Source: Terriglobia bacterium
GTDB lineage: Bacteria > Acidobacteriota > Terriglobia > Terriglobales > Acidobacteriaceae
Direction: 5' to 3'
Assembly (NCBI GenBank): GCA_020072845.1
Contig: JAIQGF010000011.1
Span: 124,001 to 188,000, forward strand
Length of the DNA: 64,000 bases
Below are positions 1-64,000 of this stretch, piece after piece. The notes under the pieces were generated by a model, which was given only the letters and a program-made list of their open reading frames with translations, was not told the DNA's origin and ran no database searches. Within the stretch, counting starts at the first letter, position 1; each line of letters begins with the position of its first letter. The position numbers and the translations under genes are program-made.

Positions 1-216
1 GCTGTAGGTGCCGTCTTGTACCAGGCGCTTGACTAGCAAAGCGGTGATGCCCGCGCCCGCGTCAACTTCGGTGCCACCAAACGCGGCGCTGACGGCGGTG
101 CGGACGGTGGAATAGTCGAAGTCGAATACCGCGACACGTTTCTTGCGTTCCGCCGCGAATCCGGAAACGGAGAGGACAACCAGCAGCGCGCAGAGTGAGA
201 GAACCTTGGACTTCAT
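1..216 (-). CDS. CsgG-family secreted protein, C-terminally truncated by the window edge
   Basis: Only the first 72 codons are inside the window. The start is an ATG at 216 preceded by a GGAGG ribosome site. Residues 1-22 form a signal peptide (MKSKVLSLCALLVVLSVSGF), followed by RVAVFDFDYSTV and a Gly/Ala-rich stretch leading to LLVKRLVQDG. This is the start of the CsgG/curli-assembly-like fold found in many acidobacterial secreted proteins, where an N-terminal strand is followed by the helix that ends in the short-lived 'LxxxGxY' pattern. Which CsgG relative it is, and whether it forms a pore, cannot be told from this fragment. The next gene on the same strand also encodes an exported protein. 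Confidence 0.6.
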   Translation of the reverse strand, partial: MKSKVLSLCALLVVLSVSGFAAERKKRVAVFDFDYSTVRTAVSAAFGGTEVDAGAGITALLVKRLVQDGTYS

Positions 217-444
217 GACGTAGCCTCCACAGCCAAATCTTCGGATCGCCTCAAAGCGAGTGGGCGGCGGGGACGGGGGGAACTTCGTCCGCGCCACAGA
301 GAGAACCCCGAAATCACTGCACGCAATTCTCCACGAACTGAGGATTTTTGCAAGCGGTAGAAACGATCGGTCGGCGAATTGGCAGGACGAAGATCGTGGC
401 GCGATGAATAGAAAAGCCAGGCCGAAGGCAGCCGGGCTACGGGA

Positions 445-1140
445 CTACTGCTGTTTTTCCAAGGATGCGGAGACGTTGATTGCGCCTGCCGTCGTTTTAA
501 TTTTGCGTGCCCAGTCTTTGTACCCCGACTTCTTGACGACGATTGAGTGCTCGCCCGCCGGAAGATCCACTGCTGAAGGCGTACTACCGACAAAACTTCC
601 ATCCACTTCAATGTCTGCGCCGACGGGATCGGAGCTGATCTGAAGTTTTGCGCCGGCAAATTCGGGCGGTTTGGCCGCTGCGGCATCCTTTGCGCTTCCC
701 GTAGGTTCCTGGTGCTGCATGGCAGCTCTCTTGGGCCAGTCAGCCTTGATCGCGTTGCAGGCATCCTGGACAGAACTGCCGAGAGAACGGGTAGATCGGC
801 TGACAATGGAATCGCCGTCGCCATTGAACACGGCTACTTTGTTGTCCCTTCGGACCCATCCCTTGCCACCTTCGTGATCCAGCACAACGACGTAGTCTGC
901 TTTCTCTTTCTTGTTGTTGATTATTACGTCAGGACAACGTTCGCCGAAGGTTTTCACGATTTCGGCGGTTTGGGGCCGCGCGCCGCCTTTTACCTGTCCG
1001 CCAAATGTACCGCCTGACCCTCCGCTACTGCCTTGGATTTCCCATGATTGAGAATCAGTGACGAAAACCCGAGGCTTATCTTGTGCTGCTGCACTCGTCA
1101 CAAGAACAGCACCAGCAATAATAATTGCGCTGAGTCGCAT
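445..1140 (-). CDS. Secreted PEGA-domain protein
   Basis: A 231-residue exported protein. I place the start at the ATG at 1140 (MRLSAIIIAGAVLVTSAAAQ), because a run of six G lies just upstream and the signal peptide begins there; the open frame extends 11 codons further up without a better site. The middle (roughly residues 20-140) is a region with VFVTDSQSWEIQG and DYVVVLDHEGGKGW, compatible with a small nucleotide- or curli-like fold but not assigned. The C-terminal 65 residues are a PEGA repeat: ISSDPVGADIEVDGSFVGST, then LPAGEHSIVVKKSGY. PEGA domains are surface beta-sandwiches common in Acidobacteria. The partial CsgG-like gene lies downstream, so the two may be co-expressed. Confidence 0.7.
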   Translation of the reverse strand: MRLSAIIIAGAVLVTSAAAQDKPRVFVTDSQSWEIQGSSGGSGGTFGGQVKGGARPQTAEIVKTFGERCPDVIINNKKEKADYVVVLDHEGGKGWVRRDNKVAVFNGDGDSIVSRSTRSLGSSVQDACNAIKADWPKRAAMQHQEPTGSAKDAAAAKPPEFAGAKLQISSDPVGADIEVDGSFVGSTPSAVDLPAGEHSIVVKKSGYKDWARKIKTTAGAINVSASLEKQQ

Positions 1141-1211
1141 TGAACCCCCCGTCGGCAACGCGCAATTATCCAATCTCTGAATCGAGATTCAAAGTGACGG
1201 AGGGGGTGCAG

Positions 1212-1240
1212 AAACAAAAGCCCGGCCGCCACCGGCCGGA
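1212..1240 (-). terminator. Rho-independent terminator after the moeB gene
   Basis: Read on the minus strand, CCGGCCG-GTGG-CGGCCGG forms a 7-bp GC stem followed by CTTTTGTTT. It sits about 30 bases after the stop codon of the adenylyltransferase gene and would end the sulfur-cluster transcript before the PEGA gene. Confidence 0.7.
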
Positions 1241-1269
1241 CCAACTACCAACTCCTCTAACTCCTGTCT

Positions 1270-2439
1270 TCAGTACTTCGGCATCCTCGGGTCCACCTTG
1301 TCCGCCCACGCGTTGATCCCACCGGCGAGGTTCTTCACCTTGGTAAAGCCGGCCTGGCGGAGGAAGTCCACCGCCTTGGCGCTGCGCCCTCCCATCTTGC
1401 AGTGGGCGACGATCTCGCGGCTGGAATCCAGCTCGTGGACCCGCTTGGGCAGATCGTTCAGCGGAATCAGGTGTCCGCCAAGATTGCAGATCTGGTACTC
1501 GTGCGGCTCGCGCACATCAAGAACAAAGAGGTCCTCGCCGGCATCCTGGCGGCGCTTCAGTTCTTCCACGCTGATTTCCGGCATCTTCGCTTCGCCCACC
1601 GGCTTCTCCTCGCCTCGGATTCCGCAGAATTGGTTGTAATCGATCAACTCGGTGATGGTGCGGTTCTTTCCACAGACCGGGCAATCGGGGTTCTTGCGCA
1701 GCTTGAGCTCGCGGAACTTCATGCTCAGCGCATCCACCAGCAACAGGCGTCCGATCAGCGGCTCGCCCGCGCCCAGGATCAGCTTGATCGCTTCCGTCGC
1801 CTGCATCACCCCCACCAGTCCGGGCAGGATTCCCAGCACCCCGCCTTCGGCGCACGAAGGCACCAGTCCCGGCGGAGGCGGCTCCGGATACAGGCAGCGA
1901 TAGCACGGGCCTGCTGCGGTGGCGAACACGCTCACCTGGCCTTCGAAGCGGAAGATGGAACCGTACACGTTCGGTTTGCCGCTGAGCACGCAAGCGTCAT
2001 TCACCAGGTAACGGGTGGGAAAATTGTCGGTGCCATCCACCACGATGTCGAACTGGCGGAACAGATCGAGCGCGTTGGCGCTGGTCAGCCGCGTTTCGAA
2101 CGGCCGCACTTCCACGTACGGATTGATTGCCTTGATCTTCTCCGCGGCCGAATCCAGCTTCGGCCGGCCTACGTCGGCGGTGCTGTGAATGATCTGGCGC
2201 TGCAGGTTGGTGAAATCCACCACGTCGAAATCCACCACGCCGAGGGTGCCCACGCCCGCCGCCGCCAGGTAGAGCGCCAGCGGCGACCCCAGCCCGCCCG
2301 CGCCGATGCACAGCACTTTTGCGGCCTTGAGCTTGGTCTGCCCGTCCATGCCCACCTCGGGCATGATCAGGTGGCGCGAGTAGCGCAGGATTTCCTCTTT
2401 GGAGAGCGTAACCGGTTCGAGTTGGGTGATCGTGGCCAT
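1270..2439 (-). CDS. moeB: ThiF/MoeB-type adenylyltransferase with C-terminal rhodanese domain
   Basis: A 389-residue E1-like enzyme (MoeZ type). Residues about 10-255 hold the ThiF/MoeB fold: the ATP loop GAGGLGSPLALYLAAAG, the LQRQIIH segment, VVDGTDNFPTRYL, and two CxxC pairs (CYRCLYPEPP and CPVCGK) that bind structural zinc. Residues about 285-389 are a rhodanese domain with the active-site loop HCKMGGRSAKA. It adenylates the C-terminal glycine of a ubiquitin-like sulfur carrier and transfers sulfur to it. The start ATG at 2439 (MATITQ) is preferred to one 26 codons upstream that lies inside an AATTAC repeat. It is the last gene of a cluster with a sulfur carrier, a JAMM protease and a cysteine synthase, which points to cysteine synthesis at least as much as to molybdopterin. 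Confidence 0.88.
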   Translation of the reverse strand: MATITQLEPVTLSKEEILRYSRHLIMPEVGMDGQTKLKAAKVLCIGAGGLGSPLALYLAAAGVGTLGVVDFDVVDFTNLQRQIIHSTADVGRPKLDSAAEKIKAINPYVEVRPFETRLTSANALDLFRQFDIVVDGTDNFPTRYLVNDACVLSGKPNVYGSIFRFEGQVSVFATAAGPCYRCLYPEPPPPGLVPSCAEGGVLGILPGLVGVMQATEAIKLILGAGEPLIGRLLLVDALSMKFRELKLRKNPDCPVCGKNRTITELIDYNQFCGIRGEEKPVGEAKMPEISVEELKRRQDAGEDLFVLDVREPHEYQICNLGGHLIPLNDLPKRVHELDSSREIVAHCKMGGRSAKAVDFLRQAGFTKVKNLAGGINAWADKVDPRMPKY

Positions 2440-2449
2440 GGTCTGTACT

Positions 2450-2534
2450 CGATTTGTGATTTGCAATTTGTAATTGGGCGGCCCCGTGCGCCGCTTCCGT
2501 GAAATTACAAATTGCAAATTACCAATTACAAATT
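2450..2534. repeat. Inverted array of AATTAC/AATTTG words
   Basis: The left arm GATTTGTGATTTGCAATTTG is repeated in inverse orientation as CAAATTGCAAATTACCAATT around a GC-rich centre of about 30 bases. The right end overlaps the last three codons of the upstream sulfur-carrier gene. The same word family occurs before rlmH, accD and folK. Confidence 0.75.
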
Positions 2535-2801
2535 TCCTCCGGCGATCGACGGCACGATCGACAGCGTGTCTCCCTCATTGACCGGAGTCTGCTCTTTGCT
2601 GAGGTAGCGAATGTCTTCGTCGTTCAGGTAGACGTTGACGAAGGCGCGCAGGTGCCCGTCATCGGTGTACAGGTGCTGGCGCAGCTCCGGGTGGCGTGAA
2701 GTCAGGCCGCTCAGGGCCTCCGCCACCGTCCCGGCTTTCACCTCAACGGCGTCCCTCTTGTCGGCATACTGGCGCAACGGCGTCGGAATTATGATTTTCA
2801 T
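2526..2801 (-). CDS. cysO: Ubiquitin-like sulfur carrier protein (CysO/MoaD family)
   Basis: A 91-residue beta-grasp protein starting MKIIIPTPLRQYADKRDAV at 2801. It shows the MoaD/ThiS signature: an N-terminal strand, a helix that includes TVAEALSGLTSRHPEL, the segment LRAFVNVYLNDEDIRYL, and a C-terminal GDTLSIVPSIAGG. The carrier glycines are followed by Asn-Leu and then the stop, so the active diglycine is not at the terminus; those codons come from the adjoining repeat array. Lying between a JAMM protease and MoeB, with a cysteine synthase upstream, it most resembles mycobacterial CysO, which carries thiocarboxylate sulfur to CysM. The name rests on context, not on experimental evidence. 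Confidence 0.82.
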   Translation of the reverse strand: MKIIIPTPLRQYADKRDAVEVKAGTVAEALSGLTSRHPELRQHLYTDDGHLRAFVNVYLNDEDIRYLSKEQTPVNEGDTLSIVPSIAGGNL

Positions 2802-2859
2802 AGGCTTCTCAGATTGTTTTTGATGCCCGCCAACCGCGGCCGGATTCAGGCAGGTCCAT

Positions 2860-2893
2860 CGTGTGGCCCGGGTCGAAGACCCGCGCCACACAG
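2860..2893. repeat. GTGTGGCCCGGGTC palindrome (REP-like)
   Basis: CGTGTGGCCCGGGTC-GAA-GACCCGCGCCACACAGG is an imperfect palindrome between the JAMM and carrier genes. Related copies lie inside folC (16021-16066), after ftsH (about 21437-21462) and just before rnpA (about 59071-59093). Confidence 0.65.
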
Positions 2894-2896
2894 GCT

Positions 2897-3364
2897 TCAC
2901 TCTTCCTCAAACTCCCTCACCAGCACCTTTTCGCTCGCCACCTCAACCTGCTCGTCTTCGAAACGCTTGTCCTCTTCACCCGACCCGAGCAGTGCGAAGG
3001 AGTTGGTCGTCACCGCGCGGCCCTGCTCCACGCTGGTGATGACGTAGGAGCATCCCATCCAGTGCGCTTCGGCCAGGTCGGTCTGCGACCAGCGCGCGGG
3101 ATGGTCGGGATGCGAGTGATAGAAGCCGACAATGTCCAGCCCGCGCTCGCGTCCCTGGCGCTGGATGCGCACCAGGTCGCGCGGATCGATGTGATAGCGG
3201 TCCTGCGGCCGGTCGGCGCGCGTGTTGCCGCAGCGCACCGTCTCCACCACCTGCCGCTCCTCCTCTTCCATCCGCCCCAGCAGCACGCCGCAGCACTCCT
3301 GCGGATAGGTCTGCTCGCCGTGCGCGCGGAGGGCATTGAACTCGGGTTGGGCGATTCTCAACAT
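2897..3364 (-). CDS. mec: JAMM/MPN+ metalloprotease (Mec-like)
   Basis: A 155-residue JAB1/MPN domain protein. The catalytic set is complete: Glu in YPQECCGVLLG (about residue 23), and the zinc motif in GFYHSHPDHPARWSQTDLAEA, which has the H-x-H-P-(x)6-S-x-x-D layout (two His, Ser, Asp). In Mycobacterium Mec cleaves cysteine from CysO; in other bacteria relatives trim residues after the diglycine of sulfur carriers. Both activities would make sense here because the neighbouring carrier ends in GGNL. The acidic C-terminal tail (after about residue 128) is not part of the core. The ATG at 3364 is the only reasonable start. Confidence 0.85.
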   Translation of the reverse strand: MLRIAQPEFNALRAHGEQTYPQECCGVLLGRMEEEERQVVETVRCGNTRADRPQDRYHIDPRDLVRIQRQGRERGLDIVGFYHSHPDHPARWSQTDLAEAHWMGCSYVITSVEQGRAVTTNSFALLGSGEEDKRFEDEQVEVASEKVLVREFEEE

Positions 3365-3374
3365 AGATTCAATT

Positions 3375-3475
3375 CACCACCGAGGCGCCGAGTACACCGA
3401 GTCGCACCGAGGAAACTGAAACAAAGAAGCTCCGTAATCTCGGTGTATCTCGGTGTCCTCGGTGTCTCGGTGGTG
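3375..3475. repeat. CACCGAG/CTCGGTG inverted repeat element
   Basis: ACCACCGAGGCGCCGAGTAC on the left pairs with the inverse CTCGGTGTCCTCGGTGTCTC on the right, separated by about 25 bases. Related copies lie at 10963-11053, 37002-37092, 37188-37227 and 37283-37321. Confidence 0.75.
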
Positions 3476-3478
3476 AGA

Positions 3479-4480
3479 TCAGTCTTCGTCCCAGAATTTC
3501 TCGCTCAGGTATTTGTCGCCGCTGTCGGGGAACACGGTGACAATCACCGACCCGCGCGGCGCCGTCTTCGCCACTTCCAGGCAGCCCGCCAGCGCGCCGC
3601 CCGAGGAAATCCCCGCCAGCACTCCTTCTTCGCGCGCTAACCGCTTCACCATTTCGTACGCGCGCTCGGTGGAGACGCCGAGATCGGCGTCGGCCAACTC
3701 CGGATCATAGATCCTGGGCACGATGGCGGTGGCCATGTGCTTGGTGCCTTCAATGCCGTGGAACGACGAATCCGGTTGCAGCGACACGCGCCGGATATGG
3801 GGGTTCAGTTCCTTGAGCCGGCGCGCCGTGCCGACAAACGTTCCGCTCGTGCCCAGCATGGCCACGAAGTGGGTGACGCGCCCCTCGGTCTGCCGCCAGA
3901 TTTCGTTCGCCGTGGTTTCGTAGTGCGCGCGCCAGTTCGCATCGTTGGAATACTGGTCGGCGTAAAAGTAGCGGGCGGGATCCGCGGCGTACATCTGGCG
4001 CGCCTTGCGGATGGCGCCGTCGCTTCCGTCGCCGGGATCCGTGTACACGATCTTCGCCCCGTAGGCGTTCAGGATGCGCTTGCGCTCCACCGAAACGTTG
4101 GACGGCATGCACAGCGTGACGCCGAATCCAACGGCGGCCCCGATCATGGTGTAAGCGATACCGGTATTGCCGCTCGTGGAATCGAGCAGCTCGCGGCCGC
4201 GCGGCAGCTCTCCGGCATCAATCGCTTCCAGCACGATGTTGGCCGCGGCGCGGTCCTTCACCGACCCGCCGGGATTGAACCACTCCGCCTTCGCCAGCAC
4301 ATCCACGCCGCGCAGATCTCTGGTGATGCGAACCATCCGGATCAGCGGCGTGTTGCCGATGCGCTCCAGCACACTGCGGCCCAGCCTGTTCGGGGTGCCT
4401 TCGCGGACAGGCGTCACCGGCTTCCTGTGCGTACTCGAGAAAGGCTGCGTCATAGGCACGAATTTAGGCTGGGTCCCCAC
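3479..4480 (-). CDS. cysM: PLP-dependent cysteine synthase (CysM/CysK family)
   Basis: A fold-type II PLP enzyme of 333 residues. Seen: IGNTPLIRM, the PLP lysine in GGSVKDRAA (about residue 75), the substrate loop STSGNTG, the phosphate-binding GTSGTF, and GISSGGALAG near the C-terminus. It replaces the leaving group of O-acetylserine or O-phosphoserine with sulfur to make cysteine. As the first gene of a cluster with JAMM protease, sulfur carrier and MoeZ-like enzyme, it probably takes sulfur from the carrier thiocarboxylate, as described for mycobacterial CysM; free sulfide use is not excluded. The GTG at 4480 and the ATG at 4453 are both possible starts; neither has a clear ribosome site. 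It ends only four bases from a CACCGAG repeat. Confidence 0.87.
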   Translation of the reverse strand: MGTQPKFVPMTQPFSSTHRKPVTPVREGTPNRLGRSVLERIGNTPLIRMVRITRDLRGVDVLAKAEWFNPGGSVKDRAAANIVLEAIDAGELPRGRELLDSTSGNTGIAYTMIGAAVGFGVTLCMPSNVSVERKRILNAYGAKIVYTDPGDGSDGAIRKARQMYAADPARYFYADQYSNDANWRAHYETTANEIWRQTEGRVTHFVAMLGTSGTFVGTARRLKELNPHIRRVSLQPDSSFHGIEGTKHMATAIVPRIYDPELADADLGVSTERAYEMVKRLAREEGVLAGISSGGALAGCLEVAKTAPRGSVIVTVFPDSGDKYLSEKFWDED

Positions 4481-4666
4481 GGCTTCAAAAGTAACGGATT
4501 CATGGGACAGCGGGCAACCATCGCGAGGCGGGAGGTATCGAATTCGTCCCCAGCGGCCGATTTGCAGCAGCGAGCGCCGTCTCTAACCGTTACCCTCTTG
4601 GATGTGGTAGGGTGGTCCGGCGTTACATTTTGCTTGCGTGTCCGCCCGCCGCGGCAGGCTCCGAAC

Positions 4667-5128
4667 ATGGCAAAGACCCCGGTTGCCAAGACGTACGACG
4701 AAGCGATCGCCTGGCTGCGCGATCACGGTTTCGATCTGCTGGAAGCCCCCGGCGTGCAGAACCGCGTCTTCGTCAAGAAGTACAACTGCTCGGCCGCCAT
4801 TGAAAAGTCCGGCGACAGCGGCGTGAAAATCTTCGCCTATCCCGGCTACCTCATCGGCGGCGAAATCGCCAAGCTGATCAACCGCGGTTACCAGCAGTTT
4901 TTCAAGACCACCAAAACCGAAGTGCCCGCCACCGCCGACCAGCTCACGGCCCTGCACCAGTTCTCCGAAGAACTGAAAGAGTCCATCGGCGCCCCCAGCC
5001 TGTACAACGAGTCGCTGGGGACGGTCAGCGAGAACTACGTCTACGACCGCGTGCAGCACCGCGATGAGCCGGCCGCCGCGCGCCCGAAAAAGCCGTGGGA
5101 AAAAGCAAAAAGCAAGCGCCACGCCTGA
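4667..5128 (+). CDS. Conserved hypothetical protein
   Basis: A 153-residue soluble protein that I do not recognise. It starts MAKTPVAKTYDEAIAWLRDH, has an alpha/beta-looking middle (RVFVKKYNCSAAIEKSG, VKIFAYPGYLIGGEIAKLI) and a basic, low-complexity tail (RPKKPWEKAKSKRHA). There is no signal peptide or membrane segment. I chose the ATG at 4667 because the long upstream extension of the frame only mirrors the cysteine synthase gene on the other strand. The gene stands alone, with a hairpin after it and the convergent kinase gene next. Confidence 0.6.
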   Translation: MAKTPVAKTYDEAIAWLRDHGFDLLEAPGVQNRVFVKKYNCSAAIEKSGDSGVKIFAYPGYLIGGEIAKLINRGYQQFFKTTKTEVPATADQLTALHQFSEELKESIGAPSLYNESLGTVSENYVYDRVQHRDEPAAARPKKPWEKAKSKRHA

Positions 5129-5150
5129 AGCATCCCTCGAAGCAATCTTC

Positions 5151-5187
5151 GCCAAGAAGAAGGCCGGCGGAAAACTGTCCGCCGGCC
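5151..5187 (-). terminator. Hairpin terminator between convergent genes
   Basis: GGCCGGCGG-ACAGTTTT-CCGCCGGCC on the minus strand is followed by TTCTTCTT. It lies 40 bases past the kinase stop codon and can serve that gene; on the plus strand there is no T run. Confidence 0.6.
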
Positions 5188-5225
5188 GAGCCGCCTGCAC
5201 AAACGTTTTATAACGGGCACAAAAG

Positions 5226-7196
5226 CTATTGCGGCTCGAACACCTCGTCCACGCCCATCATTTTTCCTTTTTCGATCTGCACCGCGCGTGTGATCGGCTT
5301 GAACCCGGGCAGGCTCAGGGTCAGCGTGTAATTGCCGGGCGCCACCGCAAATTTTGCCGGACTCTTCGACGGCGCCGGCGTATTGCCCAGCCGGATTTCC
5401 GCCCCCCGCGGACGCGTGCGCACGTCCAGCACGCCGCTGTCGGATGCATTCTTCCCGAACAATCGACGCCTGCGGAATGGGCTGGGACCCTGGCCCGCGG
5501 GCGCGCTGCTCATGGCTGGTTGGCCGCTGCCGGGACCCAGCGCGGGCGCGAAGTTGAAGGATTCGCCGAGGGCAACGTCGGCGTAAGTGACCTTCGGTTT
5601 GAACCCTTCCTTGCGCAGCGCGACACGGTGCTGGCCCGCATTCACCGTGATGCGCGCCGGCGTCACCTGGCCGCTGTCGCTGCCGTCAATGTAGATTTCC
5701 GCTCCCGCCGGATCGCTGTTCAGCACCAGGAATCCTTGTGCCACCTGCAGTTTCACGTACAGCGGCAACTTCGTTCCCGCCACCACGTCTGCCTGCCGCG
5801 TTTCCGGCTGGTAACCCTTGAAGGTGAAGACCACTTTGTGCCGCCCGGGCATCAGTCGTTTCGCCGCGAATGGCGTCACCCAGTCAGGATCGGTCCTGCC
5901 GTCAATCGTGACACTGGCTCCGAACGGCGTCGAGGAAATTTGCAGATCGCCCAAACCGGCGGGTGTTGGCTTCGCACCCTCCGCCGCTCCCCTCGCCACT
6001 TCCTTGCCCCCGGCCCGGTGCTTGCCGGGTTTTGCCGTGCTTCCGTCCGCGGTCCCGGTGGCGGCTGGAGGCGACTCTTTGCCTGCATTCACGTCCGCGG
6101 CAGGCGGATTGGCAGGCGGCGCGGTTCGATGCAGTCCAACGTACGCGCCCACAGCCAGCGCGACCAGGAGCACGGCGGCAACGATGGTAGACAGCCGCCC
6201 GGTCTTGGCTGGCGCCGGCGGGCCGTCCGGCAGCCGCGGCGCCTCGACCGTGCTGTCCAGCACTGGGGTTGACTTGATCGGCGGCTCCGCGGCCGCAGCG
6301 CTGCCCGTTGCCGATGGAACTGGCGAAGCTATCGCGTCGCGATTCGAGTCAAATCGAATTACTTCCGCCGGCGGCGCCACCTCGGTTTTGAACCAACCGT
6401 ACTCCTGCACGGCGCGCCCAAATTCGGCGCCGGTGGCAAATCGCTGGTCCGGCTCTTTCGCCAGCGCCTTCATCACCACCGCGCTCAGGCCGGGATGCAA
6501 ACCCACCACCTCGCGCGGCGTAGGCGGGTTCTCGTGCACGATCTTGTAAATGATGGAGGTGACGTTCTCGCCGTCGAACGGCCGGGCCCCGGTCAGCATC
6601 TCGTAAAGCATCACGCCAACGCTGAACAGATCGGTGCGCCCGTCCAGCGGCTTGCCCTTCACCTGTTCCGGCGACATGTAGTTGGGCGTCCCCACCACTT
6701 GCCCGGTCGAGGTCATCCCCGTGCCCCCGCTCTTGGCGATCCCGAAATCCATGATCTTCACCGTGCCGTCGCCGGTGATCATGATGTTGGCCGGCTTGAT
6801 GTCGCGGTGAATGATGCCGCGCGCGTGGGCGTAATCCAGGCCGGCGCAGACTTGGCGCACGATGTTGGTGGCCCTTTCCACCGGCAGCGTCTGCTCCTGC
6901 TTCAGCAGGCCCTGCAGCGTCTGCCCCTCGATAAACTCCATCGCGATATAAAACAACCCCTCCTGCTCGCCGGCGTCGTAAATGGTGATGATGTTGGCGT
7001 GGTTCATCATCCCGGCGGCCCGGGCCTCGTTCTTGAAGCGGCCCAGAATCTCCTCGTTTTCCGTGCCGTGAATGTCGATGCGCAGGGTCTTGATGGCTAC
7101 GGTGCGGCCGATGTTGGGATCGGTGGCCCTGTACACCACTCCCATGGCGCCTTTGCCCACTTCACCGATGATCTCGTAGCGGCCGATCTTTTCCAT
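5226..7196 (-). CDS. Membrane Ser/Thr protein kinase with three PEGA repeats
   Basis: A 656-residue Hanks-type kinase. The N-terminal 270 residues carry GKGAMGVVYRA, the ATP lysine in VAIKTLR, the catalytic [10 protein letters not shown], and the DFG of IMDFGIAK, so the kinase should be active. After a Pro/Ala linker comes one membrane helix (about 337-355, IVAAVLLVALAVGAYVGL), then an extracytoplasmic part with three PEGA domains: ISSTPFGASVTIDGR, LNSDPAGAEIYIDGS and VRTRPRGAEIRLGNT. This is the usual layout of an acidobacterial transmembrane kinase, with PEGA domains as sensor or adhesion units. The start ATG at 7196 begins exactly at the kinase N-lobe. No partner phosphatase is adjacent. 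Confidence 0.9.
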   Translation of the reverse strand: MEKIGRYEIIGEVGKGAMGVVYRATDPNIGRTVAIKTLRIDIHGTENEEILGRFKNEARAAGMMNHANIITIYDAGEQEGLFYIAMEFIEGQTLQGLLKQEQTLPVERATNIVRQVCAGLDYAHARGIIHRDIKPANIMITGDGTVKIMDFGIAKSGGTGMTSTGQVVGTPNYMSPEQVKGKPLDGRTDLFSVGVMLYEMLTGARPFDGENVTSIIYKIVHENPPTPREVVGLHPGLSAVVMKALAKEPDQRFATGAEFGRAVQEYGWFKTEVAPPAEVIRFDSNRDAIASPVPSATGSAAAAEPPIKSTPVLDSTVEAPRLPDGPPAPAKTGRLSTIVAAVLLVALAVGAYVGLHRTAPPANPPAADVNAGKESPPAATGTADGSTAKPGKHRAGGKEVARGAAEGAKPTPAGLGDLQISSTPFGASVTIDGRTDPDWVTPFAAKRLMPGRHKVVFTFKGYQPETRQADVVAGTKLPLYVKLQVAQGFLVLNSDPAGAEIYIDGSDSGQVTPARITVNAGQHRVALRKEGFKPKVTYADVALGESFNFAPALGPGSGQPAMSSAPAGQGPSPFRRRRLFGKNASDSGVLDVRTRPRGAEIRLGNTPAPSKSPAKFAVAPGNYTLTLSLPGFKPITRAVQIEKGKMMGVDEVFEPQ

Positions 7197-7419
7197 AACG
7201 CGACTCGTTCCGTGGACCGCGCGCGCACCTCAGGCCACGAGGGCGCGTGGTTGGGGTAGAAGCGGACCGGCGGCGGTTGCCCGCTGCCTACAGCAACTTA
7301 CCAGCAAATTCAAACCACCGCGAGTACACGCAATAGTACTTCCAGCCGGATATTTGGTGGATTGTCGGACTTGAGAATTGGCAATCGTCGCCGACAACGT
7401 CGGTCAATTCGTCAATTCT

Positions 7420-8004
7420 TCAATGCCCCGCGCCCGTCCATTTCGCGGGCAGTACCGGCGGCTGGTATTGCTCCATGTAATCGAGCGCGCTACGCACGTC
7501 GGCGGCGAACTGGTACATGCCTCGGTAGGCGGCCTTGGCGAAGCGCTGCTCGTACATGTGCTCGAACAGCACGCTCAACGGATCGTAATAGCCGCCGGGA
7601 TTCAGGAACACCACGGCTTTGCTGTGCTGCCGCAACTGCTTCAGCGTGATGATTTCCAGCACCTCTTCCAGCGTGCCGAAGCCGCCCGGCATGGCGACGA
7701 ACGCGTCCGCCCGCGCTTCCATCGTGGCTTTGCGCTGGCGCATGTCGTTGGTGATGATCAGCTCGGTGGCGGCGTCGTAGGCCAGGCCCCGGTCGGCGAT
7801 GAACTTGGGAATCACGCCTACCACTTTGCCTCCGCCCTGCCGCACCGCGCGCGCCACCGCGCCCATCAGCCCCGTGTTCGTCCCGCCATACACCAGGGCG
7901 TGTCCGCGCCGCGCCATCTCCGCGCCCAGTTCCTCCGCCAGCGCGAAGAAGGCCGCATCCACCGCGTCGCTCGACGAACTGAATACGCAGATGTTCCTGG
8001 TCAT
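7420..8004 (-). CDS. LOG-family (lysine decarboxylase-like) nucleotide 5'-monophosphate phosphoribohydrolase
   Basis: A 194-residue Rossmann protein of the LOG/TIGR00730 family. Seen: MTRNICVFSSSSDAVDAAFF at the start, YGGTNTGLMGAVA, the glutamate-bearing motif PGGFGTLEEVLE (about residue 100), and MRQRKATM just before it. Family members cleave nucleoside 5'-monophosphates to a free base and ribose 5-phosphate; those once annotated as lysine decarboxylases act on AMP or cytokinin riboside phosphates. The start ATG at 8004 matches the family N-terminus; the open frame runs 46 codons further upstream without homology. It is a single gene. Confidence 0.83.
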   Translation of the reverse strand: MTRNICVFSSSSDAVDAAFFALAEELGAEMARRGHALVYGGTNTGLMGAVARAVRQGGGKVVGVIPKFIADRGLAYDAATELIITNDMRQRKATMEARADAFVAMPGGFGTLEEVLEIITLKQLRQHSKAVVFLNPGGYYDPLSVLFEHMYEQRFAKAAYRGMYQFAADVRSALDYMEQYQPPVLPAKWTGAGH

Positions 8005-8081
8005 GAAAATCCAAGCGGGGTCGCGTGCCCGCTGCCGCGATTCTTCGCTCAAATCCGCCGTCGTAGCAAGCGATTTAGTTA

Positions 8082-8306
8082 GTGCCCGGCGCGGTTCCCG
8101 CAGCCGTCTTGTTGTATGCTTGCGCTTTTGCCGCGACTGCATTCATCCCCTTGTCAGGCCCCCGCAAAGCGCTCGCCATCGTCGCCCTCGCCGAACTGCT
8201 GGCGAAATCGCTCTGGTTCTCCGGCACGGCGGTGATCCCGCAGCTCTCCCGCGAATGGCACGCGGGCCTGGTGCAAGAGTGGGTGGAGGAAATCACTTCA
8301 CCTTAG
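8082..8306 (+). pseudogene. Remnant of the N-terminus of an MFS transporter
   Basis: The 74-codon frame contains a stretch typical of the first helix of major facilitator proteins: ALAELLAKSLWFSGTAVIPQ followed by LSREWHAG. It then stops abruptly after 15 unrelated residues, where a complex repeat element begins. The rest of a transporter (about 350 residues) is missing from all frames downstream. I read it as a gene whose body was deleted or replaced by the repeat. It could instead be a small membrane protein, so the call is tentative. Confidence 0.45.
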
Positions 8307-8349
8307 CGGAACCCATCAGTGCTGTCGGCCCAGCGTCGTTTCTTCCGCG

Positions 8350-8600
8350 GGGGTCGCGATCGCAGCGCCGCAGGCGCGGGCCCTGGGTAGACGCTTCCCT
8401 TGTAGTGCCGAGTCCCGCAGGAGTCTGTGTCGTAACCTCAAGGTGGCGAAAAAAGTGCTCCGAAGCACGCGAAACCAGCCCGCGAAGCGGGCGGAATTCG
8501 TTAGCCCACCGCGGCAGCGGTGGGGAAAGTGGGTCAATATCGCGGAGCGCCAGCGGCGCGACACACCTACGACACAAACTCCGCAGGGACGGCACGTGTT
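8350..8600. repeat. Compound multi-palindrome element, copy 1
   Basis: A chain of small hairpins (CAGCGCCGCAGGCGCG, GAGTCCCGCAGGAGTC, ACCAGCCCGCGAAGCGGG, TTAGCCCACCGCGGCAGCGG, TCCGCAGGGACGG). The same hairpins in the same order occur at 61934-62208, and part of the chain at 56648-56755. No gene lies between 8307 and the L21 start at 8815. Confidence 0.65.
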
Positions 8601-8814
8601 GGCGCGGAAAGGTTGAGGCAGGCGTCCTCGCACAGTGGGCAAATCCGCTGACCCGATTGACGCTTCCCCGCCGTAACCGCTAAAATCTATTGGTTTGCCT
8701 GTACTGCCGGGCCCCGTCAGGGGTTGCCGCCGCCGTCCTGGTGCGCGGGAGCAGAGCACGCAATGTTTATGGGCCGCGGGCGCTGAGGCGCCGGGCTGTC
8801 ATGATGGAGGCTTT

Positions 8815-9324
8815 ATGTACGCGGTCATCCGCGCCGGGGGGAAGCAGTATCGCGTCGCGCCTGGAGACGTTATCCGGGTGGAGAAACTCGGCGGCGATCA
8901 GCAGCAGGTGGAATTCGGCGACGTGCTCGCCGTCTCCGCCAACCAGGGCGAACTGGGCAAGCCGCAGGGCGCAGCCCGCGTCGTCGGCCAGGTCGTGAAC
9001 CAGATCCTCGGCGACAAAGTCCTGGTCTTCCACTACAAGCGCAAAAAGCAATACAAAAAGCTCAATGGACACCGGCAGCAGTACACCGCGGTCCGCATCA
9101 CCGAGATCGCTTTTGACGGCCAGAGTTTCAAGGCCCCGGAACAGCCGGCAGTGAAGGCCAAGCCTCCCGAGCCGTCCGCGGACGGAGCGGCGCCGGACGA
9201 AGCCGTCGCCCCGAAAAAGAAGGCGTCGGGCAGGAAAGCCGGTGAAGCGGGCGGCGCAGCCGGCAAGGCCGCTCATCACGCCAAGGCGGGAACGAAGTCC
9301 AAGGGCGGCGCTAAAAAGAAATAG
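8815..9324 (+). CDS. rplU: 50S ribosomal protein L21 with basic C-terminal extension
   Basis: The first 100 residues are a standard L21 (MYAVIRAGGKQYRVAPGDVI, VLVFHYKRKKQYKKLNGHRQ). L21 binds 23S rRNA in the large subunit. The protein is 169 residues long against about 103 in most bacteria: from residue 105 on it is an Ala/Lys/Gly/Pro-rich tail ending KSKGGAKKK, probably disordered and RNA-binding. GGAGG lies 6 bases before the ATG at 8815. It heads the conserved rplU-rpmA-obgE-nadD-rsfS-rlmH gene run. Confidence 0.96.
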   Translation: MYAVIRAGGKQYRVAPGDVIRVEKLGGDQQQVEFGDVLAVSANQGELGKPQGAARVVGQVVNQILGDKVLVFHYKRKKQYKKLNGHRQQYTAVRITEIAFDGQSFKAPEQPAVKAKPPEPSADGAAPDEAVAPKKKASGRKAGEAGGAAGKAAHHAKAGTKSKGGAKKK

Positions 9325-9435
9325 TTTCAGTTTCAGTTTCGGTTTCAGTTGGAGGCGGTGTGCCGCCAAGGACTGCAACCGAAGCTGGAGTTGGAACTAA
9401 CTGAAACTGAAACTGAAACTGAAACTCGAAACAGG
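9325..9435. repeat. GTTTCA/TGAAAC inverted word array between rplU and rpmA
   Basis: TTTCAGTTTCAGTTTCGGTT on the left is mirrored by AACTGAAACTGAAACTGAAA on the right about 40 bases later, able to form a long hairpin in the rplU-rpmA message. It fills the whole gap between the two genes. Confidence 0.8.
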
Positions 9436-9443
9436 ATTTTGTT

Positions 9444-9704
9444 ATGGCTCACAAAAAAGGTTTAGGTAGTTCACGCAACGGCCGCGACTCCAATTCGCAG
9501 CGGCTTGGTGTCAAAGTGTTCGGCGGGCAGACCGTGCCCGGCGGCTCCATCATCGTCCGCCAGCGCGGCACGCCCATCAAGCCCGGCCTCAACGTCGGCC
9601 GCGGCAAGGACGACACCCTGTTCGCCAAAATCACCGGCAAGGTGAAATTCGTGGACAAGGGACGCTCGGGCAAGTTCGTGCTCGTCGAGCCCGCGGAAGC
9701 GTAA
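9444..9704 (+). CDS. rpmA: 50S ribosomal protein L27
   Basis: An 86-residue L27 with the usual N-terminus [20 protein letters not shown], which reaches the peptidyl-transferase centre, and [16 protein letters not shown]. There is no N-terminal extension of the kind removed by Prp protease in Firmicutes. AGGA lies 9 bases upstream of the ATG at 9444. It is separated from rplU only by a hairpin-forming repeat and is presumably co-transcribed with it. Confidence 0.97.
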
Positions 9705-9710
9705 TCGAGC

Positions 9711-9848
9711 TGTCAGCTATTAGCTATCAGCTTGGCCGCTAAGGCACCGGCAGTTGAATCGCTCGTAATATAGGCACGGCGCTGCCGTGCCTTTTCCTTT
9801 CGCGCTGGAGTTGATCGGCTGAAAGCTGATGGCTGAAAGCTGAGAGCT
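9711..9848. repeat. AGCTATCAGCT word array before obgE
   Basis: AGCTGTCAGCTATTAGCTAT at the left and GGCTGAAAGCTGATGGCTGA at the right form inverted arms around about 80 bases. The right arm touches the obgE start codon. A single-armed copy follows the gene ending at 31448. Confidence 0.7.
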
Positions 9849-10916
9849 ATGTTCATCGACGAAGCCAAAATTCAGATCAAGGCCGGCAACGGCGGCAACG
9901 GCTGCATGGCCTTCCGCCGCGAGAAGTTCGTTCCTCGCGGCGGTCCCTCCGGCGGCGACGGCGGCAAGGGTGGCGACGTCATCATGGAATCCAGCGAGCG
10001 CCACAACACTCTGGTCCACTTCCGCTTCAATCCCGAATACAAGGCCGAACGCGGCCGCCACGGCGAGGGCTCCAACTGCACCGGACGCGAAGGCGTCGAC
10101 GTCATCCTCAAAGTTCCGGTCGGGACCCTGGTCTACGACGACGCCACCGGCGAGCGCGTCCACGATTTTTCCCGCGCCGACGACCGCATTGTCATCGCGC
10201 GCGGCGGGCGCGGTGGACGCGGTAACGCGCGCTTCGCCACCTCCACTCACCAGGCGCCGCGCGAGTGCGAGGCCGGATTTCCCGGCGAAGAACGCACCCT
10301 GCGCCTGGAACTCAAGCTGCTGGCCGATGTCGGGCTGGTGGGATATCCCAACGCCGGCAAGTCCACGCTCATCTCCCGCGTCTCCGCCGCCCGCCCGAAA
10401 ATCGCCGACTACCCCTTTACCACGCTCCAGCCCAACCTCGGCGTGGTGGTCGTCGGCGAAGAGCCGAACGACGTTAGCTTCGTCGTCGCCGACATTCCCG
10501 GGCTCATCGAAGGTGCGCACGCCGGCGCCGGACTGGGCACGCAGTTTCTGCGCCACATCGAGCGCACCCGCCTCCTGGTCCACCTGGTGGATATTTCCGA
10601 CTCCAGCGGCCGTCCCGACCCGGCGAAGGATTACGCGGTCATCACCAACGAACTGGCCAGCTTCGGCGCCGGGCTGGAGCATAAGCCGGTGCTGGTGGCG
10701 GCCTCCAAGATCGACGTCGCCAACCAGGACAAGCTCGCCAAGCTGCGCCGCCACTGCAAGAAGCACACCCTGCCGCTCTACCCCATCTCCGCCGTGACCG
10801 GCGAGGGCATCGCCAAGCTGACCCACGCCATCGCCAAGAAGGTCATGCAGGTGCGCCACGCCGAACTCGCCGCCGCAGCCACGCCTAAGCCCAATGCCGA
10901 ACCCATCGCGGGATAA
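9849..10916 (+). CDS. obgE: Obg-family GTPase
   Basis: A 355-residue GTPase of ribosome assembly. Residues 1-158 are the glycine-rich Obg fold ([27 protein letters not shown]). The G domain follows with G1 [10 protein letters not shown]2 FTTLQPN, G3 [17 protein letters not shown]4-type ASKID, and G5 ISAVTGEG. The C-terminal OCT domain of B. subtilis Obg is absent; the protein ends soon after the G domain. Obg binds the 50S subunit and couples assembly to guanine nucleotide state. Its place after rplU-rpmA is widely conserved. Confidence 0.96.
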
Positions 10917-11177
10917 GTGGCCAGTGATCAGTGGCCAGTGGCCAGTTCGGAAATTTTATTCTGACCACCGAGACCTCGAGTCTACCGAGCTATCGCGAGA
11001 AGCTGTTCAGAAAATCTCGGTGAATCTCTGTGTACCCGGTACCTCGGTGGTGATAAGCCGGTTTGCATCGGAACGGGAACATCACCAGACACCTCTTTTC
11101 ATCCATTCCCGCTTGCAACTGGAAACGGGAAACAGGAAACTGAGACTGGCCACTGATCACTGACCACTGGCCACTGC
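10917..11177. repeat. Nested repeats between obgE and nadD
   Basis: The outer pair GTGGCCAGTGATCAGTGGCC (10917-10945) and CCACTGATCACTGACCACTG (11150-11175) is inverted. Inside it sit a CACCGAG element (10963-11053) and a run of AACTGGAAACGGGAAACAGG (about 11115-11140). The whole spacer is repeat, with no room for a gene. Confidence 0.75.
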
Positions 11178-11182
11178 TTTTC

Positions 11183-11887
11183 ATGAACGTTGCCATCTTC
11201 GGCGGGACCTTCGATCCGGTACATCGCGGCCACCTCAATGTGGCCCGCGCGGCGCAGCAAGCCTACAACCTCGGCCGCATCTATTTCGTTCCCGCCGATA
11301 TCCAGCCTTTGAAACAGCGCCGGCCGGTGACGCCCTATCATCACCGCTACGCCATGCTCGCGCTCGCCACCCGCGACGACCAGGCTTTCCTTCCCTCGCT
11401 GATGGAAGCGCCCGGCGTAAAAGCCCGCCGCACGCCCAGTTTCACCATTCAAACCGTGCGCCGCTTCCGCGCCTCGCTGCCCAAAAGCGATCGCCTGTTC
11501 TTCCTCCTCGGCATCGATTCTTTTCTGACCATCGCCAACTGGCGCCAGCCTGAGGCCCTGCTGCGCGAGGTCGAGTTCATCGTCGCCAGCCGCCCCGGAT
11601 TCTCGCTCGCCGACGTGGCCCGCGCCCTGCCCCGGTCCATGCGCCCCAGGGACGACGACGCGGCGCCACTCCGCCGCCGGCCCGCCTCCGGCGACCTCGT
11701 CCTCGGCCGCCTCACCCTCCACATCCTCGCCGGCGTCAAGGAAAACGTCTCCGCCACCCAGGTCCGCACCTCCCTTGCCACCGGCCGCGGCGTCTCACGT
11801 TTCCTCGACGACGCCGTGGCCGCCTACATTGCCAAGATGCATCTCTACAGAACATCCCCGCCGCATGCGCCGAGGTTTCATGCCTAA
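11183..11887 (+). CDS. nadD: Nicotinate-nucleotide adenylyltransferase
   Basis: A 234-residue nucleotidyl transferase with the HIGH-type motif in MNVAIFGGTFDPVHRGHLNV, the KQRRPVTPYHHRYAML region, and the C-terminal ISATQ-equivalent VSATQVRTSLATGRG. It joins ATP and nicotinate mononucleotide to form deamido-NAD. It overlaps the next gene (rsfS) by eight bases, so the two are translationally coupled. The position between obgE and rsfS is typical. Confidence 0.94.
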   Translation: MNVAIFGGTFDPVHRGHLNVARAAQQAYNLGRIYFVPADIQPLKQRRPVTPYHHRYAMLALATRDDQAFLPSLMEAPGVKARRTPSFTIQTVRRFRASLPKSDRLFFLLGIDSFLTIANWRQPEALLREVEFIVASRPGFSLADVARALPRSMRPRDDDAAPLRRRPASGDLVLGRLTLHILAGVKENVSATQVRTSLATGRGVSRFLDDAVAAYIAKMHLYRTSPPHAPRFHA

Positions 11888-12332
11888 GAAAAACGCATTA
11901 CAACGGCAGGTCCTGGACGCCATCGCCGCCGCCGAGGAAAAAAAGGCGGAAGACGTCACCGTGCTGGAGCTCGACAAGGCCTCCGGCGGCTTCACCGATT
12001 TCTTTGTCATCTGCTCCGGTGGCAACCCCAGGCAGGTTCAAGCCATCTCCGACCAGGTCGAGCAGAAACTCTCTCGGGCCGGATTGCGTCCCACGCATGT
12101 CGAAGGCTACAAGCAGGCGGAGTGGATCCTGCTGGACTACGTGGATTTCGTGGTCCACGTGTTCTCGCAAAAAGCGCGGCACTTCTACAACCTGGAGCGG
12201 CTTTGGAAGTCGGCCAAGCAATGGACCCCCGGGGAGTTGCGATCGGCGCCCAAGAAACGCCCGCGCGCGAAAACTGCGGCGCCTGCGCCCGGCCGCCCTC
12301 ATCGTTCGCGTCCCCGCGCCCGCAAAGCATAG
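11880..12332 (+). CDS. rsfS: Ribosomal silencing factor RsfS
   Basis: A 150-residue RsfS/Iojap protein. The family core is clear: DVTVLELDKASGGFTDFFVI, CSGGNPRQVQAI, YKQAEWILLDYVDFVVHVF and ARHFYNLERLW. RsfS binds L14 and blocks subunit joining when nutrients are short. The ATG at 11880 is preceded by CGAGG and lies within the nadD end; the frame continues upstream but without homology. A basic tail (RPRAKTAAPAPGRPHRSRPR) extends beyond the usual end at about residue 118. Confidence 0.94.
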   Translation: MPKKNALQRQVLDAIAAAEEKKAEDVTVLELDKASGGFTDFFVICSGGNPRQVQAISDQVEQKLSRAGLRPTHVEGYKQAEWILLDYVDFVVHVFSQKARHFYNLERLWKSAKQWTPGELRSAPKKRPRAKTAAPAPGRPHRSRPRARKA

Positions 12333-12352
12333 AAGCTCGCAATCGATTTGTG

Positions 12353-12382
12353 CTGACGACTGAAGACTGACGACTGAAGACT
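12353..12382. repeat. GACTGAAGACTGACGACTGAAGACT array
   Basis: Direct repeats of GACTGA-AGACTGAC words upstream of the methyltransferase gene. The same sequence lies immediately before folC (15575-15600) and, inverted in meaning for the gene, just after gyrB (47271-47295). Confidence 0.7.
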
Positions 12383-12398
12383 CTGGTAACTTCTTTTC

Positions 12399-13235
12399 AT
12401 GCCCACCACCCCCTCTCCCTCCCCCGACTGGGCCACGCACGCGCGCATGAACGCCGCCACCCGCTGGGAGCGTCCGTCGGCGGAGATGGGACGCGGCGCC
12501 ACCGATGCGATCGTCTCCCTGGCGCAACCTCACCCCGGAATGCTCGTGCTCGATGTGGCCTGCGGCACCGGCGCCCCCAGCCTGCAGATCGCGCGCGCCG
12601 TCGCGCCCACCGGACACGTCACCGCCACCGACTCTTCGCCCGAACCGCTGAAGATTGCCGCCGAACGTGCCCGCCAGCGCGGCCTCACCAACATTAATTT
12701 TGAAGTCGCCGACGTGCACCACCTGTCATTTCCCGACGCCGGCTTCGATCTCGTGACCTCGCGCTGCGGCGTCATGTTCTTCTCCGACCTGCCGCGCGCG
12801 CTGGCCGAGATGCGCCGCGTGCTCAAGCCCGGCGGCCGTGTCGCGCTGCTCGCCTGGGGTCCGCTCGACCAGCCCTACTTTCAGTCCACCGGCCGCGTCA
12901 TCATGCGCCACACCGGCGCGGCGCTTCCTCCCGCAGCGCAGCAGATCGTCAAATTCGGCGAGCGCGGCACGCTGGCCGCCGCCCTTACCGCCGCCGGATT
13001 TCGCGAAGTGCAGGAAGAACTCCGCACCGTGCCCTGGGTGTGGCCCGCCTCCATCGAGGAATTGTGGGAGTACTTCCAGGTCGCAACCGTCCCCTTCCGG
13101 ACGTTGCTCGATCAGGTCCGCCCTGAACAAATCGAGCCCATCGCGCGCGAAGTCCACGCCGCCTTTTCCCGCTACTGGGACGGCGAAAAAGTGAACATGA
13201 CCGCCGACTTCATCCTCGCCTCCGCTGTGCGTTGA
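12399..13235 (+). CDS. Class I SAM-dependent methyltransferase
   Basis: A 278-residue methyltransferase of the UbiE/Methyltransf_11 type. Motif I is LVLDVACGTGAPSLQIARAV (about residues 46-65), followed by TATDSSPEPLKIA (motif II acidic residue), FPDAGFDLVTSRCGVMFF and RVLKPGGRVALLAWG (post-I and motif III regions). The C-terminal third (WPASIEELWEYFQ) probably forms the substrate cap. The substrate is not predictable; quinone or small-molecule methylation are both possible. It lies within the nadD-rsfS-rlmH run but is separated on both sides by repeats. Confidence 0.8.
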   Translation: MPTTPSPSPDWATHARMNAATRWERPSAEMGRGATDAIVSLAQPHPGMLVLDVACGTGAPSLQIARAVAPTGHVTATDSSPEPLKIAAERARQRGLTNINFEVADVHHLSFPDAGFDLVTSRCGVMFFSDLPRALAEMRRVLKPGGRVALLAWGPLDQPYFQSTGRVIMRHTGAALPPAAQQIVKFGERGTLAAALTAAGFREVQEELRTVPWVWPASIEELWEYFQVATVPFRTLLDQVRPEQIEPIAREVHAAFSRYWDGEKVNMTADFILASAVR

Positions 13236-13278
13236 CGGCACGCAAACCTGTTGATCGCATGCAAAGCTTCAAAGATTG

Positions 13279-13515
13279 TCATCCTGAGCGGTCATGCACG
13301 CCCCAACCGGTGTCATCCTGAGCGAGGGCGCACGCCCGAGCCGAAGGACCCCTGCGCTCTCCCGGTATGAACGAGCGGTGTGCCAATCCTCAATCGACAA
13401 TCATCAATCGACAATCGGCAATGCATTTGCTCTCCTGCCGGAGCGAGCGAAGGGAGCCGCACGGGAAGAATCTGCTTTTCCCAATTGCAAATTACCAATT
13501 ACCAATTACAAATTA
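13279..13515. repeat. Mosaic of REP-like and word-array repeats before rlmH
   Basis: Contains GTCATCCTGAGCG (13279 and 13312, the second followed by AGGGCGCACGCCCGAGCCGA), then CAATCGACAATCATCAATCG (13389 on), a GAGCGAGCGAAGGGAGC hairpin, and CAAATTACCAATTACC (13488 on). The last word ends a few bases before the rlmH ATG. There is no gene between 13236 and 13518. Confidence 0.75.
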
Positions 13516-13518
13516 CTC

Positions 13519-13956
13519 ATGCGCCTCCGCATCGCCTGGGTCGGCAAAACCAAAGACTCCGCCATCCAATCGCTCACCTCGGACTACCTCAAGCGGCTGT
13601 CGCGCTACATTCCGACGGAATCGTTGGAGTTGCCAAGTGAAGCGGCGCTTTTGAAGCAGCTCGAGAAATCCCGTTCCCCGCAGACGCTCGTCCTGCTCGA
13701 CGCGCGCGGCCAGCAGCTCTCCTCCGAGCAGTTCGCGGAATTCCTCCGCCGCCACCAGGACCGCGGCACGCAATCGCTGCTGTTCGCCGTCGGCGGCCCC
13801 GACGGCTTCTCCGACCAGGCCCTCGCCGCCTCCTCCTTTCAGCTCTCGCTCGGCAAAATGACTCTCCCGCACGAGCTCGCCCGCGTGGTTTTGCTCGAAC
13901 AGCTCTATCGAGGATTTACAATCCTCAAGGGCCATCCGTACCACTTGGGACACTAG
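13519..13956 (+). CDS. rlmH: 23S rRNA pseudouridine-1915 N3-methyltransferase
   Basis: A 145-residue SPOUT methyltransferase. Seen: MRLRIAWVGKTKDSAIQ, the conserved LLDARGQQLSSEQFAEFL, the SAM knot segment LLFAVGGPDGF, LSLGKMTLPHELARVVLLEQ and the C-terminal HPYHLGH. It methylates pseudouridine 1915 in helix 69 of mature 70S ribosomes. The ATG at 13519 matches the family N-terminus and lies directly after an AATTAC repeat; no clear ribosome site can be seen. Confidence 0.96.
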   Translation: MRLRIAWVGKTKDSAIQSLTSDYLKRLSRYIPTESLELPSEAALLKQLEKSRSPQTLVLLDARGQQLSSEQFAEFLRRHQDRGTQSLLFAVGGPDGFSDQALAASSFQLSLGKMTLPHELARVVLLEQLYRGFTILKGHPYHLGH

Positions 13957-13961
13957 GGAGG

Positions 13962-14027
13962 TTTCACGTTTCGAGTTTCACGTTTGATTGCCCGCGCGTG
14001 AAACGCGAAACGTGAAACATGAAACCT
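13962..14027. repeat. GTTTCACG/CGTGAAAC inverted word array before cobO
   Basis: GTTTCACGTTTCGAGTTTCA is mirrored by GTGAAACGCGAAACGTGAAA about 15 bases later. The right arm contains an ATG (14019) that is probably part of the repeat and not the start codon of the next gene. Confidence 0.75.
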
Positions 14028-14564
14028 ATGGCAGACGTTCGCAAGGGTCTCATCATCGTCAACACCGGTCCCGGCAAGGGTAAGACCACCGCCGCCATGG
14101 GCACCGCTTTGCGCGCCGTCGGCCAGGGCATGAAGGTGCTGATGCTGCAATTCCTCAAGGGCTCGTGGCATTATGGCGAGCTCGACGCCGTGCAGGCCTT
14201 CGGCGACCGCTTCGTCATGAAGCAGATGGGGCGCGGATTCGTGAAGGTCGGCGGCGCCGAAACCGATCCCGAGGACATCCGCATGGTCGAGCAAGCCTGG
14301 ACGGAAGCCGAGCAGGCCATCCTGTCCGGCGCGTGGGACCTGGTCATCCTCGACGAGATCAATTACGCCATCAGCTACGGCATGCTCGATCCCAATAAGG
14401 TCGCCGACGCGCTCAAGAAACGGCCCGAGATGGTGCATGTCATCTTGACGGGACGCAACGCGCACCCGACAATAGTTGATTTGGCCGATACCGTCACCGA
14501 AATGCGTCAGGTCAAGCACGCCTACGAGAAGGGCGTCCAGGCGCAGCGGGGAATCGAGTACTGA
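14028..14564 (+). CDS. cobO: Cob(I)yrinic acid a,c-diamide adenosyltransferase
   Basis: A CobA/CobO/BtuR-type corrinoid adenosyltransferase of about 178 residues. The P-loop NTGPGKGKTTAAMG is followed by LQFLKGSWHYGEL, the acidic Walker B LVILDEINYAISYGM, and the C-terminal VILTGRNAHPTIVDLADTVT and EMRQVKHAYEKG. It transfers the adenosyl group of ATP to the cobalt of corrinoids in B12 synthesis or salvage. No other cobalamin gene is near, so salvage is likely. I take the ATG at 14028; one at 14019 lies within the upstream repeat. Confidence 0.92.
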   Translation: MADVRKGLIIVNTGPGKGKTTAAMGTALRAVGQGMKVLMLQFLKGSWHYGELDAVQAFGDRFVMKQMGRGFVKVGGAETDPEDIRMVEQAWTEAEQAILSGAWDLVILDEINYAISYGMLDPNKVADALKKRPEMVHVILTGRNAHPTIVDLADTVTEMRQVKHAYEKGVQAQRGIEY

Positions 14565-14569
14565 CATTG

Positions 14570-14670
14570 GTAATCTGGTAATCGGGTAATTTAGTAATTT
14601 TGTCGGGCGTGCAAGTAGTTCAGCTTCGCCGAGCAAATTACCCAATTGCCAAATTACTCAATTACAAATT
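14570..14670. repeat. GGTAATTTAGTAATTT/AAATTACCCAATT inverted array before accD
   Basis: TTGGTAATCTGGTAATCGGG and TAATTTAGTAATTTTG on the left are mirrored by CAAATTACCCAATTGCCAAA and TTACTCAATTACAAATTCCC on the right. The right arm ends three bases before the accD ATG. Confidence 0.75.
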
Positions 14671-14673
14671 CCC

Positions 14674-15531
14674 ATGGCCTGGTTCAAGCGACAATCCGGC
14701 GATCTGGACGCCTCGGGCGAGAGGAAGGTCCGCACCGAGGGCTTGTGGGTGAAGTGCGGGGAGTGCCGCCAGATCATCTGGAAAAAGGACCTCGACGCCA
14801 ACCTCAATGTCTGCCCCAAGTGCCAGCACCATTTCCGCGTGGACGCGCGTACCCGGCTGGCGCAATTGCTCGACGATGGCGAGTACACCACCGACGACTT
14901 GAATCTCGCCTCCACCGATCCGCTGAAATTCACCGACCTGAAAAAATATTCCGACCGCCTGACCAAAACGCAGAAGGATACCGGCCTGAAGGACGCCATC
15001 CTCAACGCGCGCGGCAAGCTGAACGGGCGCCCGGTGTTCGTCAGCGCCATGGAATACGCCTTCATCGGCGGCAGCATGGGTTCGGTGGTCGGCGAGGCCA
15101 TCACCCGCAACATCGAGCGCGCCACCGAACTGCGCATGCCGTTGATCATCGTCTCCGCCTCCGGCGGCGCGCGCATGATGGAAGGCGTCATCAGCCTGAT
15201 GCAGTTGGCCAAGATTTCCGCCGCGCTGGCCCGCATGGATGACGCCCGCGTGCCTTACATCTCCGTGCTCACCGACCCCACCACCGGCGGCACCACCGCG
15301 TCCTTTGCCATGCTCGGCGACCTGAATATCGCCGAACCCGGCGCCCTCATCGGTTTTGCCGGCCCGCGCGTCATCGAGCAGACCATCCGCCAGAAATTGC
15401 CCGAGGGTTTCCAGCGCAGCGAGTTCCTGCTCGAGCACGGCATGCTCGACGCGGTGGTTCATCGCAAGCACTTGAAGAACTACATCGCGCGCGCGCTCGA
15501 CTTCATGACGCCCAACACAAAGACCGCGTGA
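14674..15531 (+). CDS. accD: Acetyl-CoA carboxylase carboxyltransferase subunit beta
   Basis: A 285-residue AccD. The N-terminal four-Cys zinc ribbon is complete (Cys28, Cys31, Cys47, Cys50: WVKCGECRQ and NVCPKCQHH). The crotonase-like carboxyltransferase core follows with ALGSV-type GGSMGSVVGEAI, the oxyanion hole region VSASGGARMMEG, and TDPTTGGTTASFAMLGD. With AccA it transfers carboxyl from biotin to acetyl-CoA in fatty acid synthesis. accD followed by folC is a widely conserved pair. The ATG at 14674 lies at the edge of a repeat. Confidence 0.97.
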   Translation: MAWFKRQSGDLDASGERKVRTEGLWVKCGECRQIIWKKDLDANLNVCPKCQHHFRVDARTRLAQLLDDGEYTTDDLNLASTDPLKFTDLKKYSDRLTKTQKDTGLKDAILNARGKLNGRPVFVSAMEYAFIGGSMGSVVGEAITRNIERATELRMPLIIVSASGGARMMEGVISLMQLAKISAALARMDDARVPYISVLTDPTTGGTTASFAMLGDLNIAEPGALIGFAGPRVIEQTIRQKLPEGFQRSEFLLEHGMLDAVVHRKHLKNYIARALDFMTPNTKTA

Positions 15532-15599
15532 ACCGCTGTGATCTTCCATCTTCTTCCGCTGTTCACGCCTGGCGACTGAAGACTGACGACTGAAGACTG

Positions 15600-17102
15600 A
15601 TGTCTTACGCTTCCGCAGTTGCGCAACTCTACGAACTCGGCCACGAACTGGCGCGCACCCCGTCGCACAAGTTCGACCTGGCGCACATGCGCGTGCTGCT
15701 GGAAGCGCTCGGCTCGCCTGAGCGACAGTTACGCTCGGTGCTGATCGCCGGCACCAACGGCAAAGGTTCCACCGCCGCCACCCTGGCTTCCATCGTGCGC
15801 GCCGCCGGGCACCGCACCGGCCTGTACACCTCGCCGCACCTGATTCGCATCAACGAGCGCATTCGCATCAACGGCGAGCCCATCTCCGATGCCGACTTCA
15901 CCCGCGCCCATGACCAGGTCGAAACCGCTGCCGTTGGTCTCGTCGAGCAAGGCAAGTTGCCCTGGCATCCCAGCTTCTTCGAAGTGCTCACCGCCATGGC
16001 CTTCCTGCACTTTTCCGGCCGGTGTGGCCCGGATCTGTGTGGCCCGGGTCTCCGACCCGGGGACGCCGCGGATCTCGCTGTCCTCGAGGTCGGCATGGGG
16101 GGGCGGCTCGATGCCACCAACGTTGTTGAGCCGCTCGTCTCCGTCATCACCGACATTGCTCTCGACCACCAGAAATTCCTCGGCAACACGGTGCGCGAGA
16201 TCGCCGGCGAGAAGGCAGGCATCATCCGTCCCGGTGGAACCGTCGTCACCCTGCCGCAGCATCCCCAAGCCAACGACGTCATCGGCACTACCATCATCGA
16301 GCGCGACGCCCGCGCCGTCAGCGCCGTTCCCTACGTCCCGCCCGTCTCGCCCGGCGCAACCCTCGGAGAGTGTCATCCCGACCCTGAGCGAGCGCAGCGA
16401 GCCGAAGGGGAGGGACCTGCTGTGATGAGCTATCCGGTCTCCGTCATGGGCGAAGAGATCACGGTGGCGTCTCCCCTCCTCGGACGCCATCAGTGGCGCA
16501 ACCTCGCCCTCGCCATCGCGACCGCGGTGGAGTTGAACAGCGCCGGCCTGCGCATCACGCCCCGGGACATCGAGCGCGGCATTGGCGAAACCCGCTGGCC
16601 CGGACGCTTCCAGGTCGTGACCCTTCGTGTACCTGGACAGTTGCCTGTATCAGGGCACGACTTCAGTCGTGCCGATCACCGCCCCTCCCCGACCGGGGCT
16701 TCAGCCCCTGCAGAAGCACTCACCTGCGTCCTCGACGTCGCCCACAATCCCGCCGGCGCGTGGGCGCTCCGTGCGGCGCTCTCGCAGTGCTTCGAAGGGC
16801 GTCCACTGCACTTCGTCTTTGGCGCCATGCGCGACAAGGCGATTGCGGAGATGGCCGAGATCCTCTTCCCGCTCGCCGACCACGTCGTCGCCACCCGCGC
16901 CGAAAATCCGCGCTCCGCCACCGCCGAAGAGGTCCGCGACTCCGCCGCTCGCACCGGCGCCGAAATCGAGGTTACGGCCTCAGTCCGTGACGCCATCGAA
17001 GCCGTCCGCCGCCGCGCTCCCGCCGGCGCCGTGGTGGTCATCACCGGCTCCATTTACGTGGTCGGCGAAGCCATGCAGGCGCTGGGACTCTCAACCTCCT
17101 GA
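15600..17102 (+). CDS. folC: Folylpolyglutamate synthase / dihydrofolate synthase with repeat-derived insertions
   Basis: A 500-residue Mur-ligase-family enzyme that adds glutamate to dihydropteroate and folates. Seen: the ATP loop IAGTNGKGSTAATLASIV, YTSPHLIRINERIRING, EVGMGGRLDATNVVEP, ALDHQKFLGNTVREIAGEKA, and the C-terminal VLDVAHNPAGAWAL. It is about 70 residues longer than usual. The excess matches three repeat-derived segments read in frame: a GTGTGGCCCGGG palindrome (16021-16066), a GTCATCC...GAGCGAGCGCAGCGAGCC element (16367-16425), and a GGGCACGACTTCAGTCGTGCC element (16645-16712). All lie between conserved motifs, so the enzyme may still work. Confidence 0.94.
   Translation: MSYASAVAQLYELGHELARTPSHKFDLAHMRVLLEALGSPERQLRSVLIAGTNGKGSTAATLASIVRAAGHRTGLYTSPHLIRINERIRINGEPISDADFTRAHDQVETAAVGLVEQGKLPWHPSFFEVLTAMAFLHFSGRCGPDLCGPGLRPGDAADLAVLEVGMGGRLDATNVVEPLVSVITDIALDHQKFLGNTVREIAGEKAGIIRPGGTVVTLPQHPQANDVIGTTIIERDARAVSAVPYVPPVSPGATLGECHPDPERAQRAEGEGPAVMSYPVSVMGEEITVASPLLGRHQWRNLALAIATAVELNSAGLRITPRDIERGIGETRWPGRFQVVTLRVPGQLPVSGHDFSRADHRPSPTGASAPAEALTCVLDVAHNPAGAWALRAALSQCFEGRPLHFVFGAMRDKAIAEMAEILFPLADHVVATRAENPRSATAEEVRDSAARTGAEIEVTASVRDAIEAVRRRAPAGAVVVITGSIYVVGEAMQALGLSTS
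16021..16066. repeat. GTGTGGCCCGGGTC palindrome inside folC
   Basis: GTGTGGCCCGGGTCTCCGAC and the following CCGGGG form a hairpin, and a second GTGTGGCCCGG unit precedes it. Translated, it gives the Cys/Gly-rich run CGPDLCGPGLRPGDA, which is unlike FolC sequence. Confidence 0.7.
16367..16425. repeat. GTCATCC-type REP inside folC
   Basis: TGTCATCCCGACCCTGAGCG followed by AGCGCAGCGAGCCGAAGGGG is a variant of the GTCATCCTGAGCGA elements at 13312, 33377 and 62871. It is read in frame as ECHPDPERAQRAEGEGP. Confidence 0.75.
16645..16712. repeat. GGGCACGACTTCAGTCGTGCC REP inside folC
   Basis: TATCAGGGCACGACTTCAGT is followed by CGTGCC and by a second hairpin CCGGGGCTTCAGCCCC. The first part, including the flanking TGTATCA, is repeated at 50096-50125. 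It is read in frame as SGHDFSRADHRPSPTGA. Confidence 0.75.
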
Positions 17103-17155
17103 AGCTTGAGTCCCGACTACTGACTCCTGGCCCCCCGTTCCCGTACCATAACTCC

Positions 17156-18619
17156 GTGCTCGACCGCGTCCTCAGCTACGTCCGCCATCACGGCCTGATC
17201 CGGCCCGGAGATCGCGTCGGCGTGGCGGTTTCCGGCGGCGCCGATTCGGTCGCGCTGCTGCGCCTGCTGCTGGAAGCGCGCGCCGAACTCGGAATTGTCC
17301 TTTCCGTCGTCCACTTCAACCACAAAATCCGCGGCGCCGATGCCGATGCCGACGAGCGGTTCGTGCGCGACCTTGCCCGCGACCTCGACCTGGAATTCCA
17401 CTGCGGCTCCGGTGACACGCCCGCTTACGCCCGCCAGCACAAGCTCTCGCTCGAAGCGGCGGCGCGCACCCTGCGCTACGCCTTCTTCGATCGCCTGACT
17501 GCCGACGCGACCGTGCATCGCGTCGCCACCGCCCACACCCGCGACGACCAGGCTGAAACCGTCCTCATGCGCTTCCTCCGCGGATCGGGTACGAAGGGAC
17601 TGTCGGGAATCTATCCCGGTGTCGGTGGATGGATCAGCGCCTCGGTCGAAGGCCAGGCGCCGGACATCCCGCCAGCGCCCTGCATCGTTCGTCCGCTACT
17701 CGATATCTCCCGCGACGAACTGCGCGCCTACCTCGACCGGTTGGGCCAGTCCTGGCGCGAAGACCGAAGCAACGTCGACGTCAGCTTCGCCCGCAATCGC
17801 TTGCGGCACGAAATCATGCCCGTGCTGCGGCAGCTCAATCCTGCGCTGGACGAAACCCTTAGCCAAACGGCGGAGATCGCGCGCGCGGAAGAAGAGTATT
17901 GGACAGAGCACGTGCGCTGTTTGTTACCCAAGCTCCGGACGCAATCGGCAATCGACAATCGGCAATCGGCAATTCAGTTGGATTCGCTCCTTGCTCAGCC
18001 TCTCGCCCTGCAGCGGCGGCTGATTCGTGCGCTTGCAGGGCAGCACGGGCTGCGCCTCGAGTTCCAGCATGTTGATGAGGTGCTGGCGATGGCGCGCTCC
18101 GGGGTGAGCGCGCTCCGCCTCGAACTTCGCCACGGCTGGGAAGCGGTCCGCCAGGACCGGGAACTCTGGTTCCAGCGCAGGTGTCAAACGGAGAAGGAGC
18201 AGCGGGAATACGATTTGTCGCTCGCTGTGCCTGGCGAGGTGGAAGTCGCGGGCAGGAAGCTTCGCGCTGCCATCGTCACTGGTGAAGACCTGGCACACGC
18301 GGCCGAGGGCGCCCGCGCCACTCGTGTTCTGCTCGACCCGGCGCTGGTGAAAGGCGAATTGCGGGTGCGCAACTGGCATGCCGGCGATCGCTACTGGCCG
18401 GCCCACACCCGCCAGCCCAAGAAAGTGAAGGAGCTGCTGCAAGCGCGGCACATTCCGCGGGAGCGCAAACCGTACTGGCCGGTCATTGTGAGCGGCGACG
18501 AAATCGTCTGGCTCCCCGGGTTTCCCGCCCCCGAACGTTTCCGCGTCCGGGACACGGGCCCCGACGCGCTCTTGCTGGAAGAAGTTCCGCTAGGGCAGAC
18601 TGGCGGAAACGAGCAATAA
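17156..18619 (+). CDS. tilS: tRNA(Ile)-lysidine synthase
   Basis: A 487-residue N-type ATP pyrophosphatase that turns C34 of tRNA-Ile(CAU) into lysidine. Seen: the PP-motif VAVSGGADSVALLRLLLEAR, FNHKIRGADADADERFV, ATAHTRDDQAETVLMRFLRG, and SNVDVSFARNRLRHEIMPVL, plus the C-terminal TilS domain (VRNWHAGDRYWPAHTRQPKK, then VKELLQARHIP). It starts with GTG at 17156. A repeat, CAATCGGCAATCGACAATCG (17941-17977), lies in frame between the catalytic and C-terminal parts and is read as TQSAIDNRQSAIQ. tilS-hpt-ftsH is a conserved gene order. Confidence 0.94.
   Translation: MLDRVLSYVRHHGLIRPGDRVGVAVSGGADSVALLRLLLEARAELGIVLSVVHFNHKIRGADADADERFVRDLARDLDLEFHCGSGDTPAYARQHKLSLEAAARTLRYAFFDRLTADATVHRVATAHTRDDQAETVLMRFLRGSGTKGLSGIYPGVGGWISASVEGQAPDIPPAPCIVRPLLDISRDELRAYLDRLGQSWREDRSNVDVSFARNRLRHEIMPVLRQLNPALDETLSQTAEIARAEEEYWTEHVRCLLPKLRTQSAIDNRQSAIQLDSLLAQPLALQRRLIRALAGQHGLRLEFQHVDEVLAMARSGVSALRLELRHGWEAVRQDRELWFQRRCQTEKEQREYDLSLAVPGEVEVAGRKLRAAIVTGEDLAHAAEGARATRVLLDPALVKGELRVRNWHAGDRYWPAHTRQPKKVKELLQARHIPRERKPYWPVIVSGDEIVWLPGFPAPERFRVRDTGPDALLLEEVPLGQTGGNEQ
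17941..17977. repeat. CAATCGACAATCGGCAATC array inside tilS
   Basis: Four imperfect copies of CAATCGRCAAT in a row. The same array is intergenic at 13384-13428, 31561-31597 and 33423-33440. Here it lies in the middle of a coding region without breaking the frame. Confidence 0.75.
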
Positions 18620-18739
18620 TGGCAGCAAGTTGGGATTGGGTAGTTTGCTGATTTACCGATTTGCCGATTGCCATGCGCAACCTCCGCAATCAGCAAATCG
18701 CCAAATCGGCACATCACGCAATCGAACCGAGGTACTTCC

Positions 18740-19294
18740 GTGAACCAGGCAGCGCAACCTCTCCCCGCCTCTGCGGTGATCAGTGCCGAGCAGATCCGCG
18801 ACCGCATCCACCAGCTCGCCCGCCAAATCTCCGACGATTACCGCGGCCGCACCCTGTATGCCGTAGGCGTGCTGGAGGACGGCTTCATCTTCATGGCGGA
18901 CCTGGTGCGCGAGCTCGACATCCCAGTGATCTGCCAGTTCGTCAAGCCGGAGCACAGGGAAATCGCGCAGGCCGGCAGCACCGCAACCGAGATCTTTTTC
19001 AGCCCCGAGGTGCAGGTGAAAAGCGCGCACGTGCTGCTAATCATGGGCCTGCTCGAGACCGGCATCACCACCGAATTCCTGTTGCGCAACCTGCTGGCCC
19101 GGGGAGCGGCGTCGGCCAAGGTGGCAACCCTGCTGGACCGGCAGTCGGCGCGGCGCATCTCCCTGGCGCCCGACTATTTCGGCTTCGCCGTGGACGACCG
19201 CTTCGTCTTTGGCTACGGCCTGGGCGCGCCCCAGCTACGGCGCAACCTCCCTTACGTGGCCACCAGCGGAGTGGAGGCAGCGGCCACCGAGTAG
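18740..19294 (+). CDS. hpt: Hypoxanthine phosphoribosyltransferase-like protein with altered PRPP motif
   Basis: A 184-residue type I phosphoribosyltransferase fold: VISAEQIRDRIHQLARQISD, LYAVGVLEDGFIFMADLVRE, VATLLDRQSARR, and the HPRT-typical APDYFGFAVDDRFVFGYGL followed by LPYV. Hpt makes IMP/GMP from bases and PRPP. The PRPP loop, normally VEDIIDTG-like with two adjacent acidic residues, reads LLIMGLLETGIT, so both acidic residues are replaced by Met-Gly. It may be a poor or inactive enzyme with a retained regulatory role. I take GTG at 18740 because GAGG lies 8 bases upstream. It lies between tilS and ftsH, as in Bacillus. Confidence 0.85.
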   Translation: MNQAAQPLPASAVISAEQIRDRIHQLARQISDDYRGRTLYAVGVLEDGFIFMADLVRELDIPVICQFVKPEHREIAQAGSTATEIFFSPEVQVKSAHVLLIMGLLETGITTEFLLRNLLARGAASAKVATLLDRQSARRISLAPDYFGFAVDDRFVFGYGLGAPQLRRNLPYVATSGVEAAATE

Positions 19295-19517
19295 CCTGCC
19301 AACCTCGGACCCGGGGCGCCCGCGACACTAAGGTGGCGTGACCAACGAGCCATGATCACCGCGAATTTCCTGTTCCCGCGGCGGGGCATTCCGCCTCCGG
19401 CAGGTTACAATGGTTGCAGGCTGGCGAAAAGGGCGAGACCCTTTGTGCGCGCAGGCATCTAATCATTAGGGTGCGCTATTTTGCGTCTTCCCTGCAGGTA
19501 AGTAGAGGAGTTTCCGA

Positions 19518-21431
19518 GTGAATTCGACGGTCAAAACGGTGGTGTTCTGGCTGGTGATCGTGTTGTCCGGCGTCTTGCTGTGGCAGGTGGTCAAGGCCGG
19601 CGGCACCGGGCAAAAACCCAAGGAGATCATCTTCTCCGAATTTATGTCCCAGGTGGACCAGGGCAACGTCCAGGAAGTCACCATCCTGGGCACCGAGGTG
19701 CAGGGAAAATTCCGCAACGAGAAGACCCAGTTCCACACCACGGTCCCCGCCAACTACCCCGATATGTACAAGTCCCTTCAGGCGAAGGGCGTCAACATCA
19801 CGGTCAAGGATGTCGCGAGTGGAAGCTGGCCGACCTGGCTGCTCAACCTGGCGCCGCTGATTCTGTTAGGCGCGCTCTGGTTCATCATGATCCGCCAGAT
19901 GCAGACCGGCGGAAATAAGGCGCTGTCGTTCGGCAAATCGCGCGCCCGCTTGCTTTCCATGCAGCAGAAGAAGGTCACGTTCAAGGACGTGGCCGGCGTG
20001 GATGAGGCCAAAGAAGAGCTGCGCGAAATCATTGAGTTCCTGCGCGAGGCGCAGAAGTTCCAAAAGCTCGGTGGACGCATTCCCAAGGGCGTGCTGCTGG
20101 TCGGGCCTCCGGGAACCGGCAAGACGCTGCTCGCCCGCGCCGTCGCCGGCGAGGCCAACGTCCCGTTCTTTTCCATTTCCGGTTCCGATTTCGTGGAGAT
20201 GTTCGTCGGCGTGGGCGCCAGCCGCGTCCGCGACCTGTTCGAGCAGGGCAAGAAGAACGCCCCCTGCATCATCTTCATTGACGAAATTGACGCCGTCGGA
20301 CGCCATCGCGGCGCCGGACTCGGCGGCGGTCACGACGAGCGCGAGCAGACTCTGAATCAGTTGCTGGTCGAGATGGACGGCTTCGAATCCAACGAAGGCG
20401 TCATCCTGATCGCCGCCACCAACCGTCCCGATGTGCTCGATCCCGCCCTGCTGCGTCCCGGCCGCTTTGACCGGCGCGTCGTAGTTCCTCGTCCTGACGT
20501 GCGTGGGCGTGAAGAAATTCTCCGCGTCCATACCCGCAAGATTCCCATCGCCGATGATGTGGATTTGTCCGTGCTGGCCCGCGGCACTCCCGGCTTCAGC
20601 GGCGCCGATCTGGCCAACATGGTCAATGAGGCGGCCCTGCTGGCGGCGCGCGCCAACCGCAAGACCGTCATGATGTACGACATGGAAATCGCCAAGGACA
20701 AGGTGCTGATGGGCGCCGAGCGCAAAAGCATGCTGCTCTCGGAAGAGGAGAAGCGGGTCACCGCGTTCCACGAGGCCGGCCACGCCTTGGTGGCCGCGCT
20801 GCGCGACGACTCCGACCCGCTGCACAAGGTCACCATCATCCCGCGCGGCATGGCGCTGGGCGTCACCATGCAGTTGCCCATTGACGACAAGCACACCTAC
20901 CGCAAGACCTATCTCGAGACCCGCCTGGCCATCATGATGGGTGGACGCGTAGCCGAAGAGCTGTTCCTCAACACCATGACCACCGGCGCCGGCAACGATA
21001 TCGAGCAGGCCACCGAGCTGGCGCGCAAGATGGTCTGCGAGTTCGGCATGAGCGACCTCGGGCCGCTGACCTTCGGCAAGAAGGAAGAGCAGATCTTCCT
21101 CGGGCGCGAGATCGCGCAGCATCGCGACTACAGCGAGGACACCGCCATCAAGATTGACCAGGAAGTGCGCCGCTTCGTGGATTCCGGTTACAAGTCGGCG
21201 GTGGACATCCTCGGCAATCACCGGGATGCCCTGAATCGCATCGCTTTGGCCCTGCTGGAGCGCGAAGTGCTGGACGCCAACGAGGTCAAGATGCTCATCG
21301 AAGGCAAGGCGCTCCCGGCGAAGGTGCCGCCGTCTTCTTCGCACGACGACGGTGTGCAGCAGGTGCTGAAACCGGCGCCGGGCGGCGCCCAGCCGGGCAT
21401 CGTGCCGGGCGAACGGCCAACGCCGGCGTAA
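19518..21431 (+). CDS. ftsH: ATP-dependent zinc metalloprotease FtsH
   Basis: A 637-residue membrane AAA+ protease. The first membrane helix is [18 protein letters not shown] (about 8-25) and the second [18 protein letters not shown] (about 110-127), with a periplasmic domain between. The AAA module has Walker A GPPGTGKT, Walker [10 protein letters not shown], and the second region of homology [20 protein letters not shown]. The protease part has the zinc motif HEAGH (about residue 417). It degrades membrane and short-lived cytosolic proteins. The start is GTG at 19518, preceded by AGAGGAG. The C-terminal 35 residues are Pro/Ala/Gly-rich. A strong terminator follows. Confidence 0.98.
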
Positions 21432-21486
21432 GGCCAGCCTGTGTGGCACACGCGCCCTCGCGTGTGCGATTCAAACTAGCAATCCA

Positions 21487-21516
21487 AGGGCGGCCTCCGG
21501 GCCGCCCTACTTTTTT
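21487..21516 (+). terminator. Rho-independent terminator after ftsH
   Basis: AGGGCGGCC-TCCG-GGCCGCCCT followed by ACTTTTTT. The stem is nine GC-rich pairs, about 55 bases past the ftsH stop. The preceding GTGTGGCACACGCGCCCTCG is a REP-type palindrome. Confidence 0.88.
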
Positions 21517-21797
21517 ATCGCCCGATCACCGGATCGCCGGATCACCCGATGTTCAGCGCGGAACTTTTTCATCGCCAGCACAAAGCAGACTGCGAAGGCC
21601 ACCGCGCTGAGCGGCAGGCCGACGCTGCGGAACAGCGCCGACGGCGCTATCACCACACCGGGCGCCTCGAGCGGGGCGTTGGGATCGTGCAGCTTCGCCA
21701 TCACGGTCAGCACCGGGATGGAAAACATCATGAAGAAGCAGAAAAACAGCGACGCGCCCACCACGCCGGCGGCTAAACTTTTGAGGACTGCAGTCAC
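21507..21797 (-). CDS. Small two-helix membrane protein
   Basis: A 96-residue protein with two predicted membrane helices: about residues 5-33 (LKSLAAGVVGASLFFCFFMM) and about 56-75 (LFRSVGLPLSAVAFAVCFVL), and a basic C-terminal tail. The start is GTG at 21797. I do not recognise a family. Its 3' end overlaps the ftsH terminator, and the last codons run into GATCACCGG-type repeat sequence, so the true C-terminus may have been extended. Confidence 0.5.
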   Translation of the reverse strand: MTAVLKSLAAGVVGASLFFCFFMMFSIPVLTVMAKLHDPNAPLEAPGVVIAPSALFRSVGLPLSAVAFAVCFVLAMKKFRAEHRVIRRSGDRAIKK

Positions 21798-22073
21798 GAA
21801 TTCATTGTAATCGGACGCAGGCTTTCCACCACCTGGACACGGGGCTACTCGGACGTTATGCCGCCGGCCAGGAAACCTCGATTACTTTGATGCTCTCTTC
21901 TGCTGCGGGTTCTGCTGGCGAGAGCTGCACGGCCGCCTCGGACAAGTCGCGGCAAATCGGACTGGCAGTCACCGCTCAGATACACTCACAAGTATTCATC
22001 GCTACTTTGTGATATGTCGCGTGTTGAACAAACAAAGAGGGGACCGACACTCTCAAGTATTCCGGGCTAGGAA

Positions 22074-23786
22074 TTACTTCCCGGTGTTGACGAACTGAAC
22101 GCAGTCTCTTTGGCTCTTGAATGGACTGCCATCGGGCCGGAAGAGCGCCATCCAGCCCTTTTCCTTACGTTCATCCTTTCTCTTGCATTCATCCTTGTCC
22201 TTTTTCTTGCATTCATCCATGTCCTTTTTCTTGCATTCGTCCTTGTCCTTTTTCCTGCATTGATCTTTGTCCGTCGGAACTGATTCTTGCAATTCATCGA
22301 GGGCTACAATCGCCCGATCAACCCATCCCGAAGCCCATGTGTCATTTGCAGAACCGGAAGTCGATTCATCGTCGGAATACAGATAAGGGATTCCTGCCGT
22401 GTTAAGGCGGGAAGCAAGGTCTTGAACCTCTATTTGAAAAACAACCGGATCACCTGACAGCCATAGTCGTGGATGAGAATGAAACAACGCTCTGTGTGCA
22501 TTGATGAACGTGTGAGTCAGTTGATAATTGCTTTCAAAGTTATCTTCAGTCCCATAAACTATATCGCCGCCGCCATAGTCAGAAGTCTGCGACCAAACCA
22601 TGTCTGCCGGGAAATCCCAAAACGCGCCCGCAGTGAATAGAGCAGGGTTGCGGAACATAAGGTCTAATCCGCCATAACCAGACTTGGAAAATCCAATGGC
22701 TAAGTTGAGTTCCATCCCCGTAGTGCCAAGGTTTAACGTTACCCAAGGCGCGAATTCAAGCAACATGAACGACTCTTGTTGCTTCGTCACATCCGTTGGA
22801 TGGTCAGCATACCACGGCGAAGGACCGAAGCCGGGAGTAACAACGGTGTAATTATAGAGATTATGATAGTTGTGCGAAACTACTTCGTACAAACCATCGC
22901 CCGAAGTATCAGTTGGCAGCGGCACTTTATCCCAGACCGGAAGGACATACAAGAAGCGATGAGGCTTGCGCCTTGCTGGACTATCCGGCGCAACGTAACG
23001 CAAGGTTATCGGCCCGCCGCCGTTGTCGGTGTGGGCAGATATGAAATCAAGGTAAACTTCGTTGATGGAACCGCCTGACCCGGTTACACTTACTATACGC
23101 TCATTGTAAACGAACATTCCATTTCCGGGTAGTGGACGCCACGGAGCAGGGGGAGTTCGATGCTTTACCCCTGTTCCGTCGCCGTCTCCGCCCGCCCATG
23201 ATTCGACCGCACCCCACTGTGGCTCACTTGTAGCAATCCCCGGTGCCCCGCCTGTAAAGCGATAAGTTGAATCTACATAGGTAAACACTAGGGTGCCGTT
23301 GCGATAGACATTGATCGTAACCGGGGAACTGCCGCTGGCAACTATCTTGATCTTGTCACCCGGGACCGGCGTACTGGCCGTTTGCGTATGTAATTGTCTC
23401 CATCCACCGCCGCTATGAACAAACAGCATCAACGAACCGCTGTAATAAAGAACTAAATAACCTTGATCGGGCGAGGTCTTTCGCCTAACCCATGATCCTA
23501 TCCATTGAGTCTTGTACCACGTTCGCAGCAGAATCTCCGAAAATTGGTCACTGCCAAACGTATCGCCTGTCCAAATGCCATCCGATTCTGCACTTAGGGC
23601 GCCGAGCTGGCCGCCGCTGCTTGCGCCATAAACACCGCCAAAGCTGATTTGCAATGGATTGGCTAACGTCTGCGTCCAATGTGCACCTAGAGCGCCATTT
23701 GCCCGCTCAAAAGCGTCTGTGCGAACCGCAGCAATCGCAGAACCGGCTATGCAAAGAACCAGGATCAACATCAATACCTTTTTCAT
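22074..23786 (-). CDS. Secreted protein with jelly-roll-like N-terminus and Cys-rich charged repeats
   Basis: A 570-residue exported protein of unknown function. ATG at 23786 (GGGAGAAC upstream) begins a signal peptide, MKKVLMLILVLCIAGSAIAA. Residues about 22-200 (DAFERANGALGAHWTQ, WIGSWVRRKTSPDQGYLVLY, DKIKIVASGSSPVTINVYRN) look like a LamG/concanavalin-type beta-sandwich. The middle has no family I recognise. Near the C-terminus are four 8-residue repeats of the type KDECKKKD, then GWMALF, FKSQRDC and VQFVNTGK. This ending matches the 'C...GW..F..FKnQ..C' tail common on secreted actinobacterial and acidobacterial proteins. Base composition is more AT-rich than in the neighbours, suggesting acquisition by transfer. 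Confidence 0.7.
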   Translation of the reverse strand: MKKVLMLILVLCIAGSAIAAVRTDAFERANGALGAHWTQTLANPLQISFGGVYGASSGGQLGALSAESDGIWTGDTFGSDQFSEILLRTWYKTQWIGSWVRRKTSPDQGYLVLYYSGSLMLFVHSGGGWRQLHTQTASTPVPGDKIKIVASGSSPVTINVYRNGTLVFTYVDSTYRFTGGAPGIATSEPQWGAVESWAGGDGDGTGVKHRTPPAPWRPLPGNGMFVYNERIVSVTGSGGSINEVYLDFISAHTDNGGGPITLRYVAPDSPARRKPHRFLYVLPVWDKVPLPTDTSGDGLYEVVSHNYHNLYNYTVVTPGFGPSPWYADHPTDVTKQQESFMLLEFAPWVTLNLGTTGMELNLAIGFSKSGYGGLDLMFRNPALFTAGAFWDFPADMVWSQTSDYGGGDIVYGTEDNFESNYQLTHTFINAHRALFHSHPRLWLSGDPVVFQIEVQDLASRLNTAGIPYLYSDDESTSGSANDTWASGWVDRAIVALDELQESVPTDKDQCRKKDKDECKKKDMDECKKKDKDECKRKDERKEKGWMALFRPDGSPFKSQRDCVQFVNTGK

Positions 23787-23819
23787 AAGGTTCTCCCGAT
23801 GACTACGTGCACGGCCCAT

Positions 23820-24586
23820 CCTGATGCTGGGAAAATCGACAAGCTAAGCCGAAGCTGGCGGTGAGGGTGGCCGAATCGTAAAACCAGGGCCCCAGACCTA
23901 AGACCGCCCAAGAAATCTAGAAACATACGTCACTCCCCAGCGTGTGGTGGCTCAGCGAGCAAGGGCTGCCAACACTCCAGTCGTGGAACTTCGCGCTTGC
24001 GTGAACAGTGCGAAGCTGGGGGATCTTTGAGCTGGCTCGAAGGCAAAACCGCTTCGACATCTTCGCGTCGCGACCTTTTGAGGGCCGCCCCGGTGTCAAC
24101 ACCTTCACGAATATATATTCGGAACCTCGTATGACCTCGATCACCTAAGAACAGTGCCCAAGGTAACCAGGCAACTAACTGCGGCAAATGTTCGGGAAGA
24201 ATCCCAGGTCCCCAAGACCTGCAGTTTCATTGGGGAAGTATTGCCCTGGCTGTAGTTCAAACTGCGTGCCGGGATCGAGGCGAAAGAGCCATCAAGCTCT
24301 AGTGCATGAACCTTGCGAGTTAACAGCAGGAGCCATCGCCCGCACGGGGAAAACGATTATTCAAAGCACAGCTATTGGATTACAGTCGGACACGCATTCG
24401 CAGAGGGAGTGGAACTACTCGTGTTTGGCATGAAACGAGGTAGGTTTCGACCAGCTTCTTCTCAAAGGACGGGTCACGGCGGTTCCAGCCGTTCCGCCTC
24501 ATCGCGGATATCGCACTAGAGTATTCCAAATATTTCCGGCAACATTCCTTCGATCAGGTGGTGGCGAATCATCGTGTTCTTGGCAC
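23820..24586. other. 767-base stretch with no supported gene
   Basis: Several short frames occur (for example 24188-24433 plus and 23930-24187 minus), but none has a recognisable domain, a convincing ribosome site or normal codon use. No tRNA-like, riboswitch-like or repeat structure was recognised. It may hold an untranslated leader for the secreted protein, decayed coding DNA, or an unrecognised RNA. Confidence 0.4.
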
Positions 24587-25177
24587 TCACTTCGCAGCCC
24601 TCTTGTTGATCGGGTGGACTTCATCGAGCTCGAGGTTCAGTTCCAGAACGTTGACACGCGCCTCGCCAAGGAACCCGGCCTGCCGCCCCGCCGTATGCTT
24701 CGCTACCAATTGGCGCAGTTGGTCTTCGCTTATGCCGCGCTCCCGCGCCACGCGCCGCACCTGAAAATCGGCGGCGGCGGGCGTCATATCGGGATCCAGA
24801 CCCGACGCGGATGTCGTTACCAGGTCCACCGGCACAGGCTTACCGGGATTCTCCGCCTGCAGAGAATCAGCGCTCTGCTTAACGCGGTCAATCAGCGTCT
24901 TGTTGGTGGGGCCGAGATTGGAGCCGCCGGAGTTGGCGGCATCGTAGCCGTTGGTTCCCGCTGCCGAGGGACGCGAGTGAAAGTATCCCGGCCCGGTGAA
25001 TGGCTGGCCGATGATCCGGGAGCCTACGGTCTTGCCGTCGCGTTGAATCAGTTGGCCGTTGGCCTTGTCCGGAAACGCGACTCTGGCGATGCCGGTCACG
25101 ACCAGGGGGTAAACGATGCCGAGAAGTATCGTGGTCGCAAGCGTCATCAGAACAGCAGTGATTAGATTCTTCTTCAT
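24587..25177 (-). CDS. kdpC: Potassium-transporting ATPase subunit KdpC
   Basis: A 196-residue KdpC with its single N-terminal membrane helix (MKKNLITAVLMTLATTILLG, then IVYPLVVTGIARVAFP), the conserved SRIIGQPFTGPGYFHSRPSA, SNLGPTNKTLIDRV, and the C-terminal TTSASGLDPDMTPAAADFQV. KdpC stabilises the KdpFABC complex and assists ATP binding. It lies nine bases after kdpB and ends the operon. Confidence 0.97.
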   Translation of the reverse strand: MKKNLITAVLMTLATTILLGIVYPLVVTGIARVAFPDKANGQLIQRDGKTVGSRIIGQPFTGPGYFHSRPSAAGTNGYDAANSGGSNLGPTNKTLIDRVKQSADSLQAENPGKPVPVDLVTTSASGLDPDMTPAAADFQVRRVARERGISEDQLRQLVAKHTAGRQAGFLGEARVNVLELNLELDEVHPINKRAAK

Positions 25178-25186
25178 GACGATTTC

Positions 25187-27211
25187 CTATGCCAGACGCA
25201 CGCTGGTGATCAGCATGTCGATCAGCTTGATCCCGATGAACGGAATAATGATTCCGCCCACGCCGTAAACCCAGAGATTGCGCCGCAACAGCGCAGCCGC
25301 GGCCATGGGGCGGTATTTCACCCCGCGCAACGCCAGCGGAATCAGGGCAACAATGATGACCGCGTTGAAAATCACGGCCGAGAGCACCGCCGACTGCGAG
25401 GTTCGCAGGTGCATGATGTTGAGCGCGTTCAGCACCGGGAACGTGCCGGCGAACATTGCCGGAATGATGGCGAAGTACTTGGCCACGTCGTTGGCAATTG
25501 AGAACGTGGTCAAGGCGCCGCGCGTCATCAGCAGTTGCTTGCCGATCTCCACCACCTCGATCAGCTTGGTGGGATTGGAGTCCAGGTCCACCATGTTGCC
25601 GGCCTCTTTGGCGGCTTGCGTGCCCGTATTCATGGCGACGCCCACATCGGCTTGCGCGAGCGCCGGCGCGTCGTTGGTGCCGTCCCCGGTCATCGCCACC
25701 AGCTTGCCGCCCGCCTGCTCGCTCTTGATCAGATCCATTTTGTCCTTGGGAGTCGCCTGCGCCAGGAAGTCATCGACGCCGGCTTCGCGCGCAATCGCGG
25801 CGGCGGTCAGCGGATTGTCGCCGGTGATCATGACCGTGCGGATGCCGATGGCGCGAAGCTGGTCAAAGCGCTCGCGCATCCCTCCTTTGACGATGTCCTT
25901 GAGCTCAATCACTCCCAACGCGCCCCGGCTTTTCTCCGCCACCACCAGAGGCGTGCCACCGGCGCGGGCAATCTGCTCCACGCTGGCCTGCACCTGAACC
26001 GGGAAGTCGCGGCCGCCCTGCTTGACAAAGTTGGCGATCGCGTCCACCGCGCCTTTGCGGATTTCGAAGCCGTTCATGTTCACGCCCGACATGCGCGTCT
26101 GCGCGGAGAAGGGCACGAACTCTGCTTCGTGCTTTCCCAGTTCGCGTCCGCGCAATCCGTACTTTTCCTTGGCGAGGACAACGATCGAGCGGCCTTCCGG
26201 CGTCTCGTCGGCCAAAGACGATAGCTGGGCCGCATCCGCAAGTTCCTGCTCGGTCACACCGGGCGCAGGAATGAAGCGCGACGCCTGGCGGTTGCCGAGT
26301 GTGATCGTCCCCGTCTTGTCGAGCAGCAGCGTGTTGACGTCGCCCGCCGCCTCCACCGCACGCCCGGACATGGCAAGCACGTTGTGCTGAATCAGCCGGT
26401 CCATGCCGGCAATACCGATCGCCGACAGCAGCCCGCCGATCGTGGTAGGAATCAGGCATACCAGCAGCGAGACCAGCACAAACACGGTCTGCGGCGAGCC
26501 GGAATAAATCGCGAATGGCTGTAGAGTCACCACCGCCAGCAGGAAGATGATCGTCAAACCCGCCAGCAGAATGTTCAGCGCAATCTCGTTGGGTGTCTTC
26601 TGCCGCTCGGCCCCTTCCACCAGCGCGATCATGCGGTCCAGGAAAGTTTCGCCCGGGTTCGAGGTGATCTTGACTTTGATCTGATCGGACAGCACGCGCG
26701 TGCCACCGGTCACAGCCGAGCGGTCTCCGCCGGATTCGCGGATCACGGGCGCCGACTCTCCCGTGATCGCCGATTCGTCCACTGAAGCCACGCCCTCGGT
26801 GATCTCACCGTCGGACGGGATGAACTCGCCGGCAGAAACCAGGACCATGTCCCCGGCACGAAGCTCGGAACTGGGCACTTTTTCGGTCTGCCCGTTGGCG
26901 AGCAAACGGTTCGCTATCGTCTCCGCCCTGGCCTTGCGCAGCGTATCCGCCTGCGCCTTGCCGCGTCCTTCCGCCATCGCTTCGGCAAAATTGGCGAACA
27001 GAACCGTGAACCACAGCCACAGAGTGATCTGCAGATTGAATTTGAAGGCCGAGCCACCGCGGATCAGCAGGATCGTTGTGATCACGCTGCCGACTTCCAC
27101 CACAAACATGACGGGATTGCCCATCATCTTGCGCGGGTTCAGCTTCACGAGTGCGTCCCAGATCGCGCGGCGCACGATCTTCCATTCCCAAATCGCTTTT
27201 TGTCTCGCCAT
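25187..27211 (-). CDS. kdpB: Potassium-transporting ATPase ATP-binding subunit KdpB
   Basis: A 674-residue P-type ATPase. Seen: the A-domain loop [15 protein letters not shown] (TGES), the phosphorylation site [13 protein letters not shown], the N-domain around [22 protein letters not shown], and the hinge [20 protein letters not shown]. It hydrolyses ATP to drive K+ uptake through KdpA. kdpA precedes it by six bases and kdpC follows by nine. Confidence 0.98.
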
Positions 27212-27217
27212 AAATCC

Positions 27218-29017
27218 TCAGAAAGTCTTGCCGGCGCCCATCAGCAGGTGCTCCAGAATCGGTCCCAGGCTCAAGGCCGGGAAAAACGTCAGCGCGCCCA
27301 CGATCAGGATCACGCCGATCAGAAGCACGGTGAACAGCGGTGTCGTCACCGGGAACGTGCCCAGCGACGGTGGAACATACTTCTTGCGCGCCAGGTTGCC
27401 GGCGATGGCCAGCATGGGGATGATCATCAGGAAGCGCCCAATCAACATGGTGAACGCGCCCGCGGTGTTGTACCAAAGGGTATTGGTGGTCAGTCCCGCG
27501 AAGGCCGAGCCGTTGTTGCCGGCTTGCGATGTGAAGGAGTAGAGCATCTCGGACAGCCCGTGCGGCCCGGCATTCAGGATGCTCGAGGTGCCGAACGGCT
27601 TGACCGCGGAAATCGCCGTGAACACCAGGATGACCAGCGGGAACACCAGCACCACGAGCATGGCCATCTTCACGTCGTAGCCTTCAATCTTCTTGCCCAG
27701 GTACTCCGGCGTGCGGCCCACCATCAGTCCGGCAATGAACACGGCGAGCACAATGTAGATGAGCATGCCGTACATGCCGGAGCCCACACCGCCGAAGATC
27801 ACTTCGCTCAGCATGATGTTGACCAGCGGCACCATCCCGCCCAGCGGCGTGAAGGAATCGTGCCAGCCATTGATCGCGCCGCAACTGGCGTCCGTGGTAA
27901 CCGTCGCCCACAGAGCGGTGTTGGCAATTCCAAAGCGCACGTCCTTCCCTTCCATGTTGCCGCCCGATTGCGTGGCACTCACGCGCTGATCCACACCGGC
28001 AAGCAGCGGGTTTCCTCGGGACTCGGCCCAATAAGCCACGGTCACCCCGGCGAGGAACAGGATCGCCATCGCCGCCCACACCGCCCATCCATGGCGCTGT
28101 GAGCCGGTCATCCGGCCCAGCGTGTAAGTCAGTCCGGCCCCAATTGCGAAGATGGAGAACATCTCAATCAGGTTGGTAAGCGGCGTCGGGTTCTCGAAAG
28201 GGTGGGCGCTGTTGGCATTGAAGAAGCCGCCCCCGTTGGTGCCAAACTCCTTGATAATCTCCTGCGAGGCCACGGGGCCTTGTGCGATGGTTTGTTCCGT
28301 CACGGTATCCATCACCGGCTTACCCTGACTATCGACCACTGGTTTTCCGTCAGTGCCGACCTTCTGCACCTGCTGTGGCTCGACCAGTTTGACGGTGTCG
28401 TAGGGTTTCAGGTTCTGCACCACTCCCTGCGACACCAGCGCCAGCGCGCCCACGATGCAGAACGGCAGCAGCACCCACAGGGAACTACGGACCAGGTCCA
28501 CCCAGAAATTCCCGATCGTCTCCATCTGCCGGCGCGCGACGCCACGAATGAAAGCGATCGCCAGCGCTATGCCGACCGCCGCCGAAGCAAAGTTGTGGTA
28601 GGCAAGCCCGGCCATCTGGGTGAAATAGCTCATCGTCGTTTCACCCGAGTAGTTCTGCCAGTTGGTATTCGTGGTGAACGAGGCGGCGGTGTTGAATGCC
28701 AGCGCCGGCGGTGACACCGCGCTCAGCTTTTGCGGGTTGAACGGCAGATAGCCCTGAAGCCGCTGCATCAGATACAGCACCACCATCGACACCAAGCTGA
28801 ACAGCAGCATCGCCACCGCGTATTCGGTCCAGCGCATCTCGTGGTTCTCGTCCACGCCCGTCACCCGGTATAGCAGCCGCTCCATGGGACGCATGACCGG
28901 GTCCATGAATGTCCGTTCGCGGCTGAACACGCGCGCCATGTAGACTCCGAGCGGCTTGGTCACCGCCAGGATCAACAGCAGGAAAACGCCAATCTGTAGC
29001 CATCCGTTGGCTGTCAT
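27218..29017 (-). CDS. kdpA: Potassium-transporting ATPase potassium-binding subunit KdpA
   Basis: A 599-residue membrane protein with about ten helices and four selectivity-loop repeats, for example [60 protein letters not shown] and [17 protein letters not shown]. The Gly residues of these loops form the K+ filter. KdpA is the channel-like part of the high-affinity K+ pump made under potassium limitation. The start ATG at 29017 directly follows the kdpF stop. Confidence 0.98.
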
Positions 29018-29018
29018 G

Positions 29019-29108
29019 TCAGAACTTCTCCGGCCGCAGCAGCGCGTAGACCAGGTACACCGTCATCAGCGCGCTGACGGCAAGCATGATTGCTGATTCC
29101 AGATGCAT
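29019..29108 (-). CDS. kdpF: Potassium-transporting ATPase subunit KdpF
   Basis: A 29-residue single-helix peptide beginning [14 protein letters not shown] and ending [12 protein letters not shown]. The ending YLVYAL...P matches KdpF proteins (E. coli KdpF has YLVYALINAE). The stop codon is one base before the kdpA ATG; GAGGCGGAAAC lies upstream of its own start. KdpF is a stabilising subunit of the Kdp complex. Confidence 0.88.
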
Positions 29109-29119
29109 ATGTTTCCGCC

Positions 29120-29206
29120 TCACTTCACGCGGTCGCAGAACCGCACATATCCGATGGACAGTGCGAAGAACGCGATCGTCGCAACGATGAATATCAAGTC
29201 CTGCAT
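29120..29206 (-). CDS. Small membrane peptide upstream of kdpF
   Basis: A 28-residue frame, MQDLIFIVATIAFFALSIGY followed by VRFCDRVK, with a good AGGAG site 8 bases upstream of its ATG at 29206. It is one hydrophobic helix ending in charged residues. Similar tiny proteins (a helix ending in YVRxCDR) occur before kdpF in other bacteria as I recall, but they have no assigned role. The tight spacing (11 bases to kdpF) suggests it is part of the kdp operon and perhaps a further accessory subunit. Confidence 0.65.
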   Translation of the reverse strand: MQDLIFIVATIAFFALSIGYVRFCDRVK

Positions 29207-29237
29207 AGGGTCATCTCCTGACGTCTTGCAAAACGAA

Positions 29238-29555
29238 TCATGCTGAGTACCGGCCTTGATTGGCCGAATACCGCTTCGCCTTGGCACTGGACGCGGCTTC
29301 CATTTCGCTCCACCTTGCCGTCGTGGCGGCTGGGCTGTGCCTGCTCCGTCGGTTTCGGAGGGTATGGGAATCTCCCAGGTTCAACGATTCCTCCTCGTCA
29401 CCACCATCAGGTTCACGACCAGTCGGCGCGGGCGTGACGCGCAGCAGATGGACCGCATTTGCCGGTTCGGAGTTCTGGCACAGCGCGACCAGAAAGCGAA
29501 GCAAGAACAGCACTCCGGCCGCGCAAATTCCCGTCAAAATGACCAGCTCCGTCAC
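29238..29555 (-). CDS. Hypothetical single-pass membrane protein heading the kdp operon
   Basis: A 105-residue frame starting with GTG at 29555, with GGGAGA 6 bases upstream. The N-terminus (LVILTGICAAGVLFLLRFLV) is one membrane helix; the rest is a polar, low-complexity tail rich in Ser, Arg and Glu. No family recognised. It precedes the 28-residue peptide by 31 bases on the same strand and so is probably co-transcribed with kdp. Confidence 0.5.
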   Translation of the reverse strand: MTELVILTGICAAGVLFLLRFLVALCQNSEPANAVHLLRVTPAPTGREPDGGDEEESLNLGDSHTLRNRRSRHSPAATTARWSEMEAASSAKAKRYSANQGRYSA

Positions 29556-29630
29556 TCAGATCTCCCGGCTGAGCGGTGCGGCCTGCCGCCGCACCCTGCA
29601 CAACCTTCAATCCATTAGAGAGTGCTGACC

Positions 29631-29660
29631 ATAAACTTTAGATAAAAAGTGCATAAAGAA
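29631..29660 (-). promoter_or_regulatory. Candidate kdp control region (TTTAT repeats)
   Basis: On the minus strand TTCTTTATGCACTTTTTATC is followed by TAAAGTTTAT: three TTTAT words 10-11 bases apart in an otherwise GC-rich region, about 80 bases before the first kdp-operon gene. KdpE sites in E. coli are AT-rich with TTTATA words. No kdpDE genes are in the window, so the link is only suggestive. Confidence 0.3.
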
Positions 29661-29880
29661 TTCGTAAAGCGGGCAGCGACAAGGGGAAATCAACCCACGC
29701 TTCGATTCACGAGCGCAGCGCTGGGACCCTCGGCTCGCTCCCTTGCTTCGCGTCGTGTCGGTGGCGCCGGCGCCCGCTTTATGAACTTTTTATGGACTTC
29801 TTATTCAATCTTTAGGGGGTCGGTTATCAAATCAGAAGCTGGACTCAATTCGAGCCAGCCGTTTCTTGGCGGGAGGGGAA

Positions 29881-30045
29881 ATGAGTTTTACCGTCGCCGT
29901 GCTTGGCTTCTTCTTCTTAGTGGCCGTGCTGCTGGCAAAGTCCCGAAGTCTTGGCCAGCCGTCTCTCCCAAAGCGCCCACCGCGCCACCCACAACCGGAG
30001 GAGAGAACGGCAGGTTCACCGCTTGCTGCTCATCTCCGGGATTGA
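29881..30045 (+). CDS. Possible small membrane protein
   Basis: A 54-codon frame, MSFTVAVLGFFFLVAVLLAK followed by a Pro/Arg-rich tail, with an excellent GGGAGGGGAA ribosome site directly before its ATG. It has one membrane helix. It overlaps the end of the convergent pnuC by 16 bases. The 300 bases before it contain AT-rich promoter-like DNA (TTTTTATGGACTTCTTATTC at about 29782-29801). No homologue recognised. Confidence 0.45.
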   Translation: MSFTVAVLGFFFLVAVLLAKSRSLGQPSLPKRPPRHPQPEERTAGSPLAAHLRD

Positions 30046-30644
30046 AGCGATATCCGCTCCAGGGTTCCCGCCTCGGCCTCAGGCGCCCCGAGCTGCTTCT
30101 GCCAGCGCACCAGTCCGACGACACAGAGAGCAAAGAACACGCCGTAGAGCACGGCGGTCAGGTACAGCCCCTTGTAGACATACAGCGCGATGTAGAGGAT
30201 GTCGGCGGCCATCCACAGCCACCAGTTCTCGATGATCTTGCGCGCCAGCATGTATTGTGCGGTCAGGCTCATGGCGGTGGTGAGCGCGTCCCAGAAGGGC
30301 ACCGTGCTGTCGGTGTAGCGGCGCAGCAGAAACATGAGGATTGAAGCCGCAACGACGGTGGCCAGCGCCAGCATCGGAATCGCGCTGGCGCGCACCCGCG
30401 TCACCGGCAGCTCGGAGCGGTCGCGTCCGCCGTGCAGCCAGCTCCACCAGCCGTACACGGAGATGGCGACGTACACCAGTTGCAGGCCGCAGTCGGCGTA
30501 GAGTTTGGCGCCAAAGAAGACAATGATGTAGCTGATGGCATTGACGATCGCCACCGGCCAGTTCCAAATGTTCGCGCGCGCCGCCAGCCAGACGCAGCCC
30601 ACCCCGGTGACGAATCCGATCACCTCGACGGGCGACAGCGACAT
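30030..30644 (-). CDS. pnuC: PnuC-family nicotinamide riboside transporter
   Basis: A 204-residue protein with about seven membrane helices. Seen: MSLSPVEVIGFVTGVGCVWL, the signature NIWNWPVAIVNAISYIIVFF, LYADCGLQLVYVAISVYGWW, TAMSLTAQYMLARKIIENWW and the substrate-binding WMAADILYIALYVYKGLYLT. PnuC proteins carry nicotinamide riboside or related vitamins by facilitated diffusion; the WW-W pattern fits pnuC, but a thiamine- or riboflavin-type relative cannot be excluded. I take the ATG at 30644; upstream codons show no family match. It is divergent from the next gene. Confidence 0.9.
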   Translation of the reverse strand: MSLSPVEVIGFVTGVGCVWLAARANIWNWPVAIVNAISYIIVFFGAKLYADCGLQLVYVAISVYGWWSWLHGGRDRSELPVTRVRASAIPMLALATVVAASILMFLLRRYTDSTVPFWDALTTAMSLTAQYMLARKIIENWWLWMAADILYIALYVYKGLYLTAVLYGVFFALCVVGLVRWQKQLGAPEAEAGTLERISLQSRR

Positions 30645-30710
30645 TGGCGGATAGTAACCCAGATTGCAAACCGGACATAAGCTAGAATTGGTAGCGGCCG
30701 GCACCTACTC

Positions 30711-31448
30711 ATGGCAGACACCACCCAATCCGGAACCCTCACCCCGGCGGAAGCGATTCGCCGCGCCCCGGTTTCGCAGGCGCCCAACGGCGTGTGCTTC
30801 GCCTCCATGGGCGAGGTCACCATCAACTCCGCCGACCTGGAGCGCATGGTGGCCACCGTGCCCCGCTCGGTGGCCGCGTCGCTGCATCACAAGGCGTATT
30901 ACTTCGTGCCGCTGGCGGTGGGCCAGGGAGAAGACACGCTGATCGCCGAGCGCTACGACGTCTCGCTCAGCGATAACGCGGTTTGCCACCGCAACCTCAA
31001 CATCGGCGACTCGCAGTGCGTCTTTATCTCCACTCGCCTGATGGACGACCGCTTCTCGGTGGCCTTCGAGTTTTATATCAACGTGGCGCACGCCTTCGTC
31101 GAGCAGGCCGGGGTGGCCGAGCCGTTCTCCGACCTGGTGTGGAAGCAGGCGGAAGACCGCGTGCGCGGCGAGACCTCCCTGGATGCCTTCGAATCGCGCA
31201 AGGCGGCCACCACGCCCGGCACGCAGGCGGAAAAGGCGCGCAACGAGTACCTGACGGCGGCCTTCGCCGACGCTATCGCCATCTACATGCTGGCTATTTT
31301 TCTCGACGTGGATTACTACGACCTGCGCGAGCGTGAATATCCGCTGCTGGTGCCCAACGCGCTGGCGGAACGGCTGCGCGCCGCCGCCGCCCTGTTCCCG
31401 CCCAACCCCGGCTTCGAGTTCAACGTCTATTACAAGCGCCGGGGATAA
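30711..31448 (+). CDS. Conserved hypothetical protein
   Basis: A 245-residue cytosolic protein that I do not recognise. It is mostly alpha-helical by composition, with notable stretches CFASMGEVTINSADLERMVA, KAYYFVPLAVGQGEDTLIAE, YDVSLSDNAVCHRNLNIGDS and FEFYINVAHAFVEQAG. There is no signal peptide and no membrane helix of note. It is a single gene divergent from pnuC, followed by a cluster of repeats. Normal codon use suggests a real, long-resident gene. Confidence 0.6.
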   Translation: MADTTQSGTLTPAEAIRRAPVSQAPNGVCFASMGEVTINSADLERMVATVPRSVAASLHHKAYYFVPLAVGQGEDTLIAERYDVSLSDNAVCHRNLNIGDSQCVFISTRLMDDRFSVAFEFYINVAHAFVEQAGVAEPFSDLVWKQAEDRVRGETSLDAFESRKAATTPGTQAEKARNEYLTAAFADAIAIYMLAIFLDVDYYDLREREYPLLVPNALAERLRAAAALFPPNPGFEFNVYYKRRG

Positions 31449-31449
31449 T

Positions 31450-31665
31450 CAGTTCTCAGCTATCAGCTTTCAGCTTGTAGATCCCAGATGGAGCGCGCTC
31501 ACCCTCGAGCGCGTCAGGTCACTCCTAAAATGTAGGCTTCCGGCGCCCTCGCGTCTGTGAAATCGACAATCGACAATCGGCAATCGACAATCGGCAATGT
31601 TGTTCAGATCACTCGATCACCGGATCGCCCGATCACCTGATCACCCGATCCGCCAGGGGCGCCCT
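31450..31665. repeat. Repeat cluster after the gene ending at 31448
   Basis: In order: AGTTCTCAGCTATCAGCTTT (31450 on), AGATGGAGCGCGCTCACCCT followed by CGAGCGCG, CAATCGACAATCGGCAATCG (31561-31597), and GATCACTCGATCACCGGATC with further GATCACC words to 31655. Each belongs to a family seen elsewhere in the window. Confidence 0.7.
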
Positions 31666-31691
31666 CGTCCGTTACCCGAACCAACTTTCCC

Positions 31692-33356
31692 TCACAAATC
31701 CTCCACCCTCAGTTTCACATCCGCATTCTTCCATGTCGCCTCGAATTGCTGCCCCACCCACTCCGCATCGTGCTCGCGCCCTTGCGCTTTGAGCGCCTGC
31801 ATCAAGCCGAACAGCGAGCGCGGATTTCGCGGGTTGCGCTGCAAATCCTCGCGAAAAACTTTCTCCGCTTCCGCCGCACGTCCCGCCTGCAACAGCTCTC
31901 CGCCGAGCGACTCGCGCGTGGGATAGAACCAGTCCGGCGGCTCGGTGTAATCCATTTCGTCCTGCAACGTGACGGCCTCGCGCAAGTGCTGGATGGCCGC
32001 GTCTTTCTTGCCTTGCGCCCAGGCAATGCGGCTTTCCACGATGTGCGCGGCGAGCTTCGGCATGATGGTCGCGTTTTTCGGTCCAGGAGCCATGGTGGGG
32101 ACCTTGGCAATAGCCGGCGCGAGCTTCTGCAACGCCTCCAACTCCGCATTAGCTTCGGCGATCTTGCCCCGGTCGGCGAAGGCGAGACCGCGTGCGTAAT
32201 GCCAGATACCGTTGCTCATGGGCAGCGCGGAATCGGGTTGTGGCAGCGCCATGATCTCGTCCCAGCGCCGGAAGCGCACCATCACCACCACCGGCATGAC
32301 GTTGAAGCCATCGAGCAGCGCCATTTCCTTGGCATGCGGCCCCACGTGCGCCTGCACGCGCTTGGCGCCGGCGACGGAATCCTGGTAGCGGCCGATCATC
32401 GCGTTTTCGTAGGCGATGAAGTGCAGGTTATGGGTGTAGTACATCATCGGGTAAATGCCCTGCGGCTGCGTTTCCGCGATGTAGGCCTCGTCGGCAGCCG
32501 CAGCGTCGACATTAATCTTGGCGGAAACCTCGTGCATGCCGGTGCGGATATAAACGTGGGCCGGCATATGCACCAGGTGACCCGACTTGGGCGCCAGCGC
32601 CCCCAGCCTCAGTGCCGAGGGCAGCGCCCGGTCCGCATCATTCGATGCCTCCACCGCGTGGATGTAGAAGTGGTTGGCGCCCAGGTGGTCGGGATCCCGC
32701 CGCAGCACCGATTCCAGTGTCGCGACAATCTCCTCCGTCCCCGCCTCAGCCGTGCCATCGTGCTTCCACAATTTCCACGGACGCAGGTTCATGCCGCTTT
32801 CGGCGAACAGCGTAGCGGCATCCAGGTCGTCGGGATATTTTTTCGCCAGCTCGCGCATGGCGGCGTTATAGGCCACGTCGAGCGCGTGGTAGTCCTCGGT
32901 CGGCTGGTTGGTGTAGCGCTTGGCCAGCGCTGCGATGTACTCGCGCTCCACCGCCGGGCCGTTGGCCGCCAGTTGGCCCGCCTTCTGGATGGCCTCGTAG
33001 GCCTGCTTTTCGCGCTCCGCGTCAATCGGCAGGTTGTAGTTGGGCCCGACCACCAGCGCGATCCCCCAGTACGCCATCGCCATCTGGGGATCGAGCTGGG
33101 CCGCGCGCTGGAAACACTTTTCCGCCTCGTTGTGGTTGAAGCCGTAGTCGAGCGCGAGCCCCTGGTCGAACATCCGCTGCGCTTCCGGGCTGGTGGTCTT
33201 CACCGAGTGATGCGTGTTGCCGAAACCGGATTCGGCGCACACCGATTTCGAGCCGGCAGCATGCTCGTGCTGGGCAGACGCGCCGGTCGAGATCAGCAGG
33301 CAGGCGCAAACCAGCGCCAGTATGTGTGATGAACGAAAAGAAGATTTGAACCTCAT
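31692..33356 (-). CDS. Secreted TPR-repeat protein
   Basis: A 554-residue exported protein. The AGGAGG site touches an ATG at 33362 but is correctly spaced (6 bases) from the ATG at 33356, which I take as the start. A signal peptide (FRSSHILALVCACLLISTGA) is followed by a His-rich start (HEHAAGSK) and helical TPR-like repeats: SPEAQRMFDQGLALDYGFNH, NEAEKCFQRAAQLDPQMAMA, and at the C-terminus KKDAAIQHLREAVTLQDEMD and PRSLFGLMQALKAQGREHDA. The segment YYTHNLHFIAYENAMIGRYQ is typical of a family of secreted TPR proteins of unknown role. It is a single gene, downstream of the kinase-propeller gene on the same strand. Confidence 0.8.
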   Translation of the reverse strand: MRFKSSFRSSHILALVCACLLISTGASAQHEHAAGSKSVCAESGFGNTHHSVKTTSPEAQRMFDQGLALDYGFNHNEAEKCFQRAAQLDPQMAMAYWGIALVVGPNYNLPIDAEREKQAYEAIQKAGQLAANGPAVEREYIAALAKRYTNQPTEDYHALDVAYNAAMRELAKKYPDDLDAATLFAESGMNLRPWKLWKHDGTAEAGTEEIVATLESVLRRDPDHLGANHFYIHAVEASNDADRALPSALRLGALAPKSGHLVHMPAHVYIRTGMHEVSAKINVDAAAADEAYIAETQPQGIYPMMYYTHNLHFIAYENAMIGRYQDSVAGAKRVQAHVGPHAKEMALLDGFNVMPVVVMVRFRRWDEIMALPQPDSALPMSNGIWHYARGLAFADRGKIAEANAELEALQKLAPAIAKVPTMAPGPKNATIMPKLAAHIVESRIAWAQGKKDAAIQHLREAVTLQDEMDYTEPPDWFYPTRESLGGELLQAGRAAEAEKVFREDLQRNPRNPRSLFGLMQALKAQGREHDAEWVGQQFEATWKNADVKLRVEDL

Positions 33357-33376
33357 GGCCATCCTCCTTAACGACT

Positions 33377-33490
33377 GTCATCCTGAGCGAGGGCGCACGC
33401 CCGAGTCGAACGCACCCCTATGAAATCGACAATCGGCAATGTTGTTCGGCCCAGATCACCCGATCACCAGATCGCCCGATCACCCGATTT
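33377..33490. repeat. REP and word repeats between TPR and kinase genes
   Basis: TGTCATCCTGAGCGAGGGCG with CACGCCCGAGTCGAACGCAC (33377-33418), CAATCGGCAAT (33428), and GATCACCCGATCACCAGATC plus further copies (33456-33490). The right end overlaps the last codon region of the kinase gene. Confidence 0.7.
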
Positions 33491-36110
33491 ACCGAAAATT
33501 GCTCAGCATCACCGCATCCTGCTTTTCGTTGCCGCGGGTGAAGGCCACGCGGCGGCCGTCGCGGGAGAAGGCAAAGGCGTAGATGTGATCGCTGGTGAAG
33601 TGCGTTACCTGGTGCGCCGGACTACCGGCCATGGACTGGTACCAGAGATTGTCCACATCGCCATCGTGCTGGGTGTAGTAGAAACCGGCGCCGTCGCTGG
33701 CCAGCCGGAAGATGTCACTGTCCGGCGGCACGTTGAACTGGTGAACCGGCGCGCCGCCTTCGGCGGGGATGACAATGAATTTCCGGTCTTCATCCCCGGC
33801 GCCAGCGCGGAATCCCACGTACTTGCCATCGCCGGAGATGCTCGGCCACCACGGGCCGTTTTCCCCGAACAGCAAGCTGGGCTTGCCGCCGGAAGTCGAG
33901 ATCCGCATCAACTGCCACACCCCGCTGTCGTGGCTCAAATAGACAGCCCAGGCGCCGTCCGGTGAGCAGACCGGCTGCCAGTCCATGCGCCCCGAGGTCA
34001 GGTCGGTTTCCCTTCCCCCGCCGGTGGACGCCAGCGTCACGTGGATGGCATTGCTGCGCGTCAGGCTCGAATACAGGAATGATTTCCCGTCGCCGCAGAC
34101 GGACGGGGCCAGGCCGAACTCCTGCGTCGGGAGCCGGACGTCGCCCGTGCCGTCGGGGTTCAACAGCGTCGAGTGCCCCGAGGCATCCGCGATCACGACC
34201 TTGCCGTCCGGCGTCCAGTCGGTGACGTCACGCTCCGAAGACGCTGCCGTCACCGCCTTGAGCTTGTCGAAACCGGCGAGACTGGCGGTATCGCCAACAT
34301 ATATGCTGGTAGCCGCCTCCGTCTGCACCGCCACGATTGCTTTCCCGTCGGCGGTCACGCTCAGCGCATCGCCGTAATCGTTCAGGTCATTGGTCAGGCG
34401 CACCGGCTGGCTGGAGAGATCCGCCCGAAAATAGATTTGCGAGCGCCCCTGCGTTTCCGGCGATTTTTCCAGCCATACCATTCCATCCGACAGCCACTGC
34501 GCCGCGGGCACCTGGCCGCGGGCCGGAACCTGGCGCGCCTCTCCGCCCGTCACCGGCTGCAGCAGCAATACCCCCAGGCCCCTCTCGGTGAACAGGTCGG
34601 TGGTCAGCAGAAGCGTTTTGCCGTCCGCCGACCATGAGGGTGGCGTCTTATACAGATGCGCGTTCTCGGTCACCGTTTTTTCGCCATTGTCGTTTGCATC
34701 CGCCACCAGGACGCGATCGCGCCCACCCACTTCGCGCATGAATGCCACTTGCCGGCCATCGGGCGAGAACGCAACCCCGGTGGCGGTGTTGTTGATCACC
34801 AGGCGCGGCGTCCCGCCCAGCGCGGGCACCACGTATACCGCCTGCTGCGCTTTTCCCGCCGGACGGAATGCGTAGTACAGATAGTTGCCGTCGGGGGTGA
34901 ACGCCAGGTCGGAAAACTCCCCTTCTTGCGGCTCGACCACCCGCGTCTCACTGCCGGTCGCCACCTGTTTCACCCACAAAGCCGCCGAGTGGGCGTCGTG
35001 GCGCATCAACGCCAGCCACTTGCCATCCGGCGAAATCGCAGCGTCGTGCACGTGCCCGTTGTCGGTGAGGCGCGCGATGCTCAAGGTCTGCGGCGTCACC
35101 GCTATTCGGGAAGCGCGTGACGAATAGAAATATGTTGCCAGGGCGATCACCGCAACCACCAGCGCCGCGATCCCGCCATAGATCCACGCCGGCTTGCGTC
35201 GGGGAGCGGCCGCGACGGATTCGGTCGTGCCGCCCGCGGCCGCCGTTCGACCCGACTCCGAGTCGCGCTTCAGGCGCTTCAGGTCGCCGCGCAATTCGGC
35301 CGCGGTCTGGTAGCGGAGGTCGCGGTCCTTTTCCAGCGACTTGTCAATGATCTCTGCCAGGCGCGCCGGAACCGCCGCGTTCACCGACGATGCCGGCGCC
35401 TGCGTTTTTTCCAGAATGGCCGCGAACATCACCGCCGTAGTTTTGCCGTCGAACGGAAGCACTCCTGTCGCCATCTCGTAGAGCACGGTGCCGAACGAAA
35501 ACAGGTCGCTGCGCGGATCGAGTTCTTCGCCACGCGCCTGCTCCGGCGACATGTAGGCGACCGTGCCGATGGCGGTGCCGGGGCTGGTGAGGCGCGGGTC
35601 GGGCGCGGTACTGCCCACCGTCAGTGCGGCCGCGCGGTCCACCAACACCGTCGCCAGCCCGAAATCCAGCACTTTCACCCGCCCGCGGCGGGTCAGAAAA
35701 ATATTTGCCGGCTTGATGTCGCGATGCACGATGCCGCGCTGGTGGGCGGCATCGAGCGCGTCCGCCACCTGGATGCCAATGTCCAACAGTTCCGGCACCG
35801 CCAGCGCGCCGGATTTCAACCGCGCATCCAGCGGCGTGCCTTCCAGCAACTCCATGGAGATGAAGTGCCGGCCTTCGTGCTCGCCGATTTCATAAATCGT
35901 GCAGATGGATTCGTGGTTCAGCGCCGACGCCGAGCGCGCTTCCCGCCGCAGACGCTCCAGCGCCAGCGCATCCGCCTCCATCGCTTCGGGAAGGAACTTG
36001 AGCGCCACCTGCCGGGCCAGCGTCAGGTCCTCGGCGGCATAGACCACGCCCATGCCACCGCTGCCCAGACGCGACCCAACCCGGTAATGCGAAACCAGTG
36101 TCCCTTCCAT
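33489..36110 (-). CDS. Membrane Ser/Thr protein kinase with WD40-like beta-propeller sensor
   Basis: An 873-residue receptor kinase. Kinase part: [23 protein letters not shown] lysine in [37 protein letters not shown], and [12 protein letters not shown]. One membrane helix is near residue 320 ([20 protein letters not shown]). The extracytoplasmic half is a TolB-like propeller with PD40/WD40-like blades, each around 'SPDG/W.DG': [93 protein letters not shown]. This architecture is typical of Acidobacteria. I take the ATG at 36110, with GGGCGGGA upstream; a GTG at 36125 is an alternative. Confidence 0.9.
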
Positions 36111-36182
36111 GGAATCCCGCCCCACAGGATTGAGTCATGCTACGAGCCGCGAGCGGCAATGGTCAACAGCAGGTTTTTGGGT

Positions 36183-36245
36183 AGGGCACGGCTTCAGCCG
36201 TGCCGCTCGAGGCCGCAAAAATAGTGGGCTTTAGCCCCTGAGGGA
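36183..36245. repeat. GGGCACGGCTTCAGCCGTGCC REP element
   Basis: TAGGGCACGGCTTCAGCCGT and GTGGGCTTTAGCCCCTGAGG are two adjacent palindromes. The first is a variant of those at 16655-16677 and 50103-50125. It lies in the 300-base gap between the divergent kinase and ruvA genes, which otherwise shows nothing recognisable. Confidence 0.7.
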
Positions 36246-36411
36246 CATTTTTCCTGAGGCGAAAATGTATTTTTGAAGCCGGTTCTAGAGACGGTGCCCC
36301 ATCCCCGTTTACAGATGAGCGGTTTCCCCTCGCACCGCGAGAATGCGCGTGCATGCGCGCCGCCGCGCGGATAATATTCTCTCGCCCGGCGCCTGAAGCC
36401 TGGAGCCTCCC

Positions 36412-36996
36412 ATGATCGCCCATCTACGCGGCAAGCTCATCGCCAAGCATCCCAACCAGGCCATCGTCGACACCGGAGGTGTCGGCTACGATGTCACCAT
36501 CAGCGTCCCGACATTTTCCGAACTGCCCGCTGCCGGCCACGAGGTCGCGCTCTTTATCCACACCCACGTCCGCGAGGACGCGATTGCCCTCTTTGGCTTC
36601 CTGCGCTCCGAAGAGAAACAGCTTTTCGAAAAACTGATTTCTGTCAGCGGCATCGGTCCGAAGCTGGCGATTACCATCCTCAGCGGCATGCCCACACCCG
36701 ACATGGTCAGCGCCATCCGCAGCAACGATGTCGCCCGCCTGACGCGCATTCCCGGCATCGGCAAGAAGACCGCCGAGCGCATGGTGCTGGAGCTGCGTGA
36801 CAAGCTGGAAGGCTTCGGCGCCGCGCCCACCCTGCCTGCGGCCACCCCCGCCGAAGAAGATGTTTTGTCGGCGCTGCTCAACCTGGGATACCAGCGCACC
36901 GCGGCCGAGCGCGCCGTGGCCGCCGCCGCGCGTGCCGGCAACGGTGCCACCTTCGATGCCCTGTTCCGCGACTCCCTCGCCGCACTTTCGAAGTAA
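36412..36996 (+). CDS. ruvA: Holliday junction branch migration protein RuvA
   Basis: A 194-residue RuvA. Domain I begins MIAHLRGKLIAKHPNQAIVD, with VGYDVTISVPTFSELP; domain II has helix-hairpin-helix motifs in SVSGIGPKLAITILSGM and LTRIPGIGKKTAERMVLELR; domain III (after about residue 145) is the RuvB-contacting part LSALLNLGYQRTAAERAV. RuvA tetramers hold the junction while RuvB drives migration. ruvB and ruvC are not in the window. Confidence 0.97.
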   Translation: MIAHLRGKLIAKHPNQAIVDTGGVGYDVTISVPTFSELPAAGHEVALFIHTHVREDAIALFGFLRSEEKQLFEKLISVSGIGPKLAITILSGMPTPDMVSAIRSNDVARLTRIPGIGKKTAERMVLELRDKLEGFGAAPTLPAATPAEEDVLSALLNLGYQRTAAERAVAAAARAGNGATFDALFRDSLAALSK

Positions 36997-37001
36997 CTCC
37001 T

Positions 37002-37321
37002 ACCACCGAGGCACCGAGCCCACCGAGACTCACCGAGAAAACTCCTCAATTTATTCTCGGTGTACCTCGGTGCCCTCGGTGTCTCGGTGGTGAATGAGTC
37101 GTAGGTCCGCGCCGGTTTTGCACGGGCGAGTCGAGGGATCCCTACTCTCGTGCCCAACTGATGGAGTTGTTGGCAACCGCCGAATCATCTCGGTGTACCT
37201 CGGTGCCCTCGGTGTCTCGGTGGTGAATGAGTCGTAGCGTAGTAATTCACGTCGCCACTCGCCATGAAAACTTCTCAATTTATTCTCGGTGTACCTCGGT
37301 GCCCCCGGTGTCTCGGTGGTG
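37002..37321. repeat. Cluster of CACCGAG elements after ruvA
   Basis: A full inverted element at 37002-37092 (ACCACCGAGGCACCGAGCCC mirrored by CTCGGTGCCCTCGGTGTCTC), then right-arm-only copies at 37188-37227 and 37283-37321, each followed by GTGGTGAATSAGTCGTAG. The 95-base spacing and shared flank indicate tandem duplication of the right end. No gene lies between 36997 and 37390. Confidence 0.75.
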
Positions 37322-37390
37322 AATCAGTCGTAGCGTAGTAATTCACATCGCCACTCGCCATCTGCGCTCATCAGCGTTAATCTGCGGCAA

Positions 37391-38041
37391 GTGTTTCGCC
37401 GATACCTCATCGTGATGCTGTTGGCCGCGCTCGCGCTCCCCCTGGCCGCCGAAAAAAAGCCCAAAGGCGCGCCCCTGATGCGCCTGCCGGACCAGACGGT
37501 CGAGCTGACCGCGTTCTGGCTGCCGACCCCGGTTCAGAAGTGCGCCAACTGGGCTTGGGCTGTCGCGGTTGAGGCCATGCTGAAGTCCCAGCAGGTGGCG
37601 ATCAAGCAGAACACCTGGGTGCAGAAGGCAAACTACGGCGAGGTTTGCATCGACACCCTGCCGGCCTTGGAGACACTGGCCAAGGTGATTGACGGCGCCT
37701 ACGTGCTCGACGACGGCCGCCACGTGCGCCTGGAATCGCGCTACATTTCCGGCGCGCCCACCATTCCCGACGACCTCATCGCCCCCCTGCGCCTCGGCCT
37801 CCCCGTGCTGCTGTTCTGGAAATCGCGCGCCCTGGTGGTCCGCGCCGTCACCTACGACGAGTACATCTACCCCAACGGCCAGCGCATGTTCCAGATCAAG
37901 GAAATCAAGCTGGTGGATCCGCTGCTCACCGGCAAGCAGCGCGAGTTCTCCTTCGTCAACGGCCGCGACGATCCTGCCGACATCGGCGGCATCTTCCACG
38001 TGGTCGTGGTCCCGGAGAAGCAGTTTCCCTGGCAACGCTGA
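37391..38041 (+). CDS. Secreted papain-like (C39/AvrRpt2-type) fold protein, catalytic residues apparently lost
   Basis: A 216-residue exported protein starting with GTG at 37391 (an ATG at 37415 is also possible); the N-terminus FRRYLIVMLLAALALPLAAE is a signal peptide. QKCANWAWAVAVEAML resembles the 'Q..SNWCWAA...ML' active-site helix of papain-like C39/C70 proteins, but the nucleophile position is Ala instead of Cys (a Cys lies four residues earlier). A later strand, ALVVRAVTYDEY, sits where the catalytic 'GHAVVVTGYD' is expected and lacks His; KEIKLVDPL fits the 'i.vnDP' strand. It may be an inactive, binding-only member. It is a single gene. Confidence 0.55.
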   Translation: MFRRYLIVMLLAALALPLAAEKKPKGAPLMRLPDQTVELTAFWLPTPVQKCANWAWAVAVEAMLKSQQVAIKQNTWVQKANYGEVCIDTLPALETLAKVIDGAYVLDDGRHVRLESRYISGAPTIPDDLIAPLRLGLPVLLFWKSRALVVRAVTYDEYIYPNGQRMFQIKEIKLVDPLLTGKQREFSFVNGRDDPADIGGIFHVVVVPEKQFPWQR

Positions 38042-38083
38042 TTCACGACACGGCGGAGACGCGGAGTGAGGCAGAGACAATTT

Positions 38084-38180
38084 GGTAATTTCGCAATTCG
38101 GTAACTTGGTAATTTGCTCAACAACGATTACCGATGACAAGAAATTACTAAATTACCCATTTACCAAATTACAAAATCGT
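38084..38180. repeat. GGTAATTT/AAATTACC inverted array before the folK end
   Basis: TTGGTAATTTCGCAATTCGG and TAACTTGGTAATTTGC on the left are mirrored by AAATTACTAAATTACCCATT and TACCAAATTACAAAATCG on the right. It lies between two convergent genes. Confidence 0.7.
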
Positions 38181-38206
38181 TAAACGCATTCTGACTTCGC
38201 AATTCT

Positions 38207-38749
38207 TTATTTCTCCGTGCCGGAGCCTGCCCCGAGCCCAGCCGAGGGATGGCTCCGTGGTGAATTCCCCTGCCAGCGCTTCACCTGCTGCCCCGGCGGC
38301 AGTCCATCCCGCAGCTCGCGCACGGTTCGCTTGAACACCGGGTGGCGCGCATCGGGCGCGATCTCCGCCAGCGGCTCCAGCACGAAGCGCCGTTCGTGCA
38401 TGGCCGCGTGCGGGATGGTCAGTGGCGCCGTTTCCACCACCGCTGACCCGAACAGCAGGATGTCCAGGTCAATCACGCGCGGGCCCTTGGGTTGCGCGCG
38501 GCGGCGTCCCATCGCCTGCTCGATCTTTTGCAGCGCGCCCAGCAACTGCCGCGGCATCTTCTCCGTGCTGATGGCGACGGCGCAATTCAGGAACCAGGGC
38601 TGGTCCAGGAAATCCACCGGCTCGGTCTCGTAATACGAGGAAACGGCGGTCACCTCGCCCAGCTCCGCGAGCCGGGCAATGGCGTCCCGAAGATTGGCTT
38701 CCCGATCGCCCAGGTTTGACCCCAGCGAGAGATAGACGGTCTTGCGCAT
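38207..38749 (-). CDS. folK: 2-amino-4-hydroxy-6-hydroxymethyldihydropteridine pyrophosphokinase
   Basis: A 180-residue HPPK. Seen: VYLSLGSNLGDREANLRDAI, SSYYETEPVDFLDQPWFLNC, the Mg/ATP-binding PKGPRVIDLDILLFG, and IPHAAMHERRFVLEPLAEIA. It pyrophosphorylates hydroxymethyl-dihydropterin in folate synthesis. I take the ATG at 38749; the frame upstream lacks homology. The last 20 residues, SHPSAGLGAGSGTEK-like, come from a palindromic repeat and extend past the normal end. Confidence 0.94.
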   Translation of the reverse strand: MRKTVYLSLGSNLGDREANLRDAIARLAELGEVTAVSSYYETEPVDFLDQPWFLNCAVAISTEKMPRQLLGALQKIEQAMGRRRAQPKGPRVIDLDILLFGSAVVETAPLTIPHAAMHERRFVLEPLAEIAPDARHPVFKRTVRELRDGLPPGQQVKRWQGNSPRSHPSAGLGAGSGTEK

Positions 38750-38881
38750 GCTCGCCGTAGTTTCCTGTTTTGCGCCGCAACTGGCAAGAGCGACACGATA
38801 GTAACTGGTCGGGCAATGCGATCTGCGCTCACATGGAATAGAATCGAAGCTCGGCAAGAGCCACCGGGGTTGGCCAACGAG

Positions 38882-39634
38882 ATGGCGCTGCAGTCACTGC
38901 TGCTCAGCCGTGACGACGATGTAATTCGCGTATTGCGCCGGGTTCTCAACGACCTGGAGATCGAGGTCGAGGTTTGCACCGTCCCCGATAAGGCGATTGA
39001 GGAGCTCGCGCGCCGCAAGTGGGACGCCATCATCATTGATTGCGACGACTGCCACGGCGCCCTCGACGTGCTCCGCAGCGTCCGCCAGCTGGCTTCCAAC
39101 AAGACCTCCACCGCCTTCGCCATCATCAACGGCATCACCAGCGTGCGCAACGCTTTCGAGATGGGCGCCAACCTTGCCCTGGAGAAGCCCATCACCGCCG
39201 ACCGCGCCCTGCACAGCTTCCGCGCCGTTCACGGCATGATGCTGGCGGAGCGCCGCCGCTACTACCGCCACCCGGTGGACATGGCGGTCACTCTGCGCTA
39301 CGAAGACAAGGAGAAGCAACGCCAGCATGAAGTGCTGGCCACCGCCATCAACCTCAGCGAGGGCGGCATGGCGGTCAAGCTGAAGTCCATGCCCAGCGAC
39401 ACCAAGGCGGTGGCCACGATTAAGTTCGTGCTGCCCGGAACCAGCAGCTGGATCGAAACCAACGGCACCATCGCCTGGGTGGACGGCGAATCCCAGGCCG
39501 GCATCCGTTTTGAAAACCCTCCGTTCACCGTCAAGGAACTCATGGCGAAGTGGTTCAATCAGAAAGCGGCAGGCGACAAGAAGCCGGTGAAACCCGAGCC
39601 GGCAAAACGCAGCTTCTGGCACCGTGAAAGCTGA
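38882..39634 (+). CDS. Receiver-like domain plus PilZ domain protein
   Basis: A 250-residue two-domain protein. Residues about 1-120 are a CheY-like domain (LQSLLLSRDDDVIRVLRRVL, then WDAIIIDCDDCHGALDVLR with the putative phospho-acceptor Asp, AFAIING, and LALEKPITADRAL with the conserved Lys-Pro). Residues about 125-225 are a PilZ domain with the c-di-GMP residues RRRYYRHPVDMAVTL (R-x3-R) and NLSEGGMAV (N-x-S-x-x-G). It may link phosphorelay or stress input to c-di-GMP. I take the ATG at 38882 at the start of the receiver fold. It is divergent from folK. Confidence 0.82.
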   Translation: MALQSLLLSRDDDVIRVLRRVLNDLEIEVEVCTVPDKAIEELARRKWDAIIIDCDDCHGALDVLRSVRQLASNKTSTAFAIINGITSVRNAFEMGANLALEKPITADRALHSFRAVHGMMLAERRRYYRHPVDMAVTLRYEDKEKQRQHEVLATAINLSEGGMAVKLKSMPSDTKAVATIKFVLPGTSSWIETNGTIAWVDGESQAGIRFENPPFTVKELMAKWFNQKAAGDKKPVKPEPAKRSFWHRES

Positions 39635-39762
39635 AACAGGCGCTGGGTTCTAGGTTTTAGGTTTAAGGCTTTAGGCTTCGGGCGTTTTGCAGTTGCTTGG
39701 AAGCAGTTGGAGCGCGTTCGCCCTCGAACGCGATAGTGGGACTGGCCACTGACCACTATTTT

Positions 39763-40659
39763 TCAGGTTCTGAGTTCCGCCGCCGCTGCGTACGCGGGCT
39801 TGCTCGCAGTTTCTTCCGTCGTCTCTTCCCACAATGTGCGATCGCGCAGCAGCCGCGAAACCAGCGCGGTATGCATGGCGTGTCCGGCTCGGTCGGCGAC
39901 CACGCGTCCGATGATGCGCCGCCCCACCAGCGCCAGGTCGCCGATCAGGTCCAGCACCTTGTGGCGGACGAACTCGTCGGGATAGCGCAGCGGGCCGTTC
40001 ACCACGCTGTCGCGCGTCAGCACGATCACGTTTTGCTCGGAGGCGCCGCGGATCAGGCCCTGGTTGCGCATCGCCTTTTCCTGCTCGACAAAACCGAAGG
40101 TACGCGCGGGCGCGATCTCGCGGCGGTACTGCCCGTCGGAAAGCTCCACTTCGAAGCTTTCGCGCCCGATCAGCGGGTGCGGAAAATTGATGGTGTAGGC
40201 CACCGAATAGCCGGGCGCGGGATAGATGGCGATGAACTTGTCGCCTTCGCGCAATTCCAGCTCGCGCCGGATGCGCATGTACATCCGCTGCCGCCGCTGC
40301 TTCTTCAGCCCCGCGTTCAGCACCATGTCCATGAACGGGCGGGCGCTGCCGTCCAGGATGGGCAGCTCCAGGTTGTCCAGCTCCACGATCGCGTTGTCCA
40401 CGCCCAGTCCGATGAACGCCGAGAGCAGGTGCTCGGTGGTGGAGATGAGCACCCCTTTCTTCATCAGGCTGGTGGCATAACTGACGCGCGCCACGTTGCG
40501 GCTGATGGCTTCTACCAGGAAGCCGTCCAGGTCCACCCGGCGGAAGACGATGCCCGTGCCGGCCGGCGCGGGCAACAGGCGCATATGCACCGGCGCGCCC
40601 GAGTGCAGGCCTACGCCCTCACAGGCCACCGGGCCGCGGATTGTTTGTTCGAAGGCCAA
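39763..40659 (-). CDS. lpxC: UDP-3-O-acyl-N-acetylglucosamine deacetylase
   Basis: A 298-residue zinc deacetylase that commits sugar to lipid A. Seen: QTIRGPVACEGVGLHSGAPV, zinc His in STTEHLLSAFIGLGVDNA, LPILDGSARPFM, the ARTFGFVEQ segment, zinc His/Asp in HKVLDLIGDLALVG, and GHAMHTALVSRLL. No ATG or GTG is available between an upstream stop and the conserved start, so initiation is probably at TTG (40659). It shows that the organism makes lipopolysaccharide. It stands apart from other lpx genes. Confidence 0.95.
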   Translation of the reverse strand: MAFEQTIRGPVACEGVGLHSGAPVHMRLLPAPAGTGIVFRRVDLDGFLVEAISRNVARVSYATSLMKKGVLISTTEHLLSAFIGLGVDNAIVELDNLELPILDGSARPFMDMVLNAGLKKQRRQRMYMRIRRELELREGDKFIAIYPAPGYSVAYTINFPHPLIGRESFEVELSDGQYRREIAPARTFGFVEQEKAMRNQGLIRGASEQNVIVLTRDSVVNGPLRYPDEFVRHKVLDLIGDLALVGRRIIGRVVADRAGHAMHTALVSRLLRDRTLWEETTEETASKPAYAAAAELRT

Positions 40660-40933
40660 AAAGATCGCTTGCTGAGACTCGTCTTAAACGAAGACCCACG
40701 CCCGCACAACAAGTTCTATGCGAACTAACTATTTTCTGATGAGTAGATTACAGCGGACGATTCAAGAGTGGACTGTGGCAAATCAGACACAGTTAGAGTC
40801 GTTCTGACCGCAGGTGCCGACAGGGTAACGAGTTGGAGTGTCAGCCGCCGCCGGGGTCACTGTAAGTTTCAGGTCGAGCGCTTCAGGCCGGCATCTGACG
40901 ACCTGAAACTGAAACTCGAAACTGAACCTGCTT

Positions 40934-41203
40934 CTACTCCGCCCCGGCCTGCACCCGCCGCGCTTCCTCGATGATGCTCTGGAAGATGCGGGTGATGGCG
41001 TCCTGGTCGAGCGGGCCGCTGTTGCCCTGGCGGACGCGCGCCAGCACCTGCCGCTCGCGCTCCGGATCCACAATCTCCATGCCGGTTTCGCGCTTCACCT
41101 TGGCCAGTTCGCAGGCCAGTTTGGCGCGGATGTTGAGCAGGTTGAGCAGTTGGCCGTCGAGGACGTCAATGGCGGCGCGCCAGTCGGATACGAGGGTGGA
41201 CAT
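40934..41203 (-). CDS. aroQ: Chorismate mutase, AroQ type
   Basis: An 89-residue all-helical chorismate mutase that turns chorismate into prephenate for Phe and Tyr. Seen: WRAAIDVLDGQLLNLLNIRA (helix 1 with the catalytic Arg), LACELAKVKRETGMEIVDPE (Lys and the 'D..RE' segment), and ERERQVLARVRQGNSGPL, ending with AITRIFQSIIEEARRVQ. AGGAG lies 7 bases before the ATG at 41203. A strong terminator and a Phe/Tyr-rich reading frame lie immediately upstream on the same strand, suggesting attenuation control. Confidence 0.93.
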   Translation of the reverse strand: MSTLVSDWRAAIDVLDGQLLNLLNIRAKLACELAKVKRETGMEIVDPERERQVLARVRQGNSGPLDQDAITRIFQSIIEEARRVQAGAE

Positions 41204-41260
41204 TGCAATCTCCTGAAAAACGATTCTCTTGAAACCGCTTCTGCTGAAATTTCTGCTGAC

Positions 41261-41296
41261 AAAATAAAAAGCCGCGAACCCTGGAGAGTTCGCGGC
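41261..41296 (-). terminator. Terminator hairpin in the aroQ leader
   Basis: On the minus strand GCCGCGAAC-TCTCCAGG-GTTCGCGGC forms a perfect 9-bp stem (11 with the flanking AA/TT) followed by TTTTTATTTT. It lies 57 bases upstream of the aroQ start codon and downstream of the Phe/Tyr-rich frame. It may act as the attenuator for aroQ, or simply end the regulator gene transcript that stops at 41485. Confidence 0.85.
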
Positions 41297-41323
41297 TTCG
41301 GTCTGGAATCTTTGCGCTAGCTG

Positions 41324-41413
41324 CTACGGAATGTACGCACAAGCTCCGCCTCGGCCGCCACTCCCAAAGAAGTAGCGGTAAGTAAAGGCGTAGCTAAATC
41401 GCGTGCGAGACAT
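41324..41413 (-). CDS. Candidate Phe/Tyr leader peptide of aroQ
   Basis: A 29-codon frame beginning ATG at 41413 and ending TAG at 41324. Residues 5-16 read RFSYAFTYRYFF: seven aromatic residues in eleven, which is the pattern of pheL/pheA-type leaders. The stop lies 28 bases before the terminator stem. Codons 17-20 (GGGAGTGGCGGC) can pair with the first arm of the terminator (GCCGCGAACTCTCC), which would give an antiterminator. Against it: no clear ribosome site precedes the ATG, and a CATAAT just upstream could be a -10 box. Confidence 0.5.
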   Translation of the reverse strand: MSRTRFSYAFTYRYFFGSGGRGGACAYIP

Positions 41414-41484
41414 ATTATGCGCAGCAGCATCATGCCTCGTCACAAGTCTGTGTGTCAACCGGGGATTTGATGGCGTTGCTGATT

Positions 41485-41940
41485 TCAACCGGCGAACCGT
41501 ATGCGTAATCTGACGTCGACGGAGCTCGGTTTATGCGGGGTAACTTGCAGGACCTCAATATCCTGCTCTCGCAGACCTTCGATAAATGGGAGCACATACT
41601 GCTGAGCCGTGGATCGCGTGTCCGTGGCCGGCGGCCTTGATTCACGCTGAGCTCGGAAGAACTCTGTATCTAGCTTCAGTACACCATACGCAAACTCCAG
41701 GCCCCATTTCTGGTTAAGACGCTCCAACACGTCCATGCCGGGCACATCAATTTTTCTTATGTAGTTGTACAGCGCCGCCCGACTTACTCCCAACTCCTGT
41801 GCAGCCTGGAACTTGATTGCCTTTCCGCTAAACCGCTTACCTATCTGTTCGGTCAATTGCTTGGACACGTCCGACATCAGCCGTATGTCCTTGTCGGTAT
41901 GCGGTTTGGGCTTACGACCCCGGCGCTTCATCGCAAACAT
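41485..41940 (-). CDS. HTH transcriptional regulator of the nucleotide-gene island
   Basis: A 151-residue DNA-binding protein. The N-terminus is basic (MKRRGRKPKPHTDKD); residues about 40-75 form a Xre/Fis-like helix-turn-helix: KFQAAQELGVSRAALYNYIR. The C-terminal half (LEFAYGVLKLDTEFFRAQ, YVLPFIEGLREQDIEVLQV, VDVRLRIRFAG) may be a dimer or ligand domain. It is divergent from the four-gene island operon, and the 80-base gap contains three near-identical operator-like words, so it very likely controls that operon and itself. The start could be 41940 or 41931; neither has a clear ribosome site. Confidence 0.72.
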   Translation of the reverse strand: MFAMKRRGRKPKPHTDKDIRLMSDVSKQLTEQIGKRFSGKAIKFQAAQELGVSRAALYNYIRKIDVPGMDVLERLNQKWGLEFAYGVLKLDTEFFRAQRESRPPATDTRSTAQQYVLPFIEGLREQDIEVLQVTPHKPSSVDVRLRIRFAG

Positions 41941-42000
41941 TCTATTCGAATTTTCGAAAAATTCTATTTGAATAATCTATCTATTTGAATAGAATATATT
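41941..42000. promoter_or_regulatory. Divergent promoter with TCTATTYGAAT operator array
   Basis: TCTATTCGAAT at 41941-41951 and TCTATTTGAAT at 41963-41973 and 41980-41990. The last is extended to the perfect palindrome TCTATT-TG-AATAGA. An AATTTTCGAAAA palindrome lies between the first two. This AT-rich stretch stands out in GC-rich DNA. AGAATATATT at 41991-42000 can supply the -10 box of the rightward operon, whose ribosome site is TTGAGG. Confidence 0.65.
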
Positions 42001-42021
42001 AAGATTGATTGAGGTACGCCT

Positions 42022-43569
42022 ATGCTGCAGCAAACGTTCATTCACATCCCCGGCATAGGCAAGCTGACCGAACAGGATCTGTGGGAACACGGCATCCAGT
42101 CATGGGACGATGCCGACCGCTTCGAAAAGCGCTTCGGAGCCGTGGGCGCCCGCCTGCAGCACGTCCTCGACGAATACATTCCCCGATCGCGCGAGGCAAT
42201 TAGAACTCGCGACGCCGCTTTCTTCGAGCGCCTCTGCACGCTGGGCGAGGCATGGCGCGTATTCCCGGAATTCGCTGACGAATGCGTCTACCTCGACATC
42301 GAGACGACGGGCTTGTCCACGGTCTTCGACAGCGTCACCATGGTCGGCCTATATGACGGCCGGAAATACAAAGTTTTCATCGAAGGCGAAAATCTGCAGG
42401 ACTTTGCGGCAGAGTTAGAGCGTTACTCCGTTGTGGTCACGTTCAACGGTTCCGGATTCGACCTTCGTTTTCTCAAGCTCGCCTTTCCTGGCCTCCGCAT
42501 TCCGCCAATTCACATCGACCTTCGCTGGTTAACCCGGAAGCTCGGGCTGCGCGGTGGCCTTAAGGAGATTGAGACGAAGCTCGGCATCACGCGCCCAGAC
42601 GAGGTGAAGGATTTGGGCGGCTACGAAGCAACGGTTCTCTGGTCGAAGTACCTTCGGGGCGAACGTTCGGCCCTCCAGCAACTCGTCCAATACAACACCG
42701 AAGACGTGGTTCACCTGAAGGCGATTATGGAGATTGCCTACGACCGCCTAAGCAAGCGGACGGCTACGTTTCTGCGCAGCTCCATAGCGCCGATTTTTTC
42801 CGGCGTTACGGAAATGCCGCGTGCGTCGCGCTCGGTGGTGAGGCGTGCAAGGTGCACATCGAAGTCGAGCGGCGTTGTGGCCTCGCTCCTCGCCAAATGC
42901 GGCCCTCAGCGCGTAGTGGGTATTGACCTCACAGGCAGCGAACGCAGAGCGACAGGCTGGGCACTAATGGATGGCGCAGAAGCCTCTACAATGGCTCTGC
43001 GGACCGATGAAGAGCTCATCAGGGAAACAGTGGCAGCACGCCCGGATATCGTGTCAATCGATTCGCCATTGTCTCTACCCGAACAGGTAAAGAGCTTGGA
43101 AAACATTTCGGGCCTGATCTACCGGAAATGCGAGCTCGCTCTTAAGCGCATGGGCATCTCTGTCTTTTGGTGCCTCCTGCCTACGATGCAGGGGCTCACA
43201 ATGCGAGGCATGAGGCTGGCGCAGACATTGCGAGGACTGGGCCTAACCGTCATTGAGAGCTATCCGGGTGCCGCACAGGACCTCTTGGGCATTCCGCGCA
43301 AGGGAGCCAGTCTGGAAGAGCTCAAATGGGGACTTCACCGCGCTGGCATCAATGGGAGCTTCCTGACTGAGCGCGTCACCCACGACGAGGTCGACGCGAT
43401 TACCTCCGCATTGGTCGGCCTGTTTTACCTGGCTGATGAGTACATAGCCCTCGGCACACCTTCGGAGGACTACCTGATCGTGCCGCGGTCGCCGAAGATC
43501 AATTACGCGAAGCTCGCGGAAATTCTCTCCGCCACCGGCCTCGATTCGGTGGACAGGAGCCATGCTTAA
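42022..43569 (+). CDS. YprB-like DEDD exonuclease fused to DUF429 RNase H-like nuclease
   Basis: A 515-residue fusion. After a helix-hairpin-like start (FIHIPGIGKLTEQDLWEHGI), residues about 85-245 form an RNase H-fold exonuclease of the YprB type: YLDIETTGLS (Asp92, Glu94), VVTFNGSGFDLRFL (Asp147), and YNTEDVVHLKAI (Asp228). Residues about 297-475 match DUF429: VVGIDLTGSERRATGWALMD (Asp302), DIVSIDSPLSLP (Asp346), VIESYPGAA (Glu411) and THDEVDAITSAL. Two nuclease-type acidic sites in one chain suggest end-processing or invader-nucleic-acid cleavage. It is the first of four close-packed genes; 14 bases separate it from the next. Confidence 0.78.
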   Translation: MLQQTFIHIPGIGKLTEQDLWEHGIQSWDDADRFEKRFGAVGARLQHVLDEYIPRSREAIRTRDAAFFERLCTLGEAWRVFPEFADECVYLDIETTGLSTVFDSVTMVGLYDGRKYKVFIEGENLQDFAAELERYSVVVTFNGSGFDLRFLKLAFPGLRIPPIHIDLRWLTRKLGLRGGLKEIETKLGITRPDEVKDLGGYEATVLWSKYLRGERSALQQLVQYNTEDVVHLKAIMEIAYDRLSKRTATFLRSSIAPIFSGVTEMPRASRSVVRRARCTSKSSGVVASLLAKCGPQRVVGIDLTGSERRATGWALMDGAEASTMALRTDEELIRETVAARPDIVSIDSPLSLPEQVKSLENISGLIYRKCELALKRMGISVFWCLLPTMQGLTMRGMRLAQTLRGLGLTVIESYPGAAQDLLGIPRKGASLEELKWGLHRAGINGSFLTERVTHDEVDAITSALVGLFYLADEYIALGTPSEDYLIVPRSPKINYAKLAEILSATGLDSVDRSHA

Positions 43570-43583
43570 TCTACAATGCCCCG

Positions 43584-44144
43584 ATGGCAGAACCGCAACA
43601 CCGCCGTGTCGTTCTCGGCATAACAGGCAGGATCGGGGCCGGAAAGACCTCGGTGGGAAAGTATTTGGCCAGTGAGCGCGGGTTTCAGTACCTGCGATAC
43701 AGCCAAGTGTTGTCCGAGTGGCGGGGCGCAGAGGCGAACAGCAAGGCGGAGTTGCAAGCTGTGGGTTGGGCGGTTATGGCGGGAAGCTTACAACCGGGCC
43801 TCAATCGTGAGCTGATCGCCAGAATACAACCGGGAAAAGACTGCGCTGTGGACGGCCTCCGTCACCCGGTCGATTATGAAAGCCTGAGGAACACTTTTGC
43901 TTCCTCTTTCTTCCTGATTTTTGTAGACTGCCCCGCCCAAGTCCGATGGGAGCGTTTGCACGCCAGTGGTCGCTACAAGACACGCCAGGACTTCGATGCG
44001 GCCGACGCGCATCCGGTTGAGCAGCACATTGACGAGCTTCGGCCAAAGGCGTTCGCCATTATTCCTAACACCGGAAGCCTGGGTGATCTTTTCGTTGCAG
44101 TTAACGGCGTGTTAGAGCGCATCCGGTCAGGAGACCAGCCGTGA
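43584..44144 (+). CDS. P-loop nucleoside/nucleotide kinase (dNMP kinase-like)
   Basis: A 186-residue P-loop protein. Walker A is GRIGAGKTS (Lys21), the lid/acceptor region has DGLRHPVDYESLRNTF (Asp90), the Walker-B-like strand is FFLIFVDCPAQVRWERL, and the C-terminus has FAIIPNTGSLGDL. This layout (DGxRHPxD, then D-x-P-x-x-x-R-W-x-R) is that of the AAA_18/cytidylate- and dephospho-CoA-kinase-like group, which includes phage dNMP kinases. Its gene overlaps the PurZ-like gene by four bases (GTGA), so the two are translated together, and it may phosphorylate the product of that enzyme. Its exact substrate is not known. Confidence 0.75.
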   Translation: MAEPQHRRVVLGITGRIGAGKTSVGKYLASERGFQYLRYSQVLSEWRGAEANSKAELQAVGWAVMAGSLQPGLNRELIARIQPGKDCAVDGLRHPVDYESLRNTFASSFFLIFVDCPAQVRWERLHASGRYKTRQDFDAADAHPVEQHIDELRPKAFAIIPNTGSLGDLFVAVNGVLERIRSGDQP

Positions 44145-45232
44145 GCCTCTGGGTTGTTGTCGGCGGACAGTACGGGTCGGAGGGGAAAGGCAAGATTTCT
44201 GCCTTTATCACCCTGCGCGAAGACATCGACATCTGCATCCGCTGCGGCGGACCGAATTCTGGGCATTCGTTCGTCGCGGAGGACGGGCGCACCATGCTTG
44301 TTCGCCAGCTCCCGACAGGTTTCGTCAATCCTCGAACAATGCTGATGATTCCCGCCGGGGCGCTGATCGACCTTGATGTGCTGCGGCACGAGATCGAGTC
44401 TCTGGGCTTGGACGAGCGGCGCGTCCGAATTGATCGCAATGCAATGGTCATCGAGCCGTCTGATCGGGAACGTGAGGCCCAGTTAGGCTTGCGCGAGCGG
44501 CTGAGTTCGACCCTGTGCGGAGTCGGGTCGGCTGTGGCGCGACGCGCTCTCCGAGGGAGCGATGTCCGTCTTGCTTCGCATGCTGCCAAGGCCAGTCCGT
44601 GGTTGACCGCCTTCTTGGACGACGTTTCCCTCAAAGCAAACCAAGCTGTCGATGAGGGCCGCAAAGTTCTCGTAGAGGGGACGCAAGGGTTTGGCCTGTC
44701 TCTGTACCACACCGCGGAGTACCCCAAGGCCACTTCGAGGGATACAACCGCTGCAGGATGTCTTAGCGAAGTTGGCTTAAGCCCGCGTTTGGCTACTCAA
44801 ATCGTGCTCGTACTGCGGACATTTCCAATCCGTGTGGCTGGCGAACAAGCAGGATCACTGAAAGAGGAGATCGACTGGGAAACTCTGCAGGCTGAGAGTG
44901 GATACCCGCACCCCATCCACGAGATAACGAGTGTGACTCGCAAGACCCGCCGTGTTGCTAGGTTCGATTGGGACTTAGCGAAACGAGCTGTGTCTGTGAA
45001 CCGTCCGACTCACATAGCAGTCAACGGACTGGACTACTTCGATTATGAGGATCTTGGTAAACGCGATGTCGCCAACCTCTCGGAGCAGTCGTTGCGTTTT
45101 GTTTCGCGGCTCAGCGAATTCAAGGCATCGGACTATTTTCTGGGGGTGGGGCCGACTCTCACGAACGTGATTGAGGCGACGTCTGCTCTGTTGCCATTCC
45201 GGCAGGTTACAGCCTGTCCCGCACTGGTATGA
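44141..45232 (+). CDS. Adenylosuccinate synthetase-like protein of PurZ type
   Basis: A 363-residue relative of PurA, shorter than cellular PurA (about 430). The GTP loop reads VVVGGQYGSEGKGKI: the catalytic Asp13 of PurA (GDEGKGK) is Ser13 here, the change reported for phage PurZ, which makes the 2-aminoadenine precursor from dGMP and aspartate. His is kept in GGPNSGHSF; LVEGTQGFGLSLYHTAEYPK, TTAAGCLSEVGLSPR and VTRKTRRVARFDW replace the PurA equivalents EGAQG, TTAGG and TTGRRRR. The start is GTG at 44141, overlapping the kinase stop. The role, whether base modification or defence, is inferred and unproven. Confidence 0.8.
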   Translation: MSLWVVVGGQYGSEGKGKISAFITLREDIDICIRCGGPNSGHSFVAEDGRTMLVRQLPTGFVNPRTMLMIPAGALIDLDVLRHEIESLGLDERRVRIDRNAMVIEPSDREREAQLGLRERLSSTLCGVGSAVARRALRGSDVRLASHAAKASPWLTAFLDDVSLKANQAVDEGRKVLVEGTQGFGLSLYHTAEYPKATSRDTTAAGCLSEVGLSPRLATQIVLVLRTFPIRVAGEQAGSLKEEIDWETLQAESGYPHPIHEITSVTRKTRRVARFDWDLAKRAVSVNRPTHIAVNGLDYFDYEDLGKRDVANLSEQSLRFVSRLSEFKASDYFLGVGPTLTNVIEATSALLPFRQVTACPALV

Positions 45233-46116
45233 CTCTAGACGAAAAGCGCGAGGCCGAACGACAGCGGCTGGAAAGATTGAGGGAACGGCGGCCCACCACC
45301 GACGATTTTCCGGGCACCGGTGTCGTTCTGAGCGATGGTATCGAAAGCTACTGCAAGCAATTCGATCTCATCAGTCCCTTTAACAAGACTAACCTCAAGC
45401 CCGCATACTACAAGCTAAGTGTTGGCGACCAATACGCCATAGGTGGAGACCGCAAGAAGCTGCCAGACAAAGACGGCAATGAAGAATTGGATATTCCGCC
45501 CTTTGAAGTTGCAATCATCAAAACACTCGAAACAATTAACATGCCCCGGTTCCTGATCGGTAGATGGAACATCCAAGTTCCCCGTGCGTACGAAGGCTTA
45601 CTGTGGGTCGGAGGCCCTCAGGTCGACCCCGGATACGTCGGCCACCTGTTTTGCCCAATTTATAACCTTTCCGATCAGTTGGTGAGACTGCGGTACCGGG
45701 ACACCATTGCGGTGATTGACTTCGTCAAAACAACTGAATTTCACGAGGGGAACTCACTCGCATACAAGGCGAAGACTGAGTTGATCCTCTTCGAGGACTA
45801 CCCAGCGCTGCAGAGTGCCCTGGTGACTCAGGTCGATGCTCAAATCAAGGCGTTCCAGACAGATGTTGGAAAATTTCAAGCTGCGATTACCGAACTGCAA
45901 ACTAACACATCTGCGAGTATTCGCCGGGTTGAGGACAGAGCGGCACAAACCTCGACCATCATCTACACGGCGGTCGCGATTATGTTTGCTGCGGTTGCGA
46001 TAATTGCAACCAGTCAGTTTCAGAAGGCCGTAACAGTTTGGACATTCGGCGCGTTTCTCGTATCAGTGCTCGCCGTAATTGTGGCCTTTATAGCGTTCTT
46101 CTTCCGCGGCAGATAA
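45229..46116 (+). CDS. Membrane-anchored dCTP deaminase/dUTPase-fold protein
   Basis: A 295-residue protein in three parts. Residues about 30-190 fit the trimeric Dcd/dUTPase fold: GVVLSDGIESYCKQFDLISP, LKPAYYKLSVGDQYAIGG, FLIGRWNIQVPRAYEGLLWV, QVDPGYVGHLFCPIYNLSDQ, and RYRDTIAVIDFV. The deaminase glutamate expected in 'DPGFEG' is Val137, and the 'RSSLGR' loop reads GRWNIQ, so deamination is doubtful. Residues about 195-240 are a coiled coil, and two membrane helices end the chain (about 244-261 and 270-292, tail FFFRGR). It overlaps the previous gene by four bases (ATGA). A nucleotide-binding head on a membrane anchor suggests a sensor-effector. Confidence 0.72.
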   Translation: MTLDEKREAERQRLERLRERRPTTDDFPGTGVVLSDGIESYCKQFDLISPFNKTNLKPAYYKLSVGDQYAIGGDRKKLPDKDGNEELDIPPFEVAIIKTLETINMPRFLIGRWNIQVPRAYEGLLWVGGPQVDPGYVGHLFCPIYNLSDQLVRLRYRDTIAVIDFVKTTEFHEGNSLAYKAKTELILFEDYPALQSALVTQVDAQIKAFQTDVGKFQAAITELQTNTSASIRRVEDRAAQTSTIIYTAVAIMFAAVAIIATSQFQKAVTVWTFGAFLVSVLAVIVAFIAFFFRGR

Positions 46117-46122
46117 TCGGCT

Positions 46123-46431
46123 TCAGATATCCAGGTTCTTCACATCCAGCGCATTCTCTTCGATGAACTTCCGCCGCGCCTCCACGTCTTCGCCCATCAG
46201 CGTGGTAAAGATCGCCTCGCACGCCTCGATATCTTCCGCCTTCACCGCCAGCAGCGTGCGCCGCTCCGGGTCCATGGTGGTCTGCCACAACTGCTCCGCG
46301 CTCATTTCGCCCAGGCCTTTGTAGCGCTGTACCGTGAAATCCTTCTTGCCCTCGTTGAGCACGTAATCGAACAGCTCGCGGACGGTCTGCTTCTCCACCG
46401 GCTCCAGCTCCGGACCCTTGCGGCGGGCCAG
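46123..46431 (-). pseudogene. Detached duplicate of the gyrB 3' end
   Basis: The last 101 codons of gyrB are repeated here without a start or the rest of the gene. The protein reading is identical to the functional GyrB C-terminus from [14 protein letters not shown] to [10 protein letters not shown], but the DNA differs at a dozen or so positions, all silent. Homology ends sharply near 46431. It lies seven bases beyond the end of the dCTP-deaminase-like gene. Confidence 0.88.
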
Positions 46432-46459
46432 GGGCGCCACGTGCGGGGTCCTGCCGAAA

Positions 46460-46594
46460 TCACTTGGCTGGAGCCTCCGGTTTAGCGGGCTGGGAAGGCT
46501 TCGAGTCCTTCAGCTTGGCCAAGGATTCGTCCACGCGCTTCTTGAACCGGAATTGCCCATATCGATCAACCGGGGATTCTGTCCACAGCCGAGT
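46460..46594 (-). pseudogene. Detached C-terminal fragment of an unknown gene
   Basis: An open stretch with no start codon, reading [20 protein letters not shown] and ending in a Pro/Ala/Lys-rich tail with AKPEAPAK before TGA. It looks like the end of a truncated protein. It sits between the gyrB duplicate and the hypothetical gene ending at 46605. Confidence 0.4.
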
Positions 46595-46604
46595 CTACGC
46601 GCTG

Positions 46605-47084
46605 CTAATTTCCGCTGCCACTCTTCCGCGCTTCGTCGTCCTGGTACTCAATCTTGCGGCCGCTGCGCGCTTCCATGGCAGCGAGCGTTACGCGAACAAT
46701 GTCCTTACCGAGCTCCAGCACCGCCGCCTGCTGCTGGCCGTTTTCGTCTTTGTAACCGATCGTCAGGAAATGCTTGCGCTTCTTCGTGATAACCCATCGG
46801 CTGACAACCCCGCCACGTCTGCCAACCTTCTGCCCATACTCGAGGCTCTCGATTCGATCGTAAGGAATCTGGAGCTTGCCCGTGCCGTAGTCAAACAGGA
46901 AAACCTTCTCGTCGCTGGTGGATGAAACTCCTTCTGTTTGCTCCTTGATTGAGCTGACAGTGCCCCCGACGTACATCGTCTTTTGGCTGTCCACGCCTGC
47001 CCACAGAACCTCAAAGCAAAAACACACGATTAGGACAATTGAGACCACATTTCCTCTAAGCAGGAACTGCTTGAATCCACTCAT
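46605..47084 (-). CDS. Hypothetical membrane or secreted protein with MscL-like first residues
   Basis: A 159-residue protein. The ATG at 47084 has GGAGTGG upstream. The first 14 residues, MSGFKQFLLRGNVV, are almost the same as the start of MscL in this window (MKGFKQFLLRGNVV), but the continuation is unrelated: a hydrophobic segment (SIVLIVCFCFEVLWAG), then a conserved-looking domain with VGGTVSSIKE, FLFDYGTGKLQIPYDRIESL, EYGQKVGRR, KKRKHFLTIGYKDENG and ARSGRKIEY. I know that C-terminal pattern from uncharacterised acidobacterial exported proteins. It is a fusion of an mscL 5' end with another gene, or chance use of the MscL start. It lies between two copies of the gyrB tail. Confidence 0.62.
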   Translation of the reverse strand: MSGFKQFLLRGNVVSIVLIVCFCFEVLWAGVDSQKTMYVGGTVSSIKEQTEGVSSTSDEKVFLFDYGTGKLQIPYDRIESLEYGQKVGRRGGVVSRWVITKKRKHFLTIGYKDENGQQQAAVLELGKDIVRVTLAAMEARSGRKIEYQDDEARKSGSGN

Positions 47085-47233
47085 TTTTCCACTCCAGTTC
47101 AATAAGCTTGATTTGTCCTTTAAGGCTCCACATCCAAGAAAGATAGTCGCTCTAAAGATTTCGTCTGTGCGCAAACTCACCCCAGCCGGTGACCAGCCTC
47201 CGAACCCCTTAAACCTCAGCACTTTTTCCCTGC

Positions 47234-47266
47234 AAAAAAATTCAGGGCGGGAACGCTCCCGCCCCT
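47234..47266 (-). terminator. Rho-independent terminator after gyrB
   Basis: AGGGGCGGGA-GCG-TTCCCGCCCT on the minus strand followed by GAATTTTTTT. It lies about 30 bases past the gyrB stop, beyond a GACTGAAGAC repeat. Confidence 0.85.
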
Positions 47267-47292
47267 GACGACTGAAGACTGACGACCGAAGA

Positions 47293-50125
<2,833 letters not shown>

Positions 50126-50447
50126 CTCTGCGCCGTGTTCGTTTGTCATTCCGAGCGGGCTTCAGCCCGCGAGGAATCTGCTTTTCTGGGCGCACTTCGA
50201 GTGCTGCGCGCGCTGCACGCCCGGCCGCCAAAAATCACGTCAAACTATTGAATTTAATCGCACTTAGTCGCCGCCCGACCACTAGCAATTTTACCACAAA
50301 CCGGGGCGAATTCGGGGGTGATGGGAGGGCCCTAAGCCACTGAGGAAGCGTCACTTACAACGTCGATCTTTGGGTGGTGCGGGACGCAAGCCGGATTCCC
50401 GAAGCAGCCGGAACGCGATTATATCGTTCTACGACATGATGGAGTGC

Positions 50448-53400
50448 TCAATTCACGGACCGCACTGTGTCCGGCGTCATCAAGGCTATGTCACAACCTG
50501 TGCCCGCGGTCGCGCAGACAACGATTCCGCGGCGCACCAGCTTCACCGGCGCGTTGAGCGGTGCGTGCGGATTCATCTTGCCGGCCAAGGCATTGCGGAG
50601 TGCGTCTTCCGCTGCACGGAAGGCTTCGTTGCCGGAGATGAACTTCACTTCTTCAATCTTGCCGCCAGTGGAGACCAGCACAAAGAATTCCGCGCTCCCA
50701 CCGCTCTTCTCGATTCTCGGCAGATGGACGGTGCGCGCGCGGCTGAGCGCCTCGGGAGCCTCCTTCATGGCCAGCGCGGCCTCCGCCTCGCTCCCGGCGG
50801 CGCGGCGGAGACGGGCCTGAATGTCGCTTTTTCCCGCGGGATCCCCAAACCCGGTCGGGACAGTAGATTTCAATGCCTGGGCGTACATCTTCGCGGCTGC
50901 GGCATGTTTTCCCTGCTTTTCGTAGAGTTGGCCAAGGTGGTCTCCGACAGTGGGCGCTTGCAGCAGGTCCCATGCGGCGCGCAGGTACTCTTCGGCTTTG
51001 GTGAGGTCGCCCCGGCGGAAGTAAACCCAGCCCAGAGTATCCCAATAGCTGCCGAGCGAGGATGTGCGTTGAGCACCCTGCAGGGTCAGGTGTTCGAGTC
51101 TGGTGAGATCTGTCACCTCACTTTGCTCCTGCACCGCCTTGACCGCCAGTTGCTCCGCCAAATCAAGGTCGAGGTTGCGCTCAACCAATTCGTAGGCCAG
51201 ATTGTTCCTCATCAGAGGCGACGGTTGCAGATCCAGCGCCTGCTTCAACGCAGCGACGCCTTTCTCCACCTCGCCCGAGCGCATGTACGCGGTCCCAAGA
51301 TTTTGCAGCAGATCGGCACTTTGCGGGTGTTCCTTTAATACCGGTTCCAGGACGCGTATGGCCTCCGCGTATTGTTTGTCTGCCATCAACGCACCACTGA
51401 GGCGGTCGGCGGCATCGGCATCATCCGGGGCAATTTTCAGCAGCTTGCGCCAGACTTCGATGGCGTCTTTGCGTCTGCCCATCCATATGAGCGTCTGCGC
51501 GATCTGCCGATAAACGGCCGCGTCACTCGGGTTAACTTCCGCTTCCTTTTGAAATGCTTGCAGGGCTTCGTCGGTGTGGTGCATGGCGGATTGGGCGACG
51601 CCAATAGCGGCCCACGCCCGCGGAAACTTCGGATCGATGCTGAGTATCCTGCGGGCCAATTCTTCCACGCCCTGGAAGTCTTGGCGCTGAAAAGCCATGA
51701 TCAGTTGCTGGAACAGCCGCACCGCTTCCGGATCACGGTCGGCCAGGAAAGCTGTCGGGGCGTTCTCTCTCGCGGCGGGCTTCTCATTCTTCGCCGTCAG
51801 GACAATGTACTGCCCGGTATCATCCTCCACCGCCTTGACGAACTTTTTCCACTCGTCGCGTTTGGCGGGCGGCACCTCGTTTTTCTTGATCTGGAGCACG
51901 CGATCGACCAGCAGCACGCCATCCTTTAACTGGGAATGCGCGTGGTACTCGGCCCAGTCGTTGCTCAGGTCGACGTCGGCGCGTACGTCGGGCGTGTAGC
52001 TGGGCGGCATCTCCATCTTCGAGGTGTAGTGGAATTCGCTGGGCGGCCCCAGTTGCAGCGGGTCCACGGATTTTTCATCTTCCTGGCGCACGCTGGGTAG
52101 GCCCATTCCCGGCAAGGCGGCCAGGATGCGATGGTTCGCCCAGTCGGCATAATCCGTGCGGTTGTAGGTGTAGGTCATGGTAAAGGGCTCGTCGGTGGCA
52201 ACCGGCGAGCTGACCTTCACGTTGTCCACCGTCCCCAGGAACCCGCTGGCGTAGGAAATGCCCTGCAGCAACTCCTTCCATTGCGGCTGGGGCGTGCGCC
52301 GGAAAGCCAGGCGGAAGATGACTTCCGCATCCCCGCGCGACACGCGGCGGATGGCGCCGTTGAGCACGCCGTCGTCGCCTAGCTTGCCCTCAAAGCTGAA
52401 TTCGTCGCGGTCGCGCACCGGGGTGTCCGCCGGAGTCCTCACCAGTTCCGGCTTGTCGCCGACCAGCAAAGCACGCTTGTCGCGCAGACCGTACAGCAGC
52501 AGGCCGAACGGTGCTACTTCCGGCGTGGTGTCCAGCCAGACCACTTCCTTGCCCACGATCACCCGGCTAACCACGTGGTCGAACTGCACCGGCGAGGGTA
52601 CGTCCTCGTCAATCTTGCGTGACGAATTCACCAGCACCGGCTGGGCGGTGATGCCGACCGCCCGCAGCAGCGACGCCAGCAGCGTGTGCTTGTCTTTGCA
52701 GTCGCCATACTGGTTAGAGAGGACATCGCCCGCGGCATGCGGCTGGTATCGACCGGCGCCGAAATTGATCCCAATGTACCGAAACTCGGTGGAGACGTAC
52801 TGGTAAATGGCTCGGACCTTGTCCATCTCCGTGACCGCTGTACGCGTCAGCTCGGCCGCCTTAGCGCGTACTTCGGCGGTCGGCACGACTCGATCACTTT
52901 GCAAACCGCCGTACCACTTGCCGAGTTCTTCCCAGGAGCGGAAACTCGTCAACTGTACCGACGGCGGCGGTGCGTCCTTCTTGCTCTCCTTGCGCTTTTC
53001 CTCGTCCGTCTTACGCCGCAGCTTGTTCGTCTTCCAGGTGTAGAACCGGCGTGCGCCTTCCTCGCGAATGCTCGGTTGCGCATCCGCGCTCTTGATCTTC
53101 ACTTCGCGTGTGCGCGGGACGCTGACTTCCAACTGTTCGTCCAGCACAATACCCTCGGTTGTGAAGTTGTAGCTCAGCCAGAACTGCCCCGGCACCTGCG
53201 GCGTGTGCGTGCGCGACAGCATGCGGTACTCGAGAACGTCCCCCGGGCTGAGGCCTTTGACGGCAACGTGCTTCTGTCGCAGGTCGCTGTACATGGGCGC
53301 TATGCGCGAGACGTCCGACTCCATATCCTGGAAATTCTCCGGCGGCGTGATCACCACCGTGCCGTCCGGCTTGCGCACGCGCACGTAGGCGATCTCAACT

Positions 53401-53705
53401 GTGTCGTTCGCTTTCAGGTAAGCGAAGGACAGCAGTCCCCATTGCTGAACGCCGGCGCCGGTTTGGATCCGCAAGCGTACGGTCGACTCCTGCGTTCCCG
53501 TCCCATCGTCTTCAAAGGCGAAGCGAGACACGATGCTCTCGGCGATGGACGGCTCCTGGGAATAGTCGGGGCCCGCGCTGGCCGTTGTAGACGGCTTGGT
53601 CTGGCCCAAGACCCAGACGGACAGCAGAAAAAATGCGCCTGCGGTAGACATGGCGCGCCCAGCGAGTCGGAACACACGGGCGCTTGCTGCGGATGAGGTC
53701 AGCAT
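50448..53705 (-). CDS. Large exported protein: DUF3857, transglutaminase-like domain, TPR repeats, TonB-type C-terminus
   Basis: A 1085-residue exported protein. After a signal peptide (residues about 18-37, ending VWVLGQ), residues about 50-290 are a DUF3857 beta domain (ESIVSRFAFEDDGTGTQEST). The transglutaminase core has the Cys-His-Asp set: YGDCKDKHTLLASLLRAVGI, FDHVVSRV and VWLDTTPEV. A second beta region follows. The C-terminal third has TPR repeats (FPRAWAAIGVAQSAMHHTDE, ADLLQNLGTAYMRSGEVEKG). The end (AEFFVLVSTGGKIEEVKFIS) resembles a TonB C-terminal domain. Such proteins are common in Acidobacteria and Bacteroidetes; the substrate is unknown. The start at 53705 lacks a clear ribosome site; 53651 is an alternative. 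Confidence 0.85.
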   Translation of the reverse strand: MLTSSAASARVFRLAGRAMSTAGAFFLLSVWVLGQTKPSTTASAGPDYSQEPSIAESIVSRFAFEDDGTGTQESTVRLRIQTGAGVQQWGLLSFAYLKANDTVEIAYVRVRKPDGTVVITPPENFQDMESDVSRIAPMYSDLRQKHVAVKGLSPGDVLEYRMLSRTHTPQVPGQFWLSYNFTTEGIVLDEQLEVSVPRTREVKIKSADAQPSIREEGARRFYTWKTNKLRRKTDEEKRKESKKDAPPPSVQLTSFRSWEELGKWYGGLQSDRVVPTAEVRAKAAELTRTAVTEMDKVRAIYQYVSTEFRYIGINFGAGRYQPHAAGDVLSNQYGDCKDKHTLLASLLRAVGITAQPVLVNSSRKIDEDVPSPVQFDHVVSRVIVGKEVVWLDTTPEVAPFGLLLYGLRDKRALLVGDKPELVRTPADTPVRDRDEFSFEGKLGDDGVLNGAIRRVSRGDAEVIFRLAFRRTPQPQWKELLQGISYASGFLGTVDNVKVSSPVATDEPFTMTYTYNRTDYADWANHRILAALPGMGLPSVRQEDEKSVDPLQLGPPSEFHYTSKMEMPPSYTPDVRADVDLSNDWAEYHAHSQLKDGVLLVDRVLQIKKNEVPPAKRDEWKKFVKAVEDDTGQYIVLTAKNEKPAARENAPTAFLADRDPEAVRLFQQLIMAFQRQDFQGVEELARRILSIDPKFPRAWAAIGVAQSAMHHTDEALQAFQKEAEVNPSDAAVYRQIAQTLIWMGRRKDAIEVWRKLLKIAPDDADAADRLSGALMADKQYAEAIRVLEPVLKEHPQSADLLQNLGTAYMRSGEVEKGVAALKQALDLQPSPLMRNNLAYELVERNLDLDLAEQLAVKAVQEQSEVTDLTRLEHLTLQGAQRTSSLGSYWDTLGWVYFRRGDLTKAEEYLRAAWDLLQAPTVGDHLGQLYEKQGKHAAAAKMYAQALKSTVPTGFGDPAGKSDIQARLRRAAGSEAEAALAMKEAPEALSRARTVHLPRIEKSGGSAEFFVLVSTGGKIEEVKFISGNEAFRAAEDALRNALAGKMNPHAPLNAPVKLVRRGIVVCATAGTGCDIALMTPDTVRSVN

Positions 53706-53837
53706 AAGGGGTCATGGTAATCCGGAGCTGAGAACTCCGCCCCGGCGAATCGCCTTTGTTCTAGATTCGGAACATCCCAATTTCGGAATCAAATTCGGCG
53801 CGGCAACCGTCGGCTGCCCTAATGCCCATTGTCGGCC

Positions 53838-54254
53838 TCAGGAGCCGGCTGCGCTCCCCACCACCGTCGTGCAGAACGCGCACCGCCTGGCCGCCATCGG
53901 AATCTCGCTCAGGCATTCGGGACACTTCTTGGTCGTCGGATCCGCCGGCGCCGGCGCCTTGCGATAGCGCTGGATCAGCGTGTTGATCGGCAGCACGACA
54001 AAAAAGTACACCGCCGCCGACACCAGCAGGAACGCCACCGCCGCGTTCACGAAATCGCCGTACAGGAAGCGGCTGCCGTTCACGTCGAAGTAGAAGGCGG
54101 AGAAATCCGGCTTGCCGGCAATGGCGGCGATCAGCGGCGTCAGCAGGTCTTTGACGAACGCCGTCACCACCGCGCCGAACGCTGCGCCGATCACCACCGC
54201 CACCGCCAGGTCCACCACGTTGCCGCGCAACAGGAATTGCTTGAAGCCCTTCAT
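53838..54254 (-). CDS. mscL: Large-conductance mechanosensitive channel MscL
   Basis: A 138-residue channel that releases solutes on osmotic downshock. It has the amphipathic start MKGFKQFLLRGNVVDLAVAV, TM1 continuing VVIGAAFGAVVTAFVKDLLT, a periplasmic loop with FLYGDFVNAAVAFLLVSAAV (TM2), and a charged tail ending with CPECLSEIPMAARRCAFCTT, a Cys-rich zinc-ribbon-like C-terminus not found in E. coli MscL. AAGGAGG lies 6 bases before the ATG at 54254. It follows an exported protein gene by 11 bases and is likely co-transcribed with it. Confidence 0.95.
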   Translation of the reverse strand: MKGFKQFLLRGNVVDLAVAVVIGAAFGAVVTAFVKDLLTPLIAAIAGKPDFSAFYFDVNGSRFLYGDFVNAAVAFLLVSAAVYFFVVLPINTLIQRYRKAPAPADPTTKKCPECLSEIPMAARRCAFCTTVVGSAAGS

Positions 54255-54265
54255 GTTTCGCCTCC

Positions 54266-54814
54266 TTAGCTTTGGCCGACGAAGTTGATCGCTTTCGGCA
54301 GCTCATTCACCATCACGTCCAGGTGTTTTCGCGATTCGGAGCTGAACGAGAATACCAGCGCGTAATCCTTGGCAGGCAGCACGACGATGGTGTAGTACAC
54401 CTCGCCGGCGACCAACTTCGAGCTGTAGTCGGCGCGATAGGCCTTGCGCCCGGCGATGAATATCTCTTTCACCGGCGCCACTTTCTTTGCCCCCATCTCC
54501 TCCAGCGCCTTGCCCGCCAGGGAGGCCTGCTCCGGGCTGCCGGCCGCCGACAGCAGTTCGGCGGTCACGGTCACGGCCCGCCGCGATTTCTCCTCCGGCG
54601 CGCGCGCGTCCAGCAGCACGCACTCGCGTTCGCACACGCCCTCCGTGGCGACGAATGACACCGTCCAATCCGCCGGCAGCTTGTAGTTCATGCCGAAGTA
54701 CAGGTTGGTGTACAGGCCCCCGGAGACTGCGCCCGCTTTCGGCGACAGGCCCTGTGCGACCGCCACTCCGCACGCCAACGCCAGGCAGCAACACAGAACG
54801 GGAAGATTGCGCAT
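54266..54814 (-). CDS. Secreted hypothetical protein upstream of mscL
   Basis: A 182-residue exported protein. The signal peptide is RNLPVLCCCLALACGVAVAQ, and AAGGAG lies 8 bases before the ATG at 54814. The mature part is beta-rich, with LYFGMNYKLPADWTVSFVAT, a Cys pair in GVCERECVLLDAR, a central helix (SLAGKALEEMGAKK), RKAYRADYSSKLVAGEVYYT and YALVFSFSSESRKHLDVMVN. This pattern resembles small acidobacterial envelope proteins with a PsbP-like fold, but I cannot assign a function. It precedes mscL in the same transcription unit. Confidence 0.65.
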   Translation of the reverse strand: MRNLPVLCCCLALACGVAVAQGLSPKAGAVSGGLYTNLYFGMNYKLPADWTVSFVATEGVCERECVLLDARAPEEKSRRAVTVTAELLSAAGSPEQASLAGKALEEMGAKKVAPVKEIFIAGRKAYRADYSSKLVAGEVYYTIVVLPAKDYALVFSFSSESRKHLDVMVNELPKAINFVGQS

Positions 54815-54888
54815 AACTCACTCCTTGTTCCCCGGTCGCAAATGAAGCCCAAAATAATACTGCTGCCGCGGGTGCGCCGTCTGCACAC

Positions 54889-54920
54889 AAAAATGAATGG
54901 GGCGATCGGCTCGCCCCATT
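54889..54920 (-). terminator. Rho-independent terminator after dnaN
   Basis: ATGGGGCGA-GCCGA-TCGCCCCAT on the minus strand is followed by TCATTTTTGTG. It lies 35 bases beyond the dnaN stop codon. The other strand has CCATTTTGGG and may also stop transcription. Confidence 0.8.
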
Positions 54921-54954
54921 TTGGGTTTCAGGAAGTTTTCAATCCTTCGATTCC

Positions 54955-56076
54955 TCAGATCCTCATCGGCATCACGATATAGCGGTACTTGAAGTCGCTG
55001 TCCGCCGGCTCTTCCGGGCGCAACTGTCCCGCCGACTGCGGGTCCTTGAATTCGAATCGCACTTCGCTCGACCCGGCAGCCTTGAAGAAATCCAGCAGGT
55101 ACTGGCTGTTGAACCCGATGGTGAGCGCCTCGCCCTGGTAGCTGGTCTCAATCGAATCTTCTGACTCGCCGGCGTCGCTCGACGATGACGACACCTTGAT
55201 CTCGCCCTTGTCCAGGCGCAGCCGGATGGCGCCGCTGCGCTCGTCGGCAAACTGTGCCACGCGCTGGATGGCCGCCGAGATCGCATCGGTCGCCACCGAA
55301 ACCGTCTTGTTGTTGTCACGCGGCAGCACCGCTTCGTAGTTGGGGAATTGCCCGGTGAGTTGGCGCGAGGTCAGCAGCCGGTCGCCCAGGCGGAAGAACA
55401 GCGTGGACTCGTCCTTGGCGAACTCCACGAATTCGCCGTCGTAATCGTTGAGCAGCGAATTCAGTTCGCCCATCGCCTTTTTCGGCACCAGGATCCGCAG
55501 CTCGCCCGACACTCCCGTGAACCGCGCCTTGCTGTTCTCGATGTGCGCCAGGCGGTGGCCGTCGGTAGCCACCATGATCATCGCCTCCGGCTTCAGCACC
55601 AGCAGCGCGCCGTTCAGCGTGTAACGCGACTCTTCGTTGGAGATCGCGAAGATGGTCTTGGCAATCATCCGGTGCAGTATCGGCGACGGCAGCTTGTACG
55701 CCGTCGTGGTGGGAAACGCTGGCAGGCTGGGAAAATTCGACCGCGCCATGCCGACCATTTTCGTGTTCGACCGGCTCAGGCGCAGGTTCACCCAGTGGTT
55801 CTCCAGCAGCTTGATGGTGATTTCGCCGTCCCCCAGCAGCTTGACGTAATCGAATAGGCGCCGCGCCGGAATCGTGCACGCACCTTCTTTCTTGACCTTG
55901 GCCGGGCAGCCGGTACGCAAGCTCAGGTCCAGGTCCGTCGCCGTGATGGACAGGCGGTCGCCGGCAGCCTCGAACAGGAAATTTGACAGGATGGGAATCG
56001 TAGTTTTGCGCTCCACCACGCCCTGGGTCGCCGTCAGTTCCTTCAGCAGGTCCGATTTGCTGACCGTGATTTCCAT
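54955..56076 (-). CDS. dnaN: DNA polymerase III sliding clamp (beta subunit)
   Basis: A 373-residue clamp with three repeated domains. Seen: MEITVSKSDLLKELTATQGV, ERKTTIPILSNFLFEAAGDR, SISN-type region FAISNEESRYTLNGALLVLK, VATDGHRLAHIENSK, and the C-terminal YRYIVMPMRI that ends every clamp. It encircles DNA and holds polymerase III. AAGGGGGCG lies just before the ATG at 56076; upstream codons carry no homology. It lies on the same strand as dnaA but behind a terminator and the origin-like spacer, so it has its own promoter. Confidence 0.97.
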   Translation of the reverse strand: MEITVSKSDLLKELTATQGVVERKTTIPILSNFLFEAAGDRLSITATDLDLSLRTGCPAKVKKEGACTIPARRLFDYVKLLGDGEITIKLLENHWVNLRLSRSNTKMVGMARSNFPSLPAFPTTTAYKLPSPILHRMIAKTIFAISNEESRYTLNGALLVLKPEAMIMVATDGHRLAHIENSKARFTGVSGELRILVPKKAMGELNSLLNDYDGEFVEFAKDESTLFFRLGDRLLTSRQLTGQFPNYEAVLPRDNNKTVSVATDAISAAIQRVAQFADERSGAIRLRLDKGEIKVSSSSSDAGESEDSIETSYQGEALTIGFNSQYLLDFFKAAGSSEVRFEFKDPQSAGQLRPEEPADSDFKYRYIVMPMRI

Positions 56077-56647
56077 GGCGCCCCCTTTGACTTCAGGGAC
56101 CTCCGAAACGCGCGTTGCAGTTGTCTCCGTCACTTTCCGTGACCTCCCGGCGGGATTCCCGGCGCGCACTGTGGTTGCGCGTGATGGGTAGCCCATTTGC
56201 GATCTGCCCGATACCGCGCGGCTGGGATGCGCTGTCGGGTACTGCTTCCACGCCTACTTCTATGGACTTACTTATATCAAAAGAAAAATCAATAAAACAG
56301 CAGTAGAAGCCGTTCTGCCCGGAAATGTGGAGAATCCGTCCAACTCACTTTGGAACCGCCACTTAGCCGTTTTCGCGACCCTGTTCATAAGGGTATCTGA
56401 TTGTGCTTGACACAGCATAACCGGACCCTCCCCTGAAATTACTCCCCGCCTTGCACAGTCTCCACATTCCATCCACAGGTTCGCCTGCGGAATACTGCAT
56501 CACGAGGTGGAAAATTCGACCTGAACCGCAATTCATGGGCTTTCTACGCCACTCCTTTTTCCGCAGCCCTCGTTACGATCTCTGGACACTGCCGCTCTCT
56601 TGTTCTTACCAGCTGCCGCCTTTTCCCACTTTTTCTCACGGCGGTCG

Positions 56648-56755
56648 CTACAGCCGCGGAGCGGCAATTTTCGTTAGCCTACCGCGGCAGCGATGGAAAC
56701 GCACCCAAACGAACGCAGCGAGCCCCAGCGGGGCGCTACATCGGGCTCTACTGAT
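56648..56755. repeat. Partial compound multi-palindrome element, copy 3
   Basis: CAGCCGCGGAGCGGCAATTT, TCGTTAGCCTACCGCGGCAG and AGCCCCAGCGGGGCGCTAC match consecutive pieces of the elements at 8350-8600 and 61934-62208. Confidence 0.6.
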
Positions 56756-56773
56756 GCACGAGGCCGTAACTCA

Positions 56774-56801
56774 CAAAAAAAGCACGGCTGCTCGCCGTGC
56801 C
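56774..56801 (-). terminator. Rho-independent terminator after dnaA
   Basis: GGCACGGC-GAGCA-GCCGTGC on the minus strand directly followed by TTTTTTTGTG, about 25 bases past the dnaA stop. A clear, strong terminator. Confidence 0.92.
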
Positions 56802-56823
56802 GATAATCAACCTCCCCGCTTCC

Positions 56824-58254
56824 TCATCCCCCCAGCGTCTCCGTCAGCTTGTTCAGCATCCGGTTCAGGTCTTTGTCGTTCTTGCGCACGGTTTCAATCT
56901 TGTCGATCGAGTGCAGCACCGTGGTGTGGTGCTTGCCGCCGAACTGCCGCCCGATTTCGGGCAGCGACGAGTCCGTCATGTGCTTGGCCAGGTACATGGC
57001 GATCTGCCGCGGGTACACGATGGCGCGCGAGTTGTTCTTCGCCTTGATCTCCGCCAGCCGCAGCCCGAACTGCTCCGCCACCGCCTTCTGGATGGAATCG
57101 ATGGTCACCTTGCGCTGCTGCGAATCGATGAAATTCTTCAGTACCTGCTGCGCGTACGGCAGCGTGATCTCCTGCCCGATCAGCGACGAGTGCGCGATCA
57201 GCCGGATCAGCGCGCCTTCCAGCTCGCGCACATTCGACCGGATGTTGCTCGCGATGAACAGCGCCACGTCGGTCGGCAACTGCACCCGCTCCGATTCCGA
57301 TTTCTTCTGCAGGATGGCGACCTTGGTCTCCAGGTCGGGCGGCTGGATGTCGGCGATCAGCCCCCATTCGAAGCGCGACCTCAGCCGGTCCTCGATCTCC
57401 GCCAGCTCTTTCGGCGGACGGTCGCTGGCGATCACGATCTGCCGCATCGACTCGTGCAGCGCATTGAAGGTGTGGAAGAACTCTTCCTGCGTCCGCTCCT
57501 TTTGCGCCAGGAACTGGATATCGTCGATCAGCAGCACGTCCACCGTGCGGAACTTGTCGCGGAAGCTGGTCATCTTGTCGTAGCGCAGCGAGTTGATCAT
57601 CTCGTTGGTGAATCGCTCGCTCGACAAGTAACAGATCGACATCTGCGGCTGCCGCTTCTTCACCTCGTGTCCGATGGCCTGCATCAGGTGCGTCTTGCCC
57701 ATGCCCACGCCGCCGTACAGGAACAGCGGGTTGTAGGCCTTTGATGGGTTTTCCGCCACCGCCTGCGCCGCCGCGTGCGCGAACTGGTTGCCGGCGCCAC
57801 AGACGAACCCATCGAACGTGTAGCGTGGGTTCAATTGCGCGGCGCTGTCCCAATCGAAGCGCTGCTGCTGCACTTTGCCGCCGGCCGCCGCCGGAGCCGA
57901 AACGGACACCGACGGTGCCTGCGCCGAGAATCCCCCGTCGTGCCGCACCGGGGTGTTGGCTGCCGCCGATGGCGCCGCCGGCGCTTGCGTCGCTCCGGTC
58001 ACAAATTCCACATCCTGAAACTCCAGCCCCAAAACGTCGATCGCCTCCAGGATCAGATCGACGTACCGTTCCGCCATTTCTCCGAATTCTTTGTTCGGCA
58101 CCAGTACGAACAGCGTGTGGGCGTCGGAATGGCTGAAGCGCGTCGGCTTCAGCCAGGTATCGTAGGAGTGCCGGTTGATTTTCTTTTCTAGCGCATCCAG
58201 GATGCGCATCCACGGATTCACGGCGGCGGTAGCTGACGTCACGGACATGGCCAT
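56824..58254 (-). CDS. dnaA: Chromosomal replication initiator protein DnaA
   Basis: A 476-residue DnaA. Domain I: WMRILDALEKKINRHSYDTW; a Pro/Ala-rich domain II follows (about 95-135); domain III has LNPRYTFDGFVCGAGNQFAH, Walker A LYGGVGMGKTHLMQAIG, Walker B VDVLLIDDIQFLAQKERTQE and SRFEWGLIADIQPPD; domain IV has the signature MTDSSLPEIGRQFGGKHHTT and VLHSIDKIE. It binds DnaA boxes and opens the origin. It lies opposite rpmH, the order found at many bacterial origins. The ATGs at 58254 and 58248 are both possible starts. Confidence 0.98.
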   Translation of the reverse strand: MAMSVTSATAAVNPWMRILDALEKKINRHSYDTWLKPTRFSHSDAHTLFVLVPNKEFGEMAERYVDLILEAIDVLGLEFQDVEFVTGATQAPAAPSAAANTPVRHDGGFSAQAPSVSVSAPAAAGGKVQQQRFDWDSAAQLNPRYTFDGFVCGAGNQFAHAAAQAVAENPSKAYNPLFLYGGVGMGKTHLMQAIGHEVKKRQPQMSICYLSSERFTNEMINSLRYDKMTSFRDKFRTVDVLLIDDIQFLAQKERTQEEFFHTFNALHESMRQIVIASDRPPKELAEIEDRLRSRFEWGLIADIQPPDLETKVAILQKKSESERVQLPTDVALFIASNIRSNVRELEGALIRLIAHSSLIGQEITLPYAQQVLKNFIDSQQRKVTIDSIQKAVAEQFGLRLAEIKAKNNSRAIVYPRQIAMYLAKHMTDSSLPEIGRQFGGKHHTTVLHSIDKIETVRKNDKDLNRMLNKLTETLGG

Positions 58255-58779
58255 TCCAATCTCTCACCGGATTTCGCGGGCGACATCCGGTGTACGCCTT
58301 GGCTCGGGCCTTTTACAGGCCGCGGATTTTTCTTTGGTCACTCCCGCCCGTAGCTCAATGCCGCCGTGGCGCGGGCGATGCGCTGAGAGTCGTTTGACTG
58401 CTCGGTTCGGGAGTGACGGGCCTCGCGAAAAGGCCCGCAATTGCACTCTTTCAGGGCACTTCGCTTCTCTTGTTGGCTGCGCCGAATACTAGCACGAAAA
58501 AATTCTTCGTGTCTGAATTGTTCACGCGCGTGAAAAAAGAACCGGGCGAAATTGAATCAACTCGGCACGACATGTCAAGTATTCAATCGGTTATGACGCA
58601 GCCCTGGTGCAGTTGAGTTGCGAGTCCTGAGTTGTGAGAAGTCACTTTCGACGAGATCAAATTTTGATTTCGCCCCCGACTCGCGACTCGCCACTGCTAG
58701 CCAGTGACCGCTCGCGTCAGATATACTCCTCGATTGGCCCTAGCATTATTCTCTCGACTGAGGAGCTGTAGATCATTTC
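58255..58779. other. dnaA-rpmH divergent intergenic region
   Basis: 525 bases without a gene. It holds the promoters of dnaA and the rpmH operon and an AT-richer stretch (AAAAAATTCTTCGTGTCTGA to GTATTCAATCGGTTATGACG, about 58497-58598). TTGTTCACG at about 58517 is a weak DnaA-box-like word. It is a second candidate for part of the origin. GAGTTGCGAGTCCTGAGTTG (about 58614) is a word repeat. Confidence 0.4.
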
Positions 58780-58935
58780 ATGCCGAAGCGCACGTTCCAG
58801 CCCAACCGGCGTCGCCGCTCCAAGACGCACGGATTTCGTAGCCGGATGAAAACCAAGAGCGGACAAGCGGTGCTCTCGCGCCGGCGCGCCAAGGGTCGCA
58901 AGCGTGTCTCGGTGAAGCCCGGATTCCGGGAGTAG
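58780..58935 (+). CDS. rpmH: 50S ribosomal protein L34
   Basis: A 51-residue very basic protein: [40 protein letters not shown], ending VSVKPGFRE. This is a canonical L34. It begins with ATG at 58780. It is the first gene of the rpmH-rnpA-yidD-yidC-khpB-mnmE run on the strand opposite dnaA. Confidence 0.97.
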
Positions 58936-59118
58936 CGCGGCATCCTGCCGCCTCATGTCGCGGTGAAAGCCCTGTCCCATTCTTCCGCATCACGCGCCGA
59001 AACTTCTTTGTTCGAAGCCGTGCGCAGGTGTGCGCCGCCGGACCGGGAAGATGGGGCACGGGATGAAAGTGTGGCACGGGTCTCTGACCCGTGTTCTTCC
59101 GCCCAGGCTTTTCGCCGC

Positions 59119-59496
59119 ATGAGTCGCAAGCTTGCGCCGCGGTTTCCCAAGGCTTCGAAGCTGTTGCGCCACGCGGATTTTCAACGGGTGTACAAGCAGG
59201 GCCGCCGCCATTTCGCCGCCCACATGACGGTGTTCTACCTGCGCCGTGAAGAGGATGACGGCGCTGGGCCGCGCGTCGGCTTCACCGTCGGCCGCGTGCT
59301 CGGCGGCGCCGTCCAGCGCAATCGCATCAAGCGCCGCTTGCGCGAGGCGGTGCGGCACCATCTGGCATCGCTGGCGCTGGCGGTTGACGTGGTCATCAAC
59401 CCCAAGAAGTCGGCCCTGGTGGCGGAGTTTTCCGTTTTGCACGACGAGGTCGCGCGCGCTTTCGAAGTAATTGCCGGCCGGGAATCGCGCGCCTGA
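59119..59496 (+). CDS. rnpA: Ribonuclease P protein component
   Basis: A 125-residue RnpA: FPKASKLLRHADFQRVYKQG, RVGFTVGRVLGGAVQRNRIK with the signature RNRIKRRLREAVR, and VDVVINPKKSALVAEFSVLH. It helps the RNase P RNA cleave tRNA leaders. The frame is open for 52 more codons upstream, but that part is GTGTGGCACGGG repeat and other non-homologous sequence, so I take the ATG at 59119. The gap after rpmH (183 bases) is longer than usual because of this repeat. Confidence 0.94.
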   Translation: MSRKLAPRFPKASKLLRHADFQRVYKQGRRHFAAHMTVFYLRREEDDGAGPRVGFTVGRVLGGAVQRNRIKRRLREAVRHHLASLALAVDVVINPKKSALVAEFSVLHDEVARAFEVIAGRESRA

Positions 59497-59569
59497 AATG
59501 ATTTTGAAATCGTTGGCTCAAATTGTTTTGGTGCCCCACACCTGCCCGCTTTTGGCAGATGTGGGTCTC

Positions 59570-59598
59570 GGTACTCGGTACTAAGTACTCGGTACTCC
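59570..59598. repeat. GGTACTAAGTACTCGGTACT word array before yidD
   Basis: CTCGGTACTCGGTACTAAGT followed by ACTCGGTACT is a self-complementary array ending four bases before the yidD ATG. An identical array occurs before mnmE at 63010-63038. Confidence 0.75.
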
Positions 59599-59602
59599 TG
59601 AC

Positions 59603-59998
59603 ATGAAGCGCGCACTGTTGCTGACAATCCGGCTCTACCAGCGGCTCCTCTCGCCGTTGCTGCTGCCGGCGTGCCGCTATGTGCCCACCTGCTCGCAATA
59701 CGCCCACGAAGCCGTCGCACGTCACGGCTCTGCAAAAGGCGCGATGCTTGCCGCCTGGCGCCTGCTCCGTTGTCACCCGTTTTCACGCGGCGGCTACGAT
59801 CCCGTACCGCCGGATGCGACGTTGCATGACCCGGCATTCATAACGCGACTGAATGTTGCGACACGGTTTGCATTTCTGAATGATGCGACACACGCATTCC
59901 GTGCACGACGCGACACACGCATCCCGGAGGGATGCAATGACAATAGCCCGGCACTTCAGTGCCGGGTTGCTGGCACCATCCGGCCCCAAGTCCCGTAG
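59603..59998 (+). CDS. yidD: Membrane protein insertion efficiency factor YidD with repeat-derived tail
   Basis: Residues 1-70 are Yid[61 protein letters not shown]. It aids membrane protein insertion with YidC. The family ends soon after that motif; here the frame runs on to 131 residues through DNA made of GCGACACACGCATYCCG words and a GCCCGGCACTTCAGTGCCGGG palindrome, giving a tail with no homology. The tail is probably a read-out of inserted repeats. Confidence 0.9.
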
Positions 59999-60040
59999 GG
60001 ACGACTGAAAATTTGGATCGGAAATCATTTGAACGGAAAC

Positions 60041-61831
60041 ATGCAAAACCCGCAGCAGGATCCCGGCATGGAGCGCCGTCTCCTGCTCGTCTTCGTCCTC
60101 ACCTTCGCCGTCCTGCTGATCTCGCAGCCGCTGCTGATGAAGTACCTCAAGCCGCAGCAGCCTGCGCCCGAGCAGAAGCCGGCCGTCACCCAGCCCGCCG
60201 CCACCCCTGCGCCGGCGCCTCCCGCCGCGGCGCCGGCTGCCAAGGCCAAGGCCAAGGCCAAGCCTGCCGCACCGGCTGCCACCCGTCAGGCCGCCGCTGA
60301 GCAGGAGTCGGTGATTGAGAACGATCTCTACAAAATCGTTTTCACCAACCGCGGCGCGCAGGTCAAGTCGTGGGTGCTGAAGAAGTACCACGACGAGCAC
60401 GGCCGCCCGCTCGAACTCGTGCATGAGGCCGCCGCGCAGCAGTTCGGTTATCCGCTCTCCCTGTGGACCTACGACGAAGCGCTGCGCAAGAAACTCGCTT
60501 CTGCGCTCTACGTCAGCAGCAGCGCCGCCACCCTGCACGCGCCCGCCGACATCAGCTTCGAGTATTCCGATGCCGACATCACCGTCCGCAAGAGCTTCCA
60601 CTTCGACCACTCCTACGTGGTGAAGATCGATACCGCGGTCACGCAGAACGGCCAGCCGGTGCGCGCGTTTCCTGCATGGCCCGCCGGCTTCGGCGATCAG
60701 GCCACGCCCGCCTCCTACGCCTCGGCGACCGTTGATCTCTACGCCGGCGAGGCCAACTGGCACGGCGGCGAGAAAGTCGTGCGCCAGGCCATCAAGAAAA
60801 TCAGCAGCGGCGCCACCTTCAACGGTCCCTTCGCCTGGGCCACTGCCGCCGACCAGTATTTCGCCGCCGTTTTCTTGCCGGAAGATCCCAAGACCGCCGT
60901 CCTGGTCACGCTGCGCAACGCGATCGAAATTCCCAAGGACCCCGCCAAGCCCGAAGGCGACAAAATCAAGCAAGAGGTGGTCGGCGCCGCCGTCGGCAGT
61001 GCGACCGGCGCCACCAGCGAGCGCCTCTTCGCCGGACCGAAGAACCTCGACGTGCTGCAGTCCGTCAAGGCTGCCGCGCTGCCCGGCCAGCAATCCACCA
61101 CGCTGGAAAGCGTAGTGGACTTCGGCACCTATCTCGGCTTCATCGCCAAGCCCCTCTTCCTGTGGTTGCGCTGGACCTACCACCACTGGGTCGCCAACTG
61201 GGGATGGTCGATCATCATCCTCACCGTCATCATCAACATCGTGGTCTTCCCGCTCCGGCTCACCAGCATGAAGTCGGCGCTGAAGATGCAGAAGCTCCAG
61301 CCCCAGGTCAACGCCATCAAGAAGAAGTACGAAAAGTTCTCCATGCGCGATCCGCGCAAGCAGGAGATGAACCAGGAGATTGCCGCGCTCTTCAAGCGCG
61401 AGGGCGCCAGCCCCATGGGCGGCTGCATTCCCATGCTCATCCAGTTCCCCTTCCTGGTGGCCTTCTATTCCATGCTGGGCAGCGCCATCGAGTTGCGGCA
61501 CGCGCAGTTTCTCTGGCTGCACGACCTTTCTGCGCCCGACCCGAAATTCATTCTGCCCGTCCTCATCGTCGTCACCACGCTGGTGGTGCAGAAGATGACG
61601 CCGCAGGCCGGCATGGATCCGGCGCAGCAAAAAGTCATGACCCTGATGATGCCGGTGATGCTCGGCTTCATCTCCTGGAACTTACCTTCGGGACTGTGCA
61701 CCTACTGGGTGATGGGCAACGTGGTCTCGATCATCCAGCAGGTGTGGATGAACAACACGCACTTCGGCCGGGAAATGCGCGCCGAAGCCGAAAAACGCGC
61801 CCGCAAGAAGGGCCTGCCCGCAAAGACGTAG
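60041..61831 (+). CDS. yidC: Membrane protein insertase YidC
   Basis: A 596-residue insertase. N-terminal helix: RRLLLVFVLTFAVLLISQPL; then an Ala/Pro/Lys-rich linker (residues about 50-90), a large periplasmic beta domain (SVIENDLYKIVFTNRGAQVK, SYVVKIDTAVTQNGQPVRAF) and the five-helix 60KD_IMP core (NWGWSIIILTVIINIVVFPL, MGGCIPMLIQFPFLVAFYSM, GLCTYWVMGNVVSIIQQ). It inserts and folds inner-membrane proteins with or without Sec. An in-frame TTG lies 12 bases upstream at 60029; I prefer the ATG. Confidence 0.96.
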   Translation: MQNPQQDPGMERRLLLVFVLTFAVLLISQPLLMKYLKPQQPAPEQKPAVTQPAATPAPAPPAAAPAAKAKAKAKPAAPAATRQAAAEQESVIENDLYKIVFTNRGAQVKSWVLKKYHDEHGRPLELVHEAAAQQFGYPLSLWTYDEALRKKLASALYVSSSAATLHAPADISFEYSDADITVRKSFHFDHSYVVKIDTAVTQNGQPVRAFPAWPAGFGDQATPASYASATVDLYAGEANWHGGEKVVRQAIKKISSGATFNGPFAWATAADQYFAAVFLPEDPKTAVLVTLRNAIEIPKDPAKPEGDKIKQEVVGAAVGSATGATSERLFAGPKNLDVLQSVKAAALPGQQSTTLESVVDFGTYLGFIAKPLFLWLRWTYHHWVANWGWSIIILTVIINIVVFPLRLTSMKSALKMQKLQPQVNAIKKKYEKFSMRDPRKQEMNQEIAALFKREGASPMGGCIPMLIQFPFLVAFYSMLGSAIELRHAQFLWLHDLSAPDPKFILPVLIVVTTLVVQKMTPQAGMDPAQQKVMTLMMPVMLGFISWNLPSGLCTYWVMGNVVSIIQQVWMNNTHFGREMRAEAEKRARKKGLPAKT

Positions 61832-61933
61832 TCCGTAGCTGGGAGCTTGGTAGCTCGGCATCGGACTAAGCATGTTGCTGGAGGTTCTCACTTTGTCGAT
61901 ATCTCGTTGCGCGGGTCGCTTGCGCCCTTAGGA

Positions 61934-62208
61934 TCACCGCGATCGCAGCCCCGCAGGGGCGCACGCCGGTAGCCCAGGACGCCAGTCCTGGGTACGCTGA
62001 TTGTTTTCGATCGGAGTCCCGTAGGTGTCTGTGTCATAGCTCGATTTCGCGCGTTGCAGTGGTCCAAAAGCGAACCGAAACCAGCCGCGGAGCGGCGAAA
62101 TTCGTTAGCCCAGCGCGGCAGCGCTGGGTAAAGTGGACCAAAAAGCGAAAAGCGTGAGCGCCAGCGGCGCGGCACGGCTATGACGCAGACACCGTAGGGA
62201 CGGCGCGA
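61934..62208. repeat. Compound multi-palindrome element, copy 2
   Basis: A chain of hairpins in the same order as at 8350-8600: GCAGCCCCGCAGGGGCGC, TAGCCCAGGACGCCAGTCCT, GGAGTCCCGTAGGTGTCTGT, CCAGCCGCGGAGCGGCG, TTAGCCCAGCGCGGCAGCGC, CACCGTAGGGACGGCGCG. It fills the gap between yidC and khpB, and no gene is present from 61832 to 62279. Confidence 0.65.
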
Positions 62209-62279
62209 ACAAGCCTCCGGCTTGAGCGGAGGCCATCGGCCATCGACCATCGACCGTCGACCGTGTTAAAACATTCACC

Positions 62280-62822
62280 ATGCCCCTCGCGGACAAAGTC
62301 GTCTCCGCCAAAAAAATTGAAGGCTTTCTCCGCGCCACCATCGTCAAGGGCGGATTCAAGCTGAAGTACCGCATCACCGTGGACCCGCCCCTGCCCGAGG
62401 AGCGCGACTGGGAGCGCCCCGACATCCTGGTCGAACTTTCCGGTCCCGACAGCGACCTGCTGTTGGAGCGCGGCGGCGAACTGCTGCGCTCGCTCGAGCA
62501 CCTTGCCCTGGAAATGCTGCGCCTCGGCCGCGAGGAGCACGACCGCGTCAGCTTCGATTGCCGCGGATTCCGCGCCATGCGCATCCAGGAACTGCGCCTC
62601 GCCGCCGATGTTGCCGCCGAGCGCGTCCGCAAGAGCGGTGCACCCTACGAATTCGGCCCCATGACCTCGCGCGAGCGCCGCATCGTCCACCTCGCCCTCC
62701 GCGACCATGCCGACCTGCGCACCGAAAGCGCCGGCGAAGCCGCCTTCCGCCACGTCGTCCTCTACCCCAAGGACTACAAGGCCCGCCCCGCCGCCCCGCC
62801 CCGCTTCGGCCGCCGAAGATAG
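62280..62822 (+). CDS. khpB: R3H-domain RNA-binding protein (KhpB/Jag family)
   Basis: A 180-residue protein in the place of Jag/KhpB between yidC and mnmE. The C-terminal R3H domain is clear: FGPMTSRERRIVHLALRDHA, then LRTESAGEAAFRHVVLYP. The central part (DILVELSGPDSDLLLERGGE, LLRSLEHLALEMLRLGRE) matches the KH domain of the family, and FDCRGFRAMRIQELRLAADV links the two. The N-terminal Jag_N domain of the Firmicute protein is missing. The protein binds RNA and affects cell division in other bacteria. Confidence 0.88.
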   Translation: MPLADKVVSAKKIEGFLRATIVKGGFKLKYRITVDPPLPEERDWERPDILVELSGPDSDLLLERGGELLRSLEHLALEMLRLGREEHDRVSFDCRGFRAMRIQELRLAADVAAERVRKSGAPYEFGPMTSRERRIVHLALRDHADLRTESAGEAAFRHVVLYPKDYKARPAAPPRFGRRR

Positions 62823-62870
62823 TTTCGCTGATGAACGCGGATCAACGCAGAGCAAACGAATTCATGTGAT

Positions 62871-62928
62871 GTCATCCTGAGCGAGGCATCGCCGCTTTTT
62901 GCGATGCCGAGTCGAAGTACCCCTACCC
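62871..62928. repeat. GTCATCCTGAGCGAGGC REP element
   Basis: TGTCATCCTGAGCGAGGCAT, CGCCGCTTTTTGCGATGCCG and AGTCGAAGTACCCC together form the REP type also found at 13312, 16367 (in folC) and 33377. Confidence 0.75.
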
Positions 62929-63009
62929 TTGTACTCACATATGTGGGCTGATGACTGCTTGGGTCGCCGTCGCCGGCGCCTGCAACACTTCACCGACCTT
63001 GCGTTTGCT

Positions 63010-63086
63010 CGGTACTCGGTACTAAGTACTCGGTACTGCTTCACAACTCGCTTGCAACTGGAAACTAGAAACTCGAAACTAGAAAC
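63010..63086. repeat. GGTACT and GAAACTAGAAACT word arrays before mnmE
   Basis: CTCGGTACTCGGTACTAAGT plus ACTCGGTACT (63010-63038), then TGCAACTGGAAACTAGAAAC and TCGAAACTAGAAAC (63052-63086). The second array runs right up to the likely start codon of mnmE. Confidence 0.75.
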
Positions 63087-64000
63087 TTGCATTTAGACGA
63101 CACCATCGTCGCCATCTCCACTCCGCCCGGCCGCGGCGGGCTGGGCGTGGTCCGCCTCGCCGGCCCCGATGCCCGTTCCATCGCCGCGCCCCTGCTGCGC
63201 CTCAGGAGCGACCTGGAACCCAACCGCGCCCTCTTCGGCGAGCTCATCGAGCCCGGCACGCAACAACGCATCGACGAAGTGGTAGTCACCTTCTTCCAGA
63301 AGCCGCACTCCTACACCACCGACGACATTGTCGAAATCTCCGCCCACGGCTCACCTGTCGTGTTACGACATATTGTCGAGCTCGCCCTGGCCCGCGGCGC
63401 CCGCCTCGCCGACCCCGGCGAGTTCACCATGCGCGCCTTCCTCAACGGCCGCCTCGACCTTACCCAGGCCGAAGCCGTGCGCGACCTGATTGACTCGCAA
63501 ACCCTCTACCAGGCGCGCGTTGCGGCGCAGCAGCTCGGCGGCGCGCTCTCCCACCGCCTCGCGCCCATCAAGCAGAAGTTGGTCGAGTTGATTGCCACCC
63601 TTGAAGCCGGCGTGGACTTCGCCGAAGACGACGTCTCCGTCATGCCCGGCCCGCAGATCTTCGCCGGTATCGACTCGGTCGCCGCTCCCCTGCGCGAGCT
63701 CTGCCGCTCCTTCGCCTACGGCAAGCTGGTGCATGAAGGCCTGACGCTCGCCATCGTCGGCCGCCCCAACGTCGGCAAGTCTTCGCTGTTCAACCGGCTG
63801 GTGGAGCGCGAGCGCGCCATCGTGACCGCCGCGCCCGGCACCACGCGCGATTTGGTCACCGAAACCGTGGCCATCGGCGGCATCCCCGTTCACCTGGTGG
63901 ACACCGCCGGCATCCGCCAGGCGCAGAATGAAGCCGAAGCCGAAGCCGAATCCATCGGCATCCGCAAATCTTGGGAGGCCCTCGCCGACGCCGACCTCGT
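63087..64000 (+). CDS. mnmE: tRNA modification GTPase MnmE, 5' part
   Basis: The first 304 codons of MnmE; the rest is beyond the window. The conserved N-terminus [20 protein letters not shown] begins near TTG at 63087, the only plausible initiator there. The formyl-THF-binding domain has [16 protein letters not shown] and [20 protein letters not shown]. The G domain begins [20 protein letters not shown] and continues with [11 protein letters not shown] and LVDTAGIR. With MnmG it modifies U34 of tRNAs. The TTG start lies directly after a GAAACTAGAAAC repeat. Confidence 0.95.

Follow-up and report, generated by a model that had tools for sequence, protein, structure and literature searches.

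A probable phenylalanine- and tyrosine-sensing leader-peptide attenuator upstream of aroQ in an acidobacterium, with likely relatives on other aromatic-pathway genes

What might a short reading frame crowded with phenylalanine and tyrosine codons be doing just upstream of a chorismate mutase gene, with a terminator-like hairpin in between? The question is raised by a locus within what is here called the window, that is, the whole 64,000-nucleotide stretch of acidobacterial DNA that was analysed, from a genome whose 27 contigs add up to 4.23 Mb. In all likelihood this locus is a ribosome-mediated transcription attenuator responding to charged tRNA-Phe and tRNA-Tyr, with aroQ under its control. 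Its Phe/Tyr stretch, that is, very probably switches aroQ on when these amino acids are short, with other members of the phylum having a switch of this kind on further genes of the pathway.

The leader frame and its surroundings in the window

The leader consists of 29 codons with RFSYAFTYRYFF, running on the minus strand from an ATG at 41413 to a stop codon at 41326-41324, with its control codons extending from Phe6 to Phe16. A preliminary description of this DNA had proposed such a frame, followed by a terminator and then by an aroQ gene with a good ribosome site, and frame, order, gene and ribosome site are all found as described (Table 1), the encoded protein scoring also above the NCBIfam TIGR01807 cut-off. 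The terminator hairpin is present as well, though its stem is of 14 pairs rather than the 9-11 bp originally given, and it is followed by TTATTTTGTC. An intrinsic terminator thus is predicted between leader frame and gene. That the leader is not due to chance is indicated by its composition: among 99,875 stop-free stretches of 12 residues, as taken from all six frames of the window, at least 7 Phe/Tyr are seen at this site alone (as two overlapping stretches), and with a six-frame Phe+Tyr fraction of 0.041 the binomial probability of at least 7 of 12 is 1.3e-7 per stretch.

Table 1. Positions of leader, putative promoter, RNA regions and gene in the window
Feature	Position	Strand	Basis
-35-like hexamer TTGACA, putative leader promoter	41453..41458	(-)	consensus match; same spacing in four same-genus genomes
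-10-like hexamer CATGAT, 18 nt spacer, 15 nt 5' of leader ATG	41429..41434	(-)	consensus match only
Leader peptide frame MSRTRFSYAFTYRYFFGSGGRGGACAYIP plus TAG stop	41324..41413	(-)	direct reading; conserved in three same-genus genomes (G001, G002, G003)
Region 1 (CCGCUACUUC, end of codon 12 to codon 15)	41369..41378	(-)	predicted partner of region 2 when ribosome-free
Region 2 (end of codon 16 to start of codon 27, core GGAGUGGCGGC)	41335..41366	(-)	predicted antiterminator 5' strand
Region 3 (terminator 5' arm, loop and 18 nt upstream)	41282..41317	(-)	predicted antiterminator 3' strand
Intrinsic terminator hairpin (3:4), 14 pairs, loop of 4, then U-rich tract	41268..41299	(-)	fold, -23.2 kcal/mol
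aroQ ribosome site AGGAG	41210..41214	(-)	direct reading
aroQ, chorismate mutase type II, putative regulated gene	40934..41203	(-)	Pfam CM_2 (PF01817), E 7.6e-25

Transcription of the leader probably begins just before its ATG. All four same-genus genomes, i.e., the window's and three others, share the arrangement TTGACA-18-CATGAT, ending 12-15 nt before the ATG, while a CATAAT directly adjoining the ATG is found in the window only, being absent from the three same-genus relatives; a start upstream of the ATG is for this reason the better prediction. A start inside or after the frame, with CATAAT serving as -10 box, had been named earlier as something that would refute attenuation, and what the sequence alone offers here, a CATAAT lacking conservation, does not refute it. 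As the promoter match is so near to the start codon, the window's leader mRNA is likely to be nearly leaderless. The same is suggested for leader mRNAs of the window's family, where for 20 of 23 loci a distance of 8-17 nt separates the start codon from the end of the best promoter match (sought within 80 nt), with L039, L145 and L168, at 22-25 nt, as exceptions. In other families the best match is 7-51 nt away, often more than 20, and L201 is without one. No Shine-Dalgarno-like site is seen before the window's leader, and just 4 of 52 leaders (L039, L176, L180, L213) have a Shine-Dalgarno-like tetramer in the last 16 nt. The attenuator transcripts of Corynebacterium glutamicum aroR-aroF reportedly are called leaderless in the original paper.

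From a different perspective, the terminator could belong to a transcript from further upstream, with the Phe/Tyr frame arising by chance or encoding a small functional protein and no attenuation taking place. A gene for 151 amino acids on the same strand (41485-41940) indeed has its end, at 41485, some 70 nt ahead of the leader ATG. This possibility is nevertheless very improbable given what is found at other loci, both in terms of downstream genes and of RNA pairing, as considered below. The 151-aa gene product has a helix-turn-helix-like stretch by eye, and no Pfam or NCBIfam match to it was found up to E 0.001. On the other strand, at 42022-43569, the window encodes a 515-aa protein with an RNase_H_2 domain, followed by a DUF429 match just below cut-off.

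Occurrence in the genus and across the phylum

In a search with AroQ, 90 genomes out of 100 gave a match, including that of the window, and two aroQ copies are present in each of the four same-genus genomes. The window-like copy is preceded by leader and terminator in all four, and upstream of the second copy neither was found in up to 600 nt (369 nt in G002). Within the genus the length of the leader frame is constant, and its aromatic positions differ by four Phe/Tyr swaps and one change of Phe to Ser. A Phe/Tyr-rich frame plus terminator 5' of aroQ, which the preliminary description had suggested looking for in related genomes and whose want of conservation it had viewed as refuting, is found before the same aroQ copy in the three same-genus genomes, and leaders of this kind are present in many other genera.

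Scanning upstream of aroQ covered 99 of 103 loci, i.e., those placed by tblastn. A search for related loci in genome contigs gave two, namely L032, which is from the same-genus MAG SRVP_22 and duplicates L005, and L033, an aroQ of Bacteroides. Phe/Tyr-rich leaders were accepted in that scan also at L010, L020, L030, L039 and L080; at L010 no terminator was found by the strict finder, and folding gave a bulged one. The frame at L024 was rejected as long and that at L051 for having no terminator, and the upstream scan gave no leader at the Bacteroides aroQ (L033). At L053, a second aroQ copy, a strong terminator-like hairpin is located 60-90 nt upstream of the aroQ match, with no Phe/Tyr-rich frame in the scan, and that hairpin is preceded by what by eye appears to be the end of a DAHP synthase gene.

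In total, the collection from Acidobacteriota amounts to 53 leaders, and after each come a terminator-like hairpin and a gene of the aromatic pathway. What is seen in the window, as in the set of 53, is a short frame rich in end-product codons and 5' of a biosynthetic gene. Leader-peptide profiles (A2 to A5, rebuilt as members were added) were searched against overlapping sets, namely relatives (100 genomes), class (399), phylum (396) and, for each of three members, its neighbourhood (150, 195 and 200). With each place counted once, matches at E<=0.01 that were new to the model used numbered 3, 8, 3, 7, 11 and 11, respectively, of which 3, 7, 3, 6, 9 and 10 are linked to an aromatic gene. Thus 38 of 43 such matches are found just upstream of an aromatic-pathway gene, and this recurrence of leader plus hairpin before aromatic genes, in many genera, is not what would be expected of a terminator left over from an upstream transcript and a frame unrelated to attenuation. 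The remaining matches (L139, L167, L177, L178, L206) were rejected as chance. The distribution is patchy, with 12 of 399 class genomes having a match at E<=0.01, one of these being chance.

Seven accepted leaders had E values of 0.01-0.05 when found (L168, L192, L208, L209, L212, L213 and L165, the last at 0.018 at first and at 0.004 in a later neighbourhood search), and for two, L202 and L213, a GTG start was assumed as no ATG is in place. Weaker matches lacking an aromatic gene were left uncounted, e.g., L190, where the downstream gene by eye is that of glyceraldehyde-3-phosphate dehydrogenase, and L211. The latter displays, at about 1500-1620 of the reverse strand, a leader-like frame MIRFTGAFTYRYAWSCFAA with a GC-rich hairpin directly after it and then a gene.

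Naming of target genes relied on motifs or on tblastn with representative sequences, and for a few on Pfam and NCBIfam. The targets comprise aroQ by itself to the extent visible, aroQ-DAHP synthase, aroQ-prephenate dehydratase (in some of the stretches examined along with DAHP synthase), operons in which DAHP synthase is first, shikimate kinase, and a single aromatic amino acid hydroxylase. At L115, where the contig ends, DAHP synthase was named by eye on the strength of its first residues. The hydroxylase, biopterin-dependent, is found at L192 (1500-1700), 5' of which are a Tyr-rich leader, MNHFTHSFYYLYRYYYWGSRKREKAGERCSA, and a hairpin, pairing support at this locus being weak. At L143 and L205, representing two genera of the window's family, a Trp-bearing leader and a terminator precede shikimate kinase, with Pfam run for L143.

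Predicted competing pairings of the leader RNA

Three rival pairings are predicted for the window's leader RNA, i.e., 1:2, 2:3 (the antiterminator) and 3:4 (the terminator). Pairing of leader codons 17-20 with the first arm of the terminator, which had been noticed earlier, is predicted by folding as well, and reaches further on both sides. The process envisaged is as follows. Upon transcription starting just before the leader ATG, a ribosome translating the leader would stall on codons 6-16 should Phe or Tyr be short, and in so doing would mask region 1. Region 2 could then pair with region 3, such that no terminator would form and aroQ would be transcribed. With Phe and Tyr instead plentiful, the ribosome would cross region 2 and proceed to the stop codon; region 2, first covered by the ribosome and subsequently held by region 1, would be kept from region 3, which then would pair with region 4, ending transcription.

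How well do other loci fit with this scheme? Pairing statistics are based on 52 loci, among which related genera are not independent; L136, which has leader and terminator, was left out. Folds are at equilibrium and at 30 C, with a ribosome footprint assumed to reach from 13 nt upstream of the first P-site base to 16 nt downstream of it. A hairpin of -16 to -34 kcal/mol is found 3' of the leader at all 52, and of the 8 bases that follow it 4 or more are T (5 or more at 44 loci). For 48 of the 52 the terminator is predicted from sequence to pair with a probability of at least 0.9 when the full transcript is naked, and for 51 the 1:2 pairing, with the leader folded alone, has one of at least 0.5. 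Given a ribosome modelled on the control Tyr/Phe codon and a transcript cut at the terminator loop, leader pairing of region 3 is at P>0.8 in 50 of 52 loci, the others being L165 (0.76) and L204 (0.17). The mean of this pairing over the 52 loci is 0.98 at the control codon versus 0.35 five to seven codons later and 0.55 at the stop.

An alternative is that the leader governs the translation of aroQ, whether by coupling or by masking of the ribosome site, rather than termination of transcription. The end of the leader is indeed near to the next gene in some loci, e.g., 76 nt before aroQ in G003. Against such control stand the hairpin and T-run following the leader at every one of the 52 loci, together with an alternative pairing that takes that hairpin's 5' arm, and it must be judged highly unlikely.

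By the same equilibrium measure, leaders with permuted codons average 0.79 at the control codon, which is as high as it is because GC-rich leaders pair readily with GC-rich region 3. Equilibrium probability being in this sense blunt, duplex energies were added, with cross-genus as well as permuted controls. The mean 2:3 duplex energy is -26.7 for cognate pairs as compared with -21.6 across genera and -19.8 for permuted leaders. In all 27 genera, and at 49 of 52 loci, the cognate duplex surpasses the cross-genus mean in strength (1.5e-8 by a Wilcoxon test over genera), and it surpasses the permuted mean in 25 of 27 genera and at 50 of 52 loci. The three loci doing worse than cross-genus pairing (L176, L180, L192) are all of one genus (g278), and pairing support is weak or absent in L204, L165, L115 and L192. 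The Ser/Gly codons following the control codons overlie region 2, and its bases fit the terminator arm of their own locus better than those of other genera, which again argues against a chance frame or small protein preceding some upstream transcript's terminator, and for attenuation.

For the window itself the 2:3 duplex is modestly above permuted leaders (z -1.5, with 10% of permutations equally good), and differs from cross-genus duplexes by a small margin, -22.3 vs -21.5. The sister locus L003 has a large margin (z -3.2) and a perfect GCGGCUUCGG/CCGAAGCCGC. When the ribosome is placed on the stop codon, the window leader's predicted fold has P(1:2) of 1.0 and P(2:3) of 0.0, and region 3 is by the equilibrium measure still 0.79 leader-paired, its partner being codons 2-5 rather than region 2. 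With the ribosome so placed, 2:3 (mean P(2:3) 0.34) persists in L003, L112 and L114, and in these the covering of region 2 by the ribosome consequently must outweigh the 1:2 hairpin. Folding and duplex energies across the family hence point to an antiterminator competing with a terminator in a manner that depends on ribosome position, with the case for the window's leader alone being a modest one.

Leader codons, the first gene of the operon, and known systems

From the first leaders a prediction was set down prior to its testing, namely that DAHP synthase-first operons would have leaders with Trp and aroQ-first operons leaders without, with shikimate kinase added to the former ahead of the test. 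Within the discovery set Trp is found in 11 of 13 leaders of common-pathway-first operons vs 2 of 15 that are aroQ-first. Among leaders found afterwards it is present in 5 of 5 vs 2 of 18 (Fisher, 6e-4) or, per genus, 4 of 4 vs 0 of 5 (p 0.008). For all 51 leaders of both classes the numbers are 16 of 18 vs 4 of 33 (p 8e-8) and, per genus by majority, 12 of 14 vs 1 of 13. Exceptions are L115 and L165, which have no Trp, and L039 (at its last codon), L166, L200 and L202, which do. As many aroQ-first operons carry DAHP synthase further down and yet mostly lack Trp codons, the rule concerns the first gene rather than the operon as a whole. A link between leader codons and the place of the first gene in the pathway thus appears well supported at the level of comparative genomics.

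Should the RNA instead sense a metabolite or a tRNA directly, as a riboswitch or T-box, then the frame would be incidental, and its amino-acid content would hardly be expected to track the pathway in this way. That idea may draw on nucleotide-level conservation inside the frame, e.g., the string CGATTT (Arg CGA, Phe TTT), which 20 of 52 leaders contain in their first 30 nt. No Rfam family is at gathering score at the window, however, nor, besides a tRNA, in 20 leader loci (Rfam 15); for window positions 40000-43000 there are three sub-threshold matches up to E 5, of which one, over the leader, is a Burkholderia sRNA at E 2. Direct sensing by RNA is consequently the least credible of the alternatives considered, and exceedingly so.

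The preferred mechanism itself, i.e., ribosome-mediated attenuation, is the classical one, known from E. coli pheA and from C. glutamicum aroR-aroF. E. coli pheA (with pheL), which encodes chorismate mutase-prephenate dehydratase, and pheST are described in PMC11802643 as subject to leader-peptide attenuation by charged tRNA-Phe. Leader peptide and attenuation, as proposed for the window, are alike, while by comparison of descriptions the window mixes Phe with Tyr codons and has region 2 inside the leader's coding part; its leader also is without a Shine-Dalgarno-like site, and Rfam models do not match it. The aroR-aroF leader of the actinobacterium C. glutamicum, given also in PMC4046766, is similar as a Phe-Tyr-Phe leader peptide, there upstream of a DAHP synthase gene (as outlined in PMC11802643), whereas the window's gene is that of a chorismate mutase and the window's relatives add Trp before common-pathway genes, a likeness drawn by description. 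In that system transcription rises upon Phe limitation and Tyr has no effect (Neshat et al. 2014, as described in PMC11802643), and as a similar leader thus answers to Phe and not to Tyr, Tyr sensing by the window's leader is a prediction only.

Attenuation had earlier been held to be little described outside of Proteobacteria and Actinobacteria, which is too broad a statement in light of prior proposals. The histidine leaders of bacilli (hisZ, hisS), as presented in PMC2965389, likewise are leader-peptide attenuators outside of those groups, differing in amino acid, genes and phylum. In Acholeplasma, uORFC-13-1 has been proposed as an upstream frame with Phe codons plus a terminator before aroF, for DAHP synthase; that motif, by the account of it in PMC8632094, is reported only from Acholeplasma and environmental sequences, its model needing at least one Phe codon and including a ribosome site. 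For Acidobacteriota, no description of a leader-peptide attenuator was found in titles and the beginnings of abstracts of the open-licence literature. A genome-wide survey is relevant in this regard, as it states that attenuators predicted in Acidobacteria almost all lack associated functions (PMC2965389), and the present set offers a proposed function for attenuators of this major soil phylum. Peaks in leader-gene distance, Acidobacteria among them, have been related to reinitiation (PMC4833913). By all that sequence can show, then, this is a real, conserved attenuator of classical type in a phylum for which none was found described.

The comparative set may be viewed as a natural experiment in which leader amino acids follow the branch point of the operon's first gene, and it renders testable both the gain and loss of control codons in leader peptides and leader translation without a Shine-Dalgarno site. 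A broader reading, to which belief and doubt may be accorded in roughly equal measure, would have nearly leaderless leader peptides serving phylum-wide as a logic gate. Scarcity of Phe or Tyr alone would then open aroQ-led operons, with Trp codons being acquired wherever all three amino acids depend on the first gene (DAHP synthase or shikimate kinase), and codon content would be rewritten as the switch moves along the pathway.

Two details of codon usage may be added. No role was found for the above-noted CGATTT string in leaders. TTT, in turn, accounts for 114 of the 213 leader Phe codons vs 17 of 57 in six genes of the window.
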